Source: Vitis vinifera (lineage: Eukaryota > Streptophyta > Magnoliopsida > Vitales > Vitaceae). Taken from it: a stretch of DNA of 64,000 bases. The DNA is taken from the NCBI RefSeq assembly GCF_030704535.1, contig NC_081807.1:3389001-3453000 (forward strand). Reading direction: 5' to 3'. The notes below the pieces were generated by a model that searched no databases, was not told the origin of the DNA, and was given only the letters and a program-made list of their open reading frames with translations. Numbering within the stretch: position 1 is the first letter of the stretch; every line of letters starts with the position of its first letter. Shown here in pieces: positions 1-64,000 of the stretch. Both the position numbers and the translations under genes were made by a program.

Positions 1-263
1 AAAGACGGCAGATGATGGAGAAGCATCTAGAGATGGATTGCAGGAGCTGGTGAACCAGTCATGGGGCTGGGTGATGGTGTCGGAGCACAATCATCAGGAT
101 TACCAGTGGGAGAAGGTGTCCCTGGAGGTGGTTCAGTGGCTGTTGGTGGTGGGGCCCCCGGAGTTTGAGTTGGGGTTGCAGCAGGAGGTGCGTCGGTCAT
201 GAGACTCAGTGACAGAGTGGGAGCGCAATCATCAGGAGTAGCAGTCGGAGGTGTCCCGGGGGT
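1..263 (-). other. Pro/Thr/Ser-rich coding-like scrap with internal repeat
   Basis: Minus-strand reading gives a proline-, threonine- and alanine-rich stretch in which the phrase PDDCAPT occurs twice. At DNA level two imperfect copies of a roughly 70-bp unit lie near 57-129 and 197-263. The composition resembles the linker of arabinogalactan or GPI-anchored wall proteins, but no domain is visible and the window edge cuts it off. It abuts LINE sequence at about 264, so it is either the flank of the LINE insertion or a captured host fragment. Function not assignable. Confidence 0.35.
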
Positions 264-2395
264 ATTTCCAAATTTAAGCTTATTAGTTAACACCTTTGGT
301 AACAACTTGTAAAGGCTACCCATCAAGCTTATAGATCAACCTAAAGTCCTTGAGATCTCTAGCTTCCCCTTTCTTAGGAATTAAAATCAGAAAAGAGACA
401 TTAATGTTCTTCACAAACTTGTCCTAATTATGAAAATCCTTAAAGAACCCTATAACTTCCTCTTTCAGAAAACTCCTGCTGAACTACCAAAACGCCATTG
501 AAAAACCATCAAAACCAGGAGCTTTACTCCATTGAGGTCCAAGAGAGCTCCAAAAACTTCTTCCTCAGAGAAACGAGCCTTTAACATTACTGCATCCTCC
601 TCTCCAAGGATCCTAACCTGTGGCTCATTGCATCTGGGCCTCCACTCCTCTGTTTCAATAAAAAATAAGGGAAAACCTAAACCACTCTATCTTTGATGTC
701 TCACTCTTCCGTTACCCAAGTCTCATTTATTTTGATCTTCACCATAGAGTTACCTCTCTTATCAACAATAGCCATTTTGTGGAAAAAGCCAGTATTTCTG
801 TCTCCCTCCCTCAACCATAACTCTCTAGACTTTTGCCTCCAATAGGTTTCTTCCATTATCACCCATTTCTTGTACTACCCCAAAGCCTACTTTCTGAGAC
901 TTTGCTCTTCTGTGGACAACATCCTATCTTCTTTTACAGAATCCCAAAATACCATCTACTTCAAGGTTGATTCCTTTCTAGCAGAGGTATTTCCAAACAC
1001 TTCTCTGTTCCAAGTCTTCAAGGTAGCTTTAAGCGCTTTAAGTTTTTCAGATAGAGTGAAACTAAAAGACCCTCTGAATTGGAAACCCATCCACCAACTC
1101 CTTACCAAATCCAAAAAAAATAAAATTGTCTTCCTTCAACCACATATTCTCAAATCTAAAAGGGAAATGACCTTTCCTCGCTTATCCGCCGTCCAACAAG
1201 ATTGGGTAGTGGTCAGAAACAGGTCTAGGAAGAACACATTGAACTACCCCAATGAAATAGCACTCCCAATCCTCATAAACTACAAATCTATCCAACCTTG
1301 ACTTTAATTGATTATACAAACTGTCCCTCTACATGAAAGAACCCACCTGCAATGGGAGATTCCGCAATTCCAAATCCTCAATGACTTTTGAGAACCTTCT
1401 CATTGTTGAAGACAGTCTTGAAACTCTATTCCTCTTTCTCAAGAATCTAACAACATTAAAATCTCCTCCTATGCACCACAGATCTTGCCACAAACCCTTG
1501 ATAGTTCCCAACTCCTCCTGGAACTCTTCCCTAAGCCTCCCAACAGAAGGCCATACATACATGTAAAAACCTTGCAGAAGCCATCCTCCACATTCTTAAA
1601 CCGATAGGAAACCGAAAAATCTCCAATTTCCATTCCAACAAGCTCCACTCCAAGTCTAACACCCCTTTTCTTATCATACCCTAAGAATTAAAAGCGCCCC
1701 ACTCCAAGAACCTGCCCACCCCTAAAGACCAAACCAAACTACACGACAAACTTTGGAATTTGGTTTCCTGGAGAAAAATCAAATTCGCTTTCTAAGTCTT
1801 GATTACAAATTTGATGATCTTTCTTTTATCACCATCATTTGCTCCTTTCACATTCAAAGAGAGGATTTTTAACTTCATTTACCCATAGAAACTATACCCC
1901 CACTCTCTCGGGAGAGAGCTCTTCCATATCCCAAACTTTTAAAATTAATGGAACACTCCAATCTTCTAAGTTCCCTTTCAAACCTTGAGGATTCAACCTT
2001 TACCTTTTTAGACCCAGACCACTGATCCTTTTATTCTTTCCTCAATTTCCAGTTCTTGAGCAAAACTAGAATGTCCTCCTCAAAACCAATAGTCGACATG
2101 CCCAGAAAGTCACTAAATTGGGCAAGACAACATGATTTCCATTCCTCAGCTGACTCCGCTCCACACTTAAGCCACCCCATTGAATTGTCCCTTTCCTTGA
2201 GGCTCGCCTCACCTACCACTACCAGAGCCCTTTCCTCCCCAGAAGAGGTCATTGTAGAACTCCCGTCAACCAAAACCACATTTAGAGGAGGAATCGCATA
2301 CGCATCAACAACCTCTGCCCCTAGGCCACAAACAAAACTGCAGTCCCCTTTCGCAACCCTTTTCTGACAAGGAGGAGAAGAAGAGAAAGGCAGAA
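264..2395 (-). mobile_element. LINE (L1-type non-LTR retrotransposon), degenerate fragment
   Basis: Read on the minus strand, the parts come in L1 order. The end of an ORF1-like region lies near 2280-2030 (DFLGMSTIGFEEDILVLL). The start of ORF2 is near 1878 (MKLKILSLNVKGANDGDKRK, the endonuclease opening), with LQETK-like residues after it. The endonuclease core GGDFNVVRF and LELRNLPL lies near 1560-1330. The start of the reverse transcriptase domain lies near 420-270 (LILIPKKGEARDLKDFR, then SLMGSLYKLLPKVLTNKLK). Several stops and frame changes show it is dead. The RT core, RNase H and poly(A) tail are missing at the left end. The right boundary near 2395 is where homology to the PCBER intron at 9500-9560 resumes, so the LINE sits in intron 2 of the truncated PCBER copy next to it. 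Confidence 0.85.
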
Positions 2396-2947
2396 AAATC
2401 TACTAAGCTTCATTCTGTATCAAACCACTTCAACTTTAATTTTCATCCTTATTATTTAATCATAGTGTTTTTTATTGTATGCTGATGAAATTATCTTTTA
2501 CCGCTTTCAACCGTCTCTTTATGCTTCCAATTGATAAAAAAGATATATCATTTCCGAAACCAAATCTTTGTTTGTGATAATCAAAATTTGATGGTAATGA
2601 AAACAGTACAATAGGCCCCATTATCGGCCAAGAAGAGTAGATCTCTTGTAATCGGGCTACATCAAGAATTAAAAGCAAATTTCAAACATCTGATGACTGA
2701 GATTGAGTAGATTATGGTACTTTTTCCTTGGAAAAGAAACTCAATTCAATCCAACCTCGCTGAATTAACATAGATCTAGCAACACAAAATTGTTGATCAT
2801 CTGTGGTCTTTCATACACTTTTAAACACTCTTTATCATCTCTAAGTTATATATATATATATATATATAGATATATATCATAGTACTTGGATTTGCATAGC
2901 AGAGAGGGAAATGAGAAGGAGAAGAGGAGAGATTGCGTGAGTTTTAC
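2396..2947 (-). other. intron 2 remnant of truncated PCBER copy
   Basis: About 550 bp alignable by eye with intron 2 of the complete gene at 7585-11244 (9500-9560 and 10040-10450). Shared phrases include CTTCATTCTGTATCAAA and CTACATCAAGAATTAAAAGC. Relative to that gene about 480 bp are absent between the two matching parts. A (TA)n microsatellite lies at about 2849-2870. Confidence 0.6.
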
Positions 2948-3556
2948 TTTGACATTTCCAGCTTCTTTGATGGCAGCAATGATCCTATCTTGATACGGCA
3001 ACAGCATGTGGCCAACCGAAGAGATCACCAGATCCACTTGCTTGATCGCCTTCACCGAACTCTCGTGATCGTACAGATCTCCCTGCAACATATAACATAA
3101 CTAATCCATAAACTATTTCAAAACTCTAATTCTCCAAATTAAAGAAGTTGGAATTCAAAAATAGGTGTGTGTTTTTCAAACCAAACAATTTCAAACATAA
3201 ACATCAAAACTTTTCTTTTCTTTTCTTTTTTCTTTTCCTGCCGATACAGTTTTCGTTTTTTTAGGAACTTGAACATCCTAAAATTCTAGAACTCCAATTA
3301 ATTTCGTTCATTTTCTCGGCAGGCAAAAGAAGCCAAAATTGGATGGCGAGACATAAGAGCGAATGGTACGTACATACAGCAGAGTCACGCCGGAGCTCTT
3401 GTAACTCTCAAAGAGTTCCGACTTCGCAGGATTCGAAAGGCCGCATTCTCTGACGAGAGAGAAAGTAGGATGACCAGACCTAGCGCTGGCAGGAACAATG
3501 AATTTTCCGATTTTGCCGGTGCCGCCGATGATGAGAATCTTGCTCTTTTCGGACAT
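2948..3556 (-). pseudogene. truncated PCBER-like reductase, exons 1-2 only
   Basis: Exon 1 is 3374-3556 (61 codons) and exon 2 is 2948-3082 (45 codons), with intact GT/AG borders (donor GTACGT after TAT; acceptor GCAG before GGAGATCTG). They encode the N-terminal Rossmann part of a PCBER. Exons 3-5, which carry the catalytic Lys and substrate pocket, are not present in the window; a LINE occupies intron 2 instead. The nucleotide-binding loop reads GGTGKIG, where all other copies have GGTGYIG, and further unusual changes occur (VPASARSGHPTFSLVREC). The upstream block shared by the four complete genes, with GTAATTAC about 138 bp before ATG, is missing. Exons 3-5 could in principle lie beyond the left edge, but altered residues and lost promoter favour a dying copy. 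Confidence 0.75.
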
Positions 3557-3699
3557 TGCGCCTGTACACAAATTTTTCTTAAAAGGAAAATTAGTGCCAA
3601 ATTTGAAATTCGAATCGACCTTGGGGGATGATGCACAATCTCTATTTACTCCTCCGATTCTTCTTGCAAGAAAATTAACTTGAGCATTCATTCAGTTCG

Positions 3700-5540
3700 A
3701 ACCTTGGTTTGGATTCTTCAGTTTGTGCTTGGACTTGACTTGTCTCGGCAACTTTGGCTTGGCTCAAGTTCACAAGTTCACGAATGCTTGATCTTGAATT
3801 GAAGGCCACTCGATTTTGCGTTTTGGAGCTTCGAATGCTTGATATTTGATGAGATTTGATATTTGTGTTTTCACGTTCAAATTCATGATTTTTATTTATT
3901 TTAATAATTATATTTTAATTACCAAAATTTTTATTTCTTTATTTACATTAAACCTTGATAAATTAATAGCTTTAATACCAAGAAAAAAAAAATATTATTA
4001 AGCAAATATTGATTAATTGGTTAATTAATAATTTAATAATTTATTGATTAATTGATAAATTATTAATTTATGAAACGTATTCCTTATTTTTTCAAAATAT
4101 TGAATTTAATATTGTTTTATTGTAATTAAGTAAATTAAATATTTCTATTACAAACTAACTTTCAAGTGGACATTAATTTTAAGAAGGAACAAGTAATATT
4201 GGACACAAAGACCTTATAAATTAATCATTTGAATTTAACAACATACTAGGGAATTATTAATTTAGTACCTTAGCGGGAGTTGGGACCAATAAAAAAACAT
4301 TATTCAATCAAAGTTATCAATTTATTGATGTTCCTTAATATTTTGACGACAACTCGTCTTCCTTTTGTATAGGTCATGTCACATGTCTCACAAGTTGATT
4401 TCATAGAATTATTGCCAAGTAACAATTTTTATTTTATTTTATTACACTTATTTTATATGGTATATTGTTTTTTTTCCCCTTTTTTTTTATGAAACATGAC
4501 AATTATTAACTCGTTAAAAAAAAAAAAAAATCATCACTCTACAAATGTTTCATTGAAAAAGTTATTCATAAGTTTAAGGTAAAAAGTGAACAATTATTTA
4601 TTTATTTCTCATCAATAAAGTTCATAAATGTAACTTGAGTGATGCTCAAACCTAATTTTGTTTGAAATATTAATTGAATTTAGAATATTTTAAAAATTGG
4701 TTATGAATTTAAAAAATCAAGTCGGAACGTGATCTATTAGCATAGGGAGTTAGCATTGTGCCTCATCGGACAAAGTTAACCTTTATCCCGATTATGTTAT
4801 AAGGTATGACTAGTATCCTCCAAACCAAATAATGAACTCAAGTTCAACCTATAATGACTAACTATCATTCTATACAAATGTCATATGACGTTTTAAATAG
4901 ATTATAATAAGGATTTCAAACAAGCATATGGGTGAATATGAAATTTCCCATTTATAGTGGTAGTAGGAGTTAAGAGACTTATGTATTACATATTTGTCAT
5001 TACAATCGATGTTATGTAAAATTTATGTCATAATATCAAAATTATCTCCATTAATATGATTTTCTTTGTTCTCAACATTAATTCTTATTTTTGTATTAAA
5101 GAAAATCATATTGGAATGTAATATGTATAAGTTATTAGCATTTAATAAAACCAAATATTTACTCCAAATTAGTATTAAATATATATTTTCAAAATTCATG
5201 TTTCTTATCAACATATTTTATATTATTGTGAACATTATAAGTTTTATTTTCTATATATATATCAATAAAATAACTTCAATATGCATATTATGACTCGTTT
5301 TACCATTTTATAGAACTTTTCTAATGTTTTTGAGTTTTAATCGATTTTCATCTAATTATTTTTATTTTACTTTCAAATTTTCTATCCAATATTTGTGATA
5401 TTTTTTTCAAAATTTTGGTAAAATCCACCACCAATATTCCATCAGTTTCCAATATTTTCATTTGGGAGGTGAATAAATCCGCTAATGAGGGGCGGTCTAA
5501 TCATTGTGATTGTATATTTTATGAACCATTGTTTTTATTT
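3700..5540. other. AT-rich intergenic DNA, no gene seen
   Basis: Very AT-rich sequence with short open frames of low-complexity composition (Ile, Asn, Lys, Phe-rich) and no recognisable domain, RNA gene or clear terminal repeats. Confidence 0.6.
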
Positions 5541-5689
5541 TTATTTTTTTGTCAAAACAATTTTCCATACAGTTATAAAATAATTTGATTCCTGAGTAGG
5601 AATGAATGAGAACAGTGCCCAATGCCATTGCATCACACTTAATGAGTCCAACCCGCCTAATTCATGCCAAAACTGGTGATGAGTTGACA

Positions 5690-6195
5690 TGGTCAACCAC
5701 AAGTTGAGCCAAGACATGTGACGCGTACCACCGCCCGTGCCATGACGTGTGCCACGGGGCCTTACTTGGTGCCCACAAGTCGAGTCAAGACACGTGATGC
5801 GTGCCACCGCCCGTGCCATGAAGCGTGTCACGGGGCCTTGCATAGTGCCCACGAGCCGAGCCAAGACATGTGAGCCACCGGTGCCATGACACGTGCCATG
5901 AGGCCTTGCATGATGCCCACGAGTTGAGCCAAGACACGTGACGCGTGCCACCACCCGTGCCATGACACGTGCCACGGGGCCTTGCATGGTGCGCACAAGT
6001 CGAGTCAAGACACATGACACGTGCCACGAGGCCTTGCTTGGTGCCCACGAGCAGAGCCAAGACACGTCACATATGCCACCGCCTGTGCTATGACGTGTGT
6101 CACGAGGCTTTGCTTGATGCCCACAAGCCGAGCCAAGACACGTCACGCGTGTCACCGCCCGTGCCATGACGCATGTCACGAGGCCTTGCTTGGTT
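5690..6195. repeat. CpG-rich minisatellite, ~75-bp unit, six to seven copies
   Basis: A GC-rich island in AT-rich surroundings, built of imperfect head-to-tail copies of a unit of about 75 bp (CCACCGCCCGTGCCATGAC, then GGGGCCTTGC, GCCCACGAG, GAGCCAAGACACGTGACGCG). Five perfect CACGTG hexamers occur at 5791, 5890, 5935, 5966 and 6018. Open frames across it on both strands are translation of the repeat and not proteins. A transposable-element internal repeat is a possible source, but no ends were recognised. Confidence 0.85.
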
Positions 6196-6199
6196 AGAA

Positions 6200-7220
6200 T
6201 ATATAGGAATTAGACTTTGGTTAAAAAAATACCAATCGAAAATATTAGGTTTGACATGGATTGAAAGTGCAATCAATCGGTGGAATATTATTTATTTATT
6301 TATTATTAATTATATTGTACATTGCTTTATTTAAATATAGAGAAAAAGAAAATAATAATAATAATAATAAATTCTAATATTTCTTACTTTTTAATTGTAC
6401 AAGAGTAATAAGTTTATCAGTTTTATTTAATTACTAAATTATCTTTGATAGCTGAAGTTTTAGTTTATAAATATTTATTTATATTAAATCAGTAACTAAT
6501 GATTTATTTTATAATTTTAAAATATTTTACTTTTAATTTCTTATTTTATAAATATAATTTATATTTTATAAATTCTATAATTATTTTGTTTGAAAATCAA
6601 CATTGAGAACTCAAATTGCCCGTGAATTTGATATAGGTTTAAGAATTTTCAACCAAGCCTTGGGTCGACTTTCACACAGGTTAAAATATTAATAAGCAAA
6701 TTAACATAACTGAATTTGATGTGACCGAGTTTGGCATGACTTAACCTTCTAACTCGCCCCCACCTACTTGTTTGGTATTCACATAACAATACTATATGAA
6801 GGTGCTATCGCCTTGATCAACACTAGTTGCTCCTTATACCGTGTGAGGGGACTAATGAATCAATGAAAAACTGGTCTTACTAGTCTCAAATTTCATGCAT
6901 GAGTGAAGAATCAACTAAGGAACTGTTTGGTAGTGATTATAGGTAGCGCTTCTAACCTTTGTAACAATTGAACTTTTTATCAAAAGAATCATTTTTAAGT
7001 ACTAAAAATATTAAAAACACTTCCTAAAATCACTGTCATTCCATCTCTAATAAAGTCATTTCTAATAAAGTATCAAGGAACATAAAATGAAAACAAAAAA
7101 AATAAGAAAAATATAATTTCATAAACATCGATCGGCACAAGATCATAAAAGCACATCATCCTGCTACAGAATATGCTCAGTGGCATGGCCAATGAAAGCC
7201 CCCACTATTTTCCACACAAC
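6200..7220. other. AT-rich intergenic DNA, no gene seen
   Basis: Contains an (AAT)n microsatellite at about 6350-6371 and otherwise unremarkable AT-rich sequence. The last 80 bp (from about 7140) resemble the 3' flanks of the other PCBER genes (for example 13705-13790 and 22845-22920). Confidence 0.5.
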
Positions 7221-7226
7221 AAAGAC

Positions 7227-7507
7227 TTAGATGGTGTTTGTTTTTTTGGTTTTTTGCTGAACACCATTTAGTTTTAGAATTTAGGTTGTTTGTTTTTTTA
7301 CTTTTTCATGACTTATTATAAACTTTTTACTAAACAGAAAAAGTCAAAATATGTGGCTTTTTCTAAATAGAAAAAATAACACAATGATTTTTTTTACTTT
7401 TTAATACTTAATAGAAATAAAATACTATAAAAACAAACAACCTAATATTTAATACTATTAAGTATTAAGGTTTTATTTAGAATTAAGTAAAAAAACAAAC
7501 ACCACCT
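7227..7507. mobile_element. MITE-like element, 281 bp, in PCBER 3' flank
   Basis: AT-rich, non-coding. The termini are inverted: TTAGATGGTGTTTGTTTTTT on the left against AAAAACAAACACCACCT on the right. AAGAC stands on both sides (7222-7226 and 7508-7512), a likely target duplication or part of one. The homologous 3' flanks near 13790, 22920 and 37260 lack it, which shows directly that it is an insertion. Family probably hAT-like from the terminal sequence; superfamily not certain. Confidence 0.7.
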
Positions 7508-7584
7508 AAGACAGAGCCACACATGTTTATTTACTAGGATGGTGCAGCATGACAATGAAAACTGCCAGGAACAGAGTTCATGTC

Positions 7585-10500
7585 TCAGACAAACTGATTG
7601 AGGTACTCATCCACAGTTGTGTATTTGACATCGGGATATAGCTCTGTAGCCTCAACTCCAAATGATGGCTGAATCTCAAAGTTGGTGTGGTCTCCCTTAA
7701 TGAAAACAGAGTGACTGATTGATAATATCACATTGAGTGGAACAGAAGCTTCTGCAAGAAACAGAGAAAAAAACCATTCAATCTGAAGATCTTAGCCACC
7801 ACTGATAGTTCTACAAAATAAGCATGTACTATGCTACCAAGTTTAACCAACTCTCTTTGTTTGTTTGTTTTCCTTTTTTTCTCTTTTCAAATCCACTGAG
7901 TTGTAGTAAATAGTTGCCCTGTCATGTAACTGAGGCCTGGGTCAGGACCGCCAAACTTAACCAGCAGGCCAGCTAGCAGTTTCAATGTTAAAACAACTGA
8001 TTCAAGAATCAGTTCAATTTTAACATTTTAGCATAACTCGATGCCTGGTTATCGGTCTACTATTTGAATTTTAAATTAACTAAAGCAGCAGTCTGAAGAC
8101 TTCTAAAACAGTAAAAAATTTAAAAGAAAAAAACCAACAACAACGTCTCCACTAACCTTGGATGTTCTTCAGCACTTGCTCCTCTGGTACGTAGATCTTT
8201 TCAAGGGTTTTCCCAATCTTTTTCTCCCACAAGGAGACAAGATCATTGAATGAGTAAGTATTCTGAGGGGGCCTGATGTAGAGGATTTTATTCAAAGTTC
8301 TAGGATCATTCACAGCTTTGATGGTATAGGTGCCAATGTCATCCTCCTTGTTAAAAACAGCTGGAGATGCAAAAACGAAACAGGTAAGATAGGAGTTGAA
8401 CCATTTTCCTTTACCTTAGAATCTTGGGACTGCTCAGGTCTCTTTGTCATTATATATATATAGATCAAAAACTCACAGCTGGAAAGCCAACTCCAGAGAA
8501 CTGTTGACTCAATAAAGGAGGCTTAGCCCATCCAATTCAGTTAAAAACAGAAGGTCAATAATGATTAATAACTGGAAATGCATGATGATTCCTTCAGTTC
8601 AACATCATGTTAGTTGCCTGGGTTATAGCTCAATTGCACTGTTGCACCCAAGCAGCATACCCAACTGCTGGAAGGCTTTGTTTCTGAGTGAACAGGTTTG
8701 GTCAGCTGGAGAAGGGGGGAGTGAGGAGGGATTTTCCAGGTTTAGAATGGCTACATTCTGATCTGAAGGAATGTAGGCCATTCTCACCTCAACAACTTTG
8801 GCAACCCTGGCTGGAGAAGATAATATGCAGATACCAGTTTATGAAATGGTAAATTAACAGTCACATGGATTTCATGGTCATTGAAATAACTTTTCATTAG
8901 AATTATTGTTCACACCCATTACCATTGGATGTTTCAGAGCAGATGCACCAGTGTATTTTAATGTCAAAAGGACAAAATGCAACAGGGAAGTTCAACTCTT
9001 TTATCATTTTCAGAAAGGTTGCTTACCCTTTGGATTCCCATCTCCTAGAATAATAACTTTATCTCTTGGGGGAGTAGTGGCTCCAGGCTGTGACAATGAA
9101 GGAAGGAAATAGCCAGCAAAGAAGTTGGAGGATACATAGGTGTAGGGAATTCCTTCAGCCTCAATAGTGCGGCGGATTTGAGCCTTAGTTGCAAATGCTG
9201 TTTTTGCTGGCTCAACAGCATGGACACGGTCCACATCATTTCCAAACTCTGATGGGAAGAATCTCTAGACAAAATAAAGCACTTTGAGACAATGTATGAA
9301 AAACCAGTTATATCTATTCAGTCATGATAGCTCACAGACACAGATCATATATGGGATAAATGTTAACAAGATGATACAAGTGTTCTACAAGGATAAAGTT
9401 GTCATGCAATTAGTACTTGGAATGGTGGAAGGAAAGAGTGCACTGATCAGGATACTTACATGTAAAGAAAAAAAATTAAATGAAAGGGAAGAAAAGAACT
9501 ACAAAACTTCATTCTGTATCAAATCACTTCAACATCAATTTTCATCTTTTATTATTTAATTATAATCCCTAGGGAGTGATTTCAAAACATTTGGCAGGAT
9601 TTAATCAGGCTAAATAGAACAACCACCATTAGAGAATAATGCTATGTATCGTTGAAAAATTATCCATATCCAATGACAGGCTCAGCTGCATAGTTAAGTA
9701 ACAGATATGGATCCATCATCTCATAGGGTAAATATTAAGTTCTTATGGTTCTCCATTCAACATAAAGTTCAACAGCACCCATTCTAGAAGAAACAATTTG
9801 GAGCTCCTGACCTCATTGTGAAGTGACATCCAGCCACATCTCCATTATGAGAGATCTAGACATCTGAGTCTCAGGGTTCCTTTTGCAGCTTTACAAAAGT
9901 GGCGAAGGGACTATCTTATGGTAAAGGCTTATTGTTATACTAACCAAAAGAAGGAAATAGCCATACTTCAGTACTACTTGAAGAGCTAATAACATCTCTA
10001 AAATTTGAGGTTTTTTGATTCCTTTTCCTATGCTCTTTGAAAATATAGGATTTTTATTGTATGTAGATGAAATTGTCTTTTATGGCTTTCAGCAAATGAT
10101 TTCTATAAGAGTAGCCTCGTCTGAGGGGTTTAATCATTTCTAAAAAAATAAATTATTTCCCAAACCAAATATTTGATTATGATAATCAAAATATGGGTTA
10201 TATTATGGCCCTGAAAGCAGTACACAATAAACCCCATTTCAGCTGGGAAGAATAGATCAATTGTAATCAGGCTACATCAAGAATTAAAAGCAATTTTCAA
10301 ACATCTAATAGCTGAGATTGAGTGGGTTATGGTACCTTTTTCTTGGAAAAGAACACTCAACTCAATCCAACCTCACTGAAATACCATAGATCTAGCAAGA
10401 AAAGAATGTTAAGGTCTTTCATGCACTTTCAAAGACTCTTTTAACATTTCTAAGGAAGGTGATATCATATCATGCACAAAGGATAAAGATATTTGCGACA

Positions 10501-11244
10501 AATGATTACAAATGCCAATAATAAATAAATATCACAGTACTAGGATCTGCAAAGAAGGGAGAAATGACAAGGAGAAGCTGAGAAATTGCATCAGTTCGGA
10601 CGGTTATACCTTAACATTTCCAGCTTCTTTGATGGCAGCAATGATCTTCACTTGATCCGGCAACTGTGCGTGGCCAACCGTGGAGATCACAACATCTACT
10701 TGCTTGATCGCCTTCACCAAACTCTCGTGATCGTATAGATCTCCCTGAAACATAACATAACCAATCAATAAACTATTTCATAACCCTAATTCTCCAATTA
10801 AGAAGTAAGAATCCAAAGATAGGTGTATTTTTCCAGTTCACTGAAACCAAACAACTTAAAACAAAAACATCCGAACTTTTCTTTTCCTGAGGATCGCCAA
10901 TTTTTTCTTTCTGGATGAGTGAAGAATTTCAGTTTTCGTTTTTTTAGGAACTTCAAGATCCAAAAAATTCTAGAACTCCAACAAATTTCGTTAATTTTCC
11001 CGGCGGCAATAAGAAGCAAAAATTGGAAAAGCAAGAATGGCGAGAAAAGAGAGCGAATAGAACGTACATAAACCAAAGTCACGCCAGAGCTCTTGAAACT
11101 CTCAATGATTTCAAACTTCTCCGAAACTGTGGATTCTCTGACGAGAGCGAAGGTAGGGTGACCGGACTTAGCGCTGGCAGCGACGATAAACTTTCCGATG
11201 TAGCCAGTGCCGCCGATGATGAGAATCTTGCTCTTTTCGGACAT
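7585..11244 (-). CDS. PCBER: phenylcoumaran benzylic ether reductase (PCBER-like), 306 aa
   Basis: Exons (minus): 11068-11244, 10610-10744, 9027-9264, 8157-8360, 7585-7751. Lengths of 177, 135, 238, 204 and 167 nt sum to 921 nt, or 306 codons plus TGA. All donors are GT and all acceptors AG; intron phases are 0,0,1,1. The product is a cytosolic-type NADPH-dependent reductase of the PCBER/pinoresinol-lariciresinol/isoflavone reductase family. Family members reduce benzylic ethers of 8-5' neolignans such as dehydrodiconiferyl alcohol. Visible motifs are the NADPH loop GGTGYIG (residues 11-17), RFFPSEFGND opening exon 3, the catalytic Lys in AFATKAQIRR (residue 131), and EIKPSFGVEASELYPDVKY-type C-terminal residues. 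Exon 1 is two codons shorter than in its paralogues (TVSEKFEII). The exon 3 acceptor is TAG where the others have CAG. A TATA-like CTATAAG lies about 105 bp upstream. Confidence 0.93.
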
Positions 11245-11375
11245 TGTTAACTTTTTTCGGGCGAATCTCCGGCGAGATATGTGGAATGAGAAGACTAAGA
11301 TGAAAGGTCGCGGGGAAGTGGATGGGCTCCAAAGACCAAGGACGACGATCTTATAGGACTGAGGAAATTAAGATT

Positions 11376-11400
11376 GTGTAATTACGGAACTAGCCTTGTG
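11376..11400 (-). promoter_or_regulatory. conserved upstream block with GTAATTAC palindrome
   Basis: GTAATTAC at 11378-11385, followed by CGGAACTAGCCTTGTGTTT on the plus strand. The same block occurs at 19600, 28423 and 41546, each about 135-140 bp from the ATG of a PCBER gene. The palindrome resembles homeodomain (ATTA-core) sites; binding is inferred only. Confidence 0.5.
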
Positions 11401-11419
11401 TTTGAGCCGTAACTTCCGT

Positions 11420-13790
11420 TTTGGCTATATTTTGTATGCGGCTTCATTTTTATGTGATTCACGAATGTGTCCAAGTTCATTTGTTTGACACTTGGTTGGA
11501 ATCAGTCAAATTACAAAACTACCAAATGTTTGGTTTGGAAAGCGAAAAAGTGTACAATCCGTTAGTAGAGGGAAAAAAAATGTGTTTTGAGTATAAAATT
11601 AATTATAAAATATTAATTTTTTAAAAATAATTTAAGTTTCGTGCATTCATCGATTAAAAATAATACTTAAAATAGTTAATAGTAATACCTATATCATTAA
11701 AATATAGTACTTAAATTATCAAAGATAATACCTTTTGATAGCGAAAAATCCTCCATTGATAATAGGAAGATATCTTCTACTGAAATCAAAAATAAATTTT
11801 TCATCAAAATCCCTATTTTACATTCAAATGTATATTCCATCTATGCATTTATCTCTTCCTTTGCATTTATCGTTTCAATATTCTCTTAATTTTGTTCCAT
11901 TTTTATAGACTTACACATATATTCTTTTAAATATCAGACCCGTTTTACCTTTAATTAAAAAGTATATGAAATAATAATTATTTTTAGATAATTATATAAA
12001 ATTTATAATTATATAAATTGAGTTTTGAAAAAGCATGAGAGAGAAAGGAAAAAGATATTGGTTTAATTAAGGCATACAAGTCGGTCTTCTTGAAGGGTAG
12101 TTAGATTCCCTACCTAAACTCAGTCTTCTTTTTTATTGCTATGAAACTTCTTGCCAAGTTCCAAGTTTTTAGTCAATGGATTTATTAAATTCTGGTATGA
12201 CTTGGTGGGGTGTGTAGTAATTAGTCTACGGGAGAGTCATTATTAATATGAAGCAGGGATTATTATAATATTTTACTACATTTCCAATAGCAAATGCTAC
12301 CTCGAAGAAGTTACACGTCACAGCGAGACGCTCGAGAACTTTCGCAGATTCCAAGACTTGACTTTCAAGCGAGCCAAAAGCCTTGGATATCAGATTCCAA
12401 TTGGAATGGTTAAACCTTTTCAAATGTTTTCCATATAATTTTATTGGTTAAAAAATAATTATAAAAGGGTTATTTGATTAAAAGGACATTAAAAATCTAA
12501 TCCTTTATTTTTTTTTTAATTATATTTTGATTAAAATGCCTTATTCTTTTCTTGTAAAAATAATTTTTTTAAAACCTATATATAAATAATTAAAATAATT
12601 AAGAATATTTATGTAAAAAATAATTATTTAAAAAAAAACAAAAAAAATGTTAAGTTCATAAATTTGAAAATTATTTCATCATTTTAACCAATCAATTCAT
12701 TATAAAACACTAAAATCTCTTTTAAAAACACGACTTCTCTTTTTAAATTTAAATACATGCTTACCCAGTAAAATGATTACCTTTTTCCAAAGTTTTTACT
12801 ATAATTTGATCCGATAAAAAAAATGATAATTATAAGAGGATGTTTAATAAATCAACTTAATGAGTTAAAGAGATTTAATAACTCAATTTAAATTATTAAG
12901 TAGATTAAACATGTTCGATAAAATAACTTAATCTCACCACTAATATTTAAAAAGAGCTTTAAGTATTCGGTCAAAATAATTAATTTAATTTTAATTTTAA
13001 TTTTAATATTTTTTGTCTTATTTACCTACATGAACACATATTTAACAATCATAATATTATAGTAATATGCTAAATATTTAAATATTTTAATTATATTATA
13101 TACTAATATGCTAAATATTTAAAAGCGTTACTCGTAATTAATAATATTATATATTACTATTATCATTATAAATTTTATTATACATACATTTATTAAGAAG
13201 AATACATTTATGATGTCAGCTATACTTAAGGATTGTTGTATTTAATATACAAAAGTGTGGGAAGATGCGATCGGGGTATTTAATATATATATTACTTCAT
13301 TATGACATACATATAAAATAAATAAAAGGTGGATTCCACTTATTCTACCTACCATTCATGGACCATATAAGATATATTATTTTATCTTTTTATCTTATAT
13401 TATATTAGATTATATTTAACAAACTAAACAAGACATAAAGGACAACCGTTGTATCAAATTTCAAACTTGAATAGTTCATGAACTAAGCATCATTGCCTTT
13501 TCTTGTCTCAATAGAATAAGCCTTTTAATTGTTTTATATACATTTATTTCTTCATCAAGCCTGTTTCTTTCAAGCTCCCTCTCTTGAGCTAGAAATATTA
13601 TAGTAGGAGCTAGGTGTTCCTTTCTGTATAGCTCCATCTCTAATCAGGTATCAGAGAAGATAAAAAATCTAATTCCAGAAACTTCTACTTGGATAAGATT
13701 AGAAAGGCACATTGTCCTACTACAGAATATGCCCAATGGCATAGACAAGGAAATAACCCACTATTTTCCACACAACATAAATTAAGACAG
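11420..13790. other. AT-rich spacer; part of a segmental duplication
   Basis: No gene seen. From about 12,020 on (TGAGTTTTGAAAAAGCATGA) it is homologous to 20,889 onward; the stretch 12,231-12,420 matches 21,064-21,252 closely. A likely MITE remnant spans about 12,460-12,710 (GGTTATTTGATTAAAA to TTTTAACCAA), related to 49,570-49,805. Confidence 0.55.
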
Positions 13791-13875
13791 CCACACATGT
13801 TTGCTTATTTAGATAGTGCAGCATGAAAATGAAAAAGTTGAAAACTACCAGGACCAGAGTCTAACCTCATCCTAT

Positions 13876-15863
13876 TTGACATCAGGATATAGCTCTGAAG
13901 CCTCCACTCCAAATGATGGCTCGATCTCGAAGTTGGTCTGGTCACCCTTAACAAAAACAGAGTGATCGATCGATAATATTGCGTTGAGTGGAGCTGAGGC
14001 TTCTGCAAGAAACAGTGGAAAACCCATTAATCTAAAGGTCTTAGCCATCATTAACAGATCAACTATATAAACGGATTTTGGAGCCAAAATGGCCTCTATG
14101 GCTGAAAAATTATCCTTTGTGGAGACCTTCTTAAACTTATTATCAAGGTAGACCTCTTCATGTCAAGCAGGAGTCATTAAATTAATTTTTTCCTTTTTAA
14201 ACTTAAGTTGAAACCACGTTTTGAAAAGGGTTTTTGCATGCATGGGTCAAAATAATTATCAAATTGCAAAAATGACCCCTCTCTTTAGTTTTATTGAGAG
14301 ATGTTCCTCTTTAAACACTTTTACCCTTTCAGAAAGATCATCTCCCTACTTATTTTATTCATTCTATACATTTCTCAATTTCTCCAATCTCATTTATCTT
14401 TTCAGTTCATTTTTTTTTTTTTATCTCTCTTCTTCCTAACTCTCTGAGTCTCTTGCATTACCATGACTTCAGTTTTAAGTGTGACCACCAACTTAATTTT
14501 TTCATTTTTCTGGCCTTATCTTAAACTTGCTTTGTTTCTTTTTCAATGGATGACACTCTAGGAAAACTTGATCTCATTTCATAATGTCCCACCCAATTTT
14601 CTTATCTCTCAAACAACTCCTCATTCTCATTCTTGATGTTCAACTGAAGTGTTAAGTTTTATTTATTACGAATTTAACTAAGGTTAAATTTTGATTGAGA
14701 ATGATAAGCTAAATTACACAAGTGTTACGTTTGGTTGCAAAAAACTTAATTAGAGTTAAATTTTCAATCATAATAGTAATATGAACCCCGCTAAGTTAAG
14801 TTTTATTTACAAAAGACTTATGTGGGGTTAGATTTCTATTTCATTTACAAAGGACTTGATTATGGTAACCTGAACTATACTCTGGTTAAGTTTCATTTAA
14901 AAATAACTTAATTAGGGTTAAGTTTTTGTTTCACCTACAAAGAACTTGAAAAAGATCAAGGTCTTGTTAAAATGCTCATTTTCACTTAACTACCGAAACA
15001 TAGGGCTCGATAAAAATAGAGTTGGATAAGAGATTTAGTAAATAACAGCTTTCTATTCAATCTCATCTTCGACGTTGTAGAAGTTCAAATGAAATTGCAA
15101 AATAATCCTAACAAAAAAAATTAGAAAAAACCCTAACAAAAAACAATGACATAAAACCCAACTAAAAAGAAAGAGAAAGATGAGATTCGATCTCATCTTC
15201 GCCATTATAGAAGTTTACATGAAACTCCTAACAAAAAACAACGACAAAAAACCTCAACAAAAAGCTTCATCCAAAAACAACGAGAAAAAACGCTAACTAG
15301 AAACAAAGAGAGAGATGGAGATCTGACCTCATCTTCTATATTGTAGAAGTTCAAATGAAGCTGCAACCAAACAAAAAACAACTCCTAAAATTTGAAATGT
15401 AAAGGGCTCTAATGTTTGTTCAGGGGTTTGGACTTCACTGGAAAAAGAGATGGAACATGAACTTAGAGAGAAGGAAGAACCTAGAGAGAAGGAGAAAGCT
15501 AGGTATCAAAAATAGAAGGAACATTTTTGGAGGAAGTAAAGAAGAGTAAAAATGTCCAAAATTGGTCATTTCTCTAAAGAATGAATAAGGGAAGTCATTA
15601 TTTCGATTTTAAAAGTATTTTAGTCGACTTCAATCGAGGTCTGGGGCATGATCAGCAGATTTTACCAGCAGTCCAGGTAACATTTTCTAACTCAAAACAA
15701 TTGAATCAAAAACCAATTTCATTTAAACAATCTAGCATAAAGGGAATGTCATATTCACAATCTCTGTTCCAATTTAAATTCACTAGGAAAACCAAAGCTT
15801 GAACACTTCCAAAAAGGAAAATGTTTCTCACTAACCTTGGATGTTCTTCAGTCACTCTGGAAC
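13876..15863 (-). pseudogene. headless PCBER remnant: exon 5 plus scrap of exon 4
   Basis: The exon 5 copy at about 13,876-14,002 reads EASAPLNAILSIDHSVFVKG and continues to ELYPDVK. About 36 bp are then missing compared with the gene at 22,998, removing the conserved KYTTVDE..N.LV end and its stop. The enlarged intron 4 follows to 15,835. Next come about 28 bp from the 3' end of exon 4 (15,836-15,863, itself short of a few bases), then DNA typical of a PCBER 3' flank (GGTGCAGCATGA). Exons 1-3 and most of exon 4 are gone. The simplest explanation is a deletion or unequal crossover between exon 4 of this copy and the 3' flank of the neighbour. Confidence 0.85.
14260..15560. repeat. ~1.2-1.3 kb intron-4 insertion with internal tandem repeats
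   Basis: This stretch, and its partner in the gene at 22,998-28,286, enlarges intron 4 compared with 405 bp and 664 bp in the genes at 7,585 and 15,927. It carries about three imperfect copies of a motif (CATCTTCGACGTTGTAGAAG, then CTAACAAAAAACAACGAC-like runs) near 15,060, 15,190 and 15,330. Flanks reading AAAATGACCCCTCTCTTTAG and CATTTCTCTAAAGAATGAAT hint at weak inverted ends. Element type not recognised. Confidence 0.45.
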
Positions 15864-15926
15864 ACATGTTTCTTTATTTAATGGTGCAGCATGAGAATGA
15901 AAACTACCAGAACCAGGAAGTACCTC

Positions 15927-18900
15927 TCACACAAACTGGTTGAGGTACTCATCCACAGTTGTGTATTTGACATCAGGATATAGCTCTGAAGCCTCCACTC
16001 CAAATGATGGCTTGATCTCAAAGTTGGTGTGGTCTCCCTTAACGAAAACAGAGTGACAGAATGCTAACATCACATTGAGTGGAACAGAGGCTTCTGCAAG
16101 AAACAGAGGAAAACCATCAATCTGAAGACATTTACCATCATTAAAACATCAACTATATGAACAGAGTTTAGGGCCAAAAAATGGCCTCTGTGGTAAAAAA
16201 ATTATCCTATGTAGGAACCTTCCCTAACTTACCATCAAACTAGAACTCTTGATGCCACCTAGGCACAATTTTTTATTTTTTCCCTTTTTTAGTCATAGGT
16301 TGAAACTGCATTTTGAAAATGCGGTTTCTGATTTTATGTGAAGCCACATTTTGAACAATGGCTTGAAACATGATCCAAACTCAATATCATTTGACCAAAA
16401 CAGGCCTTTTTTACCCAAAGTTCATATAAACACGTGATACTTCCAAGTTCAACCAACTCCTCTTTCTTTCTTCTTTTTATTCCCTTCTTTTTTCAAATCC
16501 AATGAGCAATAGTGAATTGTTAGTCTGTCATATGAATCTCTTAGGAAGACCTTAATCACGGTCTGGGGCATGATCACCAGATTTTACCAGTAGGCCAGCT
16601 AACATTTTCTAAGAAAAAAGAATTGAATCAAGAACCAATTACATTTTAACAATGCAGCATAATGGGAATGCTCTATTCCCAATCTCTGTTCCAATTTAAA
16701 TTACTAGGAAAACCAAAGTTTGAACAGTTTCAAAAAATGAAAATGTTTCTCACTAACCTTGGATGTTCTTCAGAACTTGCTCCTCTGGAACATATATCTT
16801 CTCAAGGGTTTTTCCAATCTTCTTTTCCCATAAGGAGACAATTTCGTTGAATGAGTAGGTGTTCTGAGGAGGCCTGATGTAAAGGATTTTGTTCAAGGTT
16901 CTAGGATCATCCGCAGCTTTAATGGTATAGGTGCCAATGTCATCCTCCTTGTTAAAAACAGCTGGAGATGCAAAAATGAAATGAGTAAAATAGAGTAGAA
17001 TCATCTTCCTATTCCTTCAAGCTTGGACTACTCCGTAATTCCACTTTTTTTGTTTACAGAACACAAACTTGAAATTATTTTGATATGAAACCAAGTTATT
17101 GTTTTCATTTAATGCTCATGTCAAAAACTCTCAGCTGGAGAGCAACCCAAGAGGACTGTCAATATAAAAAAAGAGGCTTTAGCCCATCCAGTTCAGATAA
17201 TAATGATTAATTACTAGAAGTGCACAATGGTTCCTCAGTTTGACCACTCCAGGTCACATGGATCATGCTAGTTTCCTGTATTATGGCTCAATTGCAATGT
17301 AGCACCCAAGCAGTCAACCTCAACTGTCGGAAGGTTTTGTTTCTGGGTGAACGGGTTTAACCAGCTGGGGAAAGGGGGAGTGGGGTGGGGTTGTCCAGGT
17401 TTCAAATAGCCACATTCTGATTTTCAGGAATATAGACCATTCTCACCTCAACAACGCTGGCAACCCCATCAATTTTTTTGCCTGGAGAAGGATAATATGC
17501 AGCTATTGGTTGGTGAAATGGTAAATTACACTCTCAAAAGGATTCCATGCTCATCTACATAACCCGCTGATTAGTATTACTTTTTAAGCCCACTATCATC
17601 AGATGTCACTGATACATGGACCGGTGCATTCTAACATCAAAACGAGAAAATGCAATGGGAAATTAAGTTGTATGATTTTCAGAGGTTGCTTACCTTTTGG
17701 ATTCCCATCTCCTAAAATAATAACTTTATCCCTGGGGGGAGCGGTGGCTCCAGGCTGTGAAAATGTAGGAAGGAAAAAGCCAGCAAATGTGTTGGAGGAC
17801 ACATAGGTGTAGGGAATTCCTTCAGCCTCAATAGTGCGGCGGATTTGAGCCTTTATCTCAAAGGCTGTTTTTGCTGGCTCAACCGCATGTACACGGTCCA
17901 CATCATTTCCAAACTCTGATGGGAAGAATCTCTGGATGAAATAAAGCACTTTAAGAAGAAGCTGTATAACTCAATAGATTGAAAAACGGGTCATATCTAT
18001 TTAGTCATATTAGCTCACGACAGGGATCCTATATGGGATACACTTTGACGAACTTGATACAAGTGTTCAGCAACCATAAAGACATACAATTAGCAATTCA
18101 AACGATGGAAGGAAAGAGTGCACTGATCAGGATTCTTAAAAAGTGAAAGAAAAAACCATGTAAGAAATGTGAAAAAAAAAACTACCAAACTTCATTCATA
18201 GAAGGAAAATGCGCACTAATCAGGATGCTTAGAAGATGGAAGAATAAAAACTAAATGAAAACAGGAGAAAAAAAAAAAAAAAAACTTCATTCTTGTTTAG
18301 TTGTCTTGCTGCTTTTTGAAGCCTTTTGTATACCATTTGTCTACATTGGGTGTGCTGTCTTTTTTTGTTAGGCGCTTCTCTGTTAATATAGTTTGTTTTT
18401 AGCCTATCAAAAAAAGGGGGGGGGGGGGGGTGGTGGTTGTGGGTGTATACAATGGATTGGAAGTGGTATAGCATGCCCCATGAAAGGGAATTAGTATTTA
18501 AAATTTTTTCCTTTTTACATCAAAAATTAAGATTGACTTTAAAGCATCGATCCAACCTGAGTCAATGCACATGGATCTAGACAAGAATCAAGATTGTTGA
18601 TCCTCAATGAATATTGTATATATGGAATGTTCTTTCATGCACTTCCAACATTTCTAAAGAAGGTATTATTACATTATGCACAAAGGATAAAGATATCACC
18701 AACAAATTATAACAAATTCCAATAATAAATATCATAGTACTCGGATTTGCAAAGAAAAGAGGGAATTAGAAAGAAGAAAAGGAGAAAAGGAGAGAAATTT
18801 CGTCAATTTGGACAACTTTACCTTGACATTTCCAGCTTCTTTGATGGCAGCAATGATCTTGACTTGATCCGACAACTGTGCGCGACCAACGGTCGAGATG

Positions 18901-19462
18901 ACCACATCCACTAGATTAATCGCCTTCACCAAACTCTCGTGATCGTATAGATCACCCTGCAACATAACATAACCAATCAATAAACTATTTCATAACCCTA
19001 ATTCCCCAGTTAAGAAGTAAGAATCCAAAAGCAGGTGTGTTTTTTCACTTTACTGAAACCAAAATAACTTAAAACATAAACATCCGAACTTTTCTTTTCC
19101 TGAGGATCGCCACTTTTTTCTTTCTGGATGAATGAAGAATTCCAGTTTTCGTTTTTTTAGGAACTTAAACATCCAAAAATTCAAGAACTCCAATTAATTT
19201 CATTCATTTTCTCGGCGGCCAAAAGAAGCAAAAATTAGAAAACCAAGAATAGCGAGAAATGAGAGCGAATATTACGTACATACACCAAAGTCACGCCGGA
19301 GCTCTTGAAAATCTCAATGATTTCCGACTTGGAAGGATTCGAAACGGCGGATTCTCTGACGAGAGCGAAGGTAGGGTGACCGGACTTAGCGCTGGCAGCG
19401 ACGATGAATTTTCCGATGTAGCCAGTGCCGCCGATTATGAGAATCTTGCTCTTTTCGGACAT
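15927..19462 (-). CDS. PCBER: phenylcoumaran benzylic ether reductase (PCBER-like), 308 aa
   Basis: Exons (minus): 19280-19462, 18822-18956, 17694-17931, 16758-16961, 15927-16093. The total of 927 nt gives 308 aa plus TGA, the usual PCBER length; intron phases are 0,0,1,1. The NADPH loop GGTGYIG is at residues 11-17 and the catalytic Lys in AFEIKAQIRR is residue 133. The C-terminus reads KYTTVDEYLNQFV. Distinctive changes are AINLVDVV where the others have AIKQVDVV, VSSNTFAG where the others have VSSNFFAG in the pocket wall, and exon 5 LAFCHSVFVKG where the others have SI.HSVF. The product should be a soluble NADPH-dependent reductase of neolignan metabolism. Intron 2 carries an old LINE tail. 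The TATA-like position upstream has decayed (TCCTACAAGAG), so expression may differ. Confidence 0.93.
18300..18430 (+). mobile_element. 5'-truncated LINE 3' tail in intron 2, with (G)15 run
   Basis: Sequence typical of plant LINE 3' ends (CATTGGGTGTGCTGTC, then GTTAATATAGTTTG and CCTATCAAAAAAA), followed by a run of 15 G at about 18,416-18,430. The related piece at 40,296-40,347 sits at the same intron position of the PCBER gene at 37,332-41,407. Confidence 0.6.
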
Positions 19463-19597
19463 TGTGAGCTTTTCCGGCGAATCTCCCGCGAGAAATGTGG
19501 AATTGAGAGGACTAAGCGAAAGGTGACTGGAGAGTTGGTGGGCACCAACGGCCAAAGACAATGCTCTTGTAGGACAGAGCTCGAGGATATTAGGATT

Positions 19598-19622
19598 ATG
19601 TAATTACGGAACTAGCCTTGTG
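19598..19622 (-). promoter_or_regulatory. conserved upstream block with GTAATTAC palindrome
   Basis: GTAATTAC at 19,600-19,607 with CGGAACTAGCCTTGTGTTT beside it, 138 bp from the ATG at 19,462; second of four equivalent sites. Confidence 0.5.
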
Positions 19623-19912
19623 TTTTGGTGGTAATCTCCGTTTTGGTTATATTTTGAATGTGGCTTGATTTTTATGTGATTCATGAATGTGTCAAAGTTC
19701 GCTTGTTTGAAAATTGGTTTAGATTGGAAAGTGAAAAAGTGTATATCACATGAGAGATTTATAAATAGAAAAAAATGTATTTTCACACACTAATGTAAAA
19801 ATAATTACAAAATAAAAACTCTTTAAATAATTATAAAATAAAAACCCTTTAAAAATAATTTAAATTTTATGCACTCATCGAGTACATGAAATGATAATTT
19901 AATATAGTTATG

Positions 19913-20815
19913 TGTAACGACCCGCTCTCCCAATAATGACTCCCCTAGCTTTAAAAAAACGTCTTTAGGATTAAGATTGATACTATTTATAATAACTCGT
20001 AAAACCTAAAAAGGTCATCACGACTTTAAAATGCGTTTGCAAGATTAAAAAAAAATAAAAAAAATTATACTTAGATAGTGTTAGGAACTTTCTCCCCTAT
20101 CTGATGTGTGATGTTACAAATATCCCCCATGCAGACACAACATCCTTGTTGTATCTCATGGAATTGTGGAATTAGAATGATAATTTAATGTAATTATGTG
20201 TAACGATCCACCCTATTTGATGTGGGATGTCACAAATATCCTCATGCAGACACAACGTCTTTGTTGTATCTCATGGAATTGTGGAGTTAAAATGATAATT
20301 TAATGTAGTTATGTGTAATGACTCGTTGTCCCAATCATGTAGATATTATTCGTTTTGGACCCAAAAAATGACTTTCCTGACTTTAAAAAAACGTCTATGT
20401 GATTAAGATTGATATCGTTTATAATAACTCGCAGAACCTAAAAAGGTCCCCACGACTTTAAAATGTGTTTACAAGATTTTTAAAAAAAATTATACTTATA
20501 TAGTGTTAGGAACTTTCTCTCCATATGATGTGAGATGTCACAAACATCCCTATGCAGACACAACGTCCTTATTATATCTCATGGAATTATGGAGTCAAAT
20601 AGACAAACACTCCCTATGAGGCAAACAAACTCCCACACCGAAATCAGAGATCAATTCCGATATTATTTGTAACGATCTACTCTCAATTATATAAATATTG
20701 TCCATTTTAATCCGAAAGGGCATTACAGTTTTAAAACGTGTGTACAGGATTAAGAAAAGCCTTTACATATACAGTGTCATGATTTTTTTTTTCCTATCGG
20801 ATGTGAGATGTCATA
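19913..20815. mobile_element. Cassandra-like TRIM: run of four LTR units (fossil)
   Basis: Four LTR-like units begin TGTAACG or TGTAATG and end with GATGTGGGATGTCACA-type sequence. They lie at about 19,913-20,118, 20,199-20,234 (very short), 20,314-20,542 and 20,668-20,815. Spacers repeat CATGCAGACACAACG and CTCATGGAATTGTGGA. Phrases such as ATATTGTCC and TTTTAAAACGTGT fit Cassandra-type terminal-repeat retrotransposons in miniature. Non-coding, degenerate and old. It is absent from the corresponding upstream region of the gene at 7,585-11,244. Confidence 0.55.
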
Positions 20816-20888
20816 TTATGAATCCGTCATTCTGTCTTTATTCATTTGTTGCATTTAAGATATTTGAAAAATTGAGCGATTTTATAAA

Positions 20889-23800
20889 ATGAGTTTTGAA
20901 AAGGCATGAGAGAAGGAAAAAGATACTAGTTTAATTAAGGCTTACAACCCGGTCTTCTTAAAGGGTGGTTAAATTCCCTGCCTATTAAATTTCTTATCAG
21001 GTCGTTAGTCAATGGATCTATTAAATTCTAGTATGACTTTGTAGAGTAGTAATTACTCCATGGGTGAGTAATTATTAATATGTAGCTGGGATCATTAGTA
21101 TATTTTACTACATTTCCAATAGAAAATGCTACCTCAAATAAGTTACATGTCTCCGCGAGACACTCAAGAATTTCAGCATATTCCAAGACTTGACTTCCAA
21201 GTTAGCCAAAAGACATGGATATGAGATTTCAATTGAAATGATTAAACCTTTTTAGAATGTTTTCACTATAATTTCATCGGCACAAAAAAATAATTATAAA
21301 ACACTAAAATCTCTTTTAAAAACATGTCTTTTATTTTTAAATTTAAACACTTACTCATCATTTTTATTAGGAATGATAATGAGACAAGTTTTTTTAGATA
21401 TTTGTCTGCCTTGTTCTTAATGAAATGGGTTTAAAATTTAAATAAACGAAATTAGAATGAATTTGGGATTTTTTTAAAAACTTGGTACTAGCTATTGTCT
21501 TTTCTCATCCTATCTAAATTATATATAAAATTAATTTAGTTTTATTTTTATTTCCCTATTTGATATATATATATAATTATTTATAAAATACATTTATTTT
21601 AATGTAATTAAATTTAAAAAAATCAAAATAAATAAATAAATAAGACGAGATGGGCATGAAAAATTCACATACCTACCTTATTTAATTTTTTAAATAAGAT
21701 AGAAATGAGAATTATTTTGAATAAACAAGATAAGGTTGAAATGAGATCAACTCGTCTTAAACTAGTCTCGTTGCTATCTCTATTTTTTATACTTTTTTAG
21801 TTGAAAGGGATAAATGAATTAAAGTTAAGGATTAAGATTAAATATTCTACTTTACAAAAAAAAAAATGAGACTATTAAATATTATTAGAATTTTATCAAC
21901 TAGTCATAAGAGTTTAAAAAAGAAAATATTGATGAACAATTCGTAGGAGGAAATGAATTGAGAATAAATTGACCTAGTGAACCTTCAGTTGCATTGCCTC
22001 CTACTATGTTCCACTTATTCAGAAACGAAAGAGAAAGGATGAGGGATCTATAACTATAAGTTAAAAGGACAAAGGATCAGGACAAATAGAGGATATATAT
22101 TATGAGATATTATTTCTAATAGAATATGATATTTTAAAATATTGCATTTAATATCATTTAGAAATTCTTCTCTTATTTTTATTTTAATAAATAATTTTTA
22201 GTATTTTAGTAATAATGTTTATGATTATAAATAATATATATATATATAAAATTATATTATATACTAATATGCTAAATATTTAAAAGCATTACTAGTAATT
22301 AAATGATACTATATATTAATATGATCATTATAAATTTTATTATACATATATTTTTTAATTCTTTTATTAAGAAGAATAAATTTATAATGTCAGTTATACC
22401 TTAGGATTGTTGTATTTAACATATAGAGATACAAAAGCGAGGAAAAATGCAAAAGAAACTATGATTGAGTTATTCTATCATTTACCGACCAAACATGATA
22501 CAAAATATATTATCTCATCTTTTATCTTATATTATATTATATTCAACAAACTAAACATAACATAATAGACCGACATTCTATCAAATTTCTCGTATTGTGA
22601 TTTTAAAACTTGAATAGTTCATGAACTAAACATTATTGCCTTTTCTTGTCTCAATGGAATAAGCGTTTTAATTGTTCTATATGCATTTCTTCATCAAGCT
22701 CCCTCTTTTGAGCTAGAAATATTATATTAGGAGCTAGGTACTCCTTTTTGTATAGCTCCATCTCTAATAAGGTACCAAAGAAGATAAACTACAAAGGCAA
22801 AGAAAATCTAATTCCAGAAACTTCTACTTGCATAAGATTAGAAAGGCACATTGTCCTATTACAGAATATGCCCAATGGCATAGACAAGGAAATAACCCAC
22901 TATTTTCCACACAACATATATTAAGACAGCTGCACATGTTTGCTTGTTTAGATAGTGCAGCATGACAGTGAAAACTACCAGGACCGAAGTCTACCTCTCA
23001 AACAAGCTGGTTGAGCAACTCATCCACAGTTGTGTATTTGACATCGGGATATAGCTCTGAAGCCTCCACCCCAAATGATGGCTCGATCTCAAAGTTGGTT
23101 TGGTCTCCCTTAATGAAAACAGAGTGATCGATTGATAATATTGCATTGAGTGGAGCAGAGGCTTCTGCAAGAAACAGAGGAAAACCCATCAATATGAAGA
23201 TTTTAGCCATCAGATCAACTATATAAACAGATTTTGGGGCGAAAATAGCCTCTATAACTGAAAAATTATCATATGTGGATACCTTCTTTAACTTATTATC
23301 AAGCTAGGCCTCTTCATGTCACCTTGGAGTCATTTAATTTAATTTTTTCCTTTTTAAATGTAAGTTGAAAATGCATTTTGAAAAGAGTGTTTGGACACAC
23401 GAGTCAAAATAATTATCAAATTGTAAAAATAACCCTTTTTTCAATTTTGTTGAGAGATCCCAGCAGTCAAAATAATCATATAATCAAACCCAGTCTTTTT
23501 CTTCCCAACCTTTTTTTTTTTGGCCTTATCTTAAACTTGCTCTATTTCTTTTTCATTTAAGACACTCCAGAAAAACTCAATCTCATTTCATAATGTCCCA
23601 CTGAATTTTCTTATCTCTCAAACAACTTCTCATTCTCATTCGTGATGTTCACCTAAAGTGTTCTATGATTAAATTTTATTTATTACGAATTTAACTAAGG
23701 TGAAATTTTCATTAAGATTGGTTAGCTGAATTGCACTAGTGTTATGTTTGGTTGTAAAAAACTTAGTTAGAGTTAAATTTTCAATCATAATAGTAATATG

Positions 23801-24815
23801 AACTCCACTATGGTTAAGTTTTATTTACAAAAAACTTAAGTGGGGTTAGATTTCTATTTCATCTACAAAGAACCTGATTATGGTAACTTGAACAATCCTC
23901 TGGTTAAGTTTCATTTAGAAAGAACTTGATCAGGGTTAAGTTTCCATTTCACCTATAAAGAACTTAAGTAAGATCAAGGTCTTAATTAAAATGTTCATTT
24001 GCATTGAACTACCAAAACATCGGACTTAGTAAAAACAAAGTTAGATGAGAGATCTAGTAAATGATAAGTTTCTATCTGATCTCGTCGTCAACATTGTAGA
24101 AGTTCAAATGAAATTGCAAAATAACCCTAATAAAAAAAAAATTAGAAAAAACCTCTAACCAAAAACAATGACAAAAAACAAAACTAAAAACAAAGAGAAA
24201 GACGAGATTCGATCTCATTTTCGTCACTATAGAAACTTACATGAAACTACAAAAAACCTTAGCAAAAAACAACGACGAAAAACAAAGAGAGATGGAGATC
24301 TGACCTCATCTTCTATATTGTAGAAGTTCAAATGAAGTTGCAAAACCCCTAACAAAAAACAACTCCTAAAATTTGAAATAGATAAGGCTCTAATCTTTGT
24401 TCAAGGGTTTGAACTTCACCAGAAAAAGAGATAGAACATGAACTTAGAGAGAAGGAGAAGGCTAGGTATAAAAAAATGGAAGGGGCATTTTTGGAGGAAA
24501 GAAAGAAGAGTAAAAATGTCCAAAATTGGTCATTTCTCAAAGGGAAGTCATTATTTCGATTTTAAAAGCATTTTAGTCGACTTCAATCGAGGTCCGGGGC
24601 ATGATCACCAGATTTTACCAGCAGGTCAGCTAACATTTTCTAAGTTAAAAACAATTTAACCAAGAACCAATTTCATTTTAACAATCTAGCATAAAGAGAA
24701 TGTTCTATTCACAATCTCTGTTCCAATTTAAATTCACTAGGAAAACCAAAACTTGAACACTTCCAAAAAGGAAAATGTTTCTCACTAACCTTGGATGTTC
24801 TTCAGAACTTGCTCC
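20889..24815. repeat. segmental duplication copy 2 (partner 12,020-15,863)
   Basis: Second copy of the block described at 12,020. Here exon 5, intron 4 and exon 4 remain part of a full five-exon gene, so this copy shows the arrangement that copy 1 has lost. Confidence 0.8.
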
Positions 24816-27800
24816 TCTGGAACGTATATCTTCTCAAGGGTTTTTCCAATCTTCTTCTCCCACAAGGAGACAATTTCGTTGTATGAGTAGGTGTTCTGAG
24901 GAGGCCTGACGTAAAGGTTTTTGTTCAAGGTTCTAGGATCATCCACAGCTTTAATAGTATAGGTGCCAATGTCATCCTCCTTGTTAAAAACAGCTGGAGA
25001 TGCAAAAGTGAAAATGAGTAAGATAGAATAGAATCACCTTCTTATTCCTTCAAGCTTAGACTACTCTGTAATTCCACCTTTTTTCTTTTACAAAACACAA
25101 ACTTAAAATTATTTTCATATGAAACCAAGTTATTGTTTTCATTTAATGCTTATTTTTTCAAAAACTCTCAGTTGGAAAGCAAACCCCAGAGAACTGTTGA
25201 TAAAAAAAAGAGGCTTTAGCCCATCCTGTTCAGTTTAAAACCCAATAATAATTATTAGTTACTGGAAATGCATAATGGTTCCTTCAGTTCAACCCCTCCA
25301 GGTCACCTGGATCATGCTAGTTTCCTGGATTATGGCTCAACTGCAGTGTCACACCCAAGCAGTTGACCCCAGCTGTCCGGTTTTCAAATAGCCACATTTT
25401 GGTTTTCAGGAATACAGACCATTCTCACCTCAACAACACTGGCAACCCCATCAAATTTTCTGCTTGGAGAAGATAATATGCAGCTAGTGGTTGATGAATG
25501 CACATTCAAATAACCCATTGATTAGTATTACCTTTTAAGCCCACTATCATCAGATGTCATTGATCATGGGAGCGAGTGCATTCTAAGGTCAAAAGAAGAA
25601 AATGAAACAGAATTTCAGTTGTTTTACGATTTTCAGAGGTTGCTTACCTTTTGGATTACCATCTCCTGGAATAATAATTTTATCCCTGGGGGGACCAGTG
25701 GCTCCAGGCTGTGATAATCTAGAAACGAAAAAGGCAGCGGTGGCTTCAAGCTGTGATAATCTAGGAAGGAAAAAGCCAGCAAAGAAGTTGGAGGACACGT
25801 AGGTGTAGGGAATCCCTTCAGCCTCAATAGCGCGGCGGATTTGAGCCTTTATCCCAAATGCTGTTTTTGCAGGGCCAACCGCATGGATACGGTCCACATC
25901 ATTTCCAAACTCTGATGGGAAGAATCTCTGGAGGAAATAAAGCACTTTGAGAAGAAGTCATATGACTTGATAGATGAAAAACCACTCATATCTATTTAGT
26001 CATAATAGCTCACAGACAGGGATCATCCATGGGATACACTATGATGAACTTGATACAAGTGTTCAGCAAGAATAAAGTTACACTTAGCAATTCAAATGAT
26101 GGAAGGAAGAAGTGCACCGATCAGGATGCTTAAAAAGTGAGAGAAAAAACTAAATGGAGAAGGTGAAGAAAAAAGCTACCAAACTTCATTCATGAAAGGA
26201 AAAAGTGCACCAATCAGGATGCTTAAAAAGTGGAAGAAAAAACTAAAAGAAAAAAGGTAAAAAAAAAAAAAAAAAAAACCCACCAAACCTCATTCTGTCC
26301 TGAATCACTTCAGTTTTAATTTTTAATTTTTAATTATTTAATTAGTGCTCAAAACATTTGACACTATTAAATTAGTCATTTGACATAATGTATATGATGT
26401 TATCCAATACCCTATGTTTGTTGCATAAGTATAGTCTCCTTACACATGGGTTCAATAAATTGAGAAAATGAATAAACGGTGAAGTTTGAACAAATGATTT
26501 CCAACCAAAAAAAGGATCTTATGCCATGTTGGACAACCGATTTACCTAAAACTTAAGTTGTTAGGATTTAAGCCCACGGTGTATATCATGTTGCCCATCA
26601 GTATCTATATCCAACGAAAGGTCAAGAACCTCCTTGAAACGATCCTATTCTAACTTGCCCCTAGCTGCCAAACCCTCAAGGGCATTAGCCTAAGGGCACA
26701 AAGTCAATATAGCTCAAGAACCTTCCTGAGATGTTCCTATTCCAGCTGACCCTAGCGGCTAGATCTTCAAGGGCATTAGCCTAAGGGTGCAAAGTAAAAA
26801 CCAAGTTTGAGAACCTCCTTGAAAGGACCCGATTATAATTGGTCCCTGGCAGCTAGGCCTTCAGGGACAGAGCATATGAGTGTAAAGCCATTCCAGGACA
26901 AGAACCTCCTTAGAAGGACCCCATCACAATAGACCCCTATTGGAGCCTAAGAACAAAAAATGAATAATCATATGAAGAAATAATAAAACAAAGCATAAAA
27001 GATAGAAGAGAAGATAAAAATAACAATATCCTATGCCACCTCATTGTCCCCTCCTTCCTTGGATGATGCCTCGCTTTTATCATTGTCCTCCTCATCGATT
27101 TCCCCCAAGGCCTTCATTCGACCCATGAGCTTGTCGACTTTCAAAAAATGCTCTTGCATTATTGAACCTTATGAATAAAATTATCTTTTACCACTGTCCA
27201 CAAATGATTTTTTTTTTAAAAGAATGGCTTTGTCTTAGAGTTCTATCCTTTTCTTTCTGTTTCTCATGGATAAAAAAAACCCCAACCCAAATATTTTTTT
27301 ATAACAAGGATAATTTTTTATACCTAAAGAATTAAAATCGACTTTCAAACACCTAAGCGTTGAGACTCAACTCAATCCAACCTCAGTCAATTAACATGGA
27401 TCCAGCAAGAAAAGATTGTTCATCCTCAATGAATATTGTGAAGATGGAATGTTCTTCCATGCCTTTTCAACACTCTCAACATTTCTAAAGATGGTATTAC
27501 TACATCATGCGCAAAGGATAAAGGAATTACCGACAAATTATTACAAATTCCAATAATAAAAATCATAGGAACTTGTATTTGCAAAGAAGAGATGGAAATA
27601 GAAAGAAGAAAAGGAGAGGAAGAGATTTCGTCAATTTGGACGACTTTACCTTGACATTTCCAGCTTCTTTGATGGCGGCAATGATCTTGACTTGATCCGA
27701 GAACTGTGCGCGACCAACGGTCGAGATGACCACATCCACTTGCTTAATCGCCTTCACCAAACTCTCGTGATCGTGTAGATCTCCCTGCAACATAACAGAA

Positions 27801-28286
27801 CCAATCAAAAAACTATTTCAAAGCTGTAATTCTTCAATAAGAAGTAAGAATTCAAAAATTGGTGTGTGTTTCCACTTTGCTGGAACCAAAGCAAATCAAA
27901 ACATAAACATCCAAAATTTTCTTTTCTTTTCCTGCGAAACACTACTTTTTCTTTCTTTCTGGATGAGTGAAGAGTCTCAGTTTTCTTTTTCTTAGGAACT
28001 TAAACTTCCAACTCCAATGAACTTCGTTCATTTTCTCCGCGGCCAAAAGAAACAAAAACTAGAAAAGAAAAAATGGCGAGAAATGAGAGCGAACAGTACG
28101 TACATATACCAAAGTCACGCCGGAACTCTTGAAACTCTCAATGATTTCCGACATGGAAGGATTCGAAACGGTGGATTCTCTGACGAGAGCGAAGGTAGGG
28201 TGACCGGACCTAGCGCTGGCAGCGACGATGAATTTTCCGATGTATCCAGTGCCGCCGATGATGAGAATCTTGCTCTTTTCGGACAT
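22998..28286 (-). CDS. PCBER: PCBER-like reductase with 14-residue internal duplication, 322 aa
   Basis: Exons (minus): 28104-28286, 27650-27784, 25648-25927, 24790-24993, 22998-23164. The total of 969 nt gives 322 aa plus TGA; all splice sites are GT/AG and phases are 0,0,1,1. GGTGYIG is at residues 11-17 and the catalytic Lys in AFGIKAQIRR is residue 133. Exon 3 is 280 nt where the paralogues have 238: an in-frame 42-bp tandem duplication gives FFLPRLSQLEATAA followed by FFVSRLSQPGATGP (residues about 158-185). This lies just after VSSNFFAG, next to the substrate pocket. Other changes are HAVGPAKTAF, DKIIIPGDGNPK, NLYVRPPQNTYSYNE and the C-terminus DELLNQLV. The frame is open throughout, so the gene may be functional with altered specificity, or drifting. 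A good TATA box (TATATAAG) lies about 105 bp upstream. Confidence 0.9.
25691..25774 (-). repeat. 42-bp in-frame tandem duplication in PCBER exon 3
   Basis: Two adjacent 42-bp units, 25,733-25,774 and 25,691-25,732, share CTGTGATAATCTAG and most flanking bases. The other three complete genes have one unit here. Confidence 0.9.
26623..26945. repeat. 92-bp tandem repeat, 3.5 copies, in PCBER intron 2
   Basis: Units start at 26,623, 26,715, 26,807 and 26,899, exactly 92 bp apart, each opening with CAAGAACCTCCTTGAAA-like sequence and carrying GGGCATTAGCCTAAGGG in the first two. Beyond the array, the minus strand near 27,170-27,045 has a short acidic open stretch (VDKLMGRMKALGEIDEEDND) ending in a stop. 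Together they look like a piece of an unidentified mobile element, absent from intron 2 of the paralogues. Confidence 0.8.
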
Positions 28287-28420
28287 TGTGAGTTTTTCCG
28301 ACCAATCTCCGGCAAGAAATGTGGAATTGGAAAAGGCTAGCAAGCAGTAAGCAATGACGACTGACGAGTAGTGCAGTACTGCAGTGTTCTTATATAACAA
28401 AGCTTGAGGCTATATAGATT

Positions 28421-28445
28421 ATGTAATTACGAAACTAGCCTTTTC
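28421..28445 (-). promoter_or_regulatory. conserved upstream block with GTAATTAC palindrome and TATA box
   Basis: GTAATTAC at 28,423-28,430, 137 bp from the ATG at 28,286. A minus-strand TATATAAGA sits between block and ATG at about 28,388-28,396. Third of four equivalent sites. Confidence 0.55.
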
Positions 28446-28449
28446 TTTC

Positions 28450-29345
28450 AGCAGTAATTCCCGCTTTGGTCATCATATGTATGTGGCTCGATCTTTGTAT
28501 GATTCACGTGTCCCGATTCATATTTGTTTGAAAATCGGCTTAGATTAGTCCAATTTACAAGACTACACCATCTTTAATTTGACAAGAGCATATAATATAT
28601 ATATATATTGTAGCAATCATTAATATTTTATTTTATTTTTGGCACGTGTAATTTTATCTCTAGCTCCCATATCTTATTTTATTGCACACTTTTGACTCCG
28701 TTTGGCCATATTGATATATATCATAGATTTGCCTTAGATTTTGGTTAATAAAATTTTAATCATTATTGCACGTTTTTATTCTCCACCCATGTTTAATAGT
28801 ATATTTTAGAGACTTATCGTGGATAACCACCCCTTCACCTCTCCTACTGAATTGTCATTTGATATTGCTTGGGGATCCCACAGAGTTGTCTAGTTGATAG
28901 GTTGATAAAATTTACATGCACGGTCATTTTCATGTCCTTAAAGCAAATACAAATTAAAATGTGATCGATTGATGCTAAGATTTGAATTTATCTATTTAAT
29001 ATAAAATTGTCATGGTCAAATGTTTATTGCTACTCCACGATAGAATGATGATTTTTATTTTTGTGACAGTAACATTTCAAATTATAAAAAACAATGAATT
29101 AAACAATATTTTTATATTCTTTACAAAATCTTGGATGTTTAAAATTAGACCCTTTAAATAGACACGTGACTTAAATGGAATACCATATTTGGGAATGCAC
29201 TACACTTAACTTGGATTGGAATATAATTCAAAATGGATAACAATTAGGAATGCACCATGCTTATTTGGAATTAAGGGAGAGAGGGATGACTGTTGGAATC
29301 ATGAAATGTTATGGAACGGACCCCTTTTTAAAGATGTAGATGTCC
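28450..29345. other. AT-rich intergenic DNA, no gene seen
   Basis: No coding potential recognised. A short (AT)n run lies near 28,596-28,608, and GGAATGCAC..AC(C)TTA-like phrases repeat near 29,195 and 29,250. Confidence 0.5.
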
Positions 29346-29346
29346 C

Positions 29347-30412
29347 TTAAAGAAACGCTTCCATCAAAAGAGTTGCACCTAACTAATAAGAGATGGGAAT
29401 GACTTCCAAAAAATGTATCACTTCATGTTGGTGGCCTTTTTATTAAACCTAGAAGCATGTGGGGTTAGGCTCACACATATCTGGTGTGGCTTGTGCACAT
29501 GTGAGCCTATGTTAGGCCCAAGTCCACATTCATCTAGTTGGATATATGCATATGTGAGTTTATGTAAAAACCCATGTTTTCTTTTAAGCTTACAAAATAC
29601 TTGTAAAGTACCTTTTCGACTAGTGATCTTCTAAGAAACGCTTCCATCAAAAGAGTTGCACCTATCTAATAAGAAATGGAAAAGGCGTCTAAAGAAGATC
29701 TCACTTTATGTTGTTGGTGACCTTTTTTCAATGTTTTTAAAATTGGACCGATTATTAAATATAAAAAAATTACTCATTCACGGTTCATTAATCGGACTGA
29801 CAGTTGAACCAGTAACGTCATAAATATATAATTTATAAATTATTAAAATAAAAATAAAAATGTATGTATTGTTTAAAAATTAAAATTTTATTTGAAAATC
29901 AGAAAATTAGTTTTAAAATTAAAATTAAAATTAAAATCATGGGGGGGAGGGGGAGGGGAGGGGGTTCGTTCTGCCAGTGAGAGAGCGACGTCCGACCAAT
30001 CAGCAATTGACGATAGTGGGAAGAAGCAGCTAGGGTAGTAGGGTAAGAGGGGTTATTGGAAAAAATAATAATAATAAAAGAAAGGTTGAACGGTTCAATG
30101 GTCAAATCGTCGGTTCAATCGGTCTAATTCTGGTTTGACTACTTTTCGACCTAATTCATCAAACCAAACCGAAATTGTGACTTGCTGGTTCGATCCAATT
30201 TTTAAAACCGTGTATTTTTATTAAACCTAAAAGGTGGGTGTAGGATCACACCTATCCAATGTGGCTTGTGCACACGTGAGCCTATGTTACGCCCATGTAC
30301 ACATTCATCCAATTAGGTCCATGCATATGTGAGTTGAGGTTAAAAACCATGTTTTCTTTTTACCTTACAAAATACTTATAAAGTACTTTTTCTGACTACT
30401 AATCTTCTAATG
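29347..30412. repeat. ~285-bp tandem duplication, second copy interrupted
   Basis: Copy 1 (about 29,347-29,632) and copy 2 (about 29,632-29,730 plus 30,213-30,412) share GAAACGCTTCCATCAAAAGA, GAGTTGCACCTA, GTGGCTTGTGCACA and CTTACAAAATACTT. Copy 2 is split by the element at 29,730-30,212. Confidence 0.8.
29730..30212. mobile_element. non-autonomous TIR element, ~480 bp
   Basis: The left end TTTTTAAAATTGGACCG and the right end CGATCCAATTTTTAAAACCG are inverted complements with mismatches; a second inverted pair (CAATCGGTCT, ATCGGACTG) lies further in. The interrupted duplicate around it reads straight through (CCTTTTTATTAAACCTA) in the other copy, proving insertion. It has a GC-rich G-run near 29,940-29,963 and no coding capacity. 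Superfamily not determined. Confidence 0.7.
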
Positions 30413-30659
30413 TGGGATTGCTTTTTTCCACCACATTCCACATGAATGCATAGGTAACTTTGAGCTCAATTTGTCATTAACCCATAAATGGTTTTGAGTA
30501 TGTAAATTTCTTATCCACCAATACCTACTCGTGCAGACGTTATTGGTTATCATTTGGAGAAAGGTGTCCAACCTATTGATTGTTGTAATTTAGATTGTCC
30601 CAATTCTAATAGTTGTGGTTTTAAGGCCTAGAATTGTTTCGTTGATTCTCATCTTAACC

Positions 30660-31095
30660 CTTCTCTTTATTCAATGACTTCCCTTGAAAGTATTATTTGA
30701 TGATCTCCTATCAGGGGGTTGGTCTCTTTCTTATCTTCTCTTCTTTTTAAATAGTCCATTACCTTATCATGCAATTCTTTAAATGAGATAGCAGTATCAC
30801 AAGCTCTCACAACAACAGTGGTCTCTTTGTATTTTGAACCTAATTCATTGAGAGTGTAAACCACCAGATCATCATTGTGCAAGAGTGAACTAATAATAGT
30901 AAGTTCATCAACAATACTTTCGAAGATTTGGATGTATTCACTAATAGTTTTTTGTTCTTTGATCGTTTTTATAGCCTTTCCCATGAGGTTAGGATGCATG
31001 ACCTTGAGTAATTGGCATTAAGTTTTTTTGGGTGAGACCATGACTCTAATGCCTTAGTAGCACAAACCACAAAACAAAAATAGACTCCAAACTAC
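30660..31095 (-). mobile_element. Copia gag fragment (fossil)
   Basis: The minus-strand reading shows the UBN2/Copia gag signature: TISEYIQIFESIVDELTII, then DDLVVYTLNELGSKYKE and ISFKELHDKVMDYL. It is a short broken relic; no LTRs or other domains were recognised next to it. Age undetermined, apparently old. Confidence 0.75.
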
Positions 31096-31099
31096 AATC

Positions 31100-32030
31100 T
31101 AACATGAGATGAAATAACAAATTATTTTAAGGTTAATTTTGTTGACTTTCCATGAGGTTTTGACTAAATATATTTAGTTCATATTAGTTTGAAATTTCAT
31201 CAAATACCTCCTCTACCCTTCTCACAAATTATTTCACTTACCTGTCTTCTAACTCAAAATAAAGGAAGTATTTGACGATATTTTAAATTTATAAAAACTA
31301 GGTATATTTAACCAAAACTTGAGGGAAAGTAAGTGAAATTAACCTAATTATCTTACTTTTAATATAGCCAATATTCCATATCTCGTATTGGTACTTTCCT
31401 TCTCCTTTCAAATTGTTGTAGAAGGGCAAAGATATGACCGTTGTTACATGTGCTAAATCATAGTAGTATATAAAGAAGCATGCGGAACTAAACTCTTCAC
31501 AATGGAAAGTTTTTAATCGTAGTTACATCACTACATCAATCAACTCTGTGGTGCTAATTTGGTAAAATGTCAAAAGACTTTGACCCATTAAAGGTAAAAA
31601 AGAATAAAAATAAAAATTTGTTGTAGCAATGGATACTCTAAAACCATAAATACAAAGAATTTATATAACCTATCACTCGTATTATTTTACATTGTATAAG
31701 TTTACAATAGAAATGATCGACTAAATATACATTGGTAATATTATAGCTTAGGGTCAAATGTCATGCGTTATGAATGTAAAGAAAAATTGAACTTGATGAT
31801 TTGGTTGAGCCTTTATTTGCCATTAATATATGCCTTTATGGACTGTCCACTGTAAATTCCTTTCACTCCTCTCATTGAAGAATGAAACTCCACACTTTAT
31901 TCAAGTTTAAAATGTTTTCTTGCATATTAAGGAGGAAATTAAAAAATAAATAAATAAATAAAGGAAAGGAAAATGATCCGTTAAAAAACTATATTATGAA
32001 TGTTAGATATCTTAAAAAACAAAAAAATAT
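31100..32030. other. AT-rich intergenic DNA, no gene seen
   Basis: No open frame with recognisable composition or domain; low-complexity A/T runs only. Confidence 0.5.
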
Positions 32031-32276
32031 ATATTTGTAGACCCCATTTTGGGGAGCTGTCATTTTTCTCACGTTTCCTTTCTTGCAGCTAGCTGTGGCC
32101 AAGTGTCACCATCTTGCATGGCCACGTGTCACTCCCGGATTAGTCAATATGGGATCAAAATAGTGGAATTGATGGACCCATCAGAGGAAGACACCTGGAA
32201 AGTGAAGAACATTCTGGAATCAGGGGAGCGTATCTTCTGTTATGGGAAGGTTGCCAGCTGCAGGAGTAGAGGAGTG

Positions 32277-32525
32277 GAGGCTGGTTGCTGCAGAGAGAGT
32301 GGAGGCTGGCAGAGGAGTGGAGGAGAGGTTTTGCTTTTGAAAAGGCCGTTAGAGATATTTTTAGGATGAGGCAGCGGCATTGAAGGGGAGAGTTTGGAGA
32401 GATTCTTGAGGAGCAAGCTAGATATTGAAAAGAGAGAACGAGACAGAGAGAGCTGCATTGAGAGGGAGGGATTTCTTTTAAGCTGAGGCTGGTTGCTGCA
32501 GAGAGAGTGGAGGCTGGCAGAGGAG
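32277..32525. repeat. perfect 41-bp direct repeat, 208 bp apart
   Basis: The sequence beginning GAGGCTGGTTGCTGCAGAG and ending GGCTGGCAGAGGAG occurs identically at 32,277-32,317 and 32,485-32,525, inside the purine-rich leader of the mosaic. Confidence 0.85.
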
Positions 32526-32529
32526 TTTT

Positions 32530-32617
32530 GGAGAGAAAGAGAAGGGTTTTTGGAGAGAAAGAGAAGGGGTTTTGGAGAGAAAGAGAAGGGTTTTTGGAGA
32601 GAAAGAGAAGGAGTTTT
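32530..32617. repeat. 22-bp minisatellite, four copies
   Basis: Unit GGAGAGAAAGAGAAGGGTTT plus TT starts at 32,530, 32,552, 32,574 and 32,596 with almost no divergence, pointing to recent slippage. Confidence 0.85.
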
Positions 32618-33789
32618 GGAGGGAACAGAGAGCTAGAGGGGGAGGAAAAACACTAGGAAGAAAAACAGAGAAATCAGAAGAGACGGTTTTGGGTAGAGGA
32701 GGTTATCAAGAACCAGAAGAAAAGGGCCTCCAGGTTCTTTTTGAGGGGTAAGTTTTCCACTGTGTTCTTGTTCTTTCTTTTTCTCTTCATATATTGTTGT
32801 TGAGATGCATTGTTGTTGATCTTTGGATGGGTTATACTCTGTTCTTCATGGTTGACTGCTCCCCTTTTGCTTCTGTTTATGGCTGAAAATTGATTTAAAT
32901 CCATTTTTACCTTCTTTGTGGCATTTTAAAGAAAGAAAAAGACCTTTTAATTCACCCATCTGCAAACCCACTAATGAAGAGGTGAAGCATAGTTCTTCAT
33001 GCTTCATCTCATTTTTCTTCCTCCATGGCTCTGTTTTTGCTACTTTTCTCTCTGCTCTTCGTGTTTGGACTTTCTTGGATATGAAGCCGTAATGGGGAGT
33101 GAGGCTATGGGATGACGAGACAGTGAGGGATTTGGACTCCTTGAATCCGTTTATCCTGTAAAGGCTACTAAGGGCTTGGTAGATCAATGTTTGAGCATAT
33201 GAACAGAGAGTGGTCTACACCGGGGATACCATTATTGCCAGTGATCCGTGTGGCAGAGGTTAGTGGGCTGTAGAGAGGGGATCCTTTCTGACGGAGCAAA
33301 GGAACAAGAGATGAATTCATGGGTTTTCTGAATTGTTTTCACTAAGAAGGAGTTCACCCAGTACTCTTAGGCCTAAGAAGCTCGGCATTTCTTTGCAAAC
33401 ATAAGAAGCACAGGCTGGAACTATGGAGGCCATAGGTTTTACATGGTAAAAAAGTGGGTTGACTGAGGAATTGAGAAAGAAATAAAGCAAGCAAAGCCGT
33501 CATCGAATGACGCCGGCGGCGAAGCGCCTCCACTTTGACTACGTCGTGCCCTCAGTTATCGACTCTAACCACCGCTTCTCTAGTCTACGCGTGTCGCCGG
33601 AAGACTTGACGCTGATCGTTTCTCTGCCTCTCTTTATTTTCGGCTCTGTCAGGGGTCGAAACTCATCCTCCGCTGGCGATTGCGACGAGTGTCTCTCCTA
33701 GCTTAAGCCTCACGATCAGCTTCGGCTGTTCCTGATCTGCCGTCACGCTTCCCATGCTCTATACATCAACACGCTGCTGGCATCCAGTC

Positions 33790-34205
33790 AGGCATGTCCT
33801 TGTATCGTGTTCCGCAGGGAATTCTGGGCCTGATCTGCTCACTGTGGTGAGTGTCGCGCCATGGATTTTAACTGATGGTGTCCCGACGATTGACAAGAAG
33901 TTTTCCGGTGGATGTGGTTCTTGGCGACGGAAGAATCTTCGGTGGTGTGTCTATGTACTTCGGCGATCCTCTAAAGGACACTAATCTCCCCATTAGTTTA
34001 CGCTGGTGACTGTGGAAGCAGATTCCGCTTCATCGGAAAACCCAATCCTTCTCAAGTGCCTGGAAAAGCAGTCATTTGTGATCGGAACTTCACCTCGGCG
34101 CCCAAAGTCGCAGCGTTCTCCAACTGGTTTAGACATCGACGAGAGACAAGTTGATTTTAATATAATTTCTGGCACGTCCATTGCATGTCCGTACGTGAGT
34201 GGAAA
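33790..34205 (+). pseudogene. subtilisin-like protease (SBT1-type) fragment, internally deleted
   Basis: In shifting plus-strand frames the sequence reads VLVSCSAGNSGPDLLTVVSV and [43 protein letters not shown] and APKVAAFS follow, then [18 protein letters not shown] around the catalytic Ser (GTS). These are landmarks of a plant subtilase in correct order, but with long internal stretches missing between them and frame changes. It is a dead fragment; the catalytic Asp/His region is not recognisable upstream. It is the first of three host gene pieces joined here. Confidence 0.8.
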
Positions 34206-34275
34206 TAGCGACTGTGGCAGTGTACCCAAACGGCTTCACCACTCTCAAGCATGATGCTCTGAGAGTTGAATTGAA

Positions 34276-34410
34276 ATGGAGGGGCGTTCTCATATTGCAA
34301 TTGTTGTTCCTAGAACTGATGAGTCAATCAGTAAATTGGTTCAGCAACCTCAGAAGTTAATAGATCTCCGTGAGGTTCGCGATATTACTCATATGCCATT
34401 TGCAGAAAGA
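34276..34410 (+). pseudogene. acetolactate synthase small-subunit-like fragment
   Basis: Plus-strand translation GRSHIAIVVPRTDESISKLV, then QKLIDLREVRDITHMPFAER, matches the ACT-domain segment of the plastid ALS/AHAS regulatory subunit, in which an ESI.KLV.QL.KL....EV.D.T..PF.ERELML pattern is expected. It covers about 45 codons and then stops matching. A gene scrap with no independent function. Confidence 0.65.
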
Positions 34411-34685
34411 GATGACTGAAGGGAAACGGGTTCCTCTGAATATTACTAAATTTGATTATGAATGTTTGAGAAAGACCGCTGACAGTCAAGCATATTAAGG
34501 GGATCCATATAAAGAATTGTGGGTGTCCTTTGTTGACCGAGTTGGTCTTAGTCACAGATATCCTCATCCATGGCTGCTGATATATCTCCTAATTCTTCTT
34601 GATGCTGCGGAAGATATTGTTGAAATAGGAAAAACTGGGTGGAGAGATCAATTGTTACTCTGATTTGATTTTGGATTGAAAAGGG

Positions 34686-35048
34686 ATGGGTTCATTCATG
34701 GAGCATGTTCTGCCAGGAACGCTGTTTCTAGCAGTGAGTTTGTGGCACATATGCAGCGCAGTGGTGAGATTTGTGATGAACCCAAAGGGGTTTCAGGTTC
34801 GGGTTTTGAACCCAGTGTCTGGTTTTGATGGAAGGCTTAGATACTTGGAGCTTTATGTGGTGGCAATCGGAGCTTTTATTGATATGTGCATAGAGTTTTT
34901 GTATTCAACTCATCTCAAGTTCTTTGTGAATGGGGTCTTGAACCCATCTCACACGAATGACTTTGAGCACTCTGGGATGCTTCTCATGTTCTTTATTTTC
35001 GGGGTCGTCGCCTTGTTCTCCCAGCAAACCGGGCTTGTTCAAAACTGA
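34686..35048 (+). pseudogene. DUF716/TMEM45-family membrane protein fragment, 120 aa
   Basis: The open frame starts MGSFMEHVLPGTLFLAVSLW, includes LRYLELYVVAIGAFIDMCIE and HTNDFEHSGMLLMFFIFGVV, and ends after ALFSQQTGLVQN. This matches the N-terminal half of plant DUF716 (TMEM45-like, TMV-response-related) proteins, which are about 280 aa with six to seven membrane spans. Two to three hydrophobic spans remain. The frame is intact from its normal start to a premature end, so a short transcript could be translated, but the context (adjacent to subtilase and ALS scraps) argues for captured sequence. Confidence 0.7.
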
Positions 35049-35049
35049 A

Positions 35050-36050
35050 TAACCAATGCTCAATAGCCTTCACATAGCTCCATTCTGCCCTCACATACTT
35101 CCAGCGCGTGACTTGTTTGAATGAGAGCGACTTTTATTGCCAAACAGTTACTTGGGGAACCGGTGACGTTACTCCTATTGCAGGATTGCTTGGCAAATCT
35201 CAATTCCAGATTCACTTAGGAGGGATCCTTGGCTGCTAATTGGAAGGCTTCAAGACAGAAGGAAGCGAAGAGTGATGATACCAGGGAAGTGACTCAATTA
35301 TCTACTCTACACTTGCCCGCTCATGGCCCCAAAATCTCAGAAGTGGTCAAGAAGTTGGAAGACTGCATGTTCTGAAATTGACCTAGCCTTTCAAATCGGG
35401 TTCCCTACATTGAAATAAGAAGCAGTAGCATGAGTTATCCTCCAGAATGGCTCTATTCTCTGCATGGTGCATGGCCACCTTTGGGCCACAGTGCCATTTC
35501 CCATTTCACCATCTCTAATTTTGAAAAATATTCTTTTAAATCCCATTCTTCAAATAATTTTCTAGATTTTAGTTTGTTTTAAAATAATTTCAAACTCGTC
35601 CACTTTTCATCTTTAGTTTCTTTTTCTTAGATTCCAAAAATCCATTTTTCCAATAAAATTTTGCTACCACTTTTCTTCCTAGCAAGCCATTTTCATATCT
35701 CTTCTGTTTTTTTTAAATTGTTTTGAAATAAGCAAGAATTAATTCCGTAATTCCGAATAATGGAATTTATGGAATTAATTCATGCTAAGATAAATGGGCT
35801 TTGGTGGGGGCCCAACATATGAGATTTTATGATTGATTGACTGATTGATTGATTCATTAGCTATATGTGATTGATTTATTCTGTTCCTTGGTATACACAT
35901 TATCCTTCTGTGTTTGTTCACTAACCCTGTTTCTGATAGCACGTTACGGCTCGTGGCCCCGGTACGCACTCTCTATACCTATTCTGTTTCTCATATGTGC
36001 ATAATTGATTCGAGTATTCATTGCTTTCCTCATCAATTGCCACATCAGCT
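35050..36050. other. unassigned tail of mosaic
   Basis: About 35,080-35,470 has coding-like composition (for example TREVTQLSTLHLPAHGPKIS on the plus strand) but no family recognised; it may be a fourth captured piece. From 35,500 on the sequence becomes AT-rich, with a short GATTGATT repeat near 35,831-35,855. Confidence 0.4.
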
Positions 36051-36430
36051 TCATTTTATTAGTAGAGACCCGATTTTAGGGACTTAGAGGGGTGCTATGG
36101 TCTTTACCGTACCTTCCCGATAAGTAACCTGACCCCCGAACCCGATCCGGTTTTTCGTAGATCACCTTTTCCAAATAAGGAGTCACACTTAGGGTTTTTC
36201 TTTCTTATTTTGTTTACCCTTTTAAAAATAAAACAAAAATACAGCTAAAATCGAGCTCGCCATTGAGTGGGAAACGCATTGAGATAGATCGAAATGCGGG
36301 GTCCACAACGCGTTCTTTTATTCTCTTTAGTTTTATAAAAAAGATGGTAAAAATGTAGTGATCTTCTTTTAGTTTCTGTTTTATAAGTGAGAGGGGACTA
36401 AGATAGTATTTATTTTTTGACTGAATATAA

Positions 36431-37260
36431 AAAATCAAAATATATACAAATTTACTTTAATTATATTGGACGATGTTAATAGGTTACTTTTAGCTAAATA
36501 AAAAAAAAATCAAAACCTTAGAAAAATATTTTAAGTTTTATTTACTCAAATCAATGTTTCCAAAAATATCCTTATTGTCAAAACTGACTTAAATGAAAAA
36601 TAAATAAAAAAATATAAGCAAAAAACAATTTAATAGTTTTTAAAAATATTATTAAATCATCATTTGGTTCCCTTTTATTCTGTCACTTTAATTCTTTAAA
36701 ACTAAATTTAATTCTTTTATAACAATAGAACATAGGGGCCTAAGGTTGGAAAATGACAATTTACCCTATTTGAAAAAAGAAAAATTATATATTCATTTCT
36801 AGCCAAAAACAACTTTATATGTAATTGTCATTTTTTATCAACCCCCACCGCTGATGCAAAAGCCTTAACCTTGAATGGAATTTTAATTTCAAAGACATTT
36901 AGCACATAGGATAAAAATTGTGCATTTCAATGATCAAAGCTTCATATCTTAAAAGGTAGGTAAATTTTAAAATTCAACTAAGTTATGTCTTCAAAAGACA
37001 ATATTTAATTGGATTCTTTCGAGGTGTCATAGAATTAGAAATATTTTTTGAATTATTATATTTTAAAAAATATATTTTTTTAAATTGCCTTACTTTGTTC
37101 AAAATGCCAAGAAGCAGGCATAGGAACTATAACAAAGCTCCATCTCTATTAGGGTACCAGAGAGGATGAATTGAAAAGGCTAGGAAAATCTAATTCCAGA
37201 AACTTCTACTTGCATAAGATACAGAGTGACTACAGAATATGCTCAATGGCATAGACAAGG
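36431..37260. other. AT-rich intergenic DNA, no gene seen
   Basis: Low-complexity A/T sequence. From about 37,140 it becomes homologous to the 3' flank of the other PCBER genes (TCCAGAAACTTCTACTTGCA). Confidence 0.5.
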
Positions 37261-37331
37261 AGGCCACACATGCTTGCTTATTTAGATGGTGCAACATGAC
37301 AATGAAAACTAGCAGGACCAGAAATTACCTC

Positions 37332-40300
37332 TCACACAAACTGGTCAAGGTACTCATCCACAGTTGTGTATTTGACATCGGGATATAGCTCTGAAGCCTC
37401 CACTCCAAATGATGGCTTGATCTCAAAGTTGGTGTGGTCTCCCTTAATGAAAACAGAGTGACTGATAGATAATATCACATTGAGTGGAAAAGAGGCTTCT
37501 GCAAGAAACACAGGAAAAGCCATTAATTTGAAGATATTTGTCATCATTAAGATTATGTTTGGTTTCCAAAAAATTTGAGGGAAAATGCAAGAAAAGAAAA
37601 TAGAGAGGAAAAGTGGAAAGAAAAAAAAAGAAAAAAAATAAAAAAAATGGATTCAAAATCAATAAATTATTTTTAAATGCTATTTCAAACTCATTTCACC
37701 CATTTCCCCCTATTATATAAAGATTAAACAATTTTAAAATGTATAAATTTTTAATTAATTTTAATTATAATTTATTTTCTTTCATATTTTCTATAATGAA
37801 ACCAAGCATGAGAAAACTATTTTCTTTAATATTTTTTTTATTTCCTTAATACTTTCCGAGAGCCAAACATAGTCTAAAAGATCAACTATATAAACAGGGG
37901 CCAAAAAATGGCCTCAATGGTAAAAAAATTATCCTATGTAGGAACCTTCCCAAACTTATTTTTCAAACTAGAACTCTTGATGCCATCTACGCCCCATTTT
38001 TATTTTATTTTTTTCCTTTTTAGTCATAAGTTGAAAATGCATTTCTGATTTTATAAAGAAGTCAAATTTTGAGCAATGGTTTGAAACATGACCCAAACTC
38101 AATATTATTTGACCAAAACAGGCCTTTTTTTTATCCAAAATTCATATAAACACGTAATGCTTGCAAGTTCAACCAACTCCTCTTTCTTTCTTTTCTTTTA
38201 TTCCCTTCATTTTTCAAATCCATTGAGCAACTGCAAATTGTTAGTCTGTCATATGAATCTCTAAGGAAGACCCTAATTGAGGTCTGGGGCACGATCAAAT
38301 GATTTTACCAGCAGGCCACCTAATATTTTCTAAGTTAAAACAATTGAATCAAGAACCAATTTCATTTTAACAAGGTAGCATAACGAGAATGTTTCATTCC
38401 CAATCTCTATTCCAATTTAAATTAACTAGGAAAACCAAAGTATGAACACTTTTAAAAAAAGAAAATATTTCTCACTAACCTTGGATGTTCTTCAGAACTT
38501 GCTCCTCTGGAACATAAATCTTCTCAAGGGTTTTTCCAATCTTCTTTTCCCATAAGGAGAGAATTTCGTTGAATGAGTAGGTGTTCTGAGGAGGCCTGAT
38601 GTAAAGGATTTTGTTCAAGGCTCTAGGATCATCCGCAGCTTTAATAGTATAGGTGCCAATGTCATCCTCCTTGTTAAAAACAGCTGGAGATGCAAAAATG
38701 AAATGAGTAAAATAAAGTAGAATCATCTTCTCATTCCTTCAAGCTTGGACTACTTGGAAATTCCACTTTTTTTGTTTGAAGAACACAAACTTGAAATTAT
38801 TTTGATGTGAAACCAAGTTATTCTTTTTCATTTAATGCTTATGTCAAAAACTCTCAGCTGGAAAGCAACCCAAGAGGACTGTCAATATAAAAAAGAGGCT
38901 TTAGCCCATCCAGTTCAGTTTAAAATCAAATAATAATGATTAATTACTAAAAATGCATAATGGTCCCTTCAGTTCAACCACTCCAGGCCACATGGATCAT
39001 GCTAGTTTCCTGGATTATGGCTCACTTGTAATGTAGCACCCAAGCAGTTGACCTCAACTGTTGGAAGGTTTTGTTTCTGGGTGAACAGGTTTAACCAGCT
39101 GGGGAAGGGGGGAGTGGAGAGGGGTTGTCCAGGTTTCAAATAGCCACATTCTGATTTTCAGGAATACGGACCATTCTCACCTCAACAACACTGGCAAACC
39201 CATCAATTTTTCTGCCTGGAGAAGATAATATGCAGCTATTGGTTGGTGAAATGGTAAATTAACACTCTCAAAAGGATCCCATGCTCATTTACATAACCCA
39301 CTGATTAGTATTACTTTTTAAGCCCACTATCATCAGATGTCACTGATTATATGAGCCAGTGCATTCTAACATCAAAAGGAGAAAATGCAATGGGAAATTC
39401 AGTTGTTGGATGATTTTCAGAGGTTGCTTACCTTTTGGATTCCCATCTCCCAAAATAATAACTTTATCCCTGGGGGGAGCGGTGGCTCCAGGCTGTGATA
39501 ATGTAGGAAGGAAAAAGCCAGCAAAGAAGTTGGAGGACACATAGGTGTAGGGAATTCCTTCAGCCTCAATAGTTCGGCGGATTTGAGCCTTTATCTCAAA
39601 TGCTGTTTTTGCTGGCCCAACCGCATGGACACGGTCCACATCATTTCCAAACTCTGATGGGAAGAATCTCTGGATGAAATAAAACACTTTAAGAAGTAGC
39701 TGTATAACTCAATAGATTGAAAAACCAGTCATATCTATTTAGTCATATTAGCTCACAAACAGGGATCCCATATGGGATACAAGTGTTCAAATAAAGACAT
39801 AAAATTAGCAATTCATATTATGGAAGGAAAAAGTGCACTGATCAGGATGCTTAAAAAGTGAAAGAAAAAACCTAAGTAAAAAATGGGAAGAAAAAAACTA
39901 CTAAATTTCATTCATAGAAGGAAAATGCTTACTAATCAAGATGCTTAAAAAATGGAAGAAAAAAAACTAAGGCTAAATTTGGCTCCGGTTAAGTACTAAG
40001 AAGGGAAAAAAAAAATTAAATAAAATGGTTTTCTCATGTTTGGTTTCACTATAAAAAAATATAAAAGAAAATAAAATATAATTAAAATTAGTTAGAAATT
40101 TATGTATATTTAATCTTTATATAATGAAGGGAAATAAGTGAAACAACTATGAAGAAACACATAGAAATAATTTATTAACTTTAAACCCATTTTTTATTTT
40201 CCTTCTACTTTTCCTCTCTATTTTCTTTTCTTTGCATTTTCCCTCAAATTTTCCAAGGACCAAACATAACCTAAATGAAAACGGGAGGATATAGTTTGTT

Positions 40301-41407
40301 AGGTGCTTCTATGTTAATATAGTCTGTTTTTAGTCTATGAAAAAAACCATGGGTTACTATGGATTGGAAGTGGTATAGCATGGCCCATTAAAGGGAATTA
40401 TTATTTAAAATATTTTCCTTTTTACGTAAAAAAAATTAATATTGATTTTAAAGCATCTCAGAGTTGAGACTCAACTCAATCCAACCTCTGTCAATTCATA
40501 TGTATCTAGAAAGATTGTTGATCCTCAATGAATATCATGCATATGAAATGTTCTTTCATGCACTTTCAACATTTCGAAAGGAGGTATTATTACATTATGC
40601 ACAAAGGATAAAGATATCACCAACAAATTATGACAAATTCCAATAATAAATATCATAGTACTGGATTTGCAAAGAAAAGAGGGAATTAGAAAGAAGAAAA
40701 GGAGAAAAGGAGGAGAGAAATTTCGTCAATTTGGACAACTTTACCTTGACATTTCCAGCTTCTTTGATGGCAGCAATGATCTTGACTTGATCCGACAACT
40801 GTGCGCGACCAACGGTCGAGATGACCACATCCACTTGCTTAATCGCCTTCACCAAACTCTCGTGATCGTATAGATCTCCCTGCAACATAACATAACCAAT
40901 CAATCAACTCTTTCATAACTCTAATCCTCCAATTGAAAGGTAGGAATTCAAGACAGGGTGTGTTTTTTTCACTTTGCTGAAACCAAAACAACTTGAAAGC
41001 ATAAACATCCAAACTTCTCTTCTCTTTTCTTTTCTTTTCATGCGGATCCGTACATTCCCTTTTCTTTCCGGATTAACGACGATTTTCAGTTTTTGTTTCT
41101 TCGGAAACTTAAACATCCGAGAATGCTAGAACTCCAAATTGACTTTACTCATGTTCTCGGCAACCAAAATAAGTCAAAATTAGAAAAGAAAAAATGACCA
41201 GACATAAGAGCGAGTAGTACGTACATAGACCAAACTAACGCCGGAGCTCTTGAAACTCTCGATGATTCCCGACTTTGAAGGATTAGAAACAGTGGATTCT
41301 CTGATGAGAGCGAAGGTAGGGTGACCTAACCTGGCGCTAGCAGCTACGATGAATTTTCCGATGTAGCCGGTGCCTCCGATTATGAGAATCTTGCTCTTGT
41401 CGGACAT
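37332..41407 (-). CDS. PCBER: phenylcoumaran benzylic ether reductase (PCBER-like), 308 aa
   Basis: Exons (minus): 41225-41407, 40745-40879, 39432-39669, 38480-38683, 37332-37498. The total of 927 nt gives 308 aa plus TGA, with phases 0,0,1,1 and standard GT/AG borders. GGTGYIG is at residues 11-17, RFFPSEFGND opens exon 3, and the catalytic Lys in AFEIKAQIRR is residue 133. The C-terminus KYTTVDEYLDQFV is the family consensus. Exon 1 starts MSDKSK and carries SARLGHPTFALIREST. Exons 2-4 are nearly identical to those of the gene at 15,927-19,462, and both share a LINE tail in intron 2, so these two are closest relatives. Introns 2 and 4 each contain a Tourist-like MITE. This is the most conventional, best preserved PCBER of the cluster. 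Confidence 0.94.
37551..37874. mobile_element. Tourist-like MITE (PIF/Harbinger type), 324 bp, TSD TAA
   Basis: Ends GATTATGTTTGG and CCAAACATAGTC are inverted repeats; TAA flanks at 37,548-37,550 and 37,875-37,877. The paralogous intron 4 at about 16,140 shows the empty site (CATCATTAAAACATC). Non-coding. Confidence 0.85.
39971..40271. mobile_element. Tourist-like MITE, same family, opposite orientation, TSD TAA
   Basis: Ends GGCTAAATTTGG and CCAAACATAACC, flanked by TAA at 39,968-39,970 and 40,272-40,274. The empty site is preserved at about 18,250 (AACTAAATGAAAAC). The interior is the inverted relative of the element at 37,551 (TTTTCCCTCAAATTTTCCAA). Confidence 0.85.
40296..40347 (+). mobile_element. 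LINE 3' tail remnant in intron 2
   Basis: TTAGGTGCTTCTATGTTAAT and TAGTCTATGAAAAAAA correspond to the LINE tail at 18,370-18,415 of the paralogue, with the same downstream intron sequence (ATGGATTGGAAGTGGTATAG). Confidence 0.6.
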
Positions 41408-41543
41408 CGTGATCCCTCCCGGCCAATCTCCGCGAGAAATGTGGAATTGAAAAGACGGCGTGAAAGATGGCGCCCAGACGAGTAAGCACTAAGCACTAAG
41501 CACTGATGAGCAGAGCAGATATAGAACTACATGCTATAAGAAT

Positions 41544-41570
41544 GTGTAATTACAGAACTAGCCTTGTGTT
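41544..41570 (-). promoter_or_regulatory. conserved upstream block with GTAATTAC palindrome
   Basis: GTAATTAC at 41,546-41,553 beside AGAACTAGCCTTGTGTTT, 139 bp from the ATG at 41,407; fourth of four equivalent sites. Confidence 0.5.
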
Positions 41571-41579
41571 TTAGTGGAA

Positions 41580-43260
41580 ATTTCTGTTTTGGTTATGAAA
41601 TTTATGAGTGCGTCCATGTTCATCTCATTGAAAATGGGTCCAGATTATTAATTTGAAAGCAATATTTTAATAAAATAAATTTAAGAATTTTAATTCAAAC
41701 ATCTAAGAAAAAAATAATTTCATGTGTACTTTGAAAGAATATTGATAGAAAAATGAAAAAGAGAGAACAATCTAAAAGAGAAAATCGTGTGACGGAGGGG
41801 GTTAGGTAGAAGGTGACAACTGACAAGAACGCATCTTGAACTCCACCAAACACATATGCTTTGATTCAGCCCCACAAACCTTCACCAAACTTTTACGTAC
41901 AAGGTTCTTTTATTTTCCCGTGTCTATCCATTTACTTGAATGGATAGAAATTTTAATATGCAAATTATACGCCTGACTTCACAATTTTAGTTTCTACATT
42001 TAACATGAGTAAAATAAGGAGTTATGTCCAATAAAACCTGCTTAATATTAGGTGAGCTAGTGAAAAATGATGGTCCAAAAAGGAAAAGTTTTTCCTTTTT
42101 TATTTTATTCCTTATAATTATAGTAAAACTTTTCCCATTATTAGATTTTTTTTTTTCCTTTATTCTCTGGTAAAATATTTTTCTTTTCTTTTCTTTTTTT
42201 TTTTCTCAATTTTCCATTTTTAAGAAAAGTTTTTTTCCCTTTATTCTCTATAGCTTTACAAGGAGATGGTAAAACTTTTTCCTTTGTGTCTTTTTCAATT
42301 TTCCCTTTTTAAGAAAAGTTTTTTTTTTTCTTTTATTCTCTATAAAGCTAAGTGAAACTTTTCCCTTCTTCTTTCTCAATTTTTGGTAAAACTTTAACTT
42401 TCCCTTTTCCTTTTCAATTTTTGGCATATTTTTCCCTTTTTCTTTTCCAATTTTTGGCATATTATTCCCCTTTTTCCTTTTCAAACTTTCATATTATTAT
42501 TCAATTTTTGGTAAAATCTTTTCCGCATTTTTAATATTATTATTATTATTTCAATATTTTCCCACTTTTCTTTTCACATTATTCCCCTTTTTCTTTTTCA
42601 ATTTTTTTCTCTTTTTCATTTTCAATTAACATAAGTGGAGTTATGTCCAATAAAATCTACTTAATATTAGGTAAAGTTCTTTTTTTCCTCTGTTCTCTAT
42701 AATTTTATAAGGATATGGTAGAACATTTCCCTTTTTCTTTTTCAAATATTCATATTTTTCTATTATTATTATTAACACATGATTAGAGGTTATTGAATGT
42801 GGTTAAAGATCATCTGAGGTGTGTATAAGCATGTCGTAGATGGGTTAAAAAGCAATAATAAATGAAACATTTTTAAACATGATGTTCCATAAAAGTACTA
42901 AAAAAAAGAAAAAAATCAAAATATTTTTTTTTTCATGTTTGACTTATCATAAAAAATACAAAAAAATATTAAATTTTTACTCTTATTTTCTTTCCCCAAA
43001 ATTTTCCAATAATCAAATATAGGGATGACTCCTCCATTTTTCTCAACAGTAATCAAGAAAATCTCACTTCTTCTCTTATAATTTCCACAAATTATTTAGA
43101 TAATCTACATTATTTTGCCAGCATGTGAATCCCTTGCCCCACAGCCTTTCATGAGATGGAAGATGAAAACATAACAGGAGAATAATTTATAAAGTAGACT
43201 TCAAAGGAAGGCCAAAAGTGACATGGAGAGAAGCATTATCAGAAATATGCATATTCCATA
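41580..43260. other. intergenic, long polypyrimidine tract and local duplication
   Basis: From about 42,070 to 42,620 the plus strand is almost entirely T/C with repeated TTTTCAATTTTTGGCATATT-like phrases. The phrase GGAGTTATGTCCAATAAAA followed by TTAATATTAGGT occurs at about 42,020 and 42,630, marking a local duplication of about 610 bp. A relic of the Tourist-like family may lie near 42,890-43,020. No gene seen. Confidence 0.55.
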
Positions 43261-43543
43261 TTCATTCCCATGCCATTTATAAAATTAATTGCAGTTGCAG
43301 AGGGTACCTTTCTGCTCATTGAAGGCATCTATCACCATTTCTGAATCTCTCCTCAACTTCAAAAATAACAACTGCCCTAAACAAAATCCATTTGCAATCC
43401 ATCTGTCCTTCAGCTCTACCAACAGATGCATGCAACTCAACAAGTTGTTCAAGTTTTCAGTGTTTAATTTGAATTTAGAAGTTTCTTGTCGATCCATCAA
43501 GAAGTGAGGAAATAATTAAGGACTAGTTTATGAAGAACAGAGG

Positions 43544-46500
43544 TTACTTTTCTTCCAGGAGGGTGTCTAAATATTCACTGATTGTAGTATATTTCTGGTG
43601 TGGATACAGTTGTGTCCCGTCAACTCCGCCGGATGCCTCAATATCAAAATATGTCTGGTCTCCCTTCACGAAAGCTGAATATATAAATACCATATCCATG
43701 TTGTCTGGAAATGGAGTCTCTGGCATGCAAATAAGCCACAAATATTTAGTACAGAACTTCAAACTAGGTATAATATAGTACAGCCAGAATGGTTCAAGCA
43801 AAATGACAGAAAGAGAGAGGCATTCTATTTCTCTCATTCCAGAACTTGACCAATAAGAAACCAAATGCAATAAGAAATAACACATTTTTGCCATGAAAAA
43901 GTCTCAAGAGCATCATTCCTTTTCACTGCCAAAAGATGGAGATACTAACCCAAGCCCATGTCCCAACAGTCTTAGAAATATAAACAATTTTTCAATCACA
44001 AAATGAAATTGAACCTATGTTAAGCACTGCTAAGGAAGGGGCTGTGTTCTTCTTCAGCAATGCCTAAATATAGGGCAAGTACCAGCTTCAAATTAAGATG
44101 TTGATGCTCAGTATAATTGCCAACATAATTTAAGGCATAACAAAATAAGAAAAGCTATTTTTTAAATGTAGCATGAAAATGAAACTGTTCCACTTTGTTG
44201 TCAAAGCATTTAACAAGTTTATTTTTTGTTCTCAAGTTGCAATACCATTTATGAAAATACCTATATGAGGACTTCATGAATGACTATTCCTTCTACCATA
44301 GGTGAATTTGGTGTATCTAAGCAAATTAAAGCTGAATCATGCTCAAGGTAATTTCCAAATACTTTATGGAGCTTCATTTTGGCAATAAATGGTAAATGGC
44401 TCTAAGAGATACTTCCATTGGGTTTCAGACAGAGGGCATTTAGGGGGGGTAGAAAGGGATTTGCTCAGAAAATTTGAATTCCATTGTCTGGAACCAATAG
44501 GTTCTATTTGAAAAGAAAATTCCAGAATTTGCAGAAGTTACAACAAATTCTGCACAAAGATGTGGAATTCAGAATTGAACTTGATACTTACAAGAACTTT
44601 GCTACTAGCTTATCTTACCCCTGTTTTTTCTAACGTCAGAAGGCAAAAGGCAACTATAAAATTCTTCATATTTAAATCCAATTACTTTTTTTTTTCCATT
44701 CATTAAACTTCTTTGCATATTTCTAGCATACCTTTAATTTTCTTAAGAAGCTCCTCTTCTGTTACATAAACCTTCTCAAGCTTTTTTCCAATCTTACTTT
44801 CCCAAAGCTCAACCAGCTCATTCATGGAGTAAACATTTCCTGGTGGCCTCAGATACACCACCTTATTCAGAGTTCGCGGATCATCCACTGCACTAATGGT
44901 GAAGGCAGCAATGTCACTTTGCTTCACAAAGACACCTGCAGAGAAGGACCCCATATAATACCATCAATTACCAAATCTCCTTGACTCATAAGTAAAATTA
45001 CAACTTACTAGCAGGCTAAAATAAGAAGATGGAGTTGAGCCATATGTTGACTAACCACACCTTTAACATTTCCATTCCCAAAAATGGTGACCTTATCCAT
45101 GGGAGGGGTCTTTGCACCCAGTTGAACTAGTGATGGAAGTAAATAGTTCATGAAGAAATTGCATGAGATGCAGGTATAGGGTATGCCTTCAGCTTCTATA
45201 AGATGCCGAATTTCAGCTTTCCTTGAATAAAACCCATGGTCCAAATCGGACATTTGAGTTTTTTCTGGATCGAGTCCAAATTCTGAGGGAATGAACTTCT
45301 GCATAAATTCAAATTTATTAATATTAGCACATTATTGGACAACTCTCTCTCTCTCTCTCTCCCTATCTGCCACACACCTAATTCAAAAATAGTAAATAGA
45401 AGTTTCATTCACATGTCCAATCTACACAGGCAATTTCAGTATTAATTATGAAGAAGAAAATGCTTCAGAAAATTGTGTTCTCCATGAATGAAAAAAATGT
45501 ACATGAATAGGTAAAGCTGGACACTTATTTTCCAAGATTCTGCTAATTTCAAGAAATTAATTTCTAGGGTCATCTATATATAAAAGACAACTAATTAAAA
45601 TACAATTTGTACACAATCATAAAAGGAAGTCATAATCAGGAAAGTCAGCACAATCTTCAACATAATCAAGACAACATCTTCAACAATTTATTAGTTTTAT
45701 CACCTTAGTAGACGAGAGGACCAGTCTCAGTCTCTCACACAAACATAAAATACAAATAATCAATAGAAGTTTCATTCATACTTAGTCTAATCTTGCACAT
45801 GGGCAATTCCAGTATTATTTATTAGTATAACAATGGGACCAGTTTCCATGCCTACACACATGTACATAAAATACAAACAATCAATATGAGCTTCATTCAT
45901 ACTTATTTTAATCTTATACTTAGACAATCCTGGTACTATTTATTTATTAGTTTAGTCTTTAGTGGACAACAGAATCTTCCTCCATCTCAGTAGATATATA
46001 AAATACAGAAGTCAACAAGTTCAAATTTAGTCCAATCTAAGGAAGTAAATTCGTAAAATACAGAATTCCCCATATGAACATCTCCCTGTTACCTATTACC
46101 CCTCCCCCACAATGATGATCAATGAATTTGACTAAAATCTTCCACCATATATGATGCTTCCGAGATTTTACCAGCAACCAAACTGTGTACTACAAATGAT
46201 GGCAGCTAATTGAGGAAAAAAACAGCCATTTTCACCTATGTCATCAACCAAGAGCAATGTAAAGAACCCTCTCCCTAAGAAAATTTGTTTGTTCATGTGA
46301 TGTGATTCTTCTCCTTCGCGTAGTTTCGATTTTTCATTGTTAATAAATCTTATCTCTCTCTCTCTCCGTTTCAATTGATCTTTATTTATTATCTTTTCTA
46401 ACCAAAAATTCAACATATCAACAAGTTTGACCTAGAAAAGGGTTTGTGCAATTTTCCTATTCTTTTTGCCGCAAGCATCACGCTGTCTGTGCACAACGAA

Positions 46501-46971
46501 ATAAAATGATAACACTATTGAATCTCTACCTAAAATCTCTGCCACAGTCTCCAGAATCACCAAAAAGCAGAGAAAAATGACCTTGATGCAACCAGCTAGT
46601 TTGATAGCTTTAATAACAGGCTTCTGATCCAGAACCTGCTTGGAGGAAACAGCGCAAATCACTACATCCACTTGCTTCATCGCTTCAACGAGGCTCGATT
46701 CATCTTCAATCGAACCCTATAATTCAAACAAACAACAATTCAATACTTGAGGCCCAAGACAGAAATGCGAGAGAGACTGAAAAGGAGAGACCTTGAGAAG
46801 AGTGGCTCCGGCGTCGGAGAGGGTTTGGAGGACGTGGCGCTTGTGAGGATGAGAGAAAGCAGAGTCTCTGACGAGAGCGAAGGTTGGATGTGAAGATTGA
46901 AGGCTGGCTTTGGCGAGTTGGTGCCCTAGATTTCCGGTTGCTCCGATTATCAGTACTCTGCTCTTTCCCAT
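43544..46971 (-). CDS. isoflavone-reductase-like NADPH-dependent reductase, divergent paralogue, 310 aa
   Basis: Exons (minus): 46792-46971, 46582-46716, 45061-45298, 44732-44935, 43544-43719. The total of 933 nt gives 310 aa plus TAA. Exon lengths 135, 238 and 204 and phases 0,0,1,1 are the same as in the PCBER genes, but the protein is clearly different. The NADPH loop is GATGNLG (residues 10-16), with VICAVSSKQVLDQKPVIKAI, KFIPSEFGLDPEKTQ and the catalytic Lys in FYSRKAEIR (residue 132). The C-terminus is GVDGTQLYPHQKYTTISEYL followed by DTLLEEK. It belongs to the PIP reductase family (PCBER, pinoresinol reductase, eugenol/isoeugenol synthase, isoflavone reductase-like). The substrate cannot be told from sequence; an eugenol-synthase-like or uncharacterised IFR-like clade is likely. 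The donor of intron 3 is the weak GTGTGG, chosen because it keeps phase 1. Confidence 0.9.
45346..45957. repeat. ~120-bp repeat, three copies, in intron 2 of the divergent reductase
   Basis: Copies at about 45,346-45,450, 45,719-45,836 and 45,837-45,957 share AATAGAAGTTTCATTCA, TCTAATCTTGCACATGG-like and CAATTCCAGTATTA phrases; the last two are in tandem. A (CT)10 microsatellite lies at 45,342-45,361. Confidence 0.7.
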
Positions 46972-47019
46972 CTTCCACTCCAGTTGCAGACCTCTTCTCA
47001 GGAAACAAGAGGCCGAGAC

Positions 47020-47510
47020 TTGAGTATGAAAGTGATTTTAGGAAGCAAAAAAATTTATAAAAAAAAAAAAAAAAAAGTTTTTGAAAACAAAAAAGTGTTT
47101 GAAATAAATTTAAAAAACACTTTAAAAAATAATAGCGTTGAAAATTCCCGTGAAAAACACTTTCAAATAAATAAATAAGAAAATTTAATCTGATTTTTTT
47201 TTTCGGCTTTATTTATTTTCTTTTGAAGAATAAAGAAGTGAAAATTATAGCTATTTTCAAATAATTCATATTTTTCATGATGCTTTGGGAATTAATTCTT
47301 TTTCCCTTCACATTAATTTTTTTTAAGAATACAAACAGATAAATGAAAAGAGAAAGGGAAAATCTGAAATAAGTGCATTGAGCATAACTCTCATTTCTAA
47401 CATGCCACGTGGACAAAACGAACGCCTAATATAACGGTCCTTTCACGGAGGTCTCAAATTTGAAATTTGAAACCAAGAAGAAAACATAACGGTAGCAATC
47501 GCCCTAATCT
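47020..47510. promoter_or_regulatory. shared upstream region between divergent reductase and syntaxin genes
   Basis: About 500 bp of AT-rich DNA separates the ATG of the minus-strand reductase (46,971) from the presumed transcription start of the plus-strand syntaxin. A TATA-like TTTATAAG lies at about 47,509-47,517 before a CT-rich start region. No specific operator recognised. Confidence 0.4.
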
Positions 47511-48310
47511 TTATAAGTTGCAGTCTCTCTCTTCATTCTGAACCCCTTCAAAGCTCAGACCTCAGAGCTCTCAACCTTTCCATCGATCTTCGACGTTTCA
47601 AAGCTCCATCTCGGAGAAAAGATCTTTGAGGGCACTCGTTCGATTTCTTCAAGGTTTGTATTGTTCCTAATTTATTCGGTTGTTTCTTTGGATTTTTTTT
47701 TTCTCTGATCGATCATTTGGTTTTGAAGATTTAAAGATATTGTGATGGTTGGTGTGCATCTATTTTCATTTTCTCGAAGACCCATTTTTTTTTTTTTTTT
47801 TACCTTTGTTTGGTTGATGAGAAAATTGAAGAAAATTGTGTCATGATGTTGTGTTGTTTTTGGATGCTTGAAATAGGATTTTGGTTTTCCTTTTTTTTTT
47901 TTTTTTCCCATCAAACAACTGACGATGCGAAATTTCAATGTCATTTTCTTTTCCTCGGTTTTCTTGAGAACCAAAAACAGAACCAAGATTGATCTCTGTC
48001 TTTGATTCAACTGCTTTGAATGATTAATCCCTCTGGTTTCAGATCCCTTGTTGGAGAAATCATAATCCCATTTATCAAAGAAACTCCAGCATCAGTACAA
48101 CCCCATCACTTTTCCTTCATCTTGACCGAATCTGTGGTATCTTCTATTTAACTTCTCTGTTTCACTATTCAAATCTATGTTTCTCCATATGAGATTTTTC
48201 GTTTTACCAATTTGAATTTTCTCATTTTTTATTTCAAATTCGATAAACGTTCTAAGAAACTGACGATTTCAGATTAATTTCCAGGTGGGTATTCACAAAT
48301 ATCTGTGAAG

Positions 48311-49210
48311 ATGAATGATCTTATGACAAAATCGTTCCTCAGTTATGTTGAATTGAAGAAACAGGCCATGAAAGATCTCGAATCTGAGCCAGACATCGAG
48401 ATGGGAAAACTCGACCCAACAGATGAACAAAACCTTACTAACTTCTTCGAAGAAGTGGGTGCAATCAAGACAGATATGGAAGAGATCGTCAATCTCCTTC
48501 TAGACCTACAAGATCTAAATGAAGAGTCAAAATCTACGCACAGTGCTAAAGTTCTTCGAGGGCTCAGAGACCGAATAAACTCAGACATGGTAACTATTCT
48601 TCGAAAGGCGAAAAATATCAAAGCAAGATTGGGATCCCTTGATCAATCCAATATCGATAATCGCAGTATATCAGCTGCTTACAAGGAAGGAAGCCCAATT
48701 GATAGAACCAGAATGTCAGTGACAAATGGGTTGAGAATTAAGCTAAGAGACATGATGAATGATTTTCAGTCCTTGAGAGACCAGATTGTGAAAGACCACA
48801 AAGAATGTCTCAAGAGGAGGTACTTCAATGCCACTGGAGAGGAACCCAGTGAGGAAGTCGTAGAGAAGATGATTTTGGGAGGTGGGCAAGTGAATGTTTT
48901 TGATGGGAAGGCAGATTTGGTAATGGAGAATCAGGAGAGGCATGAGGCTCTGAAGGAGATACAGAGAAGCTTGACAGAGCTCCATCAAGTTTTTCTGGAC
49001 ATGGCTGTTTTGGTTGAGAGACAAGGGGAAGAGGTCAATGATATCGAGCAGAATGTGGCTCAGGCTGGAGATTACATCAGTGAGGGGACAAAGAAGCTTG
49101 ATTCTGCTAAGCAGTTAAAGAAAAGGTCGATGAAATGGACTTATTGTCTTGGAGCTCTCATCTTTGTCTTGATATTGATATGCCTGATTTTGACTTTCTT
49201 GAAGAATTGA
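48311..49210 (+). CDS. SYP112: Qa-SNARE syntaxin of the SYP11 group (SYP112-like), 299 aa
   Basis: The single coding exon starts at MNDLMTKSFLSYVELKKQA, the signature opening of SYP112. An N-terminal Habc-type helical region with NLTNFFEEVGAIKTDMEEI spans about residues 40-180. The Qa-SNARE helix is at about 208-270 (LHQVFLDMAVLVERQGEEVN, with the zero-layer Gln in ERQGE). A C-terminal membrane anchor is at about 276-297 (CLGALIFVLILICLILTFL). SYP11-group syntaxins drive vesicle fusion at the plasma membrane and cell plate; KNOLLE/SYP111 is the cytokinesis-specific member. Length and order are normal. The 5' UTR appears to contain two introns (about 47,654-48,042 and 48,137-48,284), inferred from GT/AG borders. 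The GTG and AAG codons before ATG are not used. Confidence 0.92.
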   Translation: MNDLMTKSFLSYVELKKQAMKDLESEPDIEMGKLDPTDEQNLTNFFEEVGAIKTDMEEIVNLLLDLQDLNEESKSTHSAKVLRGLRDRINSDMVTILRKAKNIKARLGSLDQSNIDNRSISAAYKEGSPIDRTRMSVTNGLRIKLRDMMNDFQSLRDQIVKDHKECLKRRYFNATGEEPSEEVVEKMILGGGQVNVFDGKADLVMENQERHEALKEIQRSLTELHQVFLDMAVLVERQGEEVNDIEQNVAQAGDYISEGTKKLDSAKQLKKRSMKWTYCLGALIFVLILICLILTFLKN

Positions 49211-49374
49211 ACAATCATATCTCTGTCTTACTGGGTTTTTCAGAGAGGAGGGGGTCTGGTATATATATACATGGATACACATATAGACGTCTTCTTTTCC
49301 AATATTGCTTGATAACAACTGAGATTTTGTTGTGGTTTTGTCATTTTCCATTCTTATACTGTAAATGAAGTGGA

Positions 49375-52300
49375 AACTCAGGGATTTGCTCAAGCTCTGA
49401 ACAAAAGTACTCTTGGTTCTCTTCTTTTTCTTTGATTTATCAATGAGTGTTTTTGGATTTCTCAATCTGTTTCCATCTGTTTCCTTTTCTTCTCTTATAG
49501 AGTTTGTGATAGTGTTTGCTCTGTTGGCACAATTTTCCTACCTATAAAGATTGGTCAAGAATCAAGAGGCTGTATTTTGGGTTATTTGATTAAGATGGTC
49601 AAAACTTAATTTTTGAAATTTAATCAATTTTTTTTCCGATAAAAACGGCCTTATTATTTTCTTGTAAAAATAACTTTTTTTTTACATGTAAATATTTGAA
49701 ATGGCAAAAGGGTATTTATGTAAAAAAATGAGTTATTTTTTAAGTAAAAACATGAGAAGAGTAGTATTCACAATTTAAGGATTATTTCAACTCTTTTAAC
49801 CAAGTATTTTTTTGCATTTTCTTCTAAAACAAGGGAGAAACACAAGAATCTTCGAGTTCTAGCACAACCAAGCCCAAATTTGCATTGAACCACCTTTACA
49901 ATTTGGTTTAAGATAAAAAAAAGTGAGTACCAATAACAATCTAAGTAACATATCATATTATCATACCATTGTCACATATGAGTTATTTACAAGTACGTAC
50001 AATTACAATTCTGATTACTTTCAATCTTTCTAGAGTCGACGATTACTAATTCCTATGATTTGAATACACATCAATTCTCGGGCCCCATTGTTGTCCACTA
50101 CATTCAAATGAGTTTGGTTATATAATTGTTTTCCAAAATAGTTTTTTGTTGTCCCAAAAAAGAAAAAAGGAAAACATGTTTGATAACTATAAAATAGAAA
50201 ATGGTTTCTATTCTTAAAAACAAAAAAAAAAAATGTTGTTTTTTGAAAATATTTTTTAACTGTTTTCATTTGTTTTTTGAGGTTTATTTTAAAAATTAAT
50301 TATACAAACATAAAGAATAAAGAAGGATTAAAATAAAGCATTATAAAAATTAGTTTTAAAATATATTTAAAAACAACAAAAACAAGTTAAATATTTTAAA
50401 TTTTCAAATAAATATTTATTTTAACAAAATATTGTAAAACAATTTTCGAAAACTGTTTAGAAAATTCTTAGCAAAAGCAACTTAAGTTTTTCCCAAGATG
50501 ACTCTTATGCTAAATTAGATGATTCTACATCAAATTACCTTTTGGATAATGAAGAAGACTGTGAAGGTATCCTTCTTCTTATAAGGAAATCAAAATAAGC
50601 TCTTCAAACATACAACACTTCTTATGGCTCTGATACCATAAACACTGAGGATGAGGTAATATACAATAAAAATATGAATTATGTTGAGAATCAAAACAAA
50701 ATACACATGATATTTAATAAATAAATTTACAGAAAAGGAACATGAAACTTTATATTACATAACCTAAAAAAAAAAAATACATATTAGGAGAAACAAGGAG
50801 ATGAAATTTCTTACAATGGGAAAGGCAAGGAAAAGCTTTGAATAAAGCTTTTGGGCTTGAGAGCTTACATAGTGAGAGAGGAAGAGGAGAGAAGGGAGAG
50901 CTTAAGAAGGGAAGAAGAGTGAAAATTCAATTGTGTTTACAACTGAGGATCAAGCCTCCTTAAATAGCTGAAAAAATGAATAAAAAACAGTACATAGTGT
51001 ATGACAAGACACTGTGCAACTTTTGACTCCAGCTGAAAATAGTAATCATTCGTGGATGAATAGTGAATAGTAAAATTGACTTTTTTACTGTAGCAATATT
51101 GATTTGTTGGCATACGAATCTTGCTTTCGGTGGAGGAAAGTTGGTGTGCCAAGCAGGTTAAGAACTATAGTATCACATGCTTGTAGACAAAATTGCTTTC
51201 AGTGCTGACTTTTTAAAACTGCTTTTTAAAACAGTTTTCGAAAACAATTATTAAAAAGAGTTTTGTTCTTTTAGGTTATTAATCTTTTAGGCTGCTTGGT
51301 GCGACATGGCTAATCAGAAAGGAAGCCAAATTCAATGCTAGAATTGTCTTTGATTGAATGTGGGCTCAAAATCTGCAATGGCCAAATGAATGATTCTTCT
51401 CAAACTCGTTCCTCATGCTATCACTTCACCAAAAATATGCTTTTGGTTTTGAATTATTCATGTGTGGGTGGTCCATCCATGCTAAGAGGCACCAGTTTCA
51501 GAACTGTTTGAAGGCAATCACGCTTGCTTTTGAACAGTTACTATTCATTTAAGAGAGAGAAAAAATGGTGGAGATTGAAACACATCTTCCCTAATTCATG
51601 CCCATTTCTCTGGATGGGTCATTAAGAGAAAAGAAAAATCAACTACGGACAAATTTCATGAATGTCCTGCAATGTAAAGCAAAACAATAAAACAAAAATG
51701 TTAAACAAAGATTTTATTAAAATTGATAAAATTATGGGTATAATCTTCGTACTAATATTCTTTACAAAAAAACATATCCCTTTAATTCTTTCACCTTGAT
51801 CATAATTTGAAAGACGGTAATAACGTTTTCTTGATTTCGAAGATCAATCGAGAGTCACATGTGACTTATTCTCTGTGAACATTGTGGTTTTTCTCTTTGT
51901 AAAGTCTCTTTTGATGTCTAGACTCTCTTATAAAGAAGTCAACAATTCTCTTATTTTGTCCATGCAAGGTCATGAATCATTATAAACAGCTTCTGAATAT
52001 TAAGCATGTCTCATGTGCTAGATGCCTAGACCCAGGTCACCTCCAAAAGGTCGGTTATAATTCATCTAATCCAATGATCTTCTAAAGCTTCTAAGAACAC
52101 CAAAATGAAATTTTTTGCATCTCCATTCTCCCTTGCTTACCTCATCATATTTTGAACAAAATCAACATAAACTTTCATTAGATTCCTGCAAAATATGTAG
52201 TTGGTGTTCTTTCTTTGTTTATATTTGTAGCCAAAATGAGCTCTGTTTTCTGTTCTCCATACCAGAAAGCAAAAAAAGGAATGCTAAGGATGCTTGTTAA

Positions 52301-53990
52301 GTACGGAAAAGAAGGGCACGCATCTATGACTAACGAGTACCTGCTGTGTCTCTGGTCTGTCCTGAATTTATTGCCTTGAAAAAAAGTTCAACTGTCCTGA
52401 CAGAGCCATGGCAGTTAAAGAGGCAAGAGTTGTAGTGTATGGCTGAGAATTCAACATGTATATATGTCATGAACCCCTACTCTCAAATCTCAATTTAACC
52501 TACGATAGGAACTTGAGTGAGATACACTGGATGTCATTCACTATCACACAGTATCGAAATGAGTCACGACTCAGGAGGATAATAATCATTAAAGACATGG
52601 GCCCCCTTACATATTTCCTGATCTTATTCAAAGAGAGAGCATCAGAAGTGAACTTCAGGCATGCATACTCAGTCTTCATTTGCATCTTCCTCACTGTGGT
52701 TTCTTTCTTGTTCAGTTTGTTCATGTTACATAAGTTAGAATCTAGAACCATTAGGATCAAATCAGGCACATGTCACTTTTAGGGGAGGAGGTGTTTGGGA
52801 GCTGAGAAAGTGGGGGATTATGGAAGTAGGATGTGGTCTCTTAAACAGGGAAGCAAGAAGATGGGGTTTTGGTGTCACCTTAACCCTCATGTTGTGTTTG
52901 TCTATGAGGGTTTACATCCATGGTGTTTCTGAAGACCAGTATGCATTTATGGGGTATGTTTTCTTTCTCTTTTTTCTTACTTCAATCTTGGCTGTTGGCT
53001 AGTTGGCCTTTGCTGGATTTATAATTGAGTCTTCTGGAAGATCCTAAAAAATTGTTTTGATGATAGTTTTTTAAAGTTGTCAATTGTTTTTCAAAAACAA
53101 AATTATGTTTTGAACACAAATATAGGAAACATTTTTTTCTATTTTACGTAAAAGTATTATGGATTTATCTATGTCGTTTATATTTTCAATTATTACTCAA
53201 AAAATATTATAAAAATAAATAAATTTAAAAAATATAAAAAAAAAATAAAAAATAAATTAAAAGTTAAATAAATTATTTTTATTTACTACTTGAAATTTAT
53301 TTTACTTATTTTAATTCTTTAATATAAAAATTAAATAATTTTAAAATATATAAGCTTCTAACCAATTTTAATTATATTATATTTTTTTATAGAGTAACTA
53401 AATATAAAAAGTAATTTTTTTTATATATTTTTTTTTCTTTAATATTTCTAGGAACAAACATAACCTGAAAAATTGATCATACCAATAAAAAAGACTTCAT
53501 GAGAAAGTGTGGCTATAGGTAACACAAATAAAAGATAATATAAGGGTGGCCACGACTATGGACTTTTCCAAATAAATTTCCCGTCAATACCAATACCCAT
53601 AGATGCGGTTGAAATGTATTTAAGGTTAGATATTTTCTTTAGGAGAATTTTATGGTACCACGTAGTACCAAATAATTATTTTGGACTATTCTTGATAAGA
53701 TTTTGATAATTCTTTTTAATAGGTTTTATTTAATTTTTTATTATATTATATATATATATATATATATATAATGTGAACAAAGAAAGATTAAAACGAAATA
53801 TAAAATAATTTTTTTTTAAATATTTGAAAATATGAAAAATAAGTTACAAAATTTACAGCTTAAAACATCCTTTAATTAAATTAAAAAAAAAAAAAAACCA
53901 TCTAGAAGGTTTTTTAAAGCTCCTGAAAGATTATTTTTGTCTTCTCTGAAACCTTCCAAAATTTTCATTCCCGCAAGATCAAGATTCTGA
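49375..53990. other. long gene-poor interval with repeat relics
   Basis: No convincing gene. MITE-like relics lie at about 49,570-49,805 (TTATTTGATTAAGA to TTTTAACCAAG) and at about 53,050-53,470 (AT-rich, ending GGAACAAACATAACC). An AT-rich repeat with AAAACAATTTTCGAAAAC lies at about 50,100-50,470. Open frames here (for example near 52,456-53,002) have no recognisable domain. An (AT)n run is at about 53,745-53,770. Confidence 0.5.
50500..51290 (-). mobile_element. possible Copia-type LTR relic with primer-binding site (fossil)
   Basis: TGGCTCTGATACCA at about 50,624-50,637 is the complement of TGGTATCAGAGCCA, the initiator-tRNA primer site used by many plant Copia elements. The AT-rich DNA to its right (with a TATA-like TAAATAG) would be the LTR on the minus strand. 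No coding part recognised; old and degenerate. Confidence 0.35.
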
Positions 53991-54044
53991 GTTCATTTGA
54001 CTGATCATGGCTGTGGTTTCCATGAGTTCAGGGATCTCAAGAAC

Positions 54045-55661
54045 ATGATTCTGGGCATATCAGTCGGAGAAATTTCCCCACAACACCATGATGTTGATGC
54101 AAAGAAACATGCAAAGAATGTTGTTTCTCCTAACTTAACAACGTGCCATGAATCTGTTCCTCGGCCTGGTCTCTCCGTGTACTGCTGCCCTCCAAAACCC
54201 GAATCAGAAGAGCCCTTCATCGATTTCCAGTTCCCCGATCCCTCCTCGCCTTTACGTCTGCGCCGGGCGGCCCATCTCGTTGATGATGACTACATAGCTA
54301 AGTACAGAAACGCCGTATCAATAATGAAATCCCTTCCTTATGATGATCCAAGGAGCTTCCTTAGCCAAGCGAACCTCCATTGTATTTACTGCACCGGCGC
54401 CTATAAGCAGAAAAACTCAGATATTCCTCTTCATGTCCACAGATCATGGCTGTTCTTTCCCTGGCACAGAATGATGCTCTACTTCCATGAGCGAATCCTC
54501 GGGAGTCTGATCGGAGATGACAGTTTTGCTTTGCCGTTTTGGAACTGGGACAACCCTGATGGCATGGTGATCCCTGAAATGTACGTGACTGGTTCATTAG
54601 TTGATACTGATCGGGAAAATTCTCATCTTCCACCCCAAGTTGTGGACTTGAACTACAATTTACAGGAGAAAGGATTGGGACCTGAGGAGCAGATAAAGAT
54701 CAACATGGCGCTGATGTATACCCAAATGGTATCAGGTGCGAAGACGACTGAACTCTTCATGGGTTGTCCTTATAAGGGAGGTGAGGGAGGCTTCTGTGAA
54801 GGACCCGGCACCATAGAGCTTGCACCTCATAATACATTACACGATTGGACCGGTACCGGTTTGAATCCTGGAAGGGAGGACATGGGCTCATTCTACTCTG
54901 CTGGAAGGGACCCCATCTTCTATGGACACCATGGGAATGTAGACCGTCTTTGGGAAGTTTGGAGGAGGCTCCAATGGGAGTACTACAATTCAGAGATCAC
55001 TGACACTGAATGGCTAGATTCTTACTTTTTCTTCCATGATGAGAAAAGGCAGCTTGTGAGGATCAAATTCCAGGATGTTGTCAACATAACAAGGCTCAGG
55101 TATGCTTATGAGGAGGTCGAGCTGCCATGGCTCAACGCCCGTCCTCGGCCTTCAGTCCCTCCCAAGATTGCCCGTGACATACTAAAAATGAGAGACCTTG
55201 ATCATGAGAACAACCAGGAACTTCCAAGCAGCCCCTTTTTATCAGCAGACTTTGGACCCCATGGTCGAACTCTGGACACCACCATAAGGGTAAAGGTCCA
55301 TAGGCCAAAGAAGCATAGGAGCAAGAAACAGAAAGATTTCAAAGAAGAAGAGGTCATGGTTGTGTATGGAATTGAGGTCAAGGAGGACAGTTATGTTAAG
55401 TTTGATGTGTATGTGAATGCAGTTGATGAGACATTAATGGTTGGTCCAGAGTTCAGAGAGTTTGCAGGGACCTTTGTTAACATTCCTATTGGTGTTTGGC
55501 CAGTAATGAGGAGGAAGAGTAATCTTAAATTGGGGATCTCAGAATTATTACAAGACTTGGAGGCAGATGAAGATGAGAGCATCTGGGTAACCTTGATACC
55601 AAGAGCTGAAGACTGTATGAATGTAACCATTGATGGGATTAGGATTGAATACATTGAATAA
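54045..55661 (+). CDS. PPO: polyphenol oxidase (catechol oxidase/tyrosinase family), 538 aa
   Basis: Type-3 copper enzyme oxidising phenols to quinones. Numbered from ATG 54,045, CuA ligands are His112 (LHCIYC), His132 (HVHRSW) and His141 (FPWHR), with thioether Cys116. CuB ligands are His262 and His266 (PHNTLHDWTG) and His296 (FYGHHGNVDRLW). Glu258 and Phe283 match the family's waterkeeper and gate positions. The PPO1_DWL (TEWLDSYFFFHDEKRQ) and KFDV (YVKFDVYVNAVDE) domains follow, so the enzyme is complete from the core to the C-terminus. No plastid transit peptide or Arg-Arg thylakoid signal is visible. The frame continues open to 53,997 without another ATG. A 13-codon frame at 54,007 (MAVVSMSSGISRT) overlaps the chosen start as ATGA. 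Either an upstream exon is missed, the N-terminus is frameshifted, or the protein is non-plastidic. Confidence 0.88.
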   Translation: MILGISVGEISPQHHDVDAKKHAKNVVSPNLTTCHESVPRPGLSVYCCPPKPESEEPFIDFQFPDPSSPLRLRRAAHLVDDDYIAKYRNAVSIMKSLPYDDPRSFLSQANLHCIYCTGAYKQKNSDIPLHVHRSWLFFPWHRMMLYFHERILGSLIGDDSFALPFWNWDNPDGMVIPEMYVTGSLVDTDRENSHLPPQVVDLNYNLQEKGLGPEEQIKINMALMYTQMVSGAKTTELFMGCPYKGGEGGFCEGPGTIELAPHNTLHDWTGTGLNPGREDMGSFYSAGRDPIFYGHHGNVDRLWEVWRRLQWEYYNSEITDTEWLDSYFFFHDEKRQLVRIKFQDVVNITRLRYAYEEVELPWLNARPRPSVPPKIARDILKMRDLDHENNQELPSSPFLSADFGPHGRTLDTTIRVKVHRPKKHRSKKQKDFKEEEVMVVYGIEVKEDSYVKFDVYVNAVDETLMVGPEFREFAGTFVNIPIGVWPVMRRKSNLKLGISELLQDLEADEDESIWVTLIPRAEDCMNVTIDGIRIEYIE

Positions 55662-56350
55662 GTGAACCTGATCTTGGGTTCAACTCCAAATAAAACTGTC
55701 AAAAATAATAGATTAGTTTTGGCTTTCATGGCAGTATATATTATTTGTTAGATACTGTTATTATACAAGCAGGCATCCACTGTAAAAGAATGCCATTTCA
55801 GATGTAAAATAACTTTCTGTTCAATTACAAGTCATGTAATGCAGTTTGGTCGGTGATAAAGCTAAGGGTGAGTCTGATAAAAAAATGAAAAGAATGATTG
55901 AAACAGCTAGCTTAGTTTTCTCATTAATTATGAAAAAAAAAAAAAGGAAAGAAAGAAAAGAAGAGAAAAAGAACTTTAAATATCCATTCAAGTAGGCTAG
56001 CTCTGGGGAAAATGCCTGAAATATTTATCAACTGGTTTCATTTTCATAGACTGTGAGACAAGTGGAACAAACAGTCAAAAGAGAAATGGAAATCTTGTAG
56101 TTTGATGCATTTACATGATAAGTTGTCAGCAAGCCAATAAGTTTTACTATTCCCTTCCAACGATCTCTCTGGAGAGTTGATTCATAGATTGTATCATTTT
56201 CCCAATTAATTCAGTGTTGCTGTCCATGGAAATTGGTGGCCTGCAAAAGACCCAGCAGCCATGAAATATCAGCTGGTGATTCATGGATTGGATGTGATTA
56301 GTTGTAGTGTGCATGCAATTAGTAATGCTTGAATTGTAAATGGGTTTGGT
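55225..56350 (+). repeat. PPO 3'-end duplication, copy 1 (partner 61,345-62,410)
   Basis: The last 430 bp of the PPO coding region and about 690 bp of 3' flank are repeated to the right of the Copia insertion (shared GCATCCACTGT, GAATGCCAT, TCAGTGTTG and CATGAAATATC phrases). Confidence 0.85.
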
Positions 56351-56499
56351 AGGGACTAATCCCCATCATTGTTATGCTGGGACCCGCATTAATAAAGAAA
56401 AGCTTGTCCTTGATTGTGGCATTGCTGAAGAGATTTCGATAGAAGGTTGATTCATCATTGTTATGCTGGGAACTGATTGTGGCATTGCCCTCGTGAGGC

Positions 56500-56874
56500 T
56501 GTTGGGCTTTGTGGAGCCTAGTTTTGTTTGATCCGATTTGATGACCCGACCCGAATAATATTGTATGGCTTTTTAATGGGAGATTTATTGAGACCTGTTG
56601 GGCTCATTTAGCCCATTGTGGAACCACCTTTTTAATTAGGGTTTTTTAGTGTGGTGGGGTTGTTGTTTTATATATATAGAGAGAATATTGTAACCGCCAG
56701 GTTGTACTCTATATTCTTCCCTGATAATAGTGATATCCCTGCAACTCTGTAGATGTAGGCAAATTGCCGAACCATGTAAATATTGTCTTGTGCATGTGAT
56801 TGTTTTTCTTTGGCGTGTGTTTTTCTCTAATTTTTTGTTTCTCACGGGTTGGGAATTCGGTTTAATTCCCTACA
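56500..56874 (+). repeat. Copia 5' LTR, 375 bp
   Basis: Begins TGTTGGGCTTTGTGGAGCC and ends TTAATTCCCTACA; contains a TATATATATAGAGAG promoter-like stretch. Confidence 0.95.
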
Positions 56875-59800
56875 ACTGGTATCAGAGCCTAGGGTTAGGT
56901 TTGAGTGGGAGCAATGGCAGAGGAAGCAGGAAAGGAGTCTGGAATAGAAAAGTTTGATGGCACAAACTTTGCGTATTGGAGGATGCAGATTGAAGATTAT
57001 TTCTATGGGAGGAAATTGCATCTGCCTCTTTTGGGGACAAAACCTGAGAGTATGAAGGCTGAGGAATGGGCGCTTCTTGACAGACAGGTTCTAAGAGTTA
57101 TTAGGTTAACTCTGTCTAGGTCTATTGCACACAATGTTGTAAAGGAGAAGACCACAGTAGATCTGATGAAGGCTTTGTCCGGTATGTATGAAAAGCCGTC
57201 TGCAAACAATAAGGTGCATCTGATGAAGAAATTGTTCAATTTGAAGATGGCAGAGATGCATCAGTAGCACAACATCTGAATGAATTTAATACAATCACAA
57301 ATCAATTGTCGTCTGTAGAAATTGATTTTGATGATGAGATTCGTGCTTTGATCGTCTTGGCTTCTTTGCCAAATAGTTGGGAGGCAATGAGGATGGCAGT
57401 AAGCAATTCTACTGGAAAGGAAAAGCTCAAGTACAATGATATACGAGATTTAATTCTGGCTGAGGAGATTCGCCGAAGAGATGCAGGTGAAACCTCAGGA
57501 TCTGGTTCTGCCCTAAATCTTGAGACAAGAGGTAGAGGTAATAACAGAAATTCAAATCAAGGTAGATCAAATTCCAGAAATTCTAATCAGAACAGAAGCA
57601 AATCTAGATCAGGCCAACAAGTACAATGCTGGAATTGTGGGAAAACAGGTCACTTTAAAAGGCAATGCAAAAGCCCTAAGAAGAAGAATGAAGATGATTC
57701 TGCTAATGCTGTAACAAAAGAGGTACAGGATGCATTACTTCTTGCAGTAGACAGTCCACTTGATGATTGGGTTTTGGATTCAGGAGCTTCGTTTCATACC
57801 ACTCCACACCGAGAAATCATACAGAATTATGTTGCAGGTGATTTTGGTAAGGTGTATTTGGCTGATGGTTTAGCCTTGGATGTTGTGGGTCTGGGAGATG
57901 TCCGGATATCGTTGCCCAATGGGTCTGTTTGGTTACTGGAGAAGGTTCGATATATTCCTGACCTGAGGAGGAATCTGATTTCTGTTGGACAACTTGATGA
58001 TGAAGGACATGCAATACTATTTGTTGGTGGTACTTGGAAGGTTACAAAGGGAGCTAGGGTATTAGCTCGTGGAAAGAAGACTGGCACTATGTATATGACC
58101 TCATGTCCAAGAGACACAATTGCAGTTGCTGATGCAAGTACTGATACAAGCCTATGACACCGCAGACTTGGTCACATGAGTGAGAAAGGGATGAAGATGT
58201 TGTTGTCAAAAGGAAAACTACCAGAATTGAAGTCCATTGATTTTGACATGTGTGAAAGTTGCATCTTAGGAAAGCAAAAAAAGGTGAACTTCTTGAAAAC
58301 TGGCAGGACACCGAAGGCTGAAAAATTGGAACTAGTACACACTGATTTGTGAGGGCCTTCTTCGGTTGCATCCCTAGGAGGTTCAAGGTACTACATCACC
58401 TTTATTGATGACTCAAGTAGAAAGGTATGAGTTTATTTTCTGAAAAATAAATCTGATGTATTTGTAACTTTTAAGAAGTGAAGGCCATGGTTGAGACAGA
58501 AACAGGTTTGAAAGTAAAATGTTTGAGGTCAGATAATGGAGGAGAGTACATAGATGGAGGATTCAGTGAGTATTGTGCTGCACAGGGAATTAGGATGGAG
58601 AAGACCATTCCTGGGACACCACAGCAGAATGGTGTGGTTGAGCGCATGAACAGAACTCTCAATGAGCGTGCTAGAAGTATGAGGTTGCATGCTGGACTAC
58701 CAAAAACTTTTTGGGCTGATGCTGTTAGCACTGCAGCTTACCTGATAAACCGAGGACCATCAGTTCCCATGGAGTTCAGACTTCCTGAGGAGGTTTGGAG
58801 CGGTAAAGACGTGAAGTTTTCACATTTAAAATTTTTGGTTGTATTTCTTATGTTCATATTGATTCTGATGCTCGTAGTAAACTTGATGCAAAGTCAAAAA
58901 TATGTTTTTTCATTGGCTATGGTGATGAGAAATTTGGCTATAGGTTTTGGGATGAACAAAACAGGAAAATCATCAGAAGTAGAAATGTGATATTTAATGA
59001 ACAGGTTATGTACAAAGACAGGTCATCTGTAGTGTCAGATGTTACAGAGATAGATCAAAAGAAATCTGAGTTTGTCAACTTAGATGAATTGACTGAAAGT
59101 ACTGTCCAAAAAGGGGGTGAAGAAGATAAGGAGAATGTAAATTCACAGGTAGATCTGAGTACACCTGTAGTTGAAGTTCGCAGATCTTCTAGGAACATTA
59201 GACCTCCGCAGCATTATTCACCTGTTTTAAATTATCTCCTGTTGACTGATGGTGGTGAGCCAGAGTGTTATGATGAAGCCTTGCAAGATGAGAATTCAAG
59301 CAAGTGGGAGTTAGCCATGAAGGATGAGATGGATTCCCTGTTGGGGAATCAGACATGGGAACTGACTGAATTGCCAGTAGGAAAGAAGGCTTTGCACAAC
59401 AAGTGGGTATACAGAATAAAGAATGAACATGATGGTAGCAAACGTTACAAGGCCAGATTAGTTGTTAAAGGGTTCCAGCAGAAGGAGGGCATTGACTACA
59501 CAGAGATATTTTCTCCAGTTGTGAAGATGTCAACAATTAGACTTGTACTTGGAATGGTGGCTGCAGAAAACTTACATCTTGAGCAGTTAGATGTGAAGAC
59601 AGCATTCCTTCATGGTGACTTGGAGGAAGACCTTTACATGATTCAGCCAGAAGGGTTCATTGTTCAGGGACAAGAGAATCTAGTCTACAAACTGAGAAAG
59701 AGCTTATATGACCTTAAACAAGCTCCTAGATAGTGGTACAAGAAGTTTGACAATTTTATGCATAGAATTGGGTTCAAGAGATGTGAAGCTTGTATGTTAA

Positions 59801-60889
59801 GTCCTTTGACAACTCTTACATCATATTACTGTTGTATGTGGATGATATGCTTATTGTAGGGTCTGACATTGAGAAGATTAATAATCTGAAGAAGCAATTG
59901 TCCAAACAGTTTGCAATGAAGGATTTGGGAGCTGCAAAGCAAATCCTTGGTATGAGAATCATTAGAGACAAGGCTAATGGTACATTGAAGCTTTCACAGT
60001 CAGAGTATGTGAAGAAAGTTCTCAGCAGGTTCAACATGAATGAAGCTAAACCAGTGAGCACACCCTTGGGTAGTCATTTCAAACTAAGCAAAGAACAGTC
60101 ACCAAAGACAGAAGAAGAAAGGGACCATATGAGCAAGGTGCCCTATGCCTCAGCTATTGGCAGCTTGATGTATGCTATGGTGTGTACAAGGCCAGACATT
60201 GCACATGCAGTGGGAGTTGTGAGCAGATTCATGAGTAGGCCTGGAAAGCAGTATTGGGAGGCAGTCAAGTGGATTTTAAGATATCTGAAGGGTTCATTAG
60301 ATACATGTCTTTGCTTCACAGGTGCAAGTTTGAAATTGCAGGGTTATGTAGATGCTGATTTTGCTGGTGATATTGATAGTAGAAAGAGTACTACTGGGTT
60401 TGTTTTTACTCTAGGTGGTACAACTATATCATGGGTTTCAAATCTACAGAAGATTGTTACTTTGTCTACCACAGAAGCTGAGTATGTTGTAGCAACTGAA
60501 GCTGGAAAGAAGATGATTTGGCTACATGGTTTCTTAGATGAATTGGGTAAGAAGCAGGAGATGGGCATTCTATACAGTGACAGTCAGAGTGCAATTTTTC
60601 TTGCCAAAAATTCGGCTTTTCATTCAAAGTCAAAGCATATACAAACAAAATACCACTTTATCCGTTATCTTGTTGAAGATAAACTAGTAATACTTGAGAA
60701 GATTTGTGGATCTAAGAACCCGGCAGACATATTGACTAAGGGTGTCACTATTGAGAAGTTGAAGCTGTGCGCAGCTTCAATTGGTCTTCTAGCTTGAGGA
60801 CAGGAGGATGAGTTGTGGGGATGAGGGATTGTTTCTTGGAGGATAGCGGTTTGATGTTGGTGATTGGACTAGTCTCCAAGTGGGAGATT

Positions 60890-61263
60890 TGTTGGGCTTT
60901 GTGGAGCCTAGTTTTGTTTGATCCGATTTGACGACCCGACCCGAATAATATTGCATGGCTTTTTAATGGGAGATTTATTGAGGCTTGTTGGGCTCGTTTA
61001 GCCCATTGTGGAACCACCTTTTTAATTAGGGTTTTTTAGTGTGGTGGGGTTGTTGTGTTATATATATAGAGAGAATATTGTAGCCGCCAGGTTGTACTCT
61101 GTATTCTTCCCTGATAATAGTGATATCCCTGCAACTCCGTGGATGTAGGCAAATTGCCGAACCACGTAAATATTGTCTTGTGCATGTGATTGTTTTTCTT
61201 TGGCGTGTGTTTTTCTCTAATTTTTGTTTCTCACGGGTTGGGAATTCGGTTTAATTCCCTACG
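60890..61263 (+). repeat. Copia 3' LTR, 374 bp
   Basis: Same sequence as the 5' LTR at about 97% identity, preceded by the purine tract and followed by the target duplication. Confidence 0.95.
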
Positions 61264-61340
61264 GAGGCTGCTCTAATAAAAGGGCAATGCCACAATCAGG
61301 TGCTCATTAATCCCCATCATTTTTTAAGAAGATGAGCAAG

Positions 61341-61779
61341 GTTGATCAACCCTTCCAAGCAGCCTCATTGTATCAGCAGCCTTTGGACCCCATGGTCAAA
61401 CTCTGAACACCACCATAAGAGTAAAGGTCCATAGGCCACAGAAGCATAGGAGCAAGAAACAGAAAGATTTCAAAGAAGAAGAGGTCATGGTTGTGTATGA
61501 ATTGAGGTCAAGGAGGACATTTATGTTAAGTTTGATGTGTTTGTGAATGCAGTACTTAATGAGACATCAAAGGTTGCTCCAGAGTTCATAGCGTTTGCAG
61601 GGACCTTTGTTAGCCTTCCTCATGGTGTTTGGCTGGTAATGAGGAAGAGTAGTCTCAAATTAGGGATCTCTGAATTATTACAAGACTTGGAGGCAGACGA
61701 AGATGAGAGCATCTGGGTAACCTTGGTACCAAGGTTCAACTGTATGAATATAACCATCGATGGGATTAAGATTGAGTGA
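61341..61779 (+). pseudogene. polyphenol oxidase 3'-end pseudogene fragment
   Basis: Homologous to codons from about 55,225 to the stop of the PPO gene. It retains KFDV-domain coding (FVNAVLNETSKVAPEFIAFA, LGISELLQDLEADEDESIWV) and a family-like end (TIDGIKIE). Both copper sites are absent. An in-frame stop lies early (AAACTCTGAACACC against CTCTGGACACC), and one base is missing near 61,499 (GTGTATGAATTG against GTGTATGGAATTG), so the copy is dead. The 3' flank is duplicated along with it. Confidence 0.9.
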
Positions 61780-62429
61780 AGCTGATCCTGGGTTCAACTC
61801 CAAATAAAACTGCCAGAAATAATAGACTGGTTGTGGCTTTCATGGCAGTATATGTTATTTGTTAGATACTGCTATTATACAAGCAGGCATCCACTGTCAA
61901 AGAATGCCATCTCAGATGTAAAATAGTTTTGTTTCATTAGAAGTCATGTAATGCTGTTAGATTGGTGATAAAGTTAAGGTTGAGTTTGATCTAAAAAATG
62001 GTAAGAATGATTGATGCCGCTGCTTTGTTTTCCCTTGAATCATGAAAAAGAAAAAGAACGGGGTAACTCTGGGGAATATGTCTGAAATATTTAGCAACCG
62101 ATTTCATTTTCATAGACTGATGCATGACAAACGTCAATTTTGACATTGAATGTACGTTAGGGATTTGAAAGGTTCCAACTTCCAAGTGGTTGATACGTTG
62201 CCAACTAGCTATCAAGTTTTACTATTCCCTTTTAACATTCTCTCTGGAGAGTTGTATCGTTTTCTTAATTAATTCAGTGTTGTTGTCCATGGAAATTGGT
62301 GAGCCTGCGAATGGCCCATCAGCCATGAAATATCTGTTGGTGCATGATTCTTGGATTGGATTGGATGTGAGTAGTTGTAGCGTGTATGCAGTTAGTAATG
62401 CTTGAATTTTAAAAGGGTTTGGTAGAGAA

Positions 62430-63240
62430 TATTGCATTAATGATCCCACAGCTATTATTGTGATACTCCCTTGAAGAAAAAGTTTTTGAAAAAATTTATG
62501 CATATATTTCTTTTAACCATGTAGATGCATTTAAAGTTATAAAAGTTTATTGAGTTCAACACCGATAATATCTATACAGAAGGGAGAGTTGATCCGAACT
62601 CTAGTGTGAGAGTTTGTTTGGTCTCGTCATCCATGTAAACTCTGTTATCTCTACATAGGGTGTGGGTCACTTTTAAAGCCAAGTGTAGACTCATCAAACT
62701 CACAATGGACGATATCTATAGGGAAGAGAGTGGATTGTTATGGTTTTTATTCTTGATTATGGTACCATTTTGCTCAACCTCCATCGGAAGGCATCTGAAA
62801 TCATACAGACAGGGCGGTAGAAGGTTAATCTTGATTTCTTCTGGGTAATGAACTGAATTCACCCATTATTCAATGAATGGGCACATGTCTCCTCCACCAT
62901 CTACTTCATCTTAGCCTCTGTTACGCAGGTAAAAAATAAGATGTGTACAGCATGTGGGCCAACATAATACTGCAGGCAGATGTTGTTCTTTCATACTAAA
63001 GTATGCACATAGTCATAAATCTTATTCACACTGTACCTCATCCATGTCACTTGTCTTTTATCTACTTTATCAGAACAAGACATTCATATTGCCCTTTTAT
63101 TATTAAGTGAAGAAGATCAACGTGTACAACCAAATAAAATTTTCTATTGAATTACAAAGAATAGTTTATCAATTACAGAGACAATTCCTTAGATTCTGAA
63201 GTCCAAATTAATCAAACAATCAGTTGACAAATCCTGTGTT
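62430..63240. other. intergenic between PPO fragment and pectinesterase
   Basis: No gene seen. About 62,515-62,600 (ACCGATAATATCTATACA) resembles 63,570-63,640 within the pectinesterase intron (ACCGATAATATTTACATA) and weakly 63,850-63,900, indicating a dispersed repeat. Confidence 0.5.
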
Positions 63241-63243
63241 GTT

Positions 63244-64000
63244 CTAGTTTTTTCCATCAGTATTCATGGTGATAACACTAGAGCCTCTCATGAAGTAGGT
63301 TGGTGCAGGTCTAAGCCAGCCCTGCCCTCCTATCATCTCCTTCGTCAGGAAGGGTACGGCTTCATCGCTTGATAGGCTCCGCGACCATTCAACTCTTTCC
63401 GTTCTATTGGCACCAGGACCATAACACTTGTATTCGCCATAGTATACTGTGCTGTAAAACCAAAAGCACGGCAAAAAATCAATAATCGACAAACTTAGAC
63501 AAGGAAATTTCAATTTTGAAAGAATTAAGTGTGATATCATGGTATGTATATATAGACTCCTTTAATCATGTAGAATGTTTTTAAAGTTGTGAGAGCATAT
63601 TAAGTCCAAAACCGATAATATTTACATAATTGGGAGTGAAATATTATAAATAGTATCAAAGCTGATTTTCTCGATACGGGAGTTTATTTGTTTGATTATG
63701 TAATAAGTGTTTTTGTTTGACTCTACAATTTCATAAAATACAACGAGGACGTTATGCTGTGTAAAGATGATTGTGATATCCTAGATAGAAAAAAAAGTTT
63801 CTAATTATATATATAAACTTTTTTAAACAAATATATATAGACATTTTTTAAAGGTGGGTCCATTGATTCGGACTATATTTACATAGTTGGGTTGGGAGGG
63901 AATATGACATATATACCTTTGCTTGTTGGAGTCTCCCCAGTCATCCCATCCCTGTGGCTGTACCACACTGGACATGAAGGATAGAACAAACACCACCCTA
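63244..64000 (-). CDS. pectinesterase (pectin methylesterase), C-terminal two exons, partial
   Basis: The last exon is 63,244-63,451 and the previous exon runs from 63,917 past the window edge at 64,000, with intron GT/AG borders and phase 2. The encoded end reads VVQPQGWDDWGDSNKQS, TVYYGEYKCYGPGANRTERV, DEAVPFLTKEMIGGQGWL and RPAPTYFM. This matches the conserved C-terminus of family CE8 plant pectinesterases (GW.DW, YGEYKC.GPGA, WL). The enzyme demethylates cell-wall homogalacturonan. The catalytic Asp residues and any signal peptide lie beyond the window. The intron (63,452-63,916) contains a dispersed repeat. The type resembles PRO-less PMEs such as Arabidopsis PME53/PME8-like, but that is uncertain. 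Confidence 0.88.

Follow-up and report, generated by a model that had tools for sequence, protein, structure and literature searches.

In a 64,000-nucleotide stretch of Vitis vinifera DNA (NC_081807.1, positions 3,389,001 to 3,453,000; hereafter the window), truncated pieces resembling separate host genes lie next to one another in a spacer, and the locus raises the question of what these pieces are and what brought them together. A preliminary description, made from the letters alone, had proposed a mosaic of subtilase, acetolactate synthase (ALS) small-subunit and DUF716 fragments within a mobile element of unclear type. The features considered below are collected in Table 1.

Table 1. Features of the mosaic and its surroundings (positions are those of the window)
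Feature	Position	Strand	Basis or remark
Copia gag fragment	30667-31017	minus	Pfam, E 6.8e-10
AAAATATATA, left copy of 10-bp direct repeat	32024..32033	+	right copy 36437-36446, perfect match, simple AT sequence
Left edge, TGTAGACCCC	32036..32045	+	sole exact + strand copy in the window
Purine-rich leader	32160..32745	+	70% purine
51-bp repeat in leader, 94%	32277-32327 and 32485-32535	+	repeat comparison
22-bp tandem array in leader, 5 copies	32521-32631	+	tandem repeat scan
GGGGTAAGT, 5' splice-site-like motif at leader end	32745..32753	+	putative splice donor
GC- and CpG-rich block just 5' of subtilase fragment	33501..33780	+	composition; Pfam without match
Subtilase fragment, two internal deletions and four small frame changes	33793..34261	+	stitched-frame query against solved structures
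Subtilase parts in changing frames	33793-33909, 33908-33997, 33993-34085, 34078-34095, 34098-34127, 34123-34203, 34208-34261	+	frame reading
First internal deletion junction of subtilase fragment	34078..34085	+	bases common to ICDR end (one frame) and VIGTS start (another)
ALS small-subunit fragment (ACT region)	34279..34410	+	6u9h match; Pfam ACT_5 below cut-off
Open frame with one stop	34412..34660	+	no convincing match
N-terminal part of probable DUF716/TMEM45 protein	34686..35045	+	ATG-started open frame, 120 codons
Right edge, GGGGTCCACA	36298..36307	+	inverted copy of left edge, one mismatch

Identity of the gene fragments

The subtilase query was stitched from several frames of the fragment rather than taken from one open frame, and its best solved match was 7eox_A ('Protease'; E 9.9e-33), with further matches to cucumisin (3vta, E 3.2e-15) and to the subtilisin-like protease 3i6s (E 1.3e-5); an earlier, shorter query had given E 2.8e-26. 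The first stretch is strong when taken alone (7eox 202-300, i-E 2.2e-25), and the later ones are weak alone (within 356-383, i-E 80; within 400-445, i-E 0.0079) and collinear, the cucumisin alignment placing the first and last stretches in the same order. Approximately 70 and 32 residues are absent between the stretches in the printed 7eox alignment, and the part at 34208-34261, which lies outside this alignment, was assigned by eye. Pfam searches of the subtilase pieces returned no peptidase domain; a weak match to Volactin (E 0.1) was seen at 33872-34009. Both deletions fall where two frames have a few bases in common, and the first junction may represent a short microhomology. Such shared bases are expected of template jumps, and end joining gives the same. 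The decay of the subtilase piece argues against a working chimeric protein.

The ALS piece matched 6u9h_F (acetolactate synthase small subunit 2, chloroplastic) over residues 356-402 of 491 with E 1.3e-17, and Pfam ACT_5 was found at E 0.0051, which is under the family cut-off. When inspected by eye, none of the borders of this piece appeared intron-like, and no paper describing the introns of the grapevine gene for the ALS regulatory subunit was found in the open-licence literature. The open frame that follows is a possible additional captured piece: no Pfam family was detected in it or in the neighbouring stretches, and a comparison with the PDB gave three weak bacterial-type matches, the best with E 0.55.

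The third recognised piece is probably of the DUF716/TMEM45 family, a name that leans partly on relatives we presume it to have. Residues 6-108 of the query aligned with residues 3-102 of TMEM45A (7oqz) at E 0.46, and a query shortened from this piece matched TMEM45A only, in an N-terminal alignment (E 1.2). CusA chains ranked above TMEM45A for the full piece (E 0.0056); these were judged unrelated, and a CusA identity was rejected. The later part of the piece, searched alone, matched nothing, Pfam gave no match to the piece, and its single-sequence fold was poor (pLDDT 59.9, pTM 0.36). Of the recognised pieces, none but this one keeps a long open frame. A transcript of it could be translated, and the product, if expressed, would be a transposon-derived, truncated membrane protein. 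Four small frame changes were counted by eye in the 469 bp of subtilase sequence versus none in the 711 bp of the ALS piece, unmatched frame and DUF716 piece together (one-sided p 0.025), an asymmetry that hints at a difference in age or upkeep among the pieces and is too weak to support a claim.

All recognised pieces lie on the + strand within 1.3 kb, in the head-to-tail, single-orientation layout that had been described. Of the three proposed genes, subtilase and the ALS small subunit are borne out by structure matches, while DUF716 is only probable at E 0.46. A single misassembled gene region is an unlikely source of the pieces, since they belong to unrelated protein families and no N occurs in the window. 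The joining of unrelated families on one strand is best read as proposed earlier, with a mobile element capturing fragments of several host genes. The mosaic looks like what remains of such an element, carrying broken parts of no fewer than two, and probably three, host genes unrelated to one another.

Leader, composition and edges of the unit

The purine-rich leader with small repeats that had been noted upstream of the pieces is real; its purine fraction of 0.70 is the highest of the stretches scanned, compared with a mean of 0.51 (sd 0.05) across the window in 586-bp segments moved by 50-bp steps, the peak starting near 32150, and it carries both the 22-bp array and the 51-bp repeat. The leader frame gave a weak Pfam match to eRF1_1 (E 0.26-0.28), which was judged unrelated. 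Since every piece has the same sense as the leader and the splice-donor-like GGGGTAAGT, an RNA driven from the leader would be a sense chimera. It had been suggested that transcripts of the mosaic might act against the three host genes; this does not follow from pieces in the sense orientation, and silencing of the parents would require double-stranded RNA made from the sense chimera, or antisense transcription.

The 3' part had been described as GC-rich, and this was found to be wrong: 35501-36500 has 0.25-0.38 GC, and the GC-rich part of the unit is 33501-34250 (0.50-0.56), with 0.56 GC and a CpG observed/expected ratio of 1.37 at 33501-33750. Over 33501-34250 this ratio is 0.82-1.37 versus 0.47 window-wide, which is unusual for an old methylated transposon. 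A 56-bp near-palindrome (79%) lies at 35731-35786, also within the 3' part.

At the left edge, 32036, GC steps from 0.29 to 0.42. TGTAGACCCC and GGGGTCCACA form a 9/10 inverted match of the TG...CA form of LTRs. GGGGTCTACA with at most one mismatch has three sites in the window (both ends and 33210) versus 1.75 expected; the motif alone is thus unremarkable, and is notable only for its position at both edges. Placement of the right edge at 36307 is uncertain, and the end at 36430 given in the preliminary description has no support over it; the outer stretch, 36308-36436, has 0.26 GC and a composition like that of the flank. The block at 36060-36307 looks to us like a type of 3' LTR end that is frequent in plants. 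The AAAATATATA repeat outside these edges is a possible target duplication, not clearly over chance, as 11% of the 18,745 random pairs with similar composition that were compared match over at least 10 bp.

Structural tests of element type

No LTR pair was detected when the first and last 900 bp of the unit were aligned locally (scores 26 direct and 24 inverted; the best of 60 shuffles reached 29 in the direct and the best of another 60 reached 28 in the inverted orientation); the self-comparison of the window does recover the LTR pair of its Copia element. A search over 36200-36600 for exact target duplications of 4-6 bp at TG/CA ends found none, and with one mismatch allowed there were two candidates, ending at 36448 and 36553, neither at 36307. 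An initiator-Met primer-binding site was not found in the unit by a search that, as a positive control, finds the one at 56877; short TGG patterns match at 33876, at 33922 and at 34931. As for a polypurine tract, the long purine runs among those listed are found at 32928 and otherwise within or upstream of the leader.

Long terminal inverted repeats were lacking at 32036/36307 (inverted score 24, shuffle maximum 28) and at 32034/36436 (score 18, shuffle maximum 23), and the self-comparison contained no edge-to-edge pair. A strict scan of both strands over 31500-37000 for the Helitron 3' hairpin with CTRR-T gave no match, and a looser scan gave 12 and 11 matches window-wide, none of them at 35300-37100 (+) or 31500-32300 (-). 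A single A^TC occurs in 31990-32080, at 32010, inside the AT-rich flank. A CACTA element was rejected, the terminal motif being missing from edges that read TGTAGACCCC and GGGGTCCACA.

These tests of LTR pair, target duplication, Helitron 3' end and terminal inverted repeats thus single out no one element type, in keeping with the preliminary description. Self-comparison showed no second copy of the mosaic within the window, and no clear paralogue elsewhere in the window of the spacer round the insert that could serve as an empty site. Of exact DNA patterns from both ends, three had 0 matches in viral_contigs and one had 0 matches in genome_contigs, which are virus/prokaryote collections and carry little weight here; the same little weight attaches to blastn, which found no sister copy in plasmids (551-base query) or phages (4275-base query). 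A pattern from the DUF716 piece hit two stretches in viral_contigs, neither of them a confirmed relative.

Origin of the mosaic

Our tentative preference is that the mosaic is a decayed remnant of a non-autonomous mobile element with copies of host-gene fragments, most likely a Bs1-like LTR-type retroelement. Such an element would have taken in pieces of host mRNA through template switching in reverse transcription, or capture may alternatively have occurred by DNA-level copying, and recombination or a deletion at the flank, for instance, may afterwards have removed the standard structure of the retroelement. The short TG/CA ends and the presumed LTR-like look of the 3' block favour a broken LTR-type retroelement. 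The mosaic works like maize Bs1, yet it is not filed here as an LTR retrotransposon, and it is probably now without function.

LTRs as long as this unit do occur singly in plants, which speaks for such an origin: in the available part of PMC4029996, Del LTRs measure 1143 to 4831 bp. Two comparisons count against the LTR-type retroelement, besides the missing LTR pair, exact target duplication, initiator-Met primer-binding site and second copy in the window. In PMC4029996 the Del LTRs near 4 kb come from grasses, the mean for the grapevine/poplar subgroup is 2187 bp and the means of five eudicot Del subgroups are 1190-3737 bp; on these figures 4.27 kb would be a long LTR among eudicot Del elements. 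The Del start given in that part, TGTAACACCC, is unlike the start of this unit. Furthermore, among 425 LTR elements of maize with gene fragments, not one contained two or more standard genes under the conditions of that survey (PMC2774510, available part), so that multi-gene capture seems rare in LTR elements.

The fragments could instead have been transduplicated by a Mutator-like element without terminal inverted repeats (TIRs), spanning 32034-36436 with the perfect 10-bp AAAATATATA repeat as its target duplication; we consider this unlikely. Multi-gene capture is common in Pack-MULEs, which suits such an origin, yet the repeat is simple AT sequence with the chance frequency given above, the outer stretch 36308-36436 has the GC content of flanking DNA, and the inverted TG/CA ends are left unexplained. 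According to the available part of PMC2528002, grapevine MULEs do transduplicate gene pieces and 40% of those reported are without TIRs; their target duplications, where found, are 9 nt, which is at odds with a duplication of 10 bp.

A Helitron that captured several genes, its ends since decayed or lost, is rather improbable: the hairpin with CTRR-T was absent near the edges in both the strict and the looser scan, and the lone A^TC lies outside the unit in AT-rich flank. In favour of this origin, Helitrons are expected to leave no target duplication. They also account for most of the maize captures counted in the available part of PMC2774510 (1194, versus 462 for other DNA transposons and at least 189 for LTR elements).

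A non-mobile origin, in which filler DNA from several genes was joined at a chromosome break beside unrelated LTR debris, is comparably improbable. The lack of a target duplication and of intact element structure would fit it, as would the microhomology at the subtilase deletions, which suits end joining equally well; it sits poorly with the pieces being enclosed by inverted ends that match each other and by a leader of extreme purine content, and with all three pieces lying on one strand. Finally, a eudicot counterpart of Bs1, a non-autonomous LTR-ended unit that took up three to four unrelated host mRNAs serially and whose short membrane-protein frame, the DUF716 piece, has been kept open by selection, is highly doubtful.

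Relation to known systems

That plant mobile elements capture gene fragments is already known, and Helitrons and Pack-MULEs are well-known cases in which one element took up several genes. The review PMC13317346 covers such capture by retroelements of plants, among them Bs1 with three genes, and by Pack-type elements. In its available part, Bs1 is described as uniting segments from three unrelated host genes, each of them incomplete, and the mosaic probably does the same. Bs1 differs in being a recognised LTR retroelement whose chimeric gene is reported to be transcribed and translated; in the mosaic no LTR pair was found. The class II transduplicators of grapevine (Benjak et al. 2008, PMC2528002, available part) resemble the mosaic in carrying host gene pieces within transposons of several superfamilies in a eudicot, but these families are defined by transposases and partly by TIRs and short target duplications, none of which is shown in the mosaic. 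Host gene fragments also occur in LTR retrotransposons, in maize (PMC2774510) as well as in rice and sorghum (PMC3726574); as far as the available parts of these papers go, the mosaic differs from those elements in holding at least two genes. Among the matches listed for open-licence papers, none dealt with this mosaic by title, and the titles listed for the end motifs look unrelated. If sister copies prove LTR ends, the mosaic would stand beside Bs1; otherwise it would be one more decayed capture.

Setting in the window

The gene content of the window is that of plant DNA. The mosaic, 32036-36307, sits in a spacer near the Copia gag fragment, and a 216-bp stretch at 31130-31345 matches its own reverse complement at 68%, resembling a decayed MITE. 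A tandem array of diverged units occupies 2386-43903, the units being approximately 69-91% alike in self-comparison; Pfam placed an NmrA domain in both minus-strand frames tested from the array, which we take to be isoflavone-reductase-like. Syntaxin and polyphenol oxidase genes were also recognised by Pfam, the best solved relative of the latter being 6els. Rfam at the gathering threshold and a tRNA scan gave no matches in the whole window.

The Copia element lies at 56500-61262, with LTRs at 56500-56873 and 60890-61262 (374 bp, 96.8% identical in self-comparison), an initiator-Met primer-binding site at 56877 adjoining the LTR, and several open gag-pol-like frames. It is flanked by 55221-56358 and 61352-62431, which are 79% similar to each other; since 55221-56358 overlaps the polyphenol oxidase gene at its end, 61352-62431 may be part of a duplicate. 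GC-rich tandem repeats with a unit of approximately 76 bp are present at 5697-6194.
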